Source: Alphaproteobacteria bacterium
Lineage (GTDB): Bacteria > Pseudomonadota > Alphaproteobacteria > Rhizobiales > JAKIUO01
Reading direction: 5' to 3'
NCBI GenBank assembly: GCA_024279115.1
Contig: JAJRRW010000015.1
Coordinates: forward strand, 1 to 37,622
Length of the DNA stretch: 37,622 nt
Below, piece after piece: positions 1 to 37,622 of the stretch. Numbering within the stretch: the first letter of the stretch is position 1; each line of letters opens with the position of its first letter. Made by a program: the position numbers and the translations under genes. A model generated the notes under the pieces. It worked only from the letters and a program-made list of their open reading frames with translations, was not told the DNA's origin and did no database searches.

Positions 1-90
1 ACTCCAGTCGCCCGTAGGGCTCCTTACGCACAACGCCATCCCACGCCCCATGCACAACCTCACAATGTCAATGTTACAAACGCTACAAGT

Positions 91-140
91 GGTGCACTTT
101 TACTCCGCCTCGCCGGTGCATTTTTACTCCGGCGTTGACA
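91..140. mobile_element. Probable terminal segment of an IS21-family element
   Basis: Two 17-bp direct repeats, GGTGCACTTTTACTCCG (91-107) and GGTGCATTTTTACTCCG (115-131), lie 24 bp apart and are followed by GGCGTTGACA ending at 140. Read on the minus strand this begins TGTCAACGCCGGAGTAAAAATG. IS21-family elements have multiple short internal terminal repeats and 5'-TG...CA-3' ends, and this GGAGTAAAAATGCACC motif is familiar from such elements in alphaproteobacteria. No istA/istB is visible, so the body lies left of the window or is lost. The family assignment is from memory and is inference. Confidence 0.45.
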
Positions 141-253
141 CCCTGTGGGTGATGGCGATTTAATCCAAGGATACTATCAGCTTAAAATAGCTATGAGATA
201 TTAAGGAAAATATTCCCACAAATTTCTCTCTGCGACTAAAAAGGATTTCACAT

Positions 254-562
254 ATGGAACATATTCAAATGACCGGGGCCGAGTTCCGAGCAGCGCGAAA
301 GCTCCTCGGATACAAAACACAGCAGGATTTGGCCGTCCTGATTGACTATACGCGCGAAACAATAAGCCGAATTGAAAAAGGCCATGACCGGGTTACAGCA
401 TTGCTGGCAGACTATATGCTCACGCGCCTTGCCCTTCAAAAGCTTGAGGAAAAATCAAAGCGCAACTGTAAGAGAGCAAAACTCAAATATGAAAAACTTG
501 AAAATAAATTCATACGGGCAAACCAAGGCTCAAGCGCCTCACTTCAGTCAGCTCCGCACTGA
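254..562 (+). CDS. XRE-family helix-turn-helix regulator
   Basis: Small (102 aa) predicted DNA-binding regulator, transcribed opposite to the other genes of the element. Residues 8-45 form a Cro/C1-type HTH: LLGYKTQQDLAVLIDYTRET is followed by ISRIEKGHDRV, the usual helix 2-turn-helix 3-IEKG signature. The C-terminal half (about 60-95) is highly charged and lysine-rich (KLEEKSKRNCKRAKLKYEKL), likely an extended helix rather than a ligand domain. An AAGGA sequence at 240-244 sits about 9 nt before the ATG. Such a regulator in an integrative element usually controls element genes; no target can be assigned from the sequence. It converges on the primase gene, with a large palindrome (620-691) between them. 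Confidence 0.75.
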   Translation: MEHIQMTGAEFRAARKLLGYKTQQDLAVLIDYTRETISRIEKGHDRVTALLADYMLTRLALQKLEEKSKRNCKRAKLKYEKLENKFIRANQGSSASLQSAPH

Positions 563-619
563 CCTCCAACCAAACTCAAGTTCAACTGCTCTCTACTCCA
601 TCGTCAGTTAAATTTACCT

Positions 620-691
620 GCTAAAGCTAAAACCGCTAATTTTGCTAATCCAAGCATTGTTTTTAGCAGTTTTAGCGAGATTAGCTTTAGC
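620..691. repeat. 72-bp GCTAA/TTAGC palindrome downstream of the primase gene
   Basis: A two-tier inverted repeat. The outer arms GCTAAAGCTAA (620-630) and TTAGCTTTAGC (681-691) are perfectly complementary over 11 bp. Symmetric 3-nt gaps (631-633, 678-680) separate them from 15-nt inner arms (634-648 and 663-677) that pair at 12 of 15 positions around a 14-nt loop. Four GCTAA pentamers on the left mirror four TTAGC pentamers on the right. It sits between convergent genes, so a bidirectional terminator is possible, but the regular pentamers and the position beside a RepB-type primase also suit a priming or origin hairpin. The function is inferred. Confidence 0.7.
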
Positions 692-697
692 AAAATA

Positions 698-3250
698 CTA
701 AGAGGTGGCATTGAGCAGGGCCGGGTTGACCTCAACGACATTTTTCCCACCTTCCATATCCTGTCTGACACGACCAGCAGCCTGAAGATCAATGATAACT
801 GGATCAAGAGCACTTTTACTACGAAGAGCACTGGGTCCACTCTGGAGCAAATGGCTTTTGCGAACAGTCGCTACTCTGTTCGTATCGCAATATTTTCGCA
901 ACCAATGATCAAGCAAAACGGCACTTCGTTGGGACTCTGGAAGAGCGGGACCATTGAAAATGCGACGAAACTCATTCAGATGCCACCTGACAATAGTTGC
1001 TGCCCGCTCAAATTCTTCGATATCGATATCCATTTTCATATTCCCGTACATATAGAAATGTAAAATGGCAGCTACCCTTGCAGCATTTTCAGCGATCTTC
1101 GAAGCAGCATCTTTTGCATCATCATATCGTCCACCAGGAGCTATCTGGGCTTCAACTTCATCGTGGAACTCTATCCATGCCCTTTTGGCCTCTACTCCTA
1201 ATTCAATCGTGTCCAAAACAAGCCCCTCTTCACCATCTATCCTGACAGGTTGATTTAGTAACTGAGAAATCCTCTCATTAAACAGAGTCAATGCCGGGAA
1301 ACTTTCTGGTGGCTCTGCGTATGGCCGAAATCCCTGTGTGCTTACCGGGTCAGCGACCAAGCATCGGGCAAAAAAACCAATGCCACGAGCCAACACACCA
1401 TTATTTTCCATGAATTTATCCAGTGCCTGCGGCTGAACTTGAATATTCAAGCTTAAACGAGCTCCCCGGACAACATAAGATTCAGACGTACGACGCTCAA
1501 CCGGAAACTCGCCCCCATCCCACAAGGTGTCCCAGAAAGACAAAGTCCCCATGATCTCAGCATCCTTCATAGCATGGGAACCCAAAACGGCCCCCCCTTC
1601 AGCAGAAAAAATGCCCGCAGAGGGATATTTGTAAGCCAGGTTAAAGCCAAGCGCCTGTTGCGTAGCATCCGTTTGTATTAGCTTTGGTATGCGGGGCTTA
1701 CGTGGCTTATTTGTTTCAAGTTCTCGCAAAGCCTCATCTTGTTTGGTCGTCTCATTACCGTCTTTGGCAGCTTTTTTAATTCCCTCCTCTATCCCACGTT
1801 GTTTCGCTTTATGCGCTCTCATATTCGCAGTATAATCTTCCATTTCTGGCCGTAACTCAATTCGCTTATCCTTCTCATACTCTCGAATAGATTTAGAAAA
1901 CATATTATCGCCACTCGTCTTTCGCTCTCCGGATTCTCCTTGAGACAAAAAAAACAAACTGACAGGTCCAACCAGATTTGCATCGCGCCGGACATCAATA
2001 TGCTGTTGGGCTGCCAACGATATCGAAGACAATGCAGACGCTCCAATAAGTGGTAAAGGTGATTGAATATACTTTTGCACCTCCTCAATCGCGTCTCCTA
2101 TTTCTCCTGGAAACGCCTCAATGGGGTATGGCAATGCATCCACTTCATTTACTAGCGGCATGGGTTCGATCCATTCAGCAAGTATGCCAGTCGTCGTCGC
2201 AATAGTTCCAGCACTCGCCGCCCTAGCCATCCATTCAATAGTCAAAAGCTCATTATTCCGCTTCATCTCTTCGCTGATCGGAAACCGCGCAAGATAGCCC
2301 ATGCCATAGGCGTAATGAAAAATGGTCTTGATCGTGACGTCACCGACTCCCCTGCCGCCAAACGAGTGCCACACCCGAACGCAGTCCTCATAATCATATT
2401 TGTCGCTCGCCCCTTGAGACCATTGATCCCAAACCGGAAAGCCGTCGTCACCAAATTGGTGATTTATGGCCATGCCCATTTGCAACCAAGTGTCGCGCTC
2501 CGAGCAAAACTCGATAGGCATATCGCGCAGGGCTTCCCAAACACTCTCAACAAAAAAGACGTCATTTTCCCGAAGATCAATCTCTCCCGTTTCCCGGTTA
2601 AAGGTCGCCGGGGGTGTTATTTCAACCGGGGGAAAAGCTTTTAATATCTCAGTCAGCGACACCAGTTTGCCAGAGCCGCCGACAACCCGCGTCATAAACG
2701 GTTCGGCCTTGCAATGGTAAAAGCCCGGCACCCGCAAAACACGGGCAACGTCGGAGGCGTTCTTGTCGTGCCCCCAGTCCTGAATGAACCGTCGCATAAC
2801 GCCCTTGAAGGTATCAAAATTGAACTTTGAGACGTAGTCTTTCACCCAGTAATAGTGGAACTTGCCCTTTGAGCTTTCGACAATAATGGTCGGCTCCACC
2901 GGAAAATCGGTCCGATGGGTTTCGCACACCTCGTCATCATCAATCCACACCGCGCGGATTCCTTTGATGTTGGCGAGCTTAACTCCTATCCCGTCGGTCA
3001 CATTGACCGTAAAGAATATCCCCGCCCCACCGCGTTGGTGGCCGCACAGGGTTTCAAAGACCTCTGTTATGGTGCCCCGGCACTTGGAGTTGAGACTCGG
3101 CAAGCGTCGTCCCTTGCCGTCGGACTGGATCAAATCGTCAAACGTCCTAAAATCGTAGTTCTGCATCCCCATAGGGTTCAGCATTCTCAGGAAGCGTTCT
3201 GTTTCGCTTTTATCTGGCGTGAGTGTTGTAAAATCTATTGTATTTGACAT
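698..3250 (-). CDS. RepB-primase/PriCT-2/DUF3987 replication protein of an integrative element
   Basis: About 850 aa, predicted cytosolic primase/helicase-like protein for replication of the element. The N-terminal third resembles RepB-type archaeo-eukaryotic primase domains: AVWIDDDE supplies an acidic cluster and FPVEPTIIVESSKGKFHYYW is typical. Next is a PriCT-2-like region (WEALRDMPIEFCSERDTWLQ). The C-terminal half fits DUF3987: a P-loop-like GESGERKTSGD, then AEGGAVLGSHAMKDAEIMG and RLSLNIQVQPQALDKFM. The start chosen is the ATG of MSNTIDFTTL, with GAGGTAA seven nt upstream; an in-frame ATG at 3364 would add 38 residues that look non-coding. It lies downstream of alpA, separated by a hairpin. 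The combination int-alpA-DUF3987 primase is known from P4-like satellites and small integrative elements. Domain calls are by motif reading only. Confidence 0.85.
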   Translation of the reverse strand: MSNTIDFTTLTPDKSETERFLRMLNPMGMQNYDFRTFDDLIQSDGKGRRLPSLNSKCRGTITEVFETLCGHQRGGAGIFFTVNVTDGIGVKLANIKGIRAVWIDDDEVCETHRTDFPVEPTIIVESSKGKFHYYWVKDYVSKFNFDTFKGVMRRFIQDWGHDKNASDVARVLRVPGFYHCKAEPFMTRVVGGSGKLVSLTEILKAFPPVEITPPATFNRETGEIDLRENDVFFVESVWEALRDMPIEFCSERDTWLQMGMAINHQFGDDGFPVWDQWSQGASDKYDYEDCVRVWHSFGGRGVGDVTIKTIFHYAYGMGYLARFPISEEMKRNNELLTIEWMARAASAGTIATTTGILAEWIEPMPLVNEVDALPYPIEAFPGEIGDAIEEVQKYIQSPLPLIGASALSSISLAAQQHIDVRRDANLVGPVSLFFLSQGESGERKTSGDNMFSKSIREYEKDKRIELRPEMEDYTANMRAHKAKQRGIEEGIKKAAKDGNETTKQDEALRELETNKPRKPRIPKLIQTDATQQALGFNLAYKYPSAGIFSAEGGAVLGSHAMKDAEIMGTLSFWDTLWDGGEFPVERRTSESYVVRGARLSLNIQVQPQALDKFMENNGVLARGIGFFARCLVADPVSTQGFRPYAEPPESFPALTLFNERISQLLNQPVRIDGEEGLVLDTIELGVEAKRAWIEFHDEVEAQIAPGGRYDDAKDAASKIAENAARVAAILHFYMYGNMKMDIDIEEFERAATIVRWHLNEFRRIFNGPALPESQRSAVLLDHWLRKYCDTNRVATVRKSHLLQSGPSALRSKSALDPVIIDLQAAGRVRQDMEGGKNVVEVNPALLNATS

Positions 3251-3355
3251 AGTTACCTCATGAGGTGAGGCGGCCAGCTTGCAGAGAGCCAGTTTTTTCG
3301 GTAATGTTGATTTGTAAAAAGAATACCGCCGCCGGTTGCAGATATCGGCATAGAG

Positions 3356-3381
3356 GGCCTTCACATTCAGCCGTGAAGGCC
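3356..3381. terminator. Perfect 9-bp hairpin between alpA and the primase gene
   Basis: GGCCTTCAC (3356-3364), an 8-nt loop, then GTGAAGGCC (3373-3381) followed by TTTTCT on the plus strand. The U-tract is on the plus-strand side, so as a rho-independent terminator it would stop plus-strand RNA. On the minus strand it would be a 5' leader hairpin between alpA and the primase gene, where it could act as an attenuator or RNA-stability element. Confidence 0.5.
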
Positions 3382-3421
3382 TTTTCTATTTGCCGCTAAT
3401 TTTGCTTTTCGACTGGTGGAA

Positions 3422-3655
3422 TTATTGCCCTGGCTCTTGCCCTGATAGACTTTCGATCAGCGCCCGGATATCCTCCACTCGCCATGCGGTGGTACGTGGA
3501 CCAAGTTTGACCGATTTTGGATAACGACCTGATTTAACGCCCTCCCACCACTGACTCTTACCAATAGGGATGAGCGCTGGAATGGGAGGGGTAGATTTTT
3601 TGTTGCCGATGATTTGATTTAGGCGAACAAAGCCGGTTTCTGGTAGGTTGTGCAT
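3422..3655 (-). CDS. AlpA-family excisionase/transcriptional regulator
   Basis: A 77-aa protein of the AlpA/MerR-like winged-helix type found next to tyrosine integrases in P4-like elements, where it acts as regulator or recombination directionality factor. The motif order fits: GFVRLNQIIG, then IPIGKSQWWEGVKSGRYP (AlpA proteins have a similar S-x-x-W/Y-x-x-V-x-x-G-x-F/Y-P core), then KLGPRTTAWRVEDIRALIE at the C-terminus. GGAGA lies 8 nt before the ATG. It stands between the unknown 160-aa gene and the primase on the same strand, so it is probably in one transcription unit with them. Regulator versus excisionase cannot be decided from sequence. Confidence 0.85.
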   Translation of the reverse strand: MHNLPETGFVRLNQIIGNKKSTPPIPALIPIGKSQWWEGVKSGRYPKSVKLGPRTTAWRVEDIRALIESLSGQEPGQ

Positions 3656-3729
3656 TACGTTTTTCTCCTGTCCGTTGGTGACCGAAGAAAACCTACTGCG
3701 TAATTTATTCAGAAAGGAGGGGGGGCTTC

Positions 3730-4212
3730 TTAAACGTCATCCTCTTCATCTAAAATTTTGCGGTATTCGACCATGGCTTTTTTCCAATAGATCCAGTGTT
3801 CGCGCGCTAACGATTTGCTGATAGAGTACTTTTTTGCAATAGCCTTTTTTATTTGTGTTTGAGCACCCTTCTTCTTTTCACCATTTCGTCTTCTTCGCAC
3901 AATTTCAGCCTCGAACTGTTCTTCGAAATCCTCTCCTACTACTAGCCAGTCACCTTTCGCCCTAGTATTATTTGCAGAGAGATATAGCTCATCAGATAGT
4001 GTCTTTATTTTTTCTTTCTGGGTTTCTTTCTCCATAGCAATTTCAATAGCATCAGCTAGAAATGTCGCCAACGGATCCGGTACGGGCACCCCATTTCTAA
4101 GTGGATCGATAGCGAGTTTAAGAAATTCCGCAGCATTTTCAGAACTAGTATGACAAAATCTAAATTTGTCATGAACCAATGCACTCGGTGGAGGGCTAAA
4201 TTTGGTATTCAT
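3730..4212 (-). CDS. Hypothetical protein translationally coupled to the integrase
   Basis: 160 aa with no domain I recognise. The start codon overlaps the integrase stop as ATGA (4209-4212), so it is very likely translated by coupling with the integrase and belongs to the same transcript. Residues about 55-130 are strongly charged, with a basic run (IVRRRRNGEKKKG) followed by KKAIAKKYSISKSLAREHW, which could be a helix-turn-helix (AIAKKYSISKSLAREH resembles a degenerate resolvase-type HTH). The acidic C-terminus ends in LDEEDDV. A DNA-binding accessory role in integration or excision is only a guess. Codon usage looks more A/T-rich than in the chromosomal genes to the right. Confidence 0.65.
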   Translation of the reverse strand: MNTKFSPPPSALVHDKFRFCHTSSENAAEFLKLAIDPLRNGVPVPDPLATFLADAIEIAMEKETQKEKIKTLSDELYLSANNTRAKGDWLVVGEDFEEQFEAEIVRRRRNGEKKKGAQTQIKKAIAKKYSISKSLAREHWIYWKKAMVEYRKILDEEDDV

Positions 4213-5414
4213 TGTCCGCTTCTCTTTTCGTTTTTGAGTTCGTCAAGATAATCCGCCCACGCCTGCATCATTTCTTTGCGTTGGGGAAGGAATTTGGTTC
4301 GGTTATAGGCTCGGCCATTTGGGTCTTTGACCGCATGGGATAGCTGGTGCTCGATCATGTCGGGACGGAAACCCAGTTCTTCATCGAGGATTGTTCTAGC
4401 CATAGCGCGAAAGCCGTGGGCGGTCATCTCGTCCTTGCTGATGCCGATCCGTCGCAGGGAGGCGTTGATAGTGTTTTCCGACATGGGCCGTTTCCAGGTG
4501 CGGATGCTTGGAAACATATAAGGATGGTTGCCGGTCAGGGGATGTAGATCCTCCAGAATGGCAACAGCCTGCTTTGATAGCGGCACGATATGTTTGACTT
4601 TGACCTTGGTGACAAAATAGCGCCATTCGGCTTTTTCCAGATCAATGTCCTTCCAGACAGCGTTGCGCAATTCACCAGGCCGGGCAAATACCAAGGGGGC
4701 AAATTTCAAAGCACATTGGATGGGAAAGAACCCCTCAAAGCTATCAATGGCCCGAAGCAGCTCCCCCACTTGCTTAGGTTCCGTGATGGCAGCAAAGTTG
4801 GTGCTGTTTGCTGGGGCCAGTGCGCCACGCAAATCTTGGGAAGGATCACGGACCGCCCTACCCGTTGCTATCGCATATCGAAAAACCTGACCGGCAACGC
4901 CCCTTGTGCGATGTGAGGAGATGATTGCTCCGCGCCTCTCAATCCGTCGCAAACAACTCAACAATGCCGGGGCATCCACATCTTCTACCGCCAGCCCGCC
5001 AATCCATGGGTAGAGGTCTTTTTCCAGCTGGCGCTTGACCCGATCAAGATGACCTTTTGACCAGGAAGGTGAAAAACGGTCGAACCATTCACGACCAATC
5101 ACTTCAAAACTGTTGGCCGCCCTGCCAGACTGCGAGGCCAGCACCGCCTTGTGATGATCTGATGGGTCAATACCATCAGCCAGCAATTCTCGCGCTGCCC
5201 GTCTTTTATCGCGCGCCTTTTTCAGGGAAACGTCCAGATAAGAACCAAAGGAAAGTTTCTTTTCCTTGCCCTCATAACGGTATTTAAATTTCCACAGCTT
5301 TGACCCCTTCGGCGTGACAAGAAGGTAAAGGCCGCGCTCATCCGCTTTTTTATAAGCCCTGTCACGAGGTTTCAGTTTTTTGATCGCAGTATCAGAAAGA
5401 GTCATCCAGTCCAT
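4209..5414 (-). CDS. P4-type tyrosine-recombinase integrase
   Basis: 401 aa, catalyses site-specific integration and excision at the adjacent tRNA-Ser. The N-terminus is the DUF4102 arm-binding domain (SDTAIKKLKPRDRAYKKADE, RGLYLLVTPKGSKLWKFKYR, LSFGSYLDVSLKKARDKR). The core-binding domain spans about 100-190. The catalytic domain contains ArgI in FARPGELRNAVW, the H-x-x-R pair in TAHGFRAMART, the third-position His in HQLSHAV, and the nucleophile Tyr in GRAYNRT, so it appears intact. Length is normal for the family. Two starts are possible: MDWMTLSD at 5414 or MTLSD at 5405, the latter matching typical family starts. It lies next to the 3' end of the tRNA, the usual arrangement for an integrase beside its attachment site. 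Confidence 0.95.
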   Translation of the reverse strand: MDWMTLSDTAIKKLKPRDRAYKKADERGLYLLVTPKGSKLWKFKYRYEGKEKKLSFGSYLDVSLKKARDKRRAARELLADGIDPSDHHKAVLASQSGRAANSFEVIGREWFDRFSPSWSKGHLDRVKRQLEKDLYPWIGGLAVEDVDAPALLSCLRRIERRGAIISSHRTRGVAGQVFRYAIATGRAVRDPSQDLRGALAPANSTNFAAITEPKQVGELLRAIDSFEGFFPIQCALKFAPLVFARPGELRNAVWKDIDLEKAEWRYFVTKVKVKHIVPLSKQAVAILEDLHPLTGNHPYMFPSIRTWKRPMSENTINASLRRIGISKDEMTAHGFRAMARTILDEELGFRPDMIEHQLSHAVKDPNGRAYNRTKFLPQRKEMMQAWADYLDELKNEKRSGQ

Positions 5415-5592
5415 CCCAAATCATCAATTTGGGGGCCTCCCCTACTCAGTTGATCATGAGGCCCCACAAATAGGCCCCCACGAGAGCCCGGTTTCTACCG
5501 GATGACAGTACGCCGTATCGGACTAAAATTCAAGACAACCCTTTATTTTATGGGACTTACCGGCCATTAGGGGATCATGGCGGATGGACGCA
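5415..5592. other. Attachment-site-proximal region of the element
   Basis: No gene between integrase and tRNA. The stretch holds repeated G/C-rich words (GGGGGCCTCCCC at about 5431, GAGGCCCCAC, TAGGCCCCCAC) and a duplicated CATGGCGGA immediately outside the tRNA 3' end (5577-5585 and 5591-5599). These may be integrase arm-binding repeats and part of the attachment core. No second copy of the tRNA 3' end is visible in 1-5400, so the distal junction is presumably left of the window. Confidence 0.35.
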
Positions 5593-5682
5593 TGGCGGAG
5601 AGAGAGGGATTCGAACCCTCGGAACGTTTGCACGCTCAACGGTTTTCGAGACCGCCCCATTCAACCACTCTGGCACCTCTCC
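5593..5682 (-). tRNA. tRNA-Ser (anticodon CGA)
   Basis: On the minus strand the gene starts GGAGAGGTGCCAGAGTGG and ends with acceptor strand TCTCTCC, discriminator G and an encoded CCA (5593-5595). The acceptor stem pairs over 7 bp with one G:U. The anticodon loop is CT-CGA-AA (anticodon at 5646-5648), reading UCG. There is a long variable arm (GAGCGTGCAAACGTTC), as expected for serine tRNA, and the T-arm GAGGG-TTCGAAT-CCCTC is perfect. Its 3' end faces the integrase, so it is the probable attachment site and was restored intact by the integrated element. Confidence 0.97.
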
Positions 5683-5786
5683 TTGATAGCGCGCACAGCC
5701 GTGAGCGATATCAAGAGCTGTATATCTTGCGCGAAGGACAGCGACAAGAAAATTATGCATAGCACTCATGAGCGGCTTGCTGACCA

Positions 5787-7307
5787 TCAGCGGGCCAAAT
5801 AATCCTTGTCAGCAAAGGCGGGGGGATAGATATGGCTTAACGGCAGCGAGGTGCCATTGCCCTGCGCCACGCGGCAATGACGGCGCAACAGGCTGCGAGG
5901 TTCCGGGACGCCGCAGGAGTGGGCGATGAGGCCGGTTCCATACTGGATTTTGCCAACATAATTCTTGACCCGCACGGCTTTGCGAGACGGGTCAAGACCT
6001 GATTGCAAGCGCTTTTTGTGGGTGGTGATGCCGGTCGGGCAGGTATTGCGATTGCATTTCAAGGCCTGAATACAGCCAAGCGCAAACATGAAACCGCGCG
6101 CCCCGTTGACCATATCGGCGCCCGCGCAATAGGCAAAGGCAACCTCGGCCGGTGTGATCAGTTTGCCGCTTGCGATGATCTTGATGCGGGGGCGCAAACC
6201 ATAGCGGGTGATCACGTCAACAACGGCGGGCAGTGCCTCCTTGACCGGCAGGCCAACATTGTCCATCAGCGGCATGGGAGCGGCACCGGTGCCGCCATCG
6301 CCGCCATCGACGGTGATGAAATCGGGGGCAAATTTTTCGCCGCGCGCATGAATACGCAGGCACAGATCTTCCAGCCATTCGACATCGGAAATAACCATTT
6401 TAAAGCCCACCGGTTTTTGCGAAAGCTCTTGCAGCTGGTTGATGAAATCTAGCAGTTGCTCATTATTATTGATCTCTGGATGGCGATTGGGGGAGATGGA
6501 TGGTTTGCCACGAGGGATGCCACGTATTTCGGCGATTTCTCGCGATACTTTGACACCGGGTAAAAGGCCTCCCTTGCCGGGCTTGGCCCCCTGGCTCATT
6601 TTTAGTTCGATCATCTTGACCTGCGGGCGCTCGACAATGGCCTTGAATTTTTCGATATTCAGCGACCCATCCTCATTGCGGACGCCATATTTGGCGGTGC
6701 CGATCTGAAAGACAATATCGCAATTCCCCACCAGATGATGAGACGACAGGCCCCCTTCTCCGGTATTGAGATAGATATTGGCGAGTTTGGCACCTTTCGA
6801 CAAAGCGCGGATGGCTGGCTTTGACAAGGCCCCGTAGCTCATCGCCGAGATGCCAATCAGCGCCGAGGTGGCATAGGGGTTTTTGCAACCAGCGCCAAAT
6901 ATCACCGGGTCGGCTGGGCGCGTCTCTTCGTCAAGTAGGGCATAAGGGGCATTGACAAAAATCGGCATGCCCGCATGGGACAGATTGCGCGTCGAACCAA
7001 AGGCAATGGTGGTGTCCGTGCCCGCCGATGACAGGGAAATCCAGCGCCTTTCAGCCCGGTTAAACGGCATTTCCTCGCGGTCCATGGCAAAGAAATATTG
7101 CCGGAAAAATTCTCCCAGATGTATGAACAGGCCGCGAAACCGCCCCATCACCGGGAAATTATGCCGCACCGCATCCTTGGTCTGCATGATGTCGATGATA
7201 AACAAGACAATAACAACCAGAACCGCAATGCCTACCAGCATCACAAAGATGGTCGACAGAACCGCCATCCCCTTCATTGTAAACAAGGATAAAATATTCA
7301 TTTCCAT
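5787..7307 (-). CDS. Membrane-anchored FMN-binding glutamate-synthase-domain protein (GltB2-like)
   Basis: 506 aa from the ATG of MEMNILSLF; a GGCGGA about 9 nt upstream decides the start (the longer reading from 7397 adds unlikely residues). One N-terminal TM segment (MAVLSTIFVMLVGIAVLVVI) anchors a large cytosolic TIM-barrel. The barrel is the FMN-binding glutamate-synthase central domain: ISAMSYGALSKPAIRALSKG, LNTGEGGLSSHH, MIELKMSQGAKPGKGGLLPG, FITVDGGDGGTGAAP, and the cysteine cluster CNRNTCPTGI that binds a 3Fe-4S cluster in GltB. The amidotransferase and C-terminal beta-helix domains of true GltB are absent, so it is a stand-alone redox flavoprotein of unknown substrate, not a complete glutamate synthase. 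No gltD-like partner is adjacent; a GltD-like protein lies 13 kb away at 20574. Confidence 0.88.
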   Translation of the reverse strand: MEMNILSLFTMKGMAVLSTIFVMLVGIAVLVVIVLFIIDIMQTKDAVRHNFPVMGRFRGLFIHLGEFFRQYFFAMDREEMPFNRAERRWISLSSAGTDTTIAFGSTRNLSHAGMPIFVNAPYALLDEETRPADPVIFGAGCKNPYATSALIGISAMSYGALSKPAIRALSKGAKLANIYLNTGEGGLSSHHLVGNCDIVFQIGTAKYGVRNEDGSLNIEKFKAIVERPQVKMIELKMSQGAKPGKGGLLPGVKVSREIAEIRGIPRGKPSISPNRHPEINNNEQLLDFINQLQELSQKPVGFKMVISDVEWLEDLCLRIHARGEKFAPDFITVDGGDGGTGAAPMPLMDNVGLPVKEALPAVVDVITRYGLRPRIKIIASGKLITPAEVAFAYCAGADMVNGARGFMFALGCIQALKCNRNTCPTGITTHKKRLQSGLDPSRKAVRVKNYVGKIQYGTGLIAHSCGVPEPRSLLRRHCRVAQGNGTSLPLSHIYPPAFADKDYLAR

Positions 7308-7404
7308 ATCTGCTGTTCCGCCCTGTTGGTTTATATGTCGCGCCCGATCAGTGTGTCGTATTGAACGATAGCGCCCAATGGCCCAACCGCAAGACAATTT
7401 ACAC

Positions 7405-8637
7405 TCACGGCTTTTCCCCGGTCAGATACCAGCATTCAATCTCTCCCTCGCCCTTGATCTGTTTGATCCCTGCTGGTTCAAATAAAAACCGCTCCTGGAG
7501 TTTTTGCTTCACATCAAGCGGTACCATCACGGCTCCCGTTTTTCCGTAGCTCTCCATGCGCGAGGCCACATTGACCGTTTGACCCCAAACATCGTAGCTG
7601 AATTTTTTGGTGCCAATGACCCCGGCCATTACACAGCCGCTGGCAAAGCCAATGCGGCACTCTATGGGTGCCCCGGCGCCGCTGGCGGATTTTTTTACGC
7701 AGGACTGGGCGGCCAACGCCATGCGGGCAATTTTGTGCAAATGATCCGCATCGGCCTGGGGCACGCCAGCTGCGATCATGTAAGCATCGCCAATGGTCTT
7801 GATTTTTTCGACCCCATGTTCGCTGACCAGCTCATCGAGCCCATTGAACAAGTTGCCCAAGAACTCAACGGTTCGCACCGGACCAAGCTGTCCGGCCAGC
7901 GTGGTGAAGCCAACCAGGTCGATAAACATCACCGAGGCTTCATCCACCCGGTTGGCAATCGCTTCGCCAGGGCGCTCCTTCAAGCGCTGGACAATGGAGG
8001 CGGGCAACACATTGTGCAACAGGCGGTCGACTTCTCGCTGAGCCTTGCGCGCCAGATAGTAGGCATAATAAACGCTGGCCGCGATCAATAGCACGGTGGT
8101 GATGCTGGCATTCACATAGATCAGATCAAGCGTGTGCTGGTCGATCTTCAACAATGCTCTTTGAGGGGGGTAGCCAAACCAGGAGACAAGATGCAAAACC
8201 AGCCCCAGCAAAACCAGCACCCCGACCAGCCACATACGCTTGAGACCCATAATAACAAAGGGAGCCGCCGCCAAAACCAGATATTGCAGATGAATACCGG
8301 CATCGCGACCAAGATAATGGGTCAATGCATAAAGAGCGATACATTCACAACCCGCCAGCCAAAGCCCCGCCGCTATCTCATGCACGCGATGCATAACCGG
8401 CACCAGCAGCGCCACCACCACCAGCCCCAGATTAATATTGATGACCGGCGCAAAATGGCGCGCATCAATCAACATATATTGCATGGCATAGGCAAAAGTC
8501 GCCACCGCGATAATATAGCTGACAAGGTTCAGCACACGAAGGCGTCGGCGTGTCTCTTCGTCATATTGCGAGGTACCGGCCGCCAGCAAACGCTCCAGAA
8601 TGAGCGCCAGCCGGCCCGACAAGCCCGTGGGCGCCAA
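7405..8637 (-). CDS. Six-TM membrane class III adenylate cyclase
   Basis: About 410 aa, predicted to make cAMP at the inner membrane. Residues 30-195 hold about six hydrophobic segments (VLNLVSYIIAVATFAYAM to ITTVLLIAASVYYAYYL), followed by a short linker (LLHNVLPASIVQRLKERPGE) typical of family III cyclases. The catalytic domain has both metal aspartates (FIDLVGFT and IKTIGDAYM), the base-recognising Lys in VEKIKTIGD and Asp in SYDVWGQ (ATP-type), and the transition-state Asn/Arg in VNVASRMES, so it should be active. The N-terminus is uncertain: no in-frame ATG exists. TTG at 8637 is used here, but AAGGGG at about 8661-8666 lies 6 nt before a CTG at 8655. It is divergent from a gene with a CRP site, and a CRP-type regulator lies 5.4 kb away. 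Confidence 0.92.
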   Translation of the reverse strand: MAPTGLSGRLALILERLLAAGTSQYDEETRRRLRVLNLVSYIIAVATFAYAMQYMLIDARHFAPVININLGLVVVALLVPVMHRVHEIAAGLWLAGCECIALYALTHYLGRDAGIHLQYLVLAAAPFVIMGLKRMWLVGVLVLLGLVLHLVSWFGYPPQRALLKIDQHTLDLIYVNASITTVLLIAASVYYAYYLARKAQREVDRLLHNVLPASIVQRLKERPGEAIANRVDEASVMFIDLVGFTTLAGQLGPVRTVEFLGNLFNGLDELVSEHGVEKIKTIGDAYMIAAGVPQADADHLHKIARMALAAQSCVKKSASGAGAPIECRIGFASGCVMAGVIGTKKFSYDVWGQTVNVASRMESYGKTGAVMVPLDVKQKLQERFLFEPAGIKQIKGEGEIECWYLTGEKP

Positions 8638-8709
8638 TTTGTCAATTATGGACAGTTTACGCCCCTTTTCATCCCATTTACGGTGATCATCGCGAAAACC
8701 GGACCTAAG

Positions 8710-8740
8710 GTCAGGACCTATATAATTAATGGGTCCTGAT
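8710..8740. promoter_or_regulatory. Inverted repeat in the cyclase/secreted-protein divergent region
   Basis: GTCAGGACC (8710-8718) and GGTCCTGAT (8732-8740) are inverted with 8-9 paired bases around a 13-nt A/T-rich spacer containing TATAAT (8721-8726). It lies between the cyclase start and the CRP site and could be an operator for either gene. No cognate regulator is evident. Confidence 0.4.
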
Positions 8741-8755
8741 CCTAAAAGAGCATTA

Positions 8756-8798
8756 TGTGATCGCCATCACACCCAGCCCCGCGCAACAAAGCTACCTT
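8756..8798 (+). promoter_or_regulatory. CRP site and class II promoter of the first small secreted protein
   Basis: TGTGATCGCCATCACA (8756-8771) is a perfect TGTGA-N6-TCACA CRP consensus. A TACCTT hexamer at 8793-8798 starts 29.5 bp from the site centre, so the centre falls near -41.5, the class II activation geometry. The same site, spacing and hexamer recur before the paralogue at 13261. The likely activator is the CRP-type protein at 14046-14738. Confidence 0.8.
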
Positions 8799-8851
8799 AT
8801 CCTTATCGAACACAACAGCAACCGCAACCATCTTAATAAGGAAACAGAAAA

Positions 8852-9106
8852 ATGTTCAAGAAATCAATCATGGCCCTCGCAATCGCAGCTGTCGTAACCG
8901 CCTCAATGGGGGGCGCCGCATCCGCCAAAGGCTGGAAAGGCGGGCATCACTGGGGCGGTCATTATAAGGGCCACCGCTATGTCAAAATTTATACACCGCG
9001 CCATTACACACCAAGCTGCCGCTACTACAAGAAAAAATGGAAATGGACTGGCTACAAATACTGGAAGAAAAAATATAAAGCCTGCCTGATCCTCAAAAAC
9101 TACTAG
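8852..9106 (+). CDS. Small secreted basic aromatic-rich protein, copy 1
   Basis: 84 aa. A clear Sec signal peptide (KKSIMALAIAAVVTASMGGA, cleavage after ASA) leaves a mature chain of about 60 residues dominated by K, Y, W, H and G: KGWKGGHHWGGHYKGH, then YVKIY, CRYYKKKWKWTGYKYWKKKY and KACLILKNY. Two cysteines could form one disulfide. I recognise no family. It is 75/84 identical to the protein at 13261. The ATG has AAGGA 9 nt upstream, and transcription is probably cAMP-CRP dependent (site 8756-8771). A periplasmic or surface role such as binding polyanions, polysaccharide or metal would fit the composition, but that is only inference. Confidence 0.85.
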   Translation: MFKKSIMALAIAAVVTASMGGAASAKGWKGGHHWGGHYKGHRYVKIYTPRHYTPSCRYYKKKWKWTGYKYWKKKYKACLILKNY

Positions 9107-9144
9107 TGGTCTAGCTCTTTTAAATTGAATGGTGTTTGCTATTT

Positions 9145-9276
9145 GCTCCCCGGACAAGCTTGAGGAGCAGTCGCGGCGAATGCGCAGCACCGGGGCAAAC
9201 AACGGGTCGTGCCGTGTAGCCACTAGACCCCGGCTCTGCGTTTGCTCGCCTTGGCTCCCGCATTTGTCCGGGGAGC
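9145..9276. repeat. MITE-like element with 13-bp perfect terminal inverted repeats
   Basis: GCTCCCCGGACAA (9145-9157) and TTGTCCGGGGAGC (9264-9276) are perfect 13-bp inverted ends of a 132-bp non-coding unit. Related G/C-rich words (CCCCGG, CCCGGGCTTG, GGCCCCGGCTC) occur at about 10110, 18145, 22580 and 32040-32115. No transposase is inside; a decayed mobile or palindromic intergenic repeat is the simplest reading. Confidence 0.55.
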
Positions 9277-9357
9277 CGACAGGGGCTACCTATAAAATGA
9301 GACAGATCGCATCGGCTGGATTGGCGGGTTTTTGCGCGTAACCAGAGAGGTGAAAAC

Positions 9358-10035
9358 CTAAAGCGTTCGCAAATAGTCCCGAAACTCCTTGCCTGATTCG
9401 CGCGCAAAATTATCACCGGTTTGTTTGACACTTTTTACCCGGTCAACGCGAAAATTGCGAAAATCATTTCGCCTTTCACACCACGCAGTCAGCAGCCATA
9501 CCTGATCAAACGCTGTAAGACCCAAAGGTCGAACAGTCCGATTGCTTACTCTGCCTTCGAGATCGCTATAAGATATTTGCAGCTTATTGCGTTCTCTAAG
9601 AGCAACCCGCAAGGGACTAAGGAAAGAGATTGAATTTCCCAACGTCTCATCTTGCACGGAACAAGCGAGGAGAGGGCTCCGTGCATGTCTGTCTTGATCA
9701 GTCTCGGACAGAACCGTATTGATCTTTGCGGATGCTCGAAGAGCCGCATCAGCCAGCGGGCCATCGCCGCGTGCTGCCACCAACCGCATGCCAAGAACCA
9801 CCGCATCGAGCTCATAGGCATCGAAATGAAGGGGCGGCAAAAAATAGCCCTTCTCGATCTGATAGCCAACACCGCCTTCGCCACGGATAGGTGCCCCCAT
9901 TGTCTGAAGTGTCACCATATCGCGATAAATGGTTCGCATGGATACATCCAGCTCATTGGCAAGCCGCTTTGCTGAAATGGGTTGTTGGACAATTCTTAGA
10001 CGATCCAGAATAGAAAATAGTCTGATCATGCGCAT
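9358..10035 (-). CDS. YafY-like HTH/WYL-domain transcriptional regulator
   Basis: About 225 aa. The N-terminal DeoR/HTH_11-type winged helix reads RLANELDVSMRTIYRDMVTL, then the wing GAPIRGEGGVGYQIEKGYFLPP. The C-terminal half is a WYL domain (ISYSDLEGRVSNRTVRPLGL, WLLTAWCERRNDFRNFRVDR), which usually senses a ligand. The longest ATG (10050) lies inside a perfect palindrome that is probably its operator, so a start at 10035 or 10029 (MRMIRLFSILD) is preferred; AGGGTGG precedes it. It is divergent from the ABM-like gene at 10280, the usual arrangement for YafY-type regulators that control a neighbouring enzyme and themselves. Confidence 0.9.
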   Translation of the reverse strand: MRMIRLFSILDRLRIVQQPISAKRLANELDVSMRTIYRDMVTLQTMGAPIRGEGGVGYQIEKGYFLPPLHFDAYELDAVVLGMRLVAARGDGPLADAALRASAKINTVLSETDQDRHARSPLLACSVQDETLGNSISFLSPLRVALRERNKLQISYSDLEGRVSNRTVRPLGLTAFDQVWLLTAWCERRNDFRNFRVDRVKSVKQTGDNFARESGKEFRDYLRTL

Positions 10036-10040
10036 GCACC

Positions 10041-10063
10041 ACCCTGACATGTGTTGTCAGGGT
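10041..10063. promoter_or_regulatory. Palindromic operator for the WYL regulator
   Basis: ACCCTGACA-TGTGT-TGTCAGGGT: 9-bp perfect arms around a 5-nt spacer, directly upstream of the regulator start and in the 245-bp divergent region with the gene at 10280. The symmetry fits a dimeric winged-helix protein and position suggests autoregulation. The target assignment is inferred from adjacency. Confidence 0.7.
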
Positions 10064-10279
10064 GTGTCTAGTATAGATAGTCTCTCGGCTTGCAAAACCA
10101 GCCTCCAGGGCTCGCCCCGGGACCAAGGACAAAAACAGGGAATTATATCGATAATACAAAGCATTACACAGGGTCTAGGATTGACGCCAACGCGTATCAG
10201 GCAAGCGTTGGTTTTCTAACCCAGACCCCGCGCCAGTAAACCTATTTAGCATCCAAAACCATGGAAAAGGAATGAAATA

Positions 10280-10609
10280 ATGGCTGAAACAATCACCGTC
10301 GAATGGGCTCCATTCGTAAAAGCGGCTGGAGTTGATATTGCGAAACTGATCGCAGCTGCGGACAAGGTAAACACTGAATTTCTATCAAAACAAAAAGGGT
10401 TTTTAAGGAGAGAACTGGTGAAAAAAAATGAGAACGAATTTGCCGATATTCTACATCGGCAATCCTTGGCAGATGCCAAATCCGCCAGTGAAAAAATCAG
10501 CGACTGTGCAGCAGCTGGAGCATATTTCAAGCTCATGGATGGCGAGAAAAGTGCCGTAGCTGGAGCTGGTTTCTCTTACTTCCAAATCGTGAAAAAATGG
10601 GCCCCATGA
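10280..10609 (+). CDS. Small ABM/NIPSNAP-like protein divergent from the WYL regulator
   Basis: 109 aa, cytosolic, no signal peptide. The layout ITVEWAPFVKAAGVDIAKLI, then VNTEFLSKQKGFLRRELVKK and FADILHRQSLADAKSASEKI, then a final beta-strand region (GAGFSYFQIVKKW), resembles the dimeric alpha/beta-barrel (ABM) fold, where the phrase about a residue pair followed by GFL-x-R-E-L is common. No catalytic residue can be assigned. GGAATG is just upstream of the ATG. The divergent WYL gene and the palindrome at 10041-10063 suggest it is the regulated target. The family call is tentative. Confidence 0.7.
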   Translation: MAETITVEWAPFVKAAGVDIAKLIAAADKVNTEFLSKQKGFLRRELVKKNENEFADILHRQSLADAKSASEKISDCAAAGAYFKLMDGEKSAVAGAGFSYFQIVKKWAP

Positions 10610-10730
10610 TCAAAGTGGATGGCTTCACTCCCCTGGTTAACCTCGCGGTATCATCCTTCATTTTCCAATATGGTGCCAGATACGCAACCAGGGGTATTTT
10701 CCCCCACCTGCACGATGCTCTAGCGCAAAT

Positions 10731-12296
10731 GTGAACAAAAAAACCGCGCCCCCCCTTGCTCCCCTCGCCCCTGCCATGAGACACCAGATCGTCATGGCAA
10801 AACAAATCGAACAAAATACCACTCTTGTGCTGGCTGGCTGGGCCGTCCTTGCGGGCAGCTTGTTGCTGACGGCGGCGTTGGCCATTCCTTTTTCAAATCA
10901 GTTTGGATATGACACCCGGGTCGTCGACATGCCCATCTGGACCCTGTTCCTGGTGCTGGCCTTTTTAGGCGCTTTGTTCGTCCTCATGCTGGCATTGATC
11001 GAAAAAACCGTGCGGCTGTTTGGCGGCCTTGAAAACCAGCGCCGCGCCCGCAAATTCTTGCGATTATTGCTGTTTGCCCTGTTCGCCACTGGCCTGCTGG
11101 CGCGCATTTTGATGTTGTTTACCCAGCCAATGCTGGAAGATGACTATCAACGCTATTTGTGGGACGGGGCGCTTAGCGCCAATGGCCACAATCCTTATCA
11201 GGTGTCACCCAAAGATGTATTTGATGGCACCAGCGGCGACCCTTCGCTGTAAAAGCTTGGACAACAATCGGGATTGCTGTTGGGACGGATCAATCATTCT
11301 GAACTGCGCACCATCTATCCCCCCGTGGCCCAGCTTGGCTTTGCCGTGAGTTATTGGATCAAACCTTTCAGCCTCAACGCCTGGCGGCTGATTGCTCTTG
11401 CTTGCGAACTTATTAGCCTTTGCTTGCTTGTTTTGTTGTTAAATGCCCTCAAGCGGCCGCTTCTTTGGGCGGCCATTTACTGGCTGAACCCGCTGGTCAT
11501 CAAGGAATTGATGAATGCCGGGCATATGGAAGTGCTGCTGGTGCCGTTGCTGCTGGGAGCCTTGTGGGCGGCCATGCGCCATTCGCACATACTCACCAGT
11601 TTCTTGCTGGCGCTGGCGGTTGGCGTCAAAATATGGCCGGCCCTGTTGGTACCACTCTATCTGCGCTCGGGTCTCACAACCCCCAAAAAGCTGATCGCCC
11701 CCCTGCTGATTTTTGGCGCGCTGATTGCCGTGATGGCGCTGCCGGTGCTGGTCGCCGGGCTTGACCAAGGCTCTGGTTTCGTTGCCTATGCGCAAAAATG
11801 GAAGACCAATAGCGCCTTGTTTCCAGCCCTTGAAGCTTCTATGCAAAACCTGTTTTCCCTGTTCTCATCCCATGCAGACGCGCCCGCAACCGGCTCTCTT
11901 GTTACACGGCTTCTCATCGCCGTAACGCTGGGGGCGATCGCACTGCTTGCAGCGTGGCGAAAACCCGCCAATGCGCAAGAGCTGGCGCGCAAAACATTGC
12001 TGATCACAACCGCCATGTTCCTGCTAAGCCCCGCTCAATTCCCGTGGTATGGCGTGTGGCTGATGCCGTTTCTGGTATTTTTGCCCTTTTATGGACTGGC
12101 TCTGCTGGTCCCGGCCTTGCAGGTCTATTACCTGTCGTTCTACTTTGCCTCCAACGAGATCGAATATCTCTATCCAACACTGGTTATCTGGTTGGCATGG
12201 GTGCCGGTCTGGCTGCTGCTTGCCTATGAATTGACACGCCGGTCACGCAAACATGCCAGAATATCGATTGATGACGCAAAGGGAGACACCTTATGA
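10731..12296 (+). pseudogene. GT-C (GT87/DUF2029-like) polyprenyl-linked glycosyltransferase interrupted by an in-frame TAA
   Basis: Two open stretches in one frame, 10731-11252 and 11253-12296, are separated only by TAA at 11250-11252 (CTG TAA AAG, codon 174). Together they give about 520 codons of one multi-spanning GT-C protein: QPMLEDDYQRYLWDGALSAN carries the acidic catalytic loop typical of the fold, continuing after the stop with RINHSELRTIYPPVAQLGFA, then many TM helices. The motif pair D-x-x-R-Y-x-W-D-G and INH-x-E-x-x-TIYPP is normally in one chain, so the stop is a lesion or a sequence error. The protein would transfer a sugar from a polyprenyl-phosphate donor in the membrane. Its end overlaps the GT2 gene as ATGA, suggesting the GT2 makes that donor. 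Start is uncertain (GTG 10731, ATG 10776 or 10794). Confidence 0.82.
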
Positions 12297-12997
12297 GAGC
12301 GGGTAGGAAAATAGAGGTGGTGATCCCTGCCCTCAATGAAGAGCGCGCCATTGGCAAAGTATTGCAAGACATCCCCGCCTTTGTCGATCGCATCATCGTT
12401 GGTGACAATGGCTCGCATGACCAGACCGTCAAACGGGCCCGCGATGGCGGCGCTACGGTAGTGATTGAAAAAGAGCGCGGCTATGGAGCCGCTTGCCTCA
12501 AAGCCCTCGAATTGTCGGACCCCGACGCCATCATCGTTTTTCTGGATGGCGATTATTCTGACTATCCGCAAGAAATGGCAACGCTGGTGGACCCCATTAT
12601 TGCAGGAGAGGCCAGGATGGTCATTGGCTCACGGGTCACTGGCACCGCCCAAAGCGGCGCCCTGACGCCGCCGCAAGTGTTTGGAAATGCCTTGGCCTGC
12701 TGGCTGATCAAGCTCATCTGGGGGATGAAATTCACCGATCTTGGCCCGTTCAGAGCGATTGATGGCAACGCCCTTGCGGAGCTTCACATGCAGGACCGGA
12801 ACTATGGCTGGACCGTTGAAATGCAAATCAAGGCCGCTCATGCCAAGCTTCCCTCCAGGGAAGTGCCCGTCAGCTACCGCAAAAGAATTGGCATATCGAA
12901 GGTATCTGGAACCATTAAGGGCAGTGTTCTGGCGGGATCAAAAATTCTTGGCCTGATCGCCAAATATAGCCTCGCACCACCGCGCTCAAAAAAATAG
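12293..12997 (+). CDS. GT2-family glycosyltransferase (polyprenyl-phosphate sugar synthase type)
   Basis: 234 aa, GT-A fold, cytosolic face of the membrane. N-terminal IEVVIPALNEERAIGKVL is the nucleotide-sugar binding start, IIVGDNGSHDQTVKRARDGG follows, and the DXD metal motif is FLDGDYSDYP. Later motifs VIGSRVTG, FGNALACWLIKLIWGMKFTDLGPFRAI and GWTVEMQIKAA are typical of dolichyl/undecaprenyl-phosphate glucosyl/mannosyl synthases. Unlike many relatives it lacks C-terminal TM helices. Its ATGA overlap with the GT-C gene means the two are cotranscribed and coupled: the GT2 would load a sugar onto the lipid carrier for the GT-C enzyme. The sugar and acceptor are unknown. Confidence 0.92.
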   Translation: MRAGRKIEVVIPALNEERAIGKVLQDIPAFVDRIIVGDNGSHDQTVKRARDGGATVVIEKERGYGAACLKALELSDPDAIIVFLDGDYSDYPQEMATLVDPIIAGEARMVIGSRVTGTAQSGALTPPQVFGNALACWLIKLIWGMKFTDLGPFRAIDGNALAELHMQDRNYGWTVEMQIKAAHAKLPSREVPVSYRKRIGISKVSGTIKGSVLAGSKILGLIAKYSLAPPRSKK

Positions 12998-13010
12998 AGC
13001 ACTCCTTGCC

Positions 13011-13057
13011 TAAACCAAAAGCGTGCTGCAAAGCTGGACATCTCAGCTTGTGGTTTG
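13011..13057. terminator. Nested hairpins downstream of the GT2 gene
   Basis: AAGCTG (13031-13036) pairs with CAGCTT (13044-13049) inside an outer pair TAAACCA/TGGTTTG (13011-13017, 13051-13057, one G:U). It is 14 bp after the GT2 stop and could end that transcript; the U-tract is poor, so this is uncertain. Confidence 0.35.
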
Positions 13058-13162
13058 GCGTGTTATGTTTGCTCGCCCCCGCCCCCAAACAACGGGCGCG
13101 CTGGGGTTACATTCCCCCCCATACCAGGCGAAATCTGATGGCCAATGGCCAAACACGCAAAG

Positions 13163-13205
13163 TGTGATGCACGTCACACCGGGCCGGTGTGGCCTGCGCT
13201 ACCTT
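13163..13205 (+). promoter_or_regulatory. CRP site and class II promoter of the second small secreted protein
   Basis: TGTGATGCACGTCACA (13163-13178) is a second perfect TGTGA-N6-TCACA. TACCTT lies at 13200-13205, again starting 29.5 bp from the site centre, and the following CTCCTTATCG nearly matches the first promoter. The N6 core differs between the copies (TCGCCA and TGCACG) while the contact bases are unchanged, indicating selection on the site. Confidence 0.82.
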
Positions 13206-13260
13206 CTCCTTATCGCAAATGACAAGAGCCTTAAACAAACCAACCGATCAGGAGAAGAAA

Positions 13261-13515
13261 ATGTTCAAGAAATCACTCATGGCCCTGGCCATCGCCGCAA
13301 TCGCAGCCGCTTCAATGGGGGGGGCCGCATCCGCCAAAGGCTGGAAAGGCAAACATCACTGGGGCGGTCACTATAAGGGCCACGGTTATGTCAAAATTTA
13401 TAAACCGCGCCATTACGCACCAAGCTGTCGCTACTACAAGAAAAAATGGAAATGGACCGGCTACAAATATTGGAAGAAAAAATATAAAGCCTGCCTGATC
13501 CTTAGAAATTACTAG
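13261..13515 (+). CDS. Small secreted basic aromatic-rich protein, copy 2
   Basis: 84 aa, paralogue of the protein at 8852 (nine differences, mostly in the signal peptide). The signal peptide MFKKSLMALAIAAIAAASMG with cleavage after ASA is followed by KGWKGKHHWGGHYKGHGY and the same K/Y/W-rich tail with two cysteines. The start is the ATG at 13261, preceded by AGGAGAAGAAA; longer in-frame readings from 13189 run into the promoter. A CRP site lies 83 bp upstream. Its copy is 4.4 kb away with other genes between, so this is a dispersed rather than tandem duplication. Function unknown; see copy 1. Confidence 0.88.
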   Translation: MFKKSLMALAIAAIAAASMGGAASAKGWKGKHHWGGHYKGHGYVKIYKPRHYAPSCRYYKKKWKWTGYKYWKKKYKACLILRNY

Positions 13516-13563
13516 ACTTCCTCCCTGCAGGCAGCCTCTCGTCTCAATCGAGGGGTTGTCGGC

Positions 13564-14037
13564 ATGACATCAAGCTTTTTCAACGAGACCACGTACCATA
13601 TGATCACCCCGACGAGCCTCGCACCGACCAGCGGCGATCCCTTTGCACCCGAAATCATCCTGCTCATCAGTTTGGGCTATTTCTTTGCCAAGCATTTTCT
13701 GGGCGACTTTGTTTTGCAAAATAGCTACCAGCTGACCAACAAGGTTCGCTATGGCCACCCGGGCGGTGTGCTGCACGCCGCTATCCACGGGATGTTGAGC
13801 CTGCCACTTATATTATTGCTACCTGGTATTCACCTGGGCTGGTATGCCCTGCTCATCTTGGCGGAAGTCATTGCTCACTATCATATCGACTGGGGCAAAG
13901 AGCAGCTTTTACAAAAGACCCGGTGGACCACCAACCAATACCAATATTGGCGGTTATTCGGGTTCGACCAGTTTTTACATCTGAGCTGCTATCTCATAAT
14001 GGCCGCGCTGATTGTCGCGCTATATCACGCCGTTTAA
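13564..14037 (+). CDS. DUF3307 membrane protein
   Basis: 157 aa, four hydrophobic segments. The DUF3307 signature is clear: FFAKHFLGDFVLQNSYQLTN, then GGVLHAAIHGMLSLPLILLL, EVIAHYHIDWGKEQL, and a C-terminal FDQFLHLSCYLIM. The conserved His and Asp residues (H in KHFLGDF, HAAIH, HYHID and DQFLH) could line a metal site. Function of the family is not established. GAGGGG lies 9 nt before the ATG. It follows the second CRP-controlled gene by 48 bp with no obvious terminator, so it may be read through from that promoter, and it converges on the CRP-type gene with only 8 bp between stops. Confidence 0.85.
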   Translation: MTSSFFNETTYHMITPTSLAPTSGDPFAPEIILLISLGYFFAKHFLGDFVLQNSYQLTNKVRYGHPGGVLHAAIHGMLSLPLILLLPGIHLGWYALLILAEVIAHYHIDWGKEQLLQKTRWTTNQYQYWRLFGFDQFLHLSCYLIMAALIVALYHAV

Positions 14038-14045
14038 GCGCGCGC

Positions 14046-14738
14046 TCACGTAAGATCGCGTAACAGCTGCGGTTTTTCGATACAGTAATAGCCGGAAATT
14101 TTGCTTAAAATGCCCTTGCGGCACCATTGATTGAGCTGGCGTGAGACGTTTTCGCGCGCCGCCCCTACCATGTCGCCAAGGTCCGACTGGGTGAATTTGT
14201 GAAAAATCATCACGCGCTCGCCATCCAGCGGGTTTCCAAATCCGTCCGCCAGGCGTAAGAGCGTATGAGCAAGGCGGCCATCCAGACCCATGCTTTGGCG
14301 GATCTGAAAGCAATCATTGGTGATACGCAGCCGCTTGGCGACAATACGCAGCAAATGGCGGTAAATCTGCGGGTGCTGGCCAGCAATCTCAAAAAACGCC
14401 GAACTGGACAAAAAAGCCAGCTTTGTTTCCTTGAGGGCTGTGATATTTGCAGAACGCGGGGCGTCATCGATCAAGCCCATTTCACCCAGTATATCCGAGC
14501 TGCCAAGGGCTGCCAGAATAGTTTCTTCGCCCTCGATACCGATGACCGACACCTTCAAGGTGCCCTCCAGAACACAATAACAGCCATCTGGTTCATCATC
14601 TTGCAAAAACAATGTTTCATTGCGCTTCAAGGACACCGGGCGCATCACCCCCGCCAGCTTCTCCAGCGTCCCTTCCTCCAGCCCCTCGAACAGCACCGAG
14701 TTCTTCAAGCTCTGCTTGACGATCATTTCAAACGGCAT
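14046..14738 (-). CDS. CRP-type cAMP-responsive transcriptional regulator
   Basis: 230 aa from ATG 14738, preceded by AGGGGAA. The cyclic-nucleotide domain (about 15-125) keeps the phosphate-binding cassette: SSDILGEMGLIDDAPRSANI has the Gly-Glu, hydrophobic-Leu and Arg-Ser pattern of cAMP-binding CRP proteins. The C-terminal winged helix (KFTQSDLGDMVGAARENVSR, then QLNQW) has Arg-Glu-x-x-x-Arg at the recognition positions, as E. coli CRP does (RETVGR), predicting TGTGA contacts. It lacks the N-terminal cysteines of FNR. A cyclase gene and two perfect CRP sites lie within 7 kb, so this is the probable regulator of both. It could also be a global CRP; the gene itself shows no consensus site upstream. 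Confidence 0.92.
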   Translation of the reverse strand: MPFEMIVKQSLKNSVLFEGLEEGTLEKLAGVMRPVSLKRNETLFLQDDEPDGCYCVLEGTLKVSVIGIEGEETILAALGSSDILGEMGLIDDAPRSANITALKETKLAFLSSSAFFEIAGQHPQIYRHLLRIVAKRLRITNDCFQIRQSMGLDGRLAHTLLRLADGFGNPLDGERVMIFHKFTQSDLGDMVGAARENVSRQLNQWCRKGILSKISGYYCIEKPQLLRDLT

Positions 14739-14921
14739 TTGTTTCCCCTGTGCACAGCTCAATCACCGCGAATATCAACAGTCCAAGTTGAATGTTGCCT
14801 ATTGGCGCGCGGCGCGCTACATGTTTTTCAATTGATTTGACCTGATTTTCGACCTGATTGCCCTCTTGTATTGCGTGAAGAGGGCTTTGGGGGCTGGAAC
14901 AAGAGCGAGATTTAACCGACC

Positions 14922-15218
14922 ATGAATGCAATAATCTATCTGATCGTCGCAATCCTCGACATAACATGGTGGTTCATCATCATCGGTGTTGTCATGAGCT
15001 GGCTGGTGGCCTTCAATGTCATCAATTTGCAAAACCAGTTCGTTTACAGTGTCTATTCGACCCTCAATGGCATCGTTGAACCGATGCTCAAACCGATCCG
15101 CCGATTTATACCGAATATGGGCGGCATTGATATTTCCCCCATCGTGCTGCTATTGGCCATCAGCTTCTTGCGGATTTTCGTCGTCAGCGATCTGGCCCCG
15201 CGATTGCTCGCCAATTAG
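14922..15218 (+). CDS. YggT-family membrane protein
   Basis: 98 aa, two TM regions (LIVAILDITWWFIIIGVVMS and IVLLLAISFLRIFVV) flanking the family signature NGIVEPMLKPIRRFIPNMGG, ending in IDISPIVLLL. YggT proteins are linked to cell shape, division or osmotic tolerance; the exact role is unsettled. Length is standard. It is followed by folD after 60 bp on the same strand, an association seen in alphaproteobacteria, so they may be cotranscribed. Confidence 0.93.
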   Translation: MNAIIYLIVAILDITWWFIIIGVVMSWLVAFNVINLQNQFVYSVYSTLNGIVEPMLKPIRRFIPNMGGIDISPIVLLLAISFLRIFVVSDLAPRLLAN

Positions 15219-15278
15219 GGTCGCTCATTCCACCATGTGCGACCATTCTCTTCAAGCCAACGCCTCGGGGAGCGAGAC

Positions 15279-16148
15279 ATGACACAAGCACAACTCATTG
15301 ATGGCAAGGCCATCGCCCTTCAACTTCGCAAGAAAATTGGCGAAGAAACCGACGCACTGATCAAACAACATGGGATAAAACCCGGCCTGGCCGTTGTGTT
15401 GGTGGGAGAAGACCCGGCCAGCAGCGTCTATGTGCGCAATAAGGGCATCGCCACCAAAAAAGCCGGTATGGAAAGTTTCACCCACCAATTGCCAAGCGAC
15501 ACGAGCCAACAGGACCTGCTGCGTTTGGTGGAACAACTCAATCAAGATGCGCGCGTCCATGGCATTTTGGTGCAACTGCCATTGCCCAAACAAATAGATG
15601 CTGACAAGGTGCTGTGCGCCATTGATCCCGACAAGGATGTGGACGGCTTTCACCCTATTAATGCCGGGCGCTTGATGACCGGCCAACCCGGCCCTGTGCC
15701 GTGCACGCCAAAGGGCTGCATTGTGCTTGCCAAATCTGTCCGCGCCGATTTGACCGGCCTTGAAGCGGTGGTGGTGGGACGCTCCAATATTGTCGGCAAG
15801 CCGGTGGCCCAATTGCTGCTCAATGAAAATTGCACGGTGACCATTGCTCACTCGCGCACCAAAGATCTGGCCAGCGTGGTGCGCCGCGCCGATCTGGTGG
15901 TGGCCGCCGTTGGCCTACCGCAATTTATTCGCGGCGACTGGATCAAACCAGGTGCCTGCATCATTGATGTGGGGATCAATCGCCTTGAGCTTGAGGATGG
16001 CAAAACAAGGCTGGTGGGCGATGTCGCCTTCGATGAAGCCCGTCTTGTCGCTGGCTCTATCACACCAGTACCGGGCGGCGTTGGCCCCATGACCATCGCC
16101 ATGCTGTTGTCAAATACACTGGATGCTGCCAAACGGCCGATTACCTGA
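15279..16148 (+). CDS. folD: Bifunctional methylenetetrahydrofolate dehydrogenase / methenyltetrahydrofolate cyclohydrolase
   Basis: 289 aa, cytosolic. Interconverts 5,10-methylene-, 5,10-methenyl- and 10-formyl-tetrahydrofolate with NADP. Family motifs are all present: [17 protein letters not shown] with the catalytic Tyr and Lys, [34 protein letters not shown], the Rossmann segment [18 protein letters not shown], and [17 protein letters not shown] near the C-terminus. The ATG at 15279 is preceded by GGGGAG at 8 nt; the longer reading from 15237 is not needed. Length is normal (about 285-300). Confidence 0.98.
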
Positions 16149-16270
16149 GGGCAGGCCCCCACACCACCCAGCCCCGCACATTGCATCTGATTATTTGATG
16201 CCGTATTGTTCTTGAAAGCGGCCAGTTCTAAAAAAAATGCCACATATTGAAAAGATGGATGATCCATAAA

Positions 16271-16846
16271 ATGACTTTATTTCCACGACTTGCGCCAGGT
16301 CTACTATTGGTGACAGCCATTTTTCTGGGAACCATTGGACAAACGGCGGCGGCGCCGACATCGCCCATGCAAGGGAACGTGTCGAGCCCGCAGGAACAAG
16401 TCGCATTAAGCGCTCAGTCGGTTGCGCAAGTGATCGAGATATTGCCAAAACTTGTCTCGTTGACGCAATCCTATACGGCAGGGAAAAGCGCCGGGGCTGC
16501 TAAAAATTCGGCTGCAAACAAGAAATATGAGGCCTTTACCGCTGCGTTGAGCGATCTGTCGGGTAAATATGGTTTCAAGGATATGAGAACCATGCAACGC
16601 ACCGTTGAAGCGACGATGCTGACCGCTGGCTTCATAAAGTCGGGGCGCACCTTGAAACAGGTTGAAGAAAAAATGGCGGCCACCCAAAAGCTTATCAAAG
16701 CCAATGACAAAATGACGGCAAAGCAAAAAAGCTCTTTGCTGCAACGCATGCAGATTCAAATCAGGATGGTCATTCCCTCCCCTGACAACATCAAAATCGT
16801 GAAACCGTTTTATCCGCGCATCATCGCCATCACCGGCAAGAAATAG
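16271..16846 (+). CDS. Secreted hypothetical protein
   Basis: About 191 aa, no family recognised. A signal peptide (LAPGLLLVTAIFLGTIGQTA, cleavage near AAA-PTSP) is followed by a Ser/Gln-rich stretch and a predicted all-helical domain: SVAQVIEILPKLVSLTQSYT, an Ala/Lys-rich linker (AGKSAGAAKNSAANKK), LSDLSGKYGFKDMRTMQRTV and KQVEEKMAATQKLIKANDKM. The C-terminus ends in PFYPRIIAITGKK. It is probably periplasmic. Start is uncertain: ATG 16259 or 16271; an upstream TTG at 16247 is less likely. It stands alone between folD and a pseudogene. Confidence 0.72.
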   Translation: MTLFPRLAPGLLLVTAIFLGTIGQTAAAPTSPMQGNVSSPQEQVALSAQSVAQVIEILPKLVSLTQSYTAGKSAGAAKNSAANKKYEAFTAALSDLSGKYGFKDMRTMQRTVEATMLTAGFIKSGRTLKQVEEKMAATQKLIKANDKMTAKQKSSLLQRMQIQIRMVIPSPDNIKIVKPFYPRIIAITGKK

Positions 16847-16871
16847 TCATTGATAAAATCACAAGGGCGGA

Positions 16872-17409
16872 TCATCCTTTTTTTTGCGAAACAAGCTCCT
16901 GCACTTCGTCAAATTTCAGGCTATTTTGTTCAAAGCTGAAGGTGCCCTGATCAAGCATCTCACGGGCATGATCTCTCACGCCATTATAAGCGGCACCAAG
17001 CAAATAGGGACCAATCATCACGTGGAATCACCGAACCGGCCCCATCACTGTCCTCAAGATTAGCCCCAACCGCCCCCGCTTCAATAACCATTTCAATGGT
17101 TTTGCCAACCTCCTCGGGGCTAACCCCGTAGCCCCGTTCCAAATCTGCCGAAACCGGAATATTCACCGCCCGGACAATCCGCCCGACAATGGCAATCATC
17201 TCTTCGCGGCTCATTTCTTCCCCATCTGGCACCCCTGCAGCCCAGGCAATCGCCGCACTTGCTGTTGCTATGGCCTGAAACCCTGTCTGCTCAAGCAAGC
17301 GAGCGCTTACCACATCCCAGGCGTTGGGCAGAATAAAAGCCTGGCTCCCCTGGTGTAAGCTTGAAAACTCTTGGGCTTTTCGCCTCTGTTTCATGTTCTT
17401 TTCATCCAA
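16872..17409 (-). pseudogene. Broken isocitrate lyase/PEP-mutase-family gene
   Basis: The first 125 or so residues are a good PEP-mutase/isocitrate-lyase-family N-terminus: LHQGSQAFILPNAWDVVSAR, ATASAAIAWAAGVPDGE, IPVSADLERGYGVSPEEVG, ANLEDSDG. The frame then breaks near 17025-17035. The minus strand immediately after, in another frame, encodes the family C-terminus: IGPYLLGAAYNGVRDHAREM, then LDQGTFSFEQNSLKFDE and a stop at 16872-16874. About 100 middle residues that normally join these parts are missing, so an internal deletion plus frameshift has destroyed the barrel. A functional product is very unlikely. Active relatives cleave or rearrange C-C or C-P bonds of 2-hydroxy/phosphono acids. 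Confidence 0.85.
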
Positions 17410-17511
17410 AATATAGCCAACTGAAAACCGTGATCAAATACTACCAGCATACCCAATTTTCGACCCTAAGAATATTCTGAAGTCAGCAATCATGACCTTT
17501 CGTAAATAGTA

Positions 17512-17541
17512 AAACCGGCGCGGGTCTCCCCGCACCGGTTT
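17512..17541 (-). terminator. Intrinsic terminator of the DUF2852 gene
   Basis: On the minus strand AAACCGGTGCGGG-GAGA-CCCGCGCCGGTTT forms a 13-bp stem with one G:U-type mismatch and a 4-nt loop, followed by TACTATTT. It is 28 bp past the DUF2852 stop. Confidence 0.75.
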
Positions 17542-17568
17542 GTCGGTTCTCATTGTTCCCTCCAAGCT

Positions 17569-18018
17569 TCACGCGCTGGAGGGTCCACCCTCTGGCTGGC
17601 TCGAAGATCCGTTCTCCTGGGTTTTTCGGCGCATGCGATCAGCCATGAAATCATCGAACTGGCGCTGATCCTTGGCGCGGCGCAGCTGATCGATAAACAC
17701 AGTGAATTCGCGCTGATCTTGTTCCAGCTGTTTCAATGTTGCCTCGCGATATTCATCAAAGGCCATATTGCCGGACGAAAACCCAGCCCCGCCAGCTCCC
17801 TTGTTTAAACCGCCCCAACAACCCTGGCGCGATCCGCTGTGTTTGTTCCTGCAACCCATTTCATTTCTCCAAAAAAGATACCCTAAAACAGCCAGCCCGA
17901 TGGGCCAGAAGACAATAAATCCAAGCACCATCAAAGCGATCTTTATGCCCGTTGGCAGCTCTTCAAACCGATTATACCAGCTGGATAAAAAATCCATCAC
18001 CGACGCGTTCGACGTCAT
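17569..18018 (-). CDS. DUF2852 membrane protein
   Basis: 149 aa. The N-terminal signature IALMVLGFIVFWPIGLAVLG is a single TM helix typical of DUF2852, a family largely restricted to alphaproteobacteria. A Gly/Ser-rich linker with NMAFDEYREATLKQLEQDQR follows, then a charged helix (EFTVFIDQLRRAKDQRQFDD) and a Ser/Pro-rich tail. Function is unknown. GGAAAGGAACAG precedes the ATG. A perfect 19-nt palindrome lies 64 bp upstream (18082-18100) and a strong terminator follows, so it is probably a monocistronic, regulated gene. Confidence 0.88.
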   Translation of the reverse strand: MTSNASVMDFLSSWYNRFEELPTGIKIALMVLGFIVFWPIGLAVLGYLFWRNEMGCRNKHSGSRQGCWGGLNKGAGGAGFSSGNMAFDEYREATLKQLEQDQREFTVFIDQLRRAKDQRQFDDFMADRMRRKTQENGSSSQPEGGPSSA

Positions 18019-18081
18019 GACAATCTGTTCCTTTCCTTCAATAGAGGGATCAAAGGCTCGTCAGGCACCCCTCCTTCATAA

Positions 18082-18100
18082 ATGTAAATGACATTTACAT
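18082..18100. promoter_or_regulatory. 19-nt palindromic operator upstream of DUF2852
   Basis: ATGTAAATG-A-CATTTACAT: perfect 9-bp arms around a single central base. Length and symmetry match TetR-family operators. A TetR gene is the next gene (18255-18905), which makes it the first candidate to bind here; the assignment rests on adjacency only. Confidence 0.6.
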
Positions 18101-18173
18101 AATGGGAGCTGATGCCAGAAATTACAAGGGAGAAACCAAAATTCCCGGACTGGGCCGGGACCAGTAGCAGCAA

Positions 18174-18201
18174 ATTTTCGAAGCCTGATGCCTTCGAAAA
18201 T
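18174..18201 (-). terminator. Hairpin downstream of the TetR gene
   Basis: ATTTTCGAAG (18174-18183), an 8-nt loop, CTTCGAAAAT (18192-18201): a perfect 10-bp stem 54 bp beyond the TetR stop, followed by TTTGCTGC on the minus strand. A plausible terminator with a weak U-tract. Confidence 0.5.
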
Positions 18202-18254
18202 GGGTGTGCACTTTCATACCCTGCGGGGCGTTCAAACAATCAAAGCCGGGCCGG

Positions 18255-18905
18255 TCAGCCCTTTTCGGGGGGTTCAAACTCAATGCCAAGCCCCTTGAGA
18301 TAAATCTGCATAGCGCTGGCAAGCAGGGCGTGCACATCTCGCGTTGCTGGCATATCCTGACCTTTTCGCGGTATCGAACACAATGTCGCCAAGCCGTGAG
18401 ACATGGCCCAGATATGGGACCCCATCATTTCTGGAGAAATCGGCTGGCCATCTGGCTTGACGCCGCCAAGGGCCTTTGCGGCAATCGTCAATGCCGCAAA
18501 GGCGCGATCCCCCGCTTCCTTCAATCCCTCAACTTCATCCCCCGACAGTCCGGCTTCAAACATGGCGATATAGCTGGCCCGATCAGTTTGCGCAAACGAC
18601 AGATACACCTCGCCCATACGCATAAACGCCGTGTAAGGATCTGGTTGACCCTCGCGCCAGGCCACTGATAAATCCCTGGCAAAGCGCTCATATCCGCTGA
18701 TCGCAACGCTGGCAAGCAGCGCATCACGATTGGCAAAATGGCGATAGGGGGCGGCGGGTGACACCCCGGCCAGGGTCGCCGCTTCCACCAGCGAAAACCC
18801 GTGTGGTCCCCGTTCGACGATCAATCTTCTGGCCACATCAATCAAAGCCGCAGGCAAATTGCCATGATGATAATTGGCTCGGCGTTTTTTTCCTTTTTGG
18901 GTCAT
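18255..18905 (-). CDS. TetR/AcrR-family regulator (WHG-domain type)
   Basis: 216 aa from ATG 18905 (MTQKGKKRRANYHHGNLPAA); longer readings up to 19013 add unlikely sequence. The HTH (about 28-50) reads FSLVEAATLAGVSPAAPYRHFAN followed by RDALLASVA, the canonical TetR helix 2-3 and YRHF. HHGNLPAALIDVARR and the C-terminal pattern MMGSHIWAMSHGLATL suggest the WHG-domain subgroup. The ligand is unknown. CATGTT...AACATG (18903-18923) overlaps its start and could serve autoregulation; the better palindrome at 18082-18100 lies upstream of the neighbouring DUF2852 gene. Confidence 0.92.
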   Translation of the reverse strand: MTQKGKKRRANYHHGNLPAALIDVARRLIVERGPHGFSLVEAATLAGVSPAAPYRHFANRDALLASVAISGYERFARDLSVAWREGQPDPYTAFMRMGEVYLSFAQTDRASYIAMFEAGLSGDEVEGLKEAGDRAFAALTIAAKALGGVKPDGQPISPEMMGSHIWAMSHGLATLCSIPRKGQDMPATRDVHALLASAMQIYLKGLGIEFEPPEKG

Positions 18906-19114
18906 GTTGTGATCATTAACATGGGCCCATAAAAAAACAAAATTTCGACGCGGCAAGCAGCGCACGGCCCGCCCACACCAAAACGCCGCCAAGCGATCGT
19001 GTTTGGCCACCACATCAGCGTCAAAATAGATTGTTAAACAAAGGCGAAGACGTTAATGCTTCACTAAGTGTGCGCACCATCTGGCCCATAAAAACGCTAA
19101 CGGGGAAACTGTTC

Positions 19115-20314
19115 ATGAACCGCAAAATACTGACCGCTCTTGTCGCCGCGTCGATCTTCGCGCTGGCCCTGCCGCAAACCGCCAGCGCCAAATGCCGGAC
19201 GGGCAATTTCCAGAGCTGGTTGAGCGATATCAAACGCCAGGCCGCCCAGCAGGGAATTTCGCAAAGAACCATCCGCAGCGCTCTTGAGGGCGTACGCTAT
19301 GATCCTGACGTGGTGCGCCGCGATAATGCGCAAGGAGTTTTTTCCCAGACTTTTCTACAATTTTCCGGGCGCATGATTTCCGGCAATCGCCTTAAAACCG
19401 GGGCGCGCAAATTACGCCAGCATGCTCGTACCTTTGCGCAGGTCAAGCGCCGCTATGGCGTGCCAGGGCCAGTACTCACCGCTTTTTGGGGTCTGGAAAC
19501 TGATTTTGGGGCCTTTCTTGGCAGCTCTTCAACCCTGCGCTCTCTCGCCACCCTTGCCTATGACTGCCGCCGCACCGAGCTGTTTCACAAAGAGCTGTTC
19601 TCGGCCTTGAAAATCATCGAACGCGGCTACTTGACGGCCAGACAGATGCGCGGCCCCTGGGCGGGCGAACTTGGTCAGTTGCAGTTCCTGCCCTCCCATT
19701 ATTTGAACTTTGGCGTCGATATGGATGGCGATGGCCGGGTCGATCTGCTGAAAAGCGCTCCCGATGCGCTGGCTTCTGCCGCCAAATACATGAAATCTCT
19801 GGGCTGGCGTGCCAATGAACCCTGGTTGCAAGAAGTCAGGACGCCGCGCAATATGCCCTGGGAGCAAGCAGATGTGGGCATTGAACATTCCCGCGCCCAA
19901 TGGGCCAAATGGGGAATACGCGATGCCAGAGGGCGCGCCCTCAAAGCGGATGGTCTCAAAGCCTCCCTCATTCTTCCCATGGGCAAAGACGGCCCCGCCT
20001 TCCTCGCTTTTTCCAATTTCACAAAAGTCTATCTGGAATGGAACCACTCCTTGACCTATTCGCTGACCGCAGCCTATTTCGCCACTCGCCTCGCAGGGGC
20101 GCGCAAGGTGAGCCCGGGTCGCGGCGCCAAAGGCCTGCCCTATGCGCAGATCAAACAGGTGCAACGTCTGTTGCAAAAGCGCGGCTTTGATGTTGGCAAA
20201 ATCGACGGTATTCTTGGTGCCAAAAGCCGCCATGCCGTCAAAACCATGCAAAAGAAATATGGCCTGCCAATCGATGCCTATCCAACCCGGGCGCTGTTAG
20301 AGCGGCTACGTTAA
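19115..20314 (+). CDS. MltB-type lytic murein transglycosylase with peptidoglycan-binding domain
   Basis: 399 aa, periplasmic. Cleaves the MurNAc-GlcNAc bond of peptidoglycan to give 1,6-anhydro-MurNAc. The signal peptide (ILTALVAASIFALALPQTAS, cleavage after ASA) has no lipobox, so the enzyme is soluble. The SLT_2 catalytic domain (about 30-320) has the catalytic Glu in FWGLETDFGAFLG, then WAGELGQLQFLPSHYLNFGV, DMDGDGRVDLL and SAAKYMKSLGWR. A C-terminal PG_binding_1 domain (IKQVQRLLQKRGFDVGKIDG, AVKTMQKKYGLP) anchors it to the wall. CGGGGA precedes the ATG at 19115; the upstream extension to 19031 is rejected. Same layout as alphaproteobacterial MltB homologues. Confidence 0.95.
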   Translation: MNRKILTALVAASIFALALPQTASAKCRTGNFQSWLSDIKRQAAQQGISQRTIRSALEGVRYDPDVVRRDNAQGVFSQTFLQFSGRMISGNRLKTGARKLRQHARTFAQVKRRYGVPGPVLTAFWGLETDFGAFLGSSSTLRSLATLAYDCRRTELFHKELFSALKIIERGYLTARQMRGPWAGELGQLQFLPSHYLNFGVDMDGDGRVDLLKSAPDALASAAKYMKSLGWRANEPWLQEVRTPRNMPWEQADVGIEHSRAQWAKWGIRDARGRALKADGLKASLILPMGKDGPAFLAFSNFTKVYLEWNHSLTYSLTAAYFATRLAGARKVSPGRGAKGLPYAQIKQVQRLLQKRGFDVGKIDGILGAKSRHAVKTMQKKYGLPIDAYPTRALLERLR

Positions 20315-20337
20315 GGATCACTATTGGAGACGAAGCC

Positions 20338-20421
20338 TTGGCGTTGGACATCACATCGAGACGATTGTTTGGCGCTCTGGCAACCCCCTTGCTCGCCGCA
20401 AAAGCACTGCTCATCATTTGA
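20338..20421 (+). CDS. Possible 27-codon ORF or gene remnant with a Tat-like start
   Basis: TTG at 20338, preceded by GGAG at 8 nt, reads LALDITSRRLFGALATPLLA followed by AKALLII and a TGA. SRRLFGAL resembles a twin-arginine signal motif followed by a hydrophobic stretch. It ends abruptly, so it is either a remnant of an exported redox protein or chance. No ATG start and no downstream continuation were found. Confidence 0.2.
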   Translation: MALDITSRRLFGALATPLLAAKALLII

Positions 20422-20573
20422 TACGACACGCAAAATAGGGTTGCTGGATGGACAAGTTGTCACAGTCAGATTAAGCTCAGTTGATTCCGGGATCACCGAT
20501 CCCCCCAGTCGGATTGATGGCTTGTTTTTAGGGATATTCTAAAATTGCCATGGCAAAAGAAATGAGGTTTGTG

Positions 20574-22523
20574 ATGGAGCAGAAAGGCCGTAATTATCGG
20601 CGCTATAAAGATGGTGATTCCGAAGATAACTGGGAGCTGAGCGAAAAAATATTCCAGCAGGACACCAGCTACAAATGCCCCACCTATATACACCGCACCC
20701 CGCCCTGTCAGGGCAGCTGTCCGGCCGGAGAAGATATCAGAGGCTGGCTGAACATTGTGCGCGGTATTGAAAAACCACCCGCAGATCTTGCCGACAAGGA
20801 ATTTGGCTGGGCGCAATATGCCTATCAGCGCTCAACAGATGCCAATCCTTTTCCCGCCATCATGGGCCGCGTGTGTCCCGCCCCTTGCGAAGATGGTTGC
20901 AACCGCAATGAGGTCGAAGACCATGTGGGCATTAATGCAGTAGAACATTTCATTGGCGATTTCGCGCTTGAAAACAATTTTCCCTTGCATCCAGCTGGCC
21001 CCGACACCGGAAAAAAAGTGGCGCTGATCGGCGGTGGGATCGCCAGCCTGACCTGCGCCTATCAATTGCGCCGCATGGGTCACGCCTGCACCATTTATGA
21101 AGGCCGTGAGATGCTGGGCGGCATGATGCGCTATGGCATCCCTGGCTATCGCACTCCGCGCACCGTGCTGGATGGAGAAATCGAGCGCATCCTGGCGCTG
21201 GGCGTCACCGTCAAAACCGGCATGAAGGTCGGCGTCGATATCGAGCTTGAACAATTGGAGCGCGATTATGATGCGGTGTTTGTGGGCATTGGCGCGCAAG
21301 GGGGCTCCCCCCTGCCAGTACCGGGTGCCAGCGAGGCCAGCAATTGCATCAGCGGCATCTCTTTTCTCGATGCCTTCAATGATGGCCGCCTGCACCATTC
21401 CTCGCAAAAAGTATTGGTCATTGGCGGCGGCGATACCGCCATGGATGTGGCCGCCGTTGCCCGCCGTCTTGGCCATATCAAAAACAGCCACGACAAAGAC
21501 CGTCCCGAAAATGTGGTGCTCGGCCACACCGCCCATGATGTGGCGACCATTGCCAGCCGTCAGGGTGCCGATGTCACCGTTGTATACCGCCGCCCGATCG
21601 ACCAGATGCCTGCCACCAAAATGGAAATAAAACATATCCAGCAAGAAGGCGTCAAAATCGCTCACTCGCTGGCTCCCATCGAGGTGGTGATGGATGGACC
21701 CGATCGCGCCAGGGCATTGCGGGTCATTGAAGCTGACTGGAGCACCGGCAAGATGGTGCCCATCGAGGGCAGCGAACGTGATATCGAATGTGATTTGATC
21801 GTCGCTGCCATCGGCCAGAAATGTGATTTCACCGGCATGGAAGAACTCGACAATGGCTGGGGCCTGATGAACGCCGACGCCAATTATCGCTGGCCCGCAC
21901 GCGACGGTATTTTCCTTGGCGGAGACGTCATCAAACCGCATCTGTTGACCACCGCTGTGGGCCATGCCTCGATTGCCGCCAAGGCCATTGATCATTATTT
22001 GAATAATGAAGATCAAATAAAGCCGCCAAAGGTCGACGTGCATCATTTCAGCCTGCTTGAAAAACTGCGCGAAACCGGCCATGAGCCGCAAGACTATGAC
22101 CATGTGCAGCAGACCGGCACCGACCACGCCGCCTTTGCCGTGCATAATTACGAAGACCGCTCCGACAATCAGATCGTCCCCGCCGACGAGCTGTTCCTTG
22201 GCCATTTCGATTTCAGCGAACGTTACAAACGCTCTGAAAATGACATCTCGTCAGACAATGTGCTTAGCCATTTCGATGAGCGCCTGTTTGGCCCCGACCC
22301 GGCGGCCGCCCAACAAGAAGCCGATCGCTGCATGAGCTGCGGCATCTGTTTTGAATGCGATAATTGCGTCATCTATTGCCCCCAGGATGCCATCTTCCGC
22401 GTTAAAAAAGACCAGCAGACCATGGGCCGTTATGTCGATACCGACTATGGCAAATGCATCGGTTGCCACATCTGCAAAGATGTCTGCCCCTCGGGCTATA
22501 TCCAGATGGGACTGGGGGCTTAG
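20574..22523 (+). CDS. GltD/DsrL-like NAD(P)H:acceptor iron-sulfur flavoprotein
   Basis: About 649 aa, cytosolic. The N-terminus has cysteine clusters PPCQGSCPAGEDI and GRVCPAPCEDGCNR as in the glutamate synthase beta subunit. FAD binding: VALIGGGIASLTCAYQLRRM and EMLGGMMRYGIPGYR. NAD(P) binding: KVLVIGGGDTAMDVAAVARR. The second flavin motif is DGIFLGGDVIKPHLLTTAVG. The C-terminal extension is a 2[4Fe-4S] ferredoxin domain: CMSCGICFECDNC...YCP and CIGCHICKDVCPSGY. This GltD-core plus ferredoxin-tail order is that of DsrL-type proteins of sulfur oxidisers and related NADPH:ferredoxin-like oxidoreductases. No other dsr gene is in the window, so the electron partner is unknown. GAGG lies 6 nt before ATG 20574; ATG 20550 is the alternative. 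Confidence 0.85.
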   Translation: MEQKGRNYRRYKDGDSEDNWELSEKIFQQDTSYKCPTYIHRTPPCQGSCPAGEDIRGWLNIVRGIEKPPADLADKEFGWAQYAYQRSTDANPFPAIMGRVCPAPCEDGCNRNEVEDHVGINAVEHFIGDFALENNFPLHPAGPDTGKKVALIGGGIASLTCAYQLRRMGHACTIYEGREMLGGMMRYGIPGYRTPRTVLDGEIERILALGVTVKTGMKVGVDIELEQLERDYDAVFVGIGAQGGSPLPVPGASEASNCISGISFLDAFNDGRLHHSSQKVLVIGGGDTAMDVAAVARRLGHIKNSHDKDRPENVVLGHTAHDVATIASRQGADVTVVYRRPIDQMPATKMEIKHIQQEGVKIAHSLAPIEVVMDGPDRARALRVIEADWSTGKMVPIEGSERDIECDLIVAAIGQKCDFTGMEELDNGWGLMNADANYRWPARDGIFLGGDVIKPHLLTTAVGHASIAAKAIDHYLNNEDQIKPPKVDVHHFSLLEKLRETGHEPQDYDHVQQTGTDHAAFAVHNYEDRSDNQIVPADELFLGHFDFSERYKRSENDISSDNVLSHFDERLFGPDPAAAQQEADRCMSCGICFECDNCVIYCPQDAIFRVKKDQQTMGRYVDTDYGKCIGCHICKDVCPSGYIQMGLGA

Positions 22524-22699
22524 AGCAGTTTGCCTCACCTGAAATGTCGGGCTTTGATGGAGCCACATGGTAACATATCCGCTCCCCGGGCTTGCCCCGG
22601 ATCAACACTTCAGCGCTACCGCAGTTCAGCTTGTCCAGACAGTGCTATCGTTCAAACCTGGATGCCACAAATCCGGCAATTGAAGTGGGGCAGACCACT

Positions 22700-22765
22700 A
22701 GAGTGCTTCCGAGAAAAGTGGGTGCCGGTTTTCCGATAAGAAGCACGATAAAACAAAGAGCTAGG
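22700..22765. repeat. Rhizobiales-type intergenic repeat
   Basis: GAGTGCTTCCGAGAAAAGTG and GTGCCGGTTTTCCGATAAG followed by AAGCACGATAAAAC closely resemble the short imperfect palindromic repeat common in rhizobial intergenic regions (consensus recalled, not checked). The left flank, 22545-22690, holds a CTCCCCGGGCTTGCCCCGG unit of the other repeat family in this window. The whole 22524-22799 gap has no gene. Confidence 0.6.
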
Positions 22766-22799
22766 GGCTTTCATTTTGTCAACCCAAAACGGAAAGACC

Positions 22800-23210
22800 C
22801 TAGCGTGAAACCAGCACCGTGCACTTGGCATGGCGCACAACACGAGCTGCTGTCGAGCCAAGGAAATAGTCCTGCAATCCAGGCTTGTGCGACCCCACAA
22901 TGATCAAATCGACATTTTGTTCTTCTGCAATCTGCAAAATTGCATTATGGGCGCTTCCAGACAGAACCGCATAGTCCGGTTTGATGCCTGCGGCAACAGC
23001 AATCGCTTTTAGTTTTTCTTCGGCATGTTTGTGAGCATCAACCAACAGGTTTTGAGGCAACTCAAGCGCCGCATATCCAGGGATCTCTTCCATCACATTG
23101 ACAAGTATGATGCGGGCATCCTCATCCCCTATATGGAGGGCGATACCAATCATTGGTTTGCCCTTTTCAAGATGCGCCAAGTCGATCGGAACGAGAATGG
23201 TTTTATACAT
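22800..23210 (-). CDS. UspA-type universal stress protein
   Basis: 136 aa, cytosolic, single Usp domain with an alpha/beta ATP-binding fold. The N-terminus MYKTILVPIDLAHLEKGKPM has the conserved D of the ATP site. The C-terminal VDLIIVGSHKPGLQDYFLGS-TAARVV matches G-x2-G-x9-G-[ST], so ATP binding is likely. Rolling stress and energy-starvation roles are known for the family. GAGGAG precedes the ATG at 9 nt. An FNR/FixK-type box with class II spacing to a TAGTAT -10 (23258-23299) predicts induction under low oxygen. It is divergent from the YHS-domain gene at 23486. Confidence 0.93.
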   Translation of the reverse strand: MYKTILVPIDLAHLEKGKPMIGIALHIGDEDARIILVNVMEEIPGYAALELPQNLLVDAHKHAEEKLKAIAVAAGIKPDYAVLSGSAHNAILQIAEEQNVDLIIVGSHKPGLQDYFLGSTAARVVRHAKCTVLVSR

Positions 23211-23257
23211 AACAATCTCCTCAAATTTATACGAAAGCGACTATGGGTACTGAAGAA

Positions 23258-23299
23258 ATACTATCGAAATTTTGCAAATGTGTAACTGATCCAGATCAA
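23258..23299 (-). promoter_or_regulatory. FNR/FixK-type box and promoter of the universal stress gene
   Basis: On the minus strand TTGAT-CTGG-ATCAG (23286-23299) matches the TTGAT-N4-ATCAA FNR/FixK consensus at 9 of 10 positions. TAGTAT (23258-23263) starts exactly 29.5 bp from the box centre, giving a -41.5 class II promoter. Start of translation follows about 48 bp later. Confidence 0.75.
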
Positions 23300-23485
23300 T
23301 TAAGAGCAGGAGAAGAGGGGCTCATTGGTTGGCTCTGACCCAAATCATCGGATACCATATCGCTGATCTGGCAGTCGCCTGAGCGGCTTTCCATATATGT
23401 TATAAAATCGTTATTTGTTGTATCCAGACCGATCAAATATGATCGAGGTGATCCGTGTTTTTCGCCAAAGATAAAGGATATAGCT

Positions 23486-23983
23486 ATGGGCGCGTTTTCC
23501 CTCACCTCGTTTTCGAAGCGGTCTGTGATGCTGTTGTCGGGCATTCTGCTTGCGGCTTTCGCCCTCTTCATTGTGTCGCTGACACCAGCACGAGGCGGCA
23601 ATAGCAAAATTTATACAGGGCTTGTCGAGGGCGTGGCGGTTGGTGGCTATGACCCGGTTTCCTATTTCAATAGCGGCGGCCCCAAGCAGGGCAAGAAAGC
23701 CATTTCCTATTCGCATAATGGTGCCACATGGCGATTTGCCAACGCCTCGAACCGGGACCGCTTTATCAACAATCCAAAGGCCTATGCCCCGCAATATGGC
23801 GGACATTGCGCCTGGGCCGCCAGCCGGGGTTATCTGGCCAAGGGATCCCCCAAAGCCTGGACCATCAGCAAGGGCAAACTCTATCTCAACTTTAACAAAG
23901 CGGTGCGGGCAAACTGGTCAAAAAACATCCCCGCCAATATCAAAGCCGGCGATAATAATTGGCCAAAGCTGTCCGCTCGTTAG
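23486..23983 (+). CDS. Exported YHS-domain protein
   Basis: 165 aa. An N-terminal signal anchor (SVMLLSGILLAAFALFIVSL) is followed by a YHS domain: GVAVGGYDPVSYFNSGGP, then ISYSHNGATWRFANASNRDR and FINNPKAYAPQYGGHCAWAA. YHS domains are linked to metal handling in copper transporters and other enzymes; here the conserved GYDPVSYF and YGG-x-CA motifs are intact. The C-terminus (LYLNFNKAVRANWSKNIPAN) is the usual tail of this stand-alone family. AAGGA sits 8 nt before the ATG. It shares the divergent region with the universal stress gene, but the FNR box spacing favours the latter. Confidence 0.9.
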   Translation: MGAFSLTSFSKRSVMLLSGILLAAFALFIVSLTPARGGNSKIYTGLVEGVAVGGYDPVSYFNSGGPKQGKKAISYSHNGATWRFANASNRDRFINNPKAYAPQYGGHCAWAASRGYLAKGSPKAWTISKGKLYLNFNKAVRANWSKNIPANIKAGDNNWPKLSAR

Positions 23984-24022
23984 CGACAAAATTGCGCGCT
24001 GGCACCAGCGCCTCGTTAAGCT

Positions 24023-24763
24023 TTAGCCCCTGCCGACATAAGGCATTTTAGTGGCCATAACCGTCATGAACTGCACATTGGCGCACAGCGGTAAATCGGC
24101 CATATAGCGAACGGCCTCCGCCACATGGCGCAAATCCATCAGCGGTTCGGGCACCACCGCGCCATTGGCCTGTCTGGCGCCCTCTCCCAATGGCGCCGCA
24201 ATGTCAGAAGCCGCATTGCCAATATCGATTTGCGAGCAGGCGATATCAAACGCGCGGCTATCCAGCGACAAGCATTTGGTCAGGCCGGTCATGGCGTGTT
24301 TGGTGGTGGTATAGGGAACCGATCCCGGGCGCGGCGCATGGGCCGAGATAGAGCCATTATTGATAATGCGTCCCCCCATCGGGCGCTGGCGGCGCATCAG
24401 CGAAAAAGCGGCTCGCGCACACAAAAACGAGCCCGTCAGATTGATGTCGATCATGCGCTGCCAGTCTGCAAGCGCGATCTCGTCAATGAGCTTTCCCGCG
24501 GTAAAAATTCCGGCATTGTTGAACAATACATCCAGACGTCCATGGGTTTTTTCGATCTCCGCAAACAAAGCGCTAACCGCCTTGGCATCGCTCACATCAC
24601 AGGCAATGGCATCGCCGCTGCCCTCGCCTTCGCGCAAGGCGGCTTGCAGCACACCCAGGCGGCGGCCTGTGAAAATAACGTGATACCCGCCGCGCATCAA
24701 TTCATGGGCGCAGGTTTTGCCGATGCCGGTTCCAGCACCGGTAATCAGAGCCGTTTTTATCAT
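24023..24763 (-). CDS. SDR-family NAD(P)-dependent oxidoreductase
   Basis: 246 aa from ATG 24763 with AAAAGGA upstream (the longer reading to 25258 is antisense to another gene). Classical short-chain dehydrogenase: the cofactor motif ALITGAGTGIGKTCAHELMR, then LFNNAGIFTAGKLI, the catalytic Ser in INNGSISAHAPRPGS and the catalytic Y-x-x-x-K in YTTTKHA. IACDVSDAKAVS is typical after the Rossmann start; the FTGRR after the second strand suggests NADP preference. The substrate is unknown. It is divergent from the SAF-domain oxidoreductase at 24849 across 85 bp, so the two may serve one pathway. Confidence 0.92.
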   Translation of the reverse strand: MIKTALITGAGTGIGKTCAHELMRGGYHVIFTGRRLGVLQAALREGEGSGDAIACDVSDAKAVSALFAEIEKTHGRLDVLFNNAGIFTAGKLIDEIALADWQRMIDINLTGSFLCARAAFSLMRRQRPMGGRIINNGSISAHAPRPGSVPYTTTKHAMTGLTKCLSLDSRAFDIACSQIDIGNAASDIAAPLGEGARQANGAVVPEPLMDLRHVAEAVRYMADLPLCANVQFMTVMATKMPYVGRG

Positions 24764-24848
24764 TCCATGTCCTTTTCCATGCTTTGCAACCAGAGCCCCC
24801 TGCTGATAGCATGGATCATCAAAGACACGTATAATTGAAAGAATAAAA

Positions 24849-26150
24849 ATGAACCTGTCATCTTTGCTTACCGCCCAATCTGCTTCTGGAAAACCAGTAC
24901 GTTGCGGCCTCATTGGCGCTGGAAAATTTGGCTCCATGTTTCTCTCGCAAGTGCCCACCATCAAAGGGCTTGAAGTGGTGGCCATTGCCGATTTGAACCT
25001 CGGCAATGCCCACGCCGCCTGCGCGCGCGTTGGTTGGTCACAAGAGCGCATCGACGCGGTCCGGTTTTTAGAAAGCGGCGCTGATTTGTGTGCGCTCGAT
25101 GATCTCGACGTGGTGATTGAAGCCACGGGCCATCCCCTGGCTGGCGTGGAACATGCCCTCAAGGCCATCGAGCATGGCAAGCATATTATCATGGTCAATG
25201 TGGAAGCCGATGTTTTATGCGGCCCGGCACTGGCAGTGCGCGCCAAACAAGCTGGCACTGTTTATTCGATGGCCTATGGCGATCAACCAGCGCTCGCATC
25301 CGAAATGGTTGATTGGGCAAGAGCCGCTGGCTTTCGCGTGCAGGCCGCTGGCAAGGGCACCAAATATCTTCCCGCCTATCACGATGTCACCCCCGACGGG
25401 GTCTGGCAGCATTACGGACTTAGCCCCGAGCAGGCCGCAAGCGCCGGGATGAACCCGCAAATGTTCAACTCGTTTCTGGACGGCACAAAATCCGCCATTG
25501 AAATGTCGGCGATCGCCAATGCGTGCGATCTGTCGGTGGCCCCCGGCGGCTTGGCGTTTCCCCCCTGCGGGGTCGATGATCTGGCCCAGACCCTTTGCCC
25601 GCGCGATGAAGGAGGAGTGGTCGATGGCACCGGCAGGGTCGAAGTGATTTCCTCGCTGGAACGAGATGGCCGACCGGTGTTTCGCGATTTGCGCTGGGGG
25701 GTCTATGTGGTGATTGAAGCCCCCAACGATTATTCACGCGACTGCTTTTTTCAATATGGCCTGCCCACCGATCGCTCGGGGCGCTATGCCGCCATGTACA
25801 AGCCGTTTCACCTGATTGGCATGGAGTTGAGCATCTCCGTTTTGAGCGCCGCCTTGCGGGGCGAGCCAACGGGCAGTTCTGCGGCCTTTAACGCCGATGC
25901 GGTGGCCATTGCCAAAACAGACCTGAAGCCAGGGGATCAATTAGATGGTGAAGGTGGTTATACCGTTTGGGGCAAATGCCTCCCCGCCAAACTTTCTGTG
26001 GCTCGACAAGCCCTGCCGATCGGTCTTGCCCATGGGATCAAACTGCTGCGCCCGGTCCCCAAAGGGGCGATGATCACCAAACACGATGTGGAACAAATCC
26101 CCGACAGCGCGGCCCTCGAAATGCGAATCCAAACCGAGGCCCTGATGTGA
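24849..26150 (+). CDS. NAD(P)-dependent oxidoreductase with C-terminal SAF domain (homoserine-dehydrogenase-like)
   Basis: 433 aa. The Rossmann domain starts CGLIGAGKFGSMFLSQVPTI, then VVAIADLNLGNAHAAC and DVVIEATGHPLAGVEHALKA. A central catalytic region (QAAGKGTKYLPAYHDVTPDG, GLAFPPCGVDDLAQTL, RVEVISSLERDGRPVFRDLR) is followed by a SAF domain (LARQ-like segment LPIGLAHGIKLLRPVPKGAM, ITKHDVEQIP), which binds sugars or acids in related proteins. This Rossmann-plus-SAF architecture is known from dehydrogenases of uncommon sugar-acid pathways, but I cannot assign the substrate. TATAAT at 24830-24835 gives a very short 5' leader. The downstream ABC importer lies on the other strand and may supply its substrate. 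Confidence 0.85.
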   Translation: MNLSSLLTAQSASGKPVRCGLIGAGKFGSMFLSQVPTIKGLEVVAIADLNLGNAHAACARVGWSQERIDAVRFLESGADLCALDDLDVVIEATGHPLAGVEHALKAIEHGKHIIMVNVEADVLCGPALAVRAKQAGTVYSMAYGDQPALASEMVDWARAAGFRVQAAGKGTKYLPAYHDVTPDGVWQHYGLSPEQAASAGMNPQMFNSFLDGTKSAIEMSAIANACDLSVAPGGLAFPPCGVDDLAQTLCPRDEGGVVDGTGRVEVISSLERDGRPVFRDLRWGVYVVIEAPNDYSRDCFFQYGLPTDRSGRYAAMYKPFHLIGMELSISVLSAALRGEPTGSSAAFNADAVAIAKTDLKPGDQLDGEGGYTVWGKCLPAKLSVARQALPIGLAHGIKLLRPVPKGAMITKHDVEQIPDSAALEMRIQTEALM

Positions 26151-26236
26151 ACAACCACCGGCTAAAGCCATATTCAGCCCACGCTTCAAGCGTTCCGCAC
26201 GTCGCCAGACAAGTACCGCCGATCCTGGCAATTTGG

Positions 26237-27319
26237 TCATCCTCGTAACAGCGTCACATGATCGGGCACAATGGCCATATCGACTTGCTCTTCAAGCGCA
26301 AAGACACGGTCTCCGGGCTCGTGGACATGATCGACCAGCATGGTCTCCTGCCCCGTTTTTACCGCATATCGCAAAGTACTGCCCAGGAACTCGATATCGC
26401 TGACCACCGCTTTGAAACGCAGTTCGGCCTCCGACGTGCCGCCACCTGGCGTGTGCAGGCTGATATTTTGCGGGCGGATGGCGATAGCGGTGATACTGTC
26501 TGCTCCCTGCCGGATTGGTATTTGCAGGCCGCCGCTCGACAAAAATGCGGTCAATTGCCCATTGGTTCTGACCTCGCCTTCCAGAATATTGGCGGTACCC
26601 AAAAAGCTCGCGACAAATCTGTTGGCGGGCGCATCGTAAAGCTCCATAGGGGCTCCCACCTGTTGCAAGATACCATGGTTCAACACAGCCATACGGACGG
26701 ATGTGGTGTTGGCTTCTTCTTGATCATGGGTGACGAAGATGGTTGTTAGATTGAGCTTTTTTTGCAAAGCCAGAATATCACCGCGCATCTGCACGCGCAG
26801 ATTGGCATCAAGGTTGGAAAGCGGTTCATCGAGCAGCAGCACACGCGGCTCGATGATGATGGTCCGGGCAAGAGCCACGCGCTGTTGCTGCCCCCCCGAC
26901 AGTTGCGAGGGGCGGCGCTCTCCAAAATCCGCCAGATCAACCAGATCCAGCGCTTGCTTGACCCGCTTGTCGATTTGCGCCCGCGCCACCTTGCGCTCTT
27001 CCAGCCCGAACGCCACATTTTTGGCCACCGTCATATGGGGCCACAGGGCGTAGGATTGAAACACCATGCCCACATTGCGCTCCCATGGCGGCAGCTTGGC
27101 AACGTCTTGCCCACCGATTAATATGCGCCCGGTCGGCTCGGGCCCAAAGCCGGCGATGGCGCGCAGCAAGGTGGATTTTCCAGAGCCAGAGGGGCCAAGA
27201 AACGAAAAGAACTCCCCCGCCTTGATGGTCAGATCAATGCCCTTCAAGACTTGGGTATCGCCAAATGACAGGCCCAGATTTTCGATCACGACTTCAGAAC
27301 TTTGTGCCTGCAAGCTCAT
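26237..27319 (-). CDS. ABC importer ATPase (FbpC/PotA type)
   Basis: 360 aa, cytosolic ATPase of the importer encoded by 26237-30501. The ABC motifs are complete: Walker A GPSGSGKSTLLRAI, Q-loop VFQSYALWPH, signature LSGGQQQRVALAR, Walker B VLLLDEPLSNLD and the switch His in IFVTHDQEEA. A C-terminal TOBE-like region (about 240-355, ITAIAIRPQNISLHTPGGGT) follows, as in FbpC/PotA-type subunits. The start overlaps the permease stop as ATGA (27316-27319), so translation is coupled. It converges on the SAF oxidoreductase gene. Iron(III), polyamine-like or phosphonate uptake are all possible; nothing in the ATPase decides. Confidence 0.96.
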   Translation of the reverse strand: MSLQAQSSEVVIENLGLSFGDTQVLKGIDLTIKAGEFFSFLGPSGSGKSTLLRAIAGFGPEPTGRILIGGQDVAKLPPWERNVGMVFQSYALWPHMTVAKNVAFGLEERKVARAQIDKRVKQALDLVDLADFGERRPSQLSGGQQQRVALARTIIIEPRVLLLDEPLSNLDANLRVQMRGDILALQKKLNLTTIFVTHDQEEANTTSVRMAVLNHGILQQVGAPMELYDAPANRFVASFLGTANILEGEVRTNGQLTAFLSSGGLQIPIRQGADSITAIAIRPQNISLHTPGGGTSEAELRFKAVVSDIEFLGSTLRYAVKTGQETMLVDHVHEPGDRVFALEEQVDMAIVPDHVTLLRG

Positions 27320-29031
27320 GCCTTCGCCTCCTCATTGACGGGACGAGCGCTGGCCCGGGATTTCTCGGTGCGCTCGATAATCTTGTGTGAAAAATATGTG
27401 CCCAAGCCCACCAGCACCACGGCGATCATGCCAAGCGCCGCGCCGGGACCACGGCCAGAGGCCGATTGCATGAACTCATAGATACCAAACGCCAATGGGG
27501 CGTCCGATTCTCGTGACACCAGCATGATGGTGGCTGACAGTTCCACCGATGCGGTGGCGAAACTGGTAACGAAGCCAGCAAGGATGCCGCCACTCATCAA
27601 GGGGACAACGATGCGCATGACGGTGCGCCCCTTGGTGGCGCCAAGGTTTTCAGCCGATTCTTCGAGCATCACACTGACCTGCTGGATGGCCGCGACGCAA
27701 GAGCGCAACGCATAGGGCAAGCGGCGCACCGTCAAGGCGATGACGATGATCACCCACCAGGTAGCAAGCGGCTGATCGGCAAACGGCACATCGACCGAAT
27801 AAAAGGTGCGCAAATAACCGATCCCCAACACAACACCCGGCACAGCCAGCGCCATGGTGGCTCCATAATCCAACCATTTACGCCCCGTCAATTTGGTGCG
27901 GTAGACGATATAGGCGATGGCAGTGCCAAGGATCACATCAAATAAAGCGGCAATGCCAGCATACAGCAAGGTGTTGGTGATATATTGCGAGGCTTCGCTG
28001 GCCACCTTGATATAATGCGCGAAAGTATAGCCATCGGGCAGCACCGCAAACGACCAAACCGTGCCAAACGATAACAGCAATAGTCCGACATGGGGCGACA
28101 GCACAATCACCAAAATGAACAGGACCAGCCCATAGGTGGCAACCTTTTCCATGGGTTTGAGATCGCGCTTGGAAAGCCCGCCGCCACCTTTTTGAGTGGT
28201 CGCATAGTCCCGGCCCTTCATGGCCATCAAGGAGACATAAAGAGACAACAAAGAAAACGCGATGAGGATCACCGAAATCACATAGCCCATGGGGTCTGAT
28301 ATGCCGATGCTGGTGATGCGCAAATAGGCCTGCGGGGCCAGCATCTTGTTGACATCGAGCAACAAAGGCGTGCCCAGATCATCAACCACCTTGATAAACA
28401 CCAGCGCCGCGCCGGCCAAATATCCCGGCATGGCAAGAGGAAAGACAATGCGGCGAAACATGCGAAACCCGTGCGAGCCAAGGTTTTGCGCGCTCTCTTC
28501 CATGGAGCGATCAATATTGATCAAGGCGGCGGACAAATTGATCAAGATAAACGGAAAATAGTGGATGCTCTCGACCAGAATGACGCCGTTCAGCCCCTCC
28601 ATAAACGGGATATTGATGCCGAAATATTGTTCGAGCAAAAGATTGACCGAGCCATTGGAGCCAAACAACAGCTTCATGGCCACCGCGCCGACAAAGGGCG
28701 GCATGATGAGGGGAATGATGCCAAGCGTCTGAATGATGATGGCGCCGGAAAAATTAAAACGGGTGGTGAAATAGGCCAGCGGCAGGGCGATGATCGAGGC
28801 AAAAACCACCGACATGGTGGCGACAAAAAGCGAATTATAAAAACTTTCGCGAAACAGCGAGGAGGCGAAAAAATCCTGGAAATTGAGCAGCGTCAGCTCG
28901 CCGGTATGGGGATCCAGAAACGCCACATAAATAACTTTTAAAACGGGAATGAGCAAAAACAGAGCCAGCAAAACGGCGATAAGCAATCCAGCCGCTGCCG
29001 GGCCGCGCTCGCTTTTTGACAGAACAGACAT
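27316..29031 (-). CDS. ABC importer permease with two fused transmembrane domains (FbpB type)
   Basis: 571 aa, inner membrane, about twelve TM helices in two repeated halves. Each half has an EAA-type cytoplasmic loop that contacts the ATPase: MEESAQNLGSHGFRMFRRIV and FPLAMPGYL in the first, LEESAENLGATKGRTVMRIV and VPLMSGGIL in the second. The fused two-domain permease is characteristic of FbpB/AfuB/PhnU-type importers of ferric or phosphonate ligands. AGGGGGG precedes the ATG. It is separated from the binding-protein gene by a 13-bp hairpin (29090-29123) that could lower permease relative to binding protein. Confidence 0.95.
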   Translation of the reverse strand: MSVLSKSERGPAAAGLLIAVLLALFLLIPVLKVIYVAFLDPHTGELTLLNFQDFFASSLFRESFYNSLFVATMSVVFASIIALPLAYFTTRFNFSGAIIIQTLGIIPLIMPPFVGAVAMKLLFGSNGSVNLLLEQYFGINIPFMEGLNGVILVESIHYFPFILINLSAALINIDRSMEESAQNLGSHGFRMFRRIVFPLAMPGYLAGAALVFIKVVDDLGTPLLLDVNKMLAPQAYLRITSIGISDPMGYVISVILIAFSLLSLYVSLMAMKGRDYATTQKGGGGLSKRDLKPMEKVATYGLVLFILVIVLSPHVGLLLLSFGTVWSFAVLPDGYTFAHYIKVASEASQYITNTLLYAGIAALFDVILGTAIAYIVYRTKLTGRKWLDYGATMALAVPGVVLGIGYLRTFYSVDVPFADQPLATWWVIIVIALTVRRLPYALRSCVAAIQQVSVMLEESAENLGATKGRTVMRIVVPLMSGGILAGFVTSFATASVELSATIMLVSRESDAPLAFGIYEFMQSASGRGPGAALGMIAVVLVGLGTYFSHKIIERTEKSRASARPVNEEAKA

Positions 29032-29089
29032 GCCGGCCCCCCTCTTTCCCTATGTCGCCCAGATCGGCGCGCCACATCGATCCCGCTAT

Positions 29090-29123
29090 AATGAGGAGCA
29101 AGGTTTAGCGCTTGCTCCTCATT
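29090..29123. terminator. Perfect 13-bp hairpin between binding-protein and permease genes
   Basis: AATGAGGAGCAAG (29090-29102), an 8-nt loop, CTTGCTCCTCATT (29111-29123). On the minus strand it lies after the binding-protein stop and before the permease. No U-tract follows, so a processing/stability or attenuation element fits better than a full terminator. Confidence 0.65.
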
Positions 29124-29149
29124 GATTGTTCTAGAAAACCATGTGGCCG

Positions 29150-30501
29150 CTACAACATGGATTTTGCCTTGTTGGCCAGTTCCACGGCTTTGGCATAATT
29201 GGCCTTCACCATATTATCCCACTCGGCTTCCACTTCCGCCTGACGGCCGGTGATTTTTGTGGTAGCTTTTTTGCGTTTCTTTTTAAAGATGCTGGCAAAG
29301 TCTTTTGCGCTAGCCTTGGCCTCGGAAATAGGCATTTTATCGATCAGGGCTTCTGCCTGCGCGATCAGTTTGGCAGCCTCCGCGTTGGTTTTACCGCTGA
29401 TGGCGGCTCTGGCATCCTGCACGGCCTTCACGGCGGCCCGCAGCTCGTCAATACGGTAGGTAATCATCACATCAAACAAGGAGTTGACCACATTATAGCG
29501 ACCCTTTGACAAACCAAGGTCAAACTTTACCGCCGCGCCAATGGAGCTGTCTTTGAAAGGGTTTGGGAACCCTTCAGGGGCTTTGGCATAGGTCGCTGGG
29601 TTAACCGGCAAACGGCGAATTTTGGGATCCAGCAGCAGCTCTTGACCCTGTGTCGACATCAAAAACTCGATAAAGGCCGCGGCCGCCTTGGCGTTGGGGG
29701 CGTTCTTGACGATGGCGATATTGGCTGGCACCAGCGTGGTGAGTTTTGGATAGGCATAGTCAACCGGGAACCCCGAGGCTTTTGACGAGAGGCCAAAAAA
29801 TCAATAACAATCCCCAGACCGAACTGCCCCGAATTGACGCCATCTGGTACGCCAAAACTGCGCGCCGTGATGGTTTTGAAATTACCGCCAATGGCTTTCC
29901 ACTCGGCCCAGCCCTTGTCCCAGCCCATCCCCTGAATAAGGGTTTCAACGGTCAAATGAGTGGTGCCCGAGCGAGACGGAGCACTCATGCCCACATGACC
30001 ATGATAAATCGGTTTTTTGAGCTGCGCCCATTCCGTGGCGACCGGCAGTTTCTTGGCTTTCAAATAGCGCGTATTCCACATGATGCCATAGCCCGAGGCG
30101 GCAAAGCCCTTGTAATAGCCATCAGGATCATTGACCGGAAAGGAGCCGACTTTTTCGGGAATACCTTTGACTTTCACATCATATTTAACCAGCAGATTGT
30201 CGCCTTTGAGGACCTCAAAAGCGTCGGGTGCCGAGGCCCAGAACATGTCGGATTTGTTATTGCTGGAGGTTTCTTGCAGATATTTGATACCGGCGGTGGT
30301 TTTTTTCTTCAGCATTTCGACTTTAACGCCGGGATATTTCTTTTCAAAAGCCTTCTTGAAGGTGGTTGTGGTATCAGGCGGGTAAGAGGTCACAATCGTC
30401 AATGTGCCTTCAACGGCGCGCGCCAGACCAAATGGCAAGACCAAAGCAGCAACCAGCGCTCCAATCATCAGTTTCGGGCTCAAAGTCAGTAATTTCATCA
30501 T
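29150..30501 (-). pseudogene. ABC importer periplasmic substrate-binding protein with a one-base frameshift
   Basis: About 450 codons in two frames. Frame 1 (30501 to about 29800) has a signal peptide (LMIGALVAALVLPFGLARAV) and a binding-protein fold: LTIVTSYPPDTTTTFKKAFE, FWASAPDAFEVLKG, GFAASGYGIMWNTRYLKAKK, GQFGLGIVIDF. At 29795-29800 a run of six A (T on the coding strand) shifts the frame; one more T would restore DFFGLSSKASGFPVDYAYPK and TTLVPANIAIVKNAPN, which continues to the stop at 29150. The rest of the importer is intact, so this may be a sequencing or assembly error, slippage-based variation or a real loss. The fold is of the ferric/phosphonate type; the ligand is not assignable. 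Confidence 0.88.
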
Positions 30502-30642
30502 AGGTCCCTCTGTATAGGTTGGAAATACAGGTACGAGTTTAACCGCCCGTAGAATAATTACAAGCCTGATGCACCCGGCGGGATCTTATTTTGTCTTTTA
30601 TATTCAGATATTTATATGTTTGTAAAAGCAGTTTAAAAACCC

Positions 30643-31380
30643 TCAGACGCCGCGCTTATTACCCCATAACAAAACGTGCAACTGTGGCAGGACGCGAGCC
30701 TCAAACCATTGATCCGCTGTCACTTTGGCGACCAGCCAGTCGAACCTTTCGTTCAGGCCCGCGAGATCGATTGCCGCTTGATCACTATCGCCGGGCGGCG
30801 GCGTATGATTGCCGGGCTGCAAATAGACCGGCAATTGCGGATAGCGGCTGGCGGTGTCGCGCGCATAGGCATAGTCCAACTCATCGAACACCACTATTTT
30901 CAAGAGGCTCTGGGGCTTGCCACCGGCGGCCTCCAGGCAGGCATTGAAGGAGTTCCAGTGCGTCTCCATATTGCTGGAGGGCGGTTTGGGACTAAGGACC
31001 AGAACATCCAGCTCGCAGAACCAGTGTTTGGCAACTGAGCCCTGGGTCTCCAGAGCAAACCGGTAGCCCTGCTGGTGCCCCAGATCAATCAATTCGCCAA
31101 AAGGTTGAATAGCGGGATTGCCTCCCGACAAAGACACCATCAAAGGCACGCCGCCCGACAGCTCATATATTTTCTGCCAGATTTTTTGCGTGCTCATGGA
31201 CCGCCAGTCACTGCGGTAAGCGCTCTCAACGGCATGCAGGCTGTCACACCAGCTACAGCGATAATCGCAGCCACCCGTGCGCACAAAAATGCTCGGCTGG
31301 CCGATCAGTGCCCCCTCGCCCTGAATGGTCGGGCCAAAGATTTCACTGATCAAAACATCACCACTTTGCTGCTTGCTCAC
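30643..31380 (-). CDS. queE: 7-carboxy-7-deazaguanine synthase (radical SAM)
   Basis: 245 aa, cytosolic. Converts 6-carboxy-5,6,7,8-tetrahydropterin to 7-carboxy-7-deazaguanine in the preQ0/queuosine pathway. [20 protein letters not shown] is the family substrate-binding start; the [4Fe-4S] cluster cysteines are in [12 protein letters not shown] (a C-x3-C-x2-C motif). Further motifs: [20 protein letters not shown] and [14 protein letters not shown]. The start overlaps the queD stop as ATGA, so it is translationally coupled to queD. The operon has a preQ1-I riboswitch upstream, so synthesis is under end-product control. queC and queF are not visible here. Confidence 0.97.
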
Positions 31381-31733
31381 GGTCTGTACTCGGCCCAGGT
31401 TTTGGGGGTTTCACTGACCCGCACCGCCGATGTCTCTGGCCAGCGCGCTTGGCACCAATCATAAAAATGCTTGCACAACTGTTCCGCTGTCACGCCATCG
31501 TCCCCCAGAACATCGTTGAGATGGCGATGGTCGATCTGCTCATCAATATAGTGTTTGAGAGGCGCCAGTTCGTGGTAATCACGCAAGAAGCCATGTTGGT
31601 TCAACTGCTCTCCAGACAGCTCCACGACGATGATATAATTATGGCCATGCAAACGGGCGCATTGATGATCATCGGGCAGGCCAAGAAGCTGGTGAGAGGC
31701 CGAAAAATGGAACTCTTTTGAAATTTGATACAT
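31377..31733 (-). CDS. queD: 6-carboxy-5,6,7,8-tetrahydropterin synthase
   Basis: 118 aa from ATG 31733, with GGAGA at 7 nt. Converts dihydroneopterin triphosphate to carboxytetrahydropterin in queuosine synthesis. [20 protein letters not shown], then [15 protein letters not shown] (with the zinc-binding histidines of HLHGHNY-type motifs and the catalytic Cys), then [20 protein letters not shown]. The longer reading to 31850 is in a different frame from the real upstream ORF. The ATG shares its A with the TAA of the 50-codon ORF at 31733-31885 (TAATG), and the stop overlaps queE, so all three are coupled. Confidence 0.96.
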
Positions 31734-31885
31734 TAAGCATCTCCTTTTACAAAAGCCAACTCTGGCAACAAGACGGCGCCTGATAACAGCGCGGTGGCGG
31801 GTCTTTGCGCCCATATTTGGGGGGCAGCTGTTTGCGCGGGCAAATGGCATACCGTTCTGCTTATGCAGATGTTGGTCATCTTCAT
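31733..31885 (-). CDS. 50-codon ORF between the preQ1 riboswitch and queD
   Basis: An ATG at 31885 follows the AAGGA of the riboswitch at 6 nt and opens 50 codons: MKMTNICISRTVCHLPAQTA, then APQIWAQRPATALLSGAVLL and PELAFVKGDA. It ends in TAA overlapping the queD ATG as TAATG. No domain is recognised; the codon pattern is not obviously coding, and two other frames in the same stretch are also open. It may be a small protein, a leader peptide that passes translation on to queD, or a remnant of an earlier queuosine gene. The ribosome site is the strongest reason to list it. Confidence 0.5.
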   Translation of the reverse strand: MKMTNICISRTVCHLPAQTAAPQIWAQRPATALLSGAVLLPELAFVKGDA

Positions 31886-31891
31886 AGTGTG

Positions 31892-31924
31892 TCCTTGTTT
31901 TTACCGGGTAGGCTGCGACCGGAA
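31892..31924 (-). promoter_or_regulatory. preQ1-I riboswitch upstream of the queuosine genes
   Basis: The minus strand reads UUCCGGUCGCAGCCUACCCG, then GUAAAAACAAGGA. CCGG (31919-31922) pairs with CCGG (31904-31907) as P1, the loop holds UCGCAG...C, and the A-rich tail AAAAACAAGGA closes the pseudoknot. It matches the known Thermoanaerobacter preQ1-I aptamer in the loop (GGUCGCAG) and tail (AAAACAAGG). The AAGGA at the tail end is the ribosome site for the ATG at 31885, so ligand binding should block translation. Confidence 0.85.
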
Positions 31925-32538
31925 CCGGTTTGGGGGTTCATACCCCTCAACCAGCATTGAAACCCGCACATAGCAGGCTTTGGCACAAAGCGAAAGCCTT
32001 ATGGTGGAGCGATTGTCTCTCAGTTTGAAATAGTTCACTTCCCGGGCTTGAACCAGGATCCCGGGACAAACAGGCAAAACCTCTGTGCATGTGCCTCTGG
32101 GCCCCGGCTCGGCACAAAACCGCACCCGCGTTTTTGCTGGTCCAGGGAGCTTTAATATTCAAAATGAGCCACGACCGACCGGGGGATAGTGTCTCACCTT
32201 GAGAACATAACGGCTGTTTGGTGCCAAAATCGCCTTTCAGGATATGACATTCAAGCGGACAGCCGGTAGTTCAGTTGGAATCAATTTGAATATAGTAGCC
32301 TGCCGCCGCGGTCTGAAATGTCTTGGCCAGACGGGCTGCCTATGCAGCAGGCACCAAAGGCCAAGCCTTTGGAAACCATTTGATAACAGGGGGTTGGGGA
32401 CTGGTCCCCAATGCCGTCTGCACAAGACGCCCGCGCGGATAGCGCAAAATCGCGACGCGTTTTTTGAGCACGACATGCAATATTATTTTCAAACTGAGAC
32501 AATACCGGACAGCCGAAATCCTTTTAGGCGTGTAAGAC
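31925..32538. other. Gene-free region holding repeat elements
   Basis: No credible gene between the riboswitch and tolC-like gene. 32012-32200 has a CCCGGGCTTG...ATCCCGGGAC unit of the dispersed repeat family with a TCAGTTTGAAATAG end. 32281-32497 is a hairpin-rich unit with imperfect inverted ends, listed separately. CGGACAGCCG occurs twice (32256-32265 and 32506-32515), just outside that unit. Confidence 0.5.
32281..32497. repeat. Hairpin-rich 217-bp element with imperfect inverted ends
   Basis: TCAATTTGAATATAGTA (32281-32297) and its near-complement (32481-32497, 14 of 17) bound the element. Inside are successive hairpins: 32311-32332, 32335-32348, CCAAAGGC-CAA-GCCTTTGG (32354-32372), TTGGGGA-CTGG-TCCCCAA (32394-32411), CGTCT-GCACA-AGACG (32415-32429), 32433-32445, and an AAAA-T-CGC-GAC-GCG-T-TTTT stem with a T6 run (32446-32465) that resembles a plus-strand intrinsic terminator. 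It is either a MITE-like repeat or a structured non-coding RNA. Confidence 0.5.
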
Positions 32539-33858
32539 CTAATAAACGCCATCACCGCTACGAAAGCGGCCCATGGCGGTGAGCAGGCGAAAATACGCCG
32601 TTATATAATCGCCACGCGCCTGCTGGGAGGCAACCTTGGCTTCCAGCAATTCCTGCTCCGCATCCAGAACATCCAGCACGGTCCTTTGACCGACTTTTTC
32701 TTCATTGGTAATGCCCAGCAACGCTTGTTGCGCCGCCTCAATTTGCGTCGCGGCTGAGCCGACACGCGCCTTGGCGGCCACCATTGCGCTCCAGTTGGAA
32801 ACAATTTGTGAGTGAATACTGGCCTGTACCGCCGATATTTCGAGCGTTTTTTGTCGATAGGTCGCCTGCGAGCGGCGGATCCGCGCCAGCACCGCACCGC
32901 CTTGATAGAGCGGCATCGTGCCCCGTAGTCTGATATTGGCGCTTTGTTGTCGTTCGACGCTTTTGCTCACACCCCAATGGCTGTCATAACCAGCCTCCAG
33001 TGACAGCTCGGGCAAACGCTCCCCTCGCACCTGATCAATAGCGAACCGGGCGGCATCTTTGGCATAAAAAGCCGCCAGAATAGCCGGGTTTTCGTTCTTG
33101 CCGATATTAATCGCCGCCCTCAAATTGGCAGCGGTTCGTTTTCCGCGCACTGCTGGATAGTATGTTTTTGCCGCAGAGCGCCCGGTCAGCCGGATATATT
33201 CAGCGCGTGCTGTTCGCAAATTGGCTTGCGCCAGAGTCAATTCTGATGCGGCAGCACTCTTGCGCGATCTGGCCAGCGCCACATCGGTACTGGTGACAAC
33301 GCCCGCTTGCTGCCGGCCAATCGTCGCCCGCAACTGTTTGTCCAGCAGGCGCAGATCATTTTGCCGCAACGCCTTGATGGCCGTATCGCGCACCACAGAT
33401 ACGTAAGTGGTGGCCACTTCCAGCAAGATATTTTGTTCCAGATTACGCAACGATTGACGCGCCGCCAGAATATTGGCCTCGGCTTCGCTCAGGGCTGCGC
33501 GCGTGCGCCCGCCGCGATACAAAGGCTGGCTTAAGGTCACCGAATAACCGCGCGACGTAAAGGTATCATCGGCGCCGCCACCTGCCGTCAGATCGGTATT
33601 GCTGTTTTGGCGGGTAACGTCACCGTTCAACGAAATAGTGGGACGATACCCAGCACCCGCAATATCAAGACCCTCGTCGATGGCCCGCAATTTCTCGCGC
33701 TCGGCATTGATAGTGGGATTTGTTGCGAGCGTGCGTTGCAGCGCCTGCGCCAGGGATTCTGCTTGCCCGCCAGACGGCGATACCAGCATCAGCGCCGCCA
33801 ACACAAATCCGCATAGAAGGCCGTGATTTGCCTGTGTTCGTTTTCTAAAACCGGTCAT
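32539..33858 (-). CDS. TolC-family outer-membrane channel protein
   Basis: 439 aa. Forms a trimeric outer-membrane duct for type I secretion or RND/MFS-type efflux. A signal peptide (LLCGFVLAALMLVSPSGGQA, cleavage after QAE) is followed by two structural repeats: SLAQALQRTLATNPTINAER and PAILAAFYAKDAARFAIDQV. The usual TolC landmarks are present: ISLNGDVTRQ, VTLSQPLYRGGRTRAALSEA in the first repeat, LRGTMPLYQGGAVLARIRRS in the second, and VGQRTVLDVLDAEQELLEAK near the end. No periplasmic adaptor or pump gene is adjacent, as is common for a shared TolC in alphaproteobacteria. Confidence 0.95.
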   Translation of the reverse strand: MTGFRKRTQANHGLLCGFVLAALMLVSPSGGQAESLAQALQRTLATNPTINAEREKLRAIDEGLDIAGAGYRPTISLNGDVTRQNSNTDLTAGGGADDTFTSRGYSVTLSQPLYRGGRTRAALSEAEANILAARQSLRNLEQNILLEVATTYVSVVRDTAIKALRQNDLRLLDKQLRATIGRQQAGVVTSTDVALARSRKSAAASELTLAQANLRTARAEYIRLTGRSAAKTYYPAVRGKRTAANLRAAINIGKNENPAILAAFYAKDAARFAIDQVRGERLPELSLEAGYDSHWGVSKSVERQQSANIRLRGTMPLYQGGAVLARIRRSQATYRQKTLEISAVQASIHSQIVSNWSAMVAAKARVGSAATQIEAAQQALLGITNEEKVGQRTVLDVLDAEQELLEAKVASQQARGDYITAYFRLLTAMGRFRSGDGVY

Positions 33859-34187
33859 TTTTTACTCAAATACTCTCTACGCTGACCCTAAGTCATAAAC
33901 TCATAAACGATTTTGATCTGTGTTGAGCTGATATTTGTCAGTTCGAGGGGAAATTTTGCACATTAGGGGGGCCCGACAATCAAATTTTCCGCTTAAACTG
34001 GCGAACAGCAGCTCAATCTTCAAGACCAACAAAGCCCAAAGCCGTTTACGAAGGCTATGACCCAGATTATTTTTAGTATGCCGCAAGTTCCACAAGCATA
34101 TTAGCGCAGACCTCGTTCCACCGCCATTTTAAAGTTATGTGTGATATAAATGATCTGCAAAAATACCAAAAAGCGCCGCCAGAGGGC
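33859..34187. other. Gene-free A/T-rich gap between tolC-like gene and rsmI
   Basis: No convincing gene. A 64-codon minus-strand reading (33901-34095) has no recognisable domain or ribosome site. The position immediately after rsmI is where yraN often sits in alphaproteobacteria; a short MAVERGLR-stop reading at about 34129 is too little to call a remnant. Confidence 0.4.
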
Positions 34188-35105
34188 TCAAAGGGTCTTT
34201 TTTACGGCCACTGCCAGATTATAGACTTTTGAGCGCGGCAGGTCGAATTTGGCGCAGATCGCCGCCACCGCATCACGCAGGCTACTTTCTTGCAGTTCAA
34301 TGGAAAGTTCCTTAGCCAGAGCCTCATCGCTCAATATTGCCGCGTCTTTGTCGGCCGGACCCACCACAATGACGATCTCACCCTTGATGGACTGGACGCC
34401 CTCAAATTTTTCCGCCAGCTCAACAAGAGGCCCGGTGGTCACAGTTTCATGCAGCTTGGTCAACTCGCGGGCAATGGCCCCACGGCGCTTTCCGTAACAA
34501 TCTGCAAAATCTCGCAATGAGGCCTTCAAACGCTTTGGCGATTCGAAAAATATCAAGGTCGTGTCACTACTGACAAATTCCAGCAGGCGTTTCTTGCGGG
34601 CCGCTTTTTTAGGAGGCAAAAACCCCGCAAACAAAAAACTGTCGGTTGGCAGGCCCGCGCTGACCAGCGCCGTGATGGGGGCGCTGGCTCCAGGAATGGC
34701 GCCCACCAGCAGATCACGCTGCTTGGCTTCCACCACCAGTTTATAACCAGGGTCCGACACAAGCGGTGTGCCCGCATCGGAAATCAGGGCGACGCTTTTG
34801 CCCCCCTCAATATGGCCCAGCAAAGGGGTGAGCTGGCGGTCGGCATTATGCTCATGATAGGATTGCAGCTTGCCCACAATACCATAATGGTTCAGCAGCC
34901 TGGCGGAATGGCGCTTGTCCTCGCAATAGATGAGGTCGGCATTGGTCAAAACGGCAAGCGCGCGCAAACTGATGTCGGCCAGATTGCCAATGGGCGTTGC
35001 TGTGAGATAAAGCCCGGCTGGCAAGGCGCTGGCAAGCTGGCGCGCCAGCACATTTTCGACGGCCCGAAACAACATCTCTTTTGGCTGTGATGGCGGCTGC
35101 CCCAT
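34188..35105 (-). CDS. rsmI: 16S rRNA (cytidine1402-2'-O)-methyltransferase
   Basis: 305 aa from ATG 35105 (the TTG at 35120 is an alternative). Methylates the ribose of C1402 in 16S rRNA using SAM. Tetrapyrrole-methylase fold with all RsmI landmarks: GLYLTATPIGNLADISLRAL, YCEDKRHSARLLNHYGI, SYHEHNADRQL, VALISDAGTPLVSDPGYKLV, IPGASAPITALVSAGLPTDS-FLFAGFLP and FFESPKRLKASLRD. It is divergent from the LpoA/LivK-like lipoprotein gene, a conserved pairing in alphaproteobacteria, but yraN and gshB that usually follow are missing. Confidence 0.97.
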   Translation of the reverse strand: MGQPPSQPKEMLFRAVENVLARQLASALPAGLYLTATPIGNLADISLRALAVLTNADLIYCEDKRHSARLLNHYGIVGKLQSYHEHNADRQLTPLLGHIEGGKSVALISDAGTPLVSDPGYKLVVEAKQRDLLVGAIPGASAPITALVSAGLPTDSFLFAGFLPPKKAARKKRLLEFVSSDTTLIFFESPKRLKASLRDFADCYGKRRGAIARELTKLHETVTTGPLVELAEKFEGVQSIKGEIVIVVGPADKDAAILSDEALAKELSIELQESSLRDAVAAICAKFDLPRSKVYNLAVAVKKTL

Positions 35106-35266
35106 ACATCGTGTTCCCAATTGGCCACTTGTTTTAAAGCCCTCATTACTGTCATACTCACAGCCAAGTTTCCATCATTCATTATTGGTGCCAGCAATCG
35201 GTCTTGCTTGAGCCTTGTTTGCACTTTAGAGTCATAAAAACGGGTGGACAGGTACGGGCATTTAAC

Positions 35267-36616
35267 GTGATAAAAAAAGCGACAACATTGCTGGTGCAAG
35301 GGCGCACGAGCGCGCAACACATATTGACCTTTTTGTCGATCTGTACACTGTCGCTTGTCCTTGGCTCGTGCGGCAACGGCAATCTCAACAAACCTTTGGC
35401 TGGATCCGGTGAAATTACTCAAAATACCGGGGCTGAAAATCCTGGCACCATCGCACAGGCGCAAACCCGCATTTCTGACACCTCCGCCCAGCGGGTACGC
35501 CAGCAAAAAGGTATCAAGGTTGCCGTTTTGTTGCCGCTTGGCGCCAAGGGGAATACAGCCAAAATAGCTCTGGCCCTCAAACAGGCAGGCCAATTGGCGA
35601 TGTTTGATTTTAACAATCCCGATATTGTCCTCACCACCAAAGATACCAAAGGCACTCCAGCCGGGGCCAAGGCAGCCGCAAACGAGGCCATAAAGTCCGG
35701 CGCCGAACTGATTATCGGCCCGCTGTTTGCCAAAAATGTCAAAGCCGCCGCGCCGATCGCCCAAAAAGCCGGTGTGCCAATGATTGCCCTGTCCTCCGAT
35801 CAAAAAGTGGCTGGAAACGGGGTCTATCTGTTAAGTTTTCTGGCCGGACAAGATGTGGACCGCATCGTCTCTTATGCGGTTAGCCACGGCAAATCGCGCT
35901 TTGCCGCCTTGATCCCTGATACCGCTTATGGACATCTCGTCGAAAGCGCTTTCCAAAAAGCCGTGCAAAAACACGGGGCCCAGCTTGTCGCCCTCAAACG
36001 CTTTCCCGTCGATCCCAACGGTATGCTCGGGCCTATCGAAGAAATTTCCAAGCTGGCCCGCACCAAAGACGAAGAAACCAAAGAGCCGATCGAGCCGCAA
36101 ATCGACGCCCTGTTCATTCCCTCTGGCCCCGACATCATTCCCACCCTGTCGCCCATTCTGCCCTATTTCGAGGTCGATACAACCGCGGTTAAACTGATCG
36201 GCACCGGTAGCTGGGATTATAGCGATATTGGCCGCGAAAAACCCTTGCGCAAGGCCTGGTTTCCAGGGCCTGACCCCAAGGGCTGGCGCAAATTTACGCA
36301 GCGCTACGCTGCCACATTTGGCACCGCGCCACCACGTATTGCCTCTCTTGCCTATGATGCGGTCAGCCTTGCGGTCTCGTTGTCAAAACAACCGCGCGGC
36401 TCACGCTATACGGCCCGTCAGCTACCCCGTAATTCGGGCTTTGCCGGCGTCGATGGTCTGTTCCGTCTGCGCTCGGATGGCACATCATAACGCGGGCTGG
36501 CAATATTGGAAATCCAGAAATTTGGTCCCCGCGTCATTGACGGGGCCCCCAGTATCTTCTCGCGCACAGCGTCAACGCGGGGCAATCTGGCCCGCAATGG
36601 ATTTAATCCTTTTTAG
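35267..36616 (+). pseudogene. LpoA/LivK-like penicillin-binding-protein activator lipoprotein with a late in-frame stop
   Basis: Likely outer-membrane or periplasmic lipoprotein with a type 1 periplasmic-binding fold, related to LpoA-type activators of peptidoglycan synthases. A lipobox LVLGSC lies near residue 35. Motifs: KVAVLLPLGAKGNTAKIALA, SGAELIIGPLFAKNVKAAAP, IAQKAGVPMIALSSDQKV, AALIPDTAYGHLVESAFQKA and IASLAYDAVSLAVSLSK. TAA at 36488-36490 (TCA TAA CGC) cuts it 41 codons early; the same frame continues RGLAILEIQKFGPRVIDGAP and SIF to TAG at 36614-36616, and this tail looks like normal family sequence. GAA to TAA is the simplest change. The truncated 407-aa product may still fold. Start is uncertain; no ATG, GTG 35267 is chosen. 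Confidence 0.8.
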
Positions 36617-36974
36617 GCTCATCCTGATGATCTTCCATTGCAGGCGGTGGAGACAGATCTCCCTTGCGCCGAGGAATGAGGTGGAAATGCACATGCATGA
36701 TCTTTTGACCTGCTATTTTGCCAATATTCGCGCCAAAATTAAAGCCGCCAACCAAAGGGTCTGCGCTGGCGATCTCAACACTGCATTGATGGGCCAGCGC
36801 AAATAGCGCGCGCTGCTCGTCACTGGTCAGATCAAAGGGCGTTTGGATACATCTTTTTGGTAGTATCAGCGTATGTAAGGATGCAACCGGAGCTTTGTCA
36901 TAAATGGCAAAACACAAATCATTTTGTGCAATCGGCTGCAACACGTCCATTTTGCAAAAAACACAATCGCTCAT
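36603..36974 (-). CDS. HIT-family nucleotide hydrolase/transferase
   Basis: 123 aa from ATG 36974, with GAGGGAG 4 nt upstream. The histidine-triad motif is MHVHFHLIPRR (H-x-H-x-H-x-x), typical of Hint/HinT nucleoside phosphoramidases and Ap4A-type hydrolases. The N-terminus MSDCVFCKMDVLQPIAQNDL has a C-x2-C-like pair found in some HIT proteins and VASLHTLILPKRCIQT precedes the core. The C-terminus is a charged tail (PPAMEDHQDEPKKD). Its end overlaps the read-through tail of the LpoA-like gene by 14 bp in convergent orientation. Confidence 0.95.
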   Translation of the reverse strand: MSDCVFCKMDVLQPIAQNDLCFAIYDKAPVASLHTLILPKRCIQTPFDLTSDEQRALFALAHQCSVEIASADPLVGGFNFGANIGKIAGQKIMHVHFHLIPRRKGDLSPPPAMEDHQDEPKKD

Positions 36975-37017
36975 AGGCTCCCTCATCACCTGCTTCCAAT
37001 AAGCCTGTTGTCGCCCC

Positions 37018-37428
37018 CTATTCGGGGTCGAAAATCAATCTGCGCCGAAGGTCTGGCGTTGGCACCATGCAGTGCTCTTTCCTGCCAAACAGCTTATAGC
37101 GATTGCGGGCAAGCAATTTGTAAAAATAATCGCGCACAAATCGCGGCACCAGACGAAAAACCCCGAATAGATACCAATGCCCCTGCAGGTCTTTGGCAAT
37201 TTCAAGGGCGGCATCTGTGCGATAATAGAGCTTTTCGTTCTTGAGTAGCAAAAACGTATCGAAACCGACATTTTGCGCCTGATATTGTTCGATCAGCGCA
37301 CTGGAAAAAGCGCTTTGCAAGGGGCTGAAGACAAACAAGCCCTCGGGGGCGCGGGCAATGATAAAGTTGACCGAATTATTGCAGAAATTGCAAACGCCAT
37401 CGAAAATAATGATTTGTCGGTTGTCCAT
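37018..37428 (-). CDS. DCC-family thiol-disulfide oxidoreductase-like protein (DUF393)
   Basis: 136 aa, no signal peptide. The family name motif is IIIFDGVCNFCNNSVNFIIA (D-G-x-C-x-x-C), followed by FVFSPLQSAFSSALIEQY, LYYRTDAALEIAKDLQGHWY and a C-terminal basic tail (FRLVPRFVRDYFYKLLARNR). The redox pair is presumed to act like thioredoxin but the in vivo substrate is unknown. The ribosome site (AAGG 2 nt from the ATG) is poor, so the start is less certain. It ends 29 bp before the HIT gene's start and may be cotranscribed with it. Confidence 0.9.
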   Translation of the reverse strand: MDNRQIIIFDGVCNFCNNSVNFIIARAPEGLFVFSPLQSAFSSALIEQYQAQNVGFDTFLLLKNEKLYYRTDAALEIAKDLQGHWYLFGVFRLVPRFVRDYFYKLLARNRYKLFGRKEHCMVPTPDLRRRLIFDPE

Positions 37429-37514
37429 TGCCTTGTACCATCCATGCCAGACAGGGCCGTAATCCGCTTATGATCCCATGATCTAGAGCAATTTGCGTTC
37501 ACCCGCAATCATTC

Positions 37515-37615
37515 CAGCTGACATTTTTGCTCCGTTTTCGGCGTCAAGAAATTTGAAAATATCCAGATATATCCTGCATTTCTTAACTTGAAACCGAAGC
37601 AAAACTGTTCAGCTG
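37515..37615. repeat. Imperfect long inverted repeat at the window end
   Basis: CAGCTGACATTTTTGCTCCG (from 37515) through 37553 is mirrored by 37578-37615, whose reverse complement starts CAGCTGAACAGTTTTGCTTC and continues with similar words (GGTTTC, AAGAAAT). About three quarters of positions match over 38 bp around an A/T-rich centre. Function unknown. Confidence 0.4.
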
Positions 37616-37622
37616 TTTCTGA

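Follow-up and report, generated by a model that had tools for sequence, protein, structure and literature searches.

We find that a 37,622-nucleotide stretch of DNA (the window) from a 98%-complete alphaproteobacterial metagenome genome very probably encodes a local cAMP switch made up of a membrane adenylate cyclase, a CRP-type regulator, and small, predicted secreted proteins whose genes are preceded by perfect CRP boxes. The parts, their integrity, the box positions, the -10 spacing, and the conservation of these elements together are established at the level of sequence, and the features concerned are as follows:

7405-8637, minus strand: membrane class III adenylate cyclase (MASE7 + Guanylate_cyc), 410 aa, TTG start; assigned from Pfam, the 7yzi match, and the catalytic positions
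8756-8771, unstranded: perfect TGTGA-N6-TCACA box of small gene 1, ending 80 bp before the ATG, in the divergent gap to the cyclase
8793-8798, plus strand: -10-like hexamer TACCTT at class II spacing, small gene 1
8852-9106, plus strand: small protein 1, 84 aa, predicted secreted (signal peptide by eye)
10731-12997, plus strand: GT87-type and GT2 glycosyltransferase genes between the small genes; assigned from Pfam, same order in three same-genus genomes
13163-13178, unstranded: perfect TGTGA-N6-TCACA box of small gene 2, ending 82 bp before the ATG
13200-13205, plus strand: -10-like hexamer TACCTT at class II spacing, small gene 2
13261-13515, plus strand: small protein 2, 84 aa, predicted secreted
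14046-14738, minus strand: CRP-type regulator with cAMP-pocket residues and an R-E-x-x-x-R helix, 230 aa; assigned from Pfam and comparison with the genome's own Crp/Fnr proteins

As we infer it, the membrane cyclase would sense a signal and produce cAMP, which would bind the adjoining CRP; no other protein found in the genome combines a cAMP pocket with a reading helix of the TGTGA type. Loaded with cAMP, this CRP would occupy the perfect boxes, whose centres fall at -41.5, and switch on transcription in the manner of class II CRP promoters, the output being small, very basic proteins that are presumably secreted. A first-pass annotation had proposed such a circuit from layout and motifs, naming an apparently intact class III cyclase, a regulator with a CRP-like helix, and two 84-residue paralogues with perfect boxes. 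All of these parts are confirmed, and the circuit reading is now supported because the unit is conserved, the boxes come with correctly spaced -10-like hexamers, and the cyclase and CRP are the sole intact ones of their kind found in the genome.

The cyclase and the CRP-type regulator

The gene at 7405-8637 encodes an intact MASE7 class III adenylate cyclase that is predicted to be active. Both domains score far above the curated Pfam cut-offs (MASE7, E = 3.1e-39, 135.1 bits against 26.2; Guanylate_cyc, E = 1.2e-51, 175.4 bits against 21.9), and the protein retains D240, K280, D284, D349, N356, and R360, which we take to be the catalytic positions of class III cyclases. The solved cyclase PDB 7yzi, a six-transmembrane-helix enzyme of the Rv1625c type, gives a full-length match that includes the membrane domain (cyclase residues 19-409, E = 1e-72); Rv1625c is reported to be under fatty-acid control (PMC12505454). 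A genome search confined to class III among the cyclase classes found one intact enzyme, the product of this gene.

The CRP-type regulator carries cNMP_binding (E = 7e-21) and HTH_Crp_2 (E = 8e-15) domains and, by alignment, has G85 and E86, R95 and S96, and T140, which we assume to line the cAMP pocket, together with the presumed recognition helix ARENVSR (R-E-x-x-x-R). It is the only one of the nine cNMP-domain proteins of the genome to combine the pocket with this helix; it has the sequence features of a canonical cAMP-CRP class II activator, for which cAMP-dependent binding and activation are predicted. The boxes might be used instead by another Crp/Fnr-type protein, the local CRP and cyclase serving some other purpose, and four more proteins of this type with a C-terminal DNA-binding region, as judged by eye, are indeed encoded in the genome. 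However, all four, as aligned, lack the R-E-x-x-x-R helix and are short of a complete set of cAMP-pocket residues, and in a genome of another family (G028) the CRP and cyclase genes line up in a row with the box and the small gene, so that we regard this alternative as very improbable.

Boxes, -10 hexamers, and the reach of the regulator

At class II promoters, E. coli CRP, with its R-E-x-x-x-R helix, binds a TGTGA-N6-TCACA box at -41.5. Three perfect boxes of this kind are present in the whole genome, which is about the number expected by chance for 2.83 Mb (∼0.04 per 37.6 kb, by arithmetic assuming equal base use), yet their placement is far beyond chance because all three lie directly upstream of members of a four-member family, that of the small proteins. 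Each of the three is followed by a -10-like hexamer at the exact class II spacing, compared with none of 84 oriented one-mismatch boxes (from 42 boxes in the genome) and a background of 0.7%. Across seven genomes, 12 of the 13 boxes before family genes have a correctly spaced -10-like hexamer, 10 of the 13 being from one genus. The boxes, centred at -41.5 and with a matching -10, are predicted to belong to class II promoters. In the 37.6-kb window, boxes with up to two mismatches are not enriched (7, including the 2 perfect ones, against 12.2 expected). No known RNA was found in 7000-15300 at the gathering score.

The CRP could instead be a global regulator of the ordinary sort, acting through many degenerate or class I sites; the small genes would then simply match it best, and their nearness to cyclase and CRP would be incidental. 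Sites with at most one mismatch do exceed the reversed control (45 places, perfect boxes included, against 13) in a genome-wide assessment of perfect and one-mismatch boxes. In relatives, moreover, most perfect boxes lie outside the family (five of seven in G001, 8 of 10 in G002, and 7 of 10 in G003), preceding RTX proteins, other genes, or no clear gene. Against this stand the lack of an exactly spaced hexamer at any of the oriented one-mismatch boxes and the conservation of the arrangement, which recurs in compact form in another family; we consider the global-regulator explanation unlikely, if a serious contender. The fact that relatives keep the parts together suggests that a CRP, a type of regulator usually seen as global, may in this case work chiefly for a single family of predicted secreted proteins.

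The first-pass annotation had counted two local targets. Both bear boxes as described, but the third perfect box lies on another contig, ahead of a distant paralogue with a frameshift at its start, and relatives add the RTX proteins as putative targets.

Conservation and the small, predicted secreted proteins

The proposed neighbourhood is conserved in three of four same-genus genomes (G001, G002, and G003), as well as in the more compact row of G028. The sequence-level outcome that the first-pass annotation named as refuting its circuit, a neighbourhood kept by no relative, is therefore not what is seen. The glycosyltransferase genes at 10731-12997 are conserved neighbours, which does not imply membership of the circuit. 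A scan of genome contigs with the CRP as query gave seven loci, four of which (L056-L058 and L061) match contigs of G001, G002, G003, and G028. In a fifth, L059, a CHASE2 cyclase adjoins the CRP, while L060 (5 kb) and L062 showed no cyclase match; none of these three has a small-family match at E 0.1, although L062 nonetheless has a perfect box. A FecR-like label for a protein of L059 was dropped for want of a Pfam match.

Several observations weigh against the switch. Among the 32 family proteins listed, 11 are preceded by a perfect or one-mismatch box, 4 of the 11 being from the diverged f33 set, and the majority of family members across the order have none; small gene 1 is absent at the locus in G002; the fourth same-genus genome, G004 (88% complete), has no MASE7 match and a single family member without a box; and at two one-mismatch boxes a hexamer misses the class II spacing by a single base. 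The boxes elsewhere in relatives and the frameshifted third target count on the same side.

The two small proteins of the window are 89% identical. Each consists of a predicted signal peptide, a His/Tyr/Gly-rich stretch, and a predicted two-Cys helical hairpin; the hairpin (helices 56-66 and 69-83) is the only well-scored part of an AlphaFold model that is poor overall (pLDDT 60.3, pTM 0.35). No curated Pfam or NCBIfam model matches them, and a comparison of 20 small-family rows (A3) with Pfam at E up to 10 returned seven weak matches, each to a single member, the best at E = 0.11. The mature part, with 59 residues, 17-18 Lys/Arg, no Asp or Glu, and two Cys, would, like the predicted hairpin, suit an antimicrobial or toxic peptide under cAMP control rather than an envelope or matrix component. 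However, no recognised immunity or export gene is found among the conserved neighbours listed, the proteins lack a family match, and the same type of box also precedes the RTX proteins of relatives, which are acidic; such a peptide role seems rather improbable. The likeliest single role, itself proposed with considerable doubt, is as cationic components of the envelope or the matrix, produced when cells turn to life on surfaces. With the proposed switch, these strongly basic two-Cys proteins, which no Pfam or NCBIfam model describes, would gain a regulatory context.

We also advance, tentatively and with somewhat more doubt than conviction, a further-reaching reading: that the whole cAMP-CRP pathway in this genome is reduced to a dedicated switch, in which a single intact cyclase and a single CRP control a direct class II regulon comprising only one undescribed family of cationic secreted hairpins. 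The same design of MASE7 cyclase, R-E-x-x-x-R CRP, TGTGA box, and small basic secreted protein would then recur in at least one further family, f33, where it would include a diverged small protein along with RTX proteins.

Comparison with known systems

The locus shares with E. coli CRP at class II promoters the box, the R-E-x-x-x-R helix, and a -10 hexamer spaced for a box at -41.5, but the predicted perfect-box regulon here is one small-protein family. CRP is the textbook global regulator; one with its own cyclase and such a regulon would make a compact, testable case of local cAMP signalling. In the open-licence literature, a scope that makes the negative weak, we found no papers on a MASE7 cyclase or on a CRP-binding site with a small secreted protein.

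S. meliloti CyaC is reported as a di-heme, quinone-responsive cyclase linked to Clr and with a TetR-type partner, CycR (PMC10463352); the likeness lies in a six-transmembrane-helix cyclase tied to a CRP-type regulator. A CyaC-like di-heme sensor is unsupported here, as just one His of the membrane domain is nearly invariant (present in 41 of 44 MASE7 relatives; the next, in 31 of 44).

The first-pass annotation knew of no described system built around the small protein family. One of the same design has been described, the S. meliloti Clr-CyaD1-SMc02177/SMc02178 circuit (PMC5498481, PMC10127613), but its target is unrelated. The common ground is a CRP-type regulator, a membrane cyclase, and a box-bearing secreted or periplasmic target close together; G85/E86/R95/S96 are named for Clr too, 8 of 20 confirmed Clr targets are reported to be small proteins, and many Clr targets to have signal peptides (PMC10127613). 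In a Sinorhizobium-like locus (L155), however, the cyclase is of the CHASE2 rather than the MASE7 type, and Clr is only 27% identical to the CRP here, with an R-P-K-x-x-R helix instead of R-E-x-x-x-R; the Clr box is TGTT-N8-AACA as against TGTGA-N6-TCACA. The place of SMc02178 in L155, whose syntenic protein stood in for the S. meliloti one in our comparison, is taken by an unrelated 286-aa Sel1-repeat protein; on the evidence of that protein, we judged the small family and SMc02178 not to be homologous. The nearest described design is therefore Sinorhizobium Clr-CyaD1-SMc02178, from which the predicted parts here differ, suggesting that the clr-cyaD1 layout may have counterparts assembled from other parts.

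Gene set, boxes and putative promoters in the source genome

The window is all of contig C19 of a metagenome genome (G000; 2.83 Mb, 145 contigs, completeness 98%). The four genes and two boxes (TGTGA-N6-TCACA) that the first-pass annotation had read as a local cAMP circuit were all found where it had placed them:

7405-8637, minus strand, cyclase
8756-8771, box
8852-9106, plus strand, small gene 1
13163-13178, box
13261-13515, plus strand, small gene 2
14046-14738, minus strand, CRP

That these parts lie together is confirmed, and their reading as a cAMP circuit, a prediction from sequence, is supported by comparative evidence. The cyclase (MASE7 and Guanylate_cyc domains in Pfam) matches the solved adenylate cyclase 7yzi across residues 19-409 (E 1e-72) and retains D240, K280, D284, D349, N356 and R360; in the one other Guanylate_cyc match in the genome, both metal-binding Asp positions are substituted (pairwise alignment). 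This second class III cyclase, lacking the Asp pair, is found on contig C23 (stretches L011 and L022), which also encodes two membrane-type proteins with cNMP-binding domains. Nine proteins of the genome have a cNMP-binding domain, and the CRP (cNMP_binding and HTH_Crp_2 in Pfam) alone combines the pocket set (G85 E86, R95 S96, T140) with the helix motif R-E-x-x-x-R. When aligned, four more that carry a C-terminal helix-turn-helix region lack both, and the remaining four, judged by eye, are channel-like or lack that region.

Perfect boxes occur three times in the genome (reversed pattern, none), each time immediately upstream of a gene of the small family: two in the window and one at C130:30275, on another contig, before a paralogue 35% identical. 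With four family members in the genome, cubing the ratio of 600 bp to 2.83 Mb gives a probability near 1e-11 that three random sites would all fall within 150 bp upstream of these genes. On C130 the fourth member directly precedes the third; the 280 bp upstream of it contain no box, even with two mismatches allowed. These two distant members stand in tandem (L021, 5938-6655) with the perfect box between them, a locus found again in the same-genus genomes G002 and G003; the natural start of the second, 80 bp past the box, is in a different frame from the remainder of its coding sequence, so that this copy is either broken or misassembled.

A box centered at -41.5 puts the start of the -10 hexamer 37 bp downstream of the box's first base. 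At exactly this offset both window genes have TACCTT and the C130 gene TATCGT, and among 90 oriented boxes with at most one mismatch (45 places) these three alone have TAnnnT there (background rate 0.7%); in two one-mismatch boxes it starts one base later. Of 13 boxes that precede family genes across seven genomes (11 perfect, two with one mismatch), 12 fit the spacing and one, in G006, does not; 10 of the 13 belong to two conserved loci of a single genus and are not independent.

Two further features of the window were observed. A GT87-type glycosyltransferase frame (10731-12296, plus strand) is cut by an in-frame stop that follows codon 173, either a genuine break or an assembly error; each of the three same-genus relatives used for comparison has this frame open. 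In the interval 4209-5682, the frame of an integrase-like protein of 401 aa (by eye) adjoins a tRNA-Ser gene (5593-5682), and the left contig end may therefore belong to an integrated element.

Conservation across the order

Among four further genomes from the genus, three (G001, G002 and G003) keep the order of cyclase, glycosyltransferases, DUF3307 gene and CRP, with a perfect box ahead of every small gene present at the locus; in G002, small gene 1 is absent and a one-mismatch box is retained. The fourth, G004 (88% complete), gave no MASE7 match and has a single family member, without a box. G028, from another family, has CRP, cyclase, perfect box and small gene lined up on a single strand, with 50% (CRP) and 52% (cyclase) identity to the window proteins. 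Among 297 genomes sampled from the order, MASE7 is present in 66, the small family in 39 and both in 26, against ~9 expected (Fisher 1e-10, phylogeny not corrected for; six of the 26 are genomes of family f33 with a weak family match). An upstream box with at most one mismatch accompanies 11 of the 32 proteins listed (7 of 27 without five f33 rows), so the family extends beyond the box.

Neighborhoods were examined for 45 of 68 MASE7 matches, some stretches ending at contig ends. The cyclase is within 6 kb of a CRP-family gene in 21 of the 45 (four loci in family f1, G028, 12 in f2, one in f13, one in f33 and two in f19), and in five of the 45 it is accompanied by a close CRP relative, a small-family gene and a perfect box. 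In f2, the cyclase directly adjoins a CRP-family gene in all 12 loci examined (L093, L096-L100, L105, L109, L111-L114). The three of these CRPs that were aligned have the helix R-P-K-x-N, as in Clr-like proteins, not R-E-x-x-x-R, and would therefore be expected to use another box; no perfect TGTGA box is present in the 12 stretches. The single f33 CRP found adjoining a cyclase has the helix R-E-V-V-S-R. Six f33 genomes encode a small basic secreted protein that matches the family profile weakly and was not counted as a member. Its gene, found beside the cyclase, has a perfect upstream box in four (G036, G079, G136 and G204; that of G136 was detected through its box rather than the profile), a one-mismatch box in G110 and no box in G183.

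Boxed genes and the small proteins

A search of 12 genomes found at least one perfect box in 11 (none in G049), with zero to three places per genome for the reversed-pattern control. The perfect boxes that precede family genes number 3/3 in G000, 2/7 in G001, 2/10 in G002, 3/10 in G003, 1/2 in G028 and 0/2 in both G004 and G006. RTX repeat proteins follow perfect boxes in G002 and G003 (two each, all showing TAnnnT at the class II spacing), and RTX-like proteins do so in the f33 genomes G036 and G136 (one of the two in G136 without the hexamer), assignments made by eye with one of all these proteins confirmed by Pfam. The boxes lie on L202 (2007, 3787), L203 (2008, 3688), L218 and L221, from two families. 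An RTX query against the window's genome matched solely inside one 5960-codon frame (E 1e-20). Because relatives also box RTX and other genes, a regulon dedicated to the small family fits the window's genome best; in relatives, the boxed theme is secreted proteins more broadly, plus boxes before no clear gene.

Neither window small protein matches NCBIfam or Pfam, and a 20-row family alignment gave weak single-member Pfam matches only. After a putative signal peptide (by eye), the remaining 59 residues include 17-18 Lys/Arg, 5 His and 15 Tyr/Trp and are free of Asp/Glu (pI 10.2). All 20 rows share a pair of Ala where cleavage is likely, two Cys and the Gly in a TG turn; the structure model is poor overall, with a well-scored C-terminal helical hairpin bearing one Cys per helix. 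Our best guess is that these are cationic envelope or matrix components, given their charge, likely secretion, the acidic RTX proteins that follow boxes in relatives, the glycosyltransferase neighbors and the finding, reported in PMC5498481, that Clr, the CRP-type regulator of S. meliloti, controls succinoglycan and motility.

Comparison with the Sinorhizobium Clr system

The S. meliloti clr-cyaD1-smc02177-smc02178 cluster (PMC5498481) has the same layout as the window locus. The Sinorhizobium side was compared through a Sinorhizobium-like locus, L155, whose Clr is 83% identical to that of S. meliloti and 27% identical to the window CRP; it encodes a CHASE2 cyclase, a FecR protein and a Sel1-repeat protein with TGTT-N8-AACA upstream. 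The two systems appear alike in working and built from different parts. In L059, from a Rhodobiaceae-labelled genome, the neighbor of a CHASE2 cyclase is a CRP with 59% identity to that of the window, a hint at exchange of regulators and cyclases.
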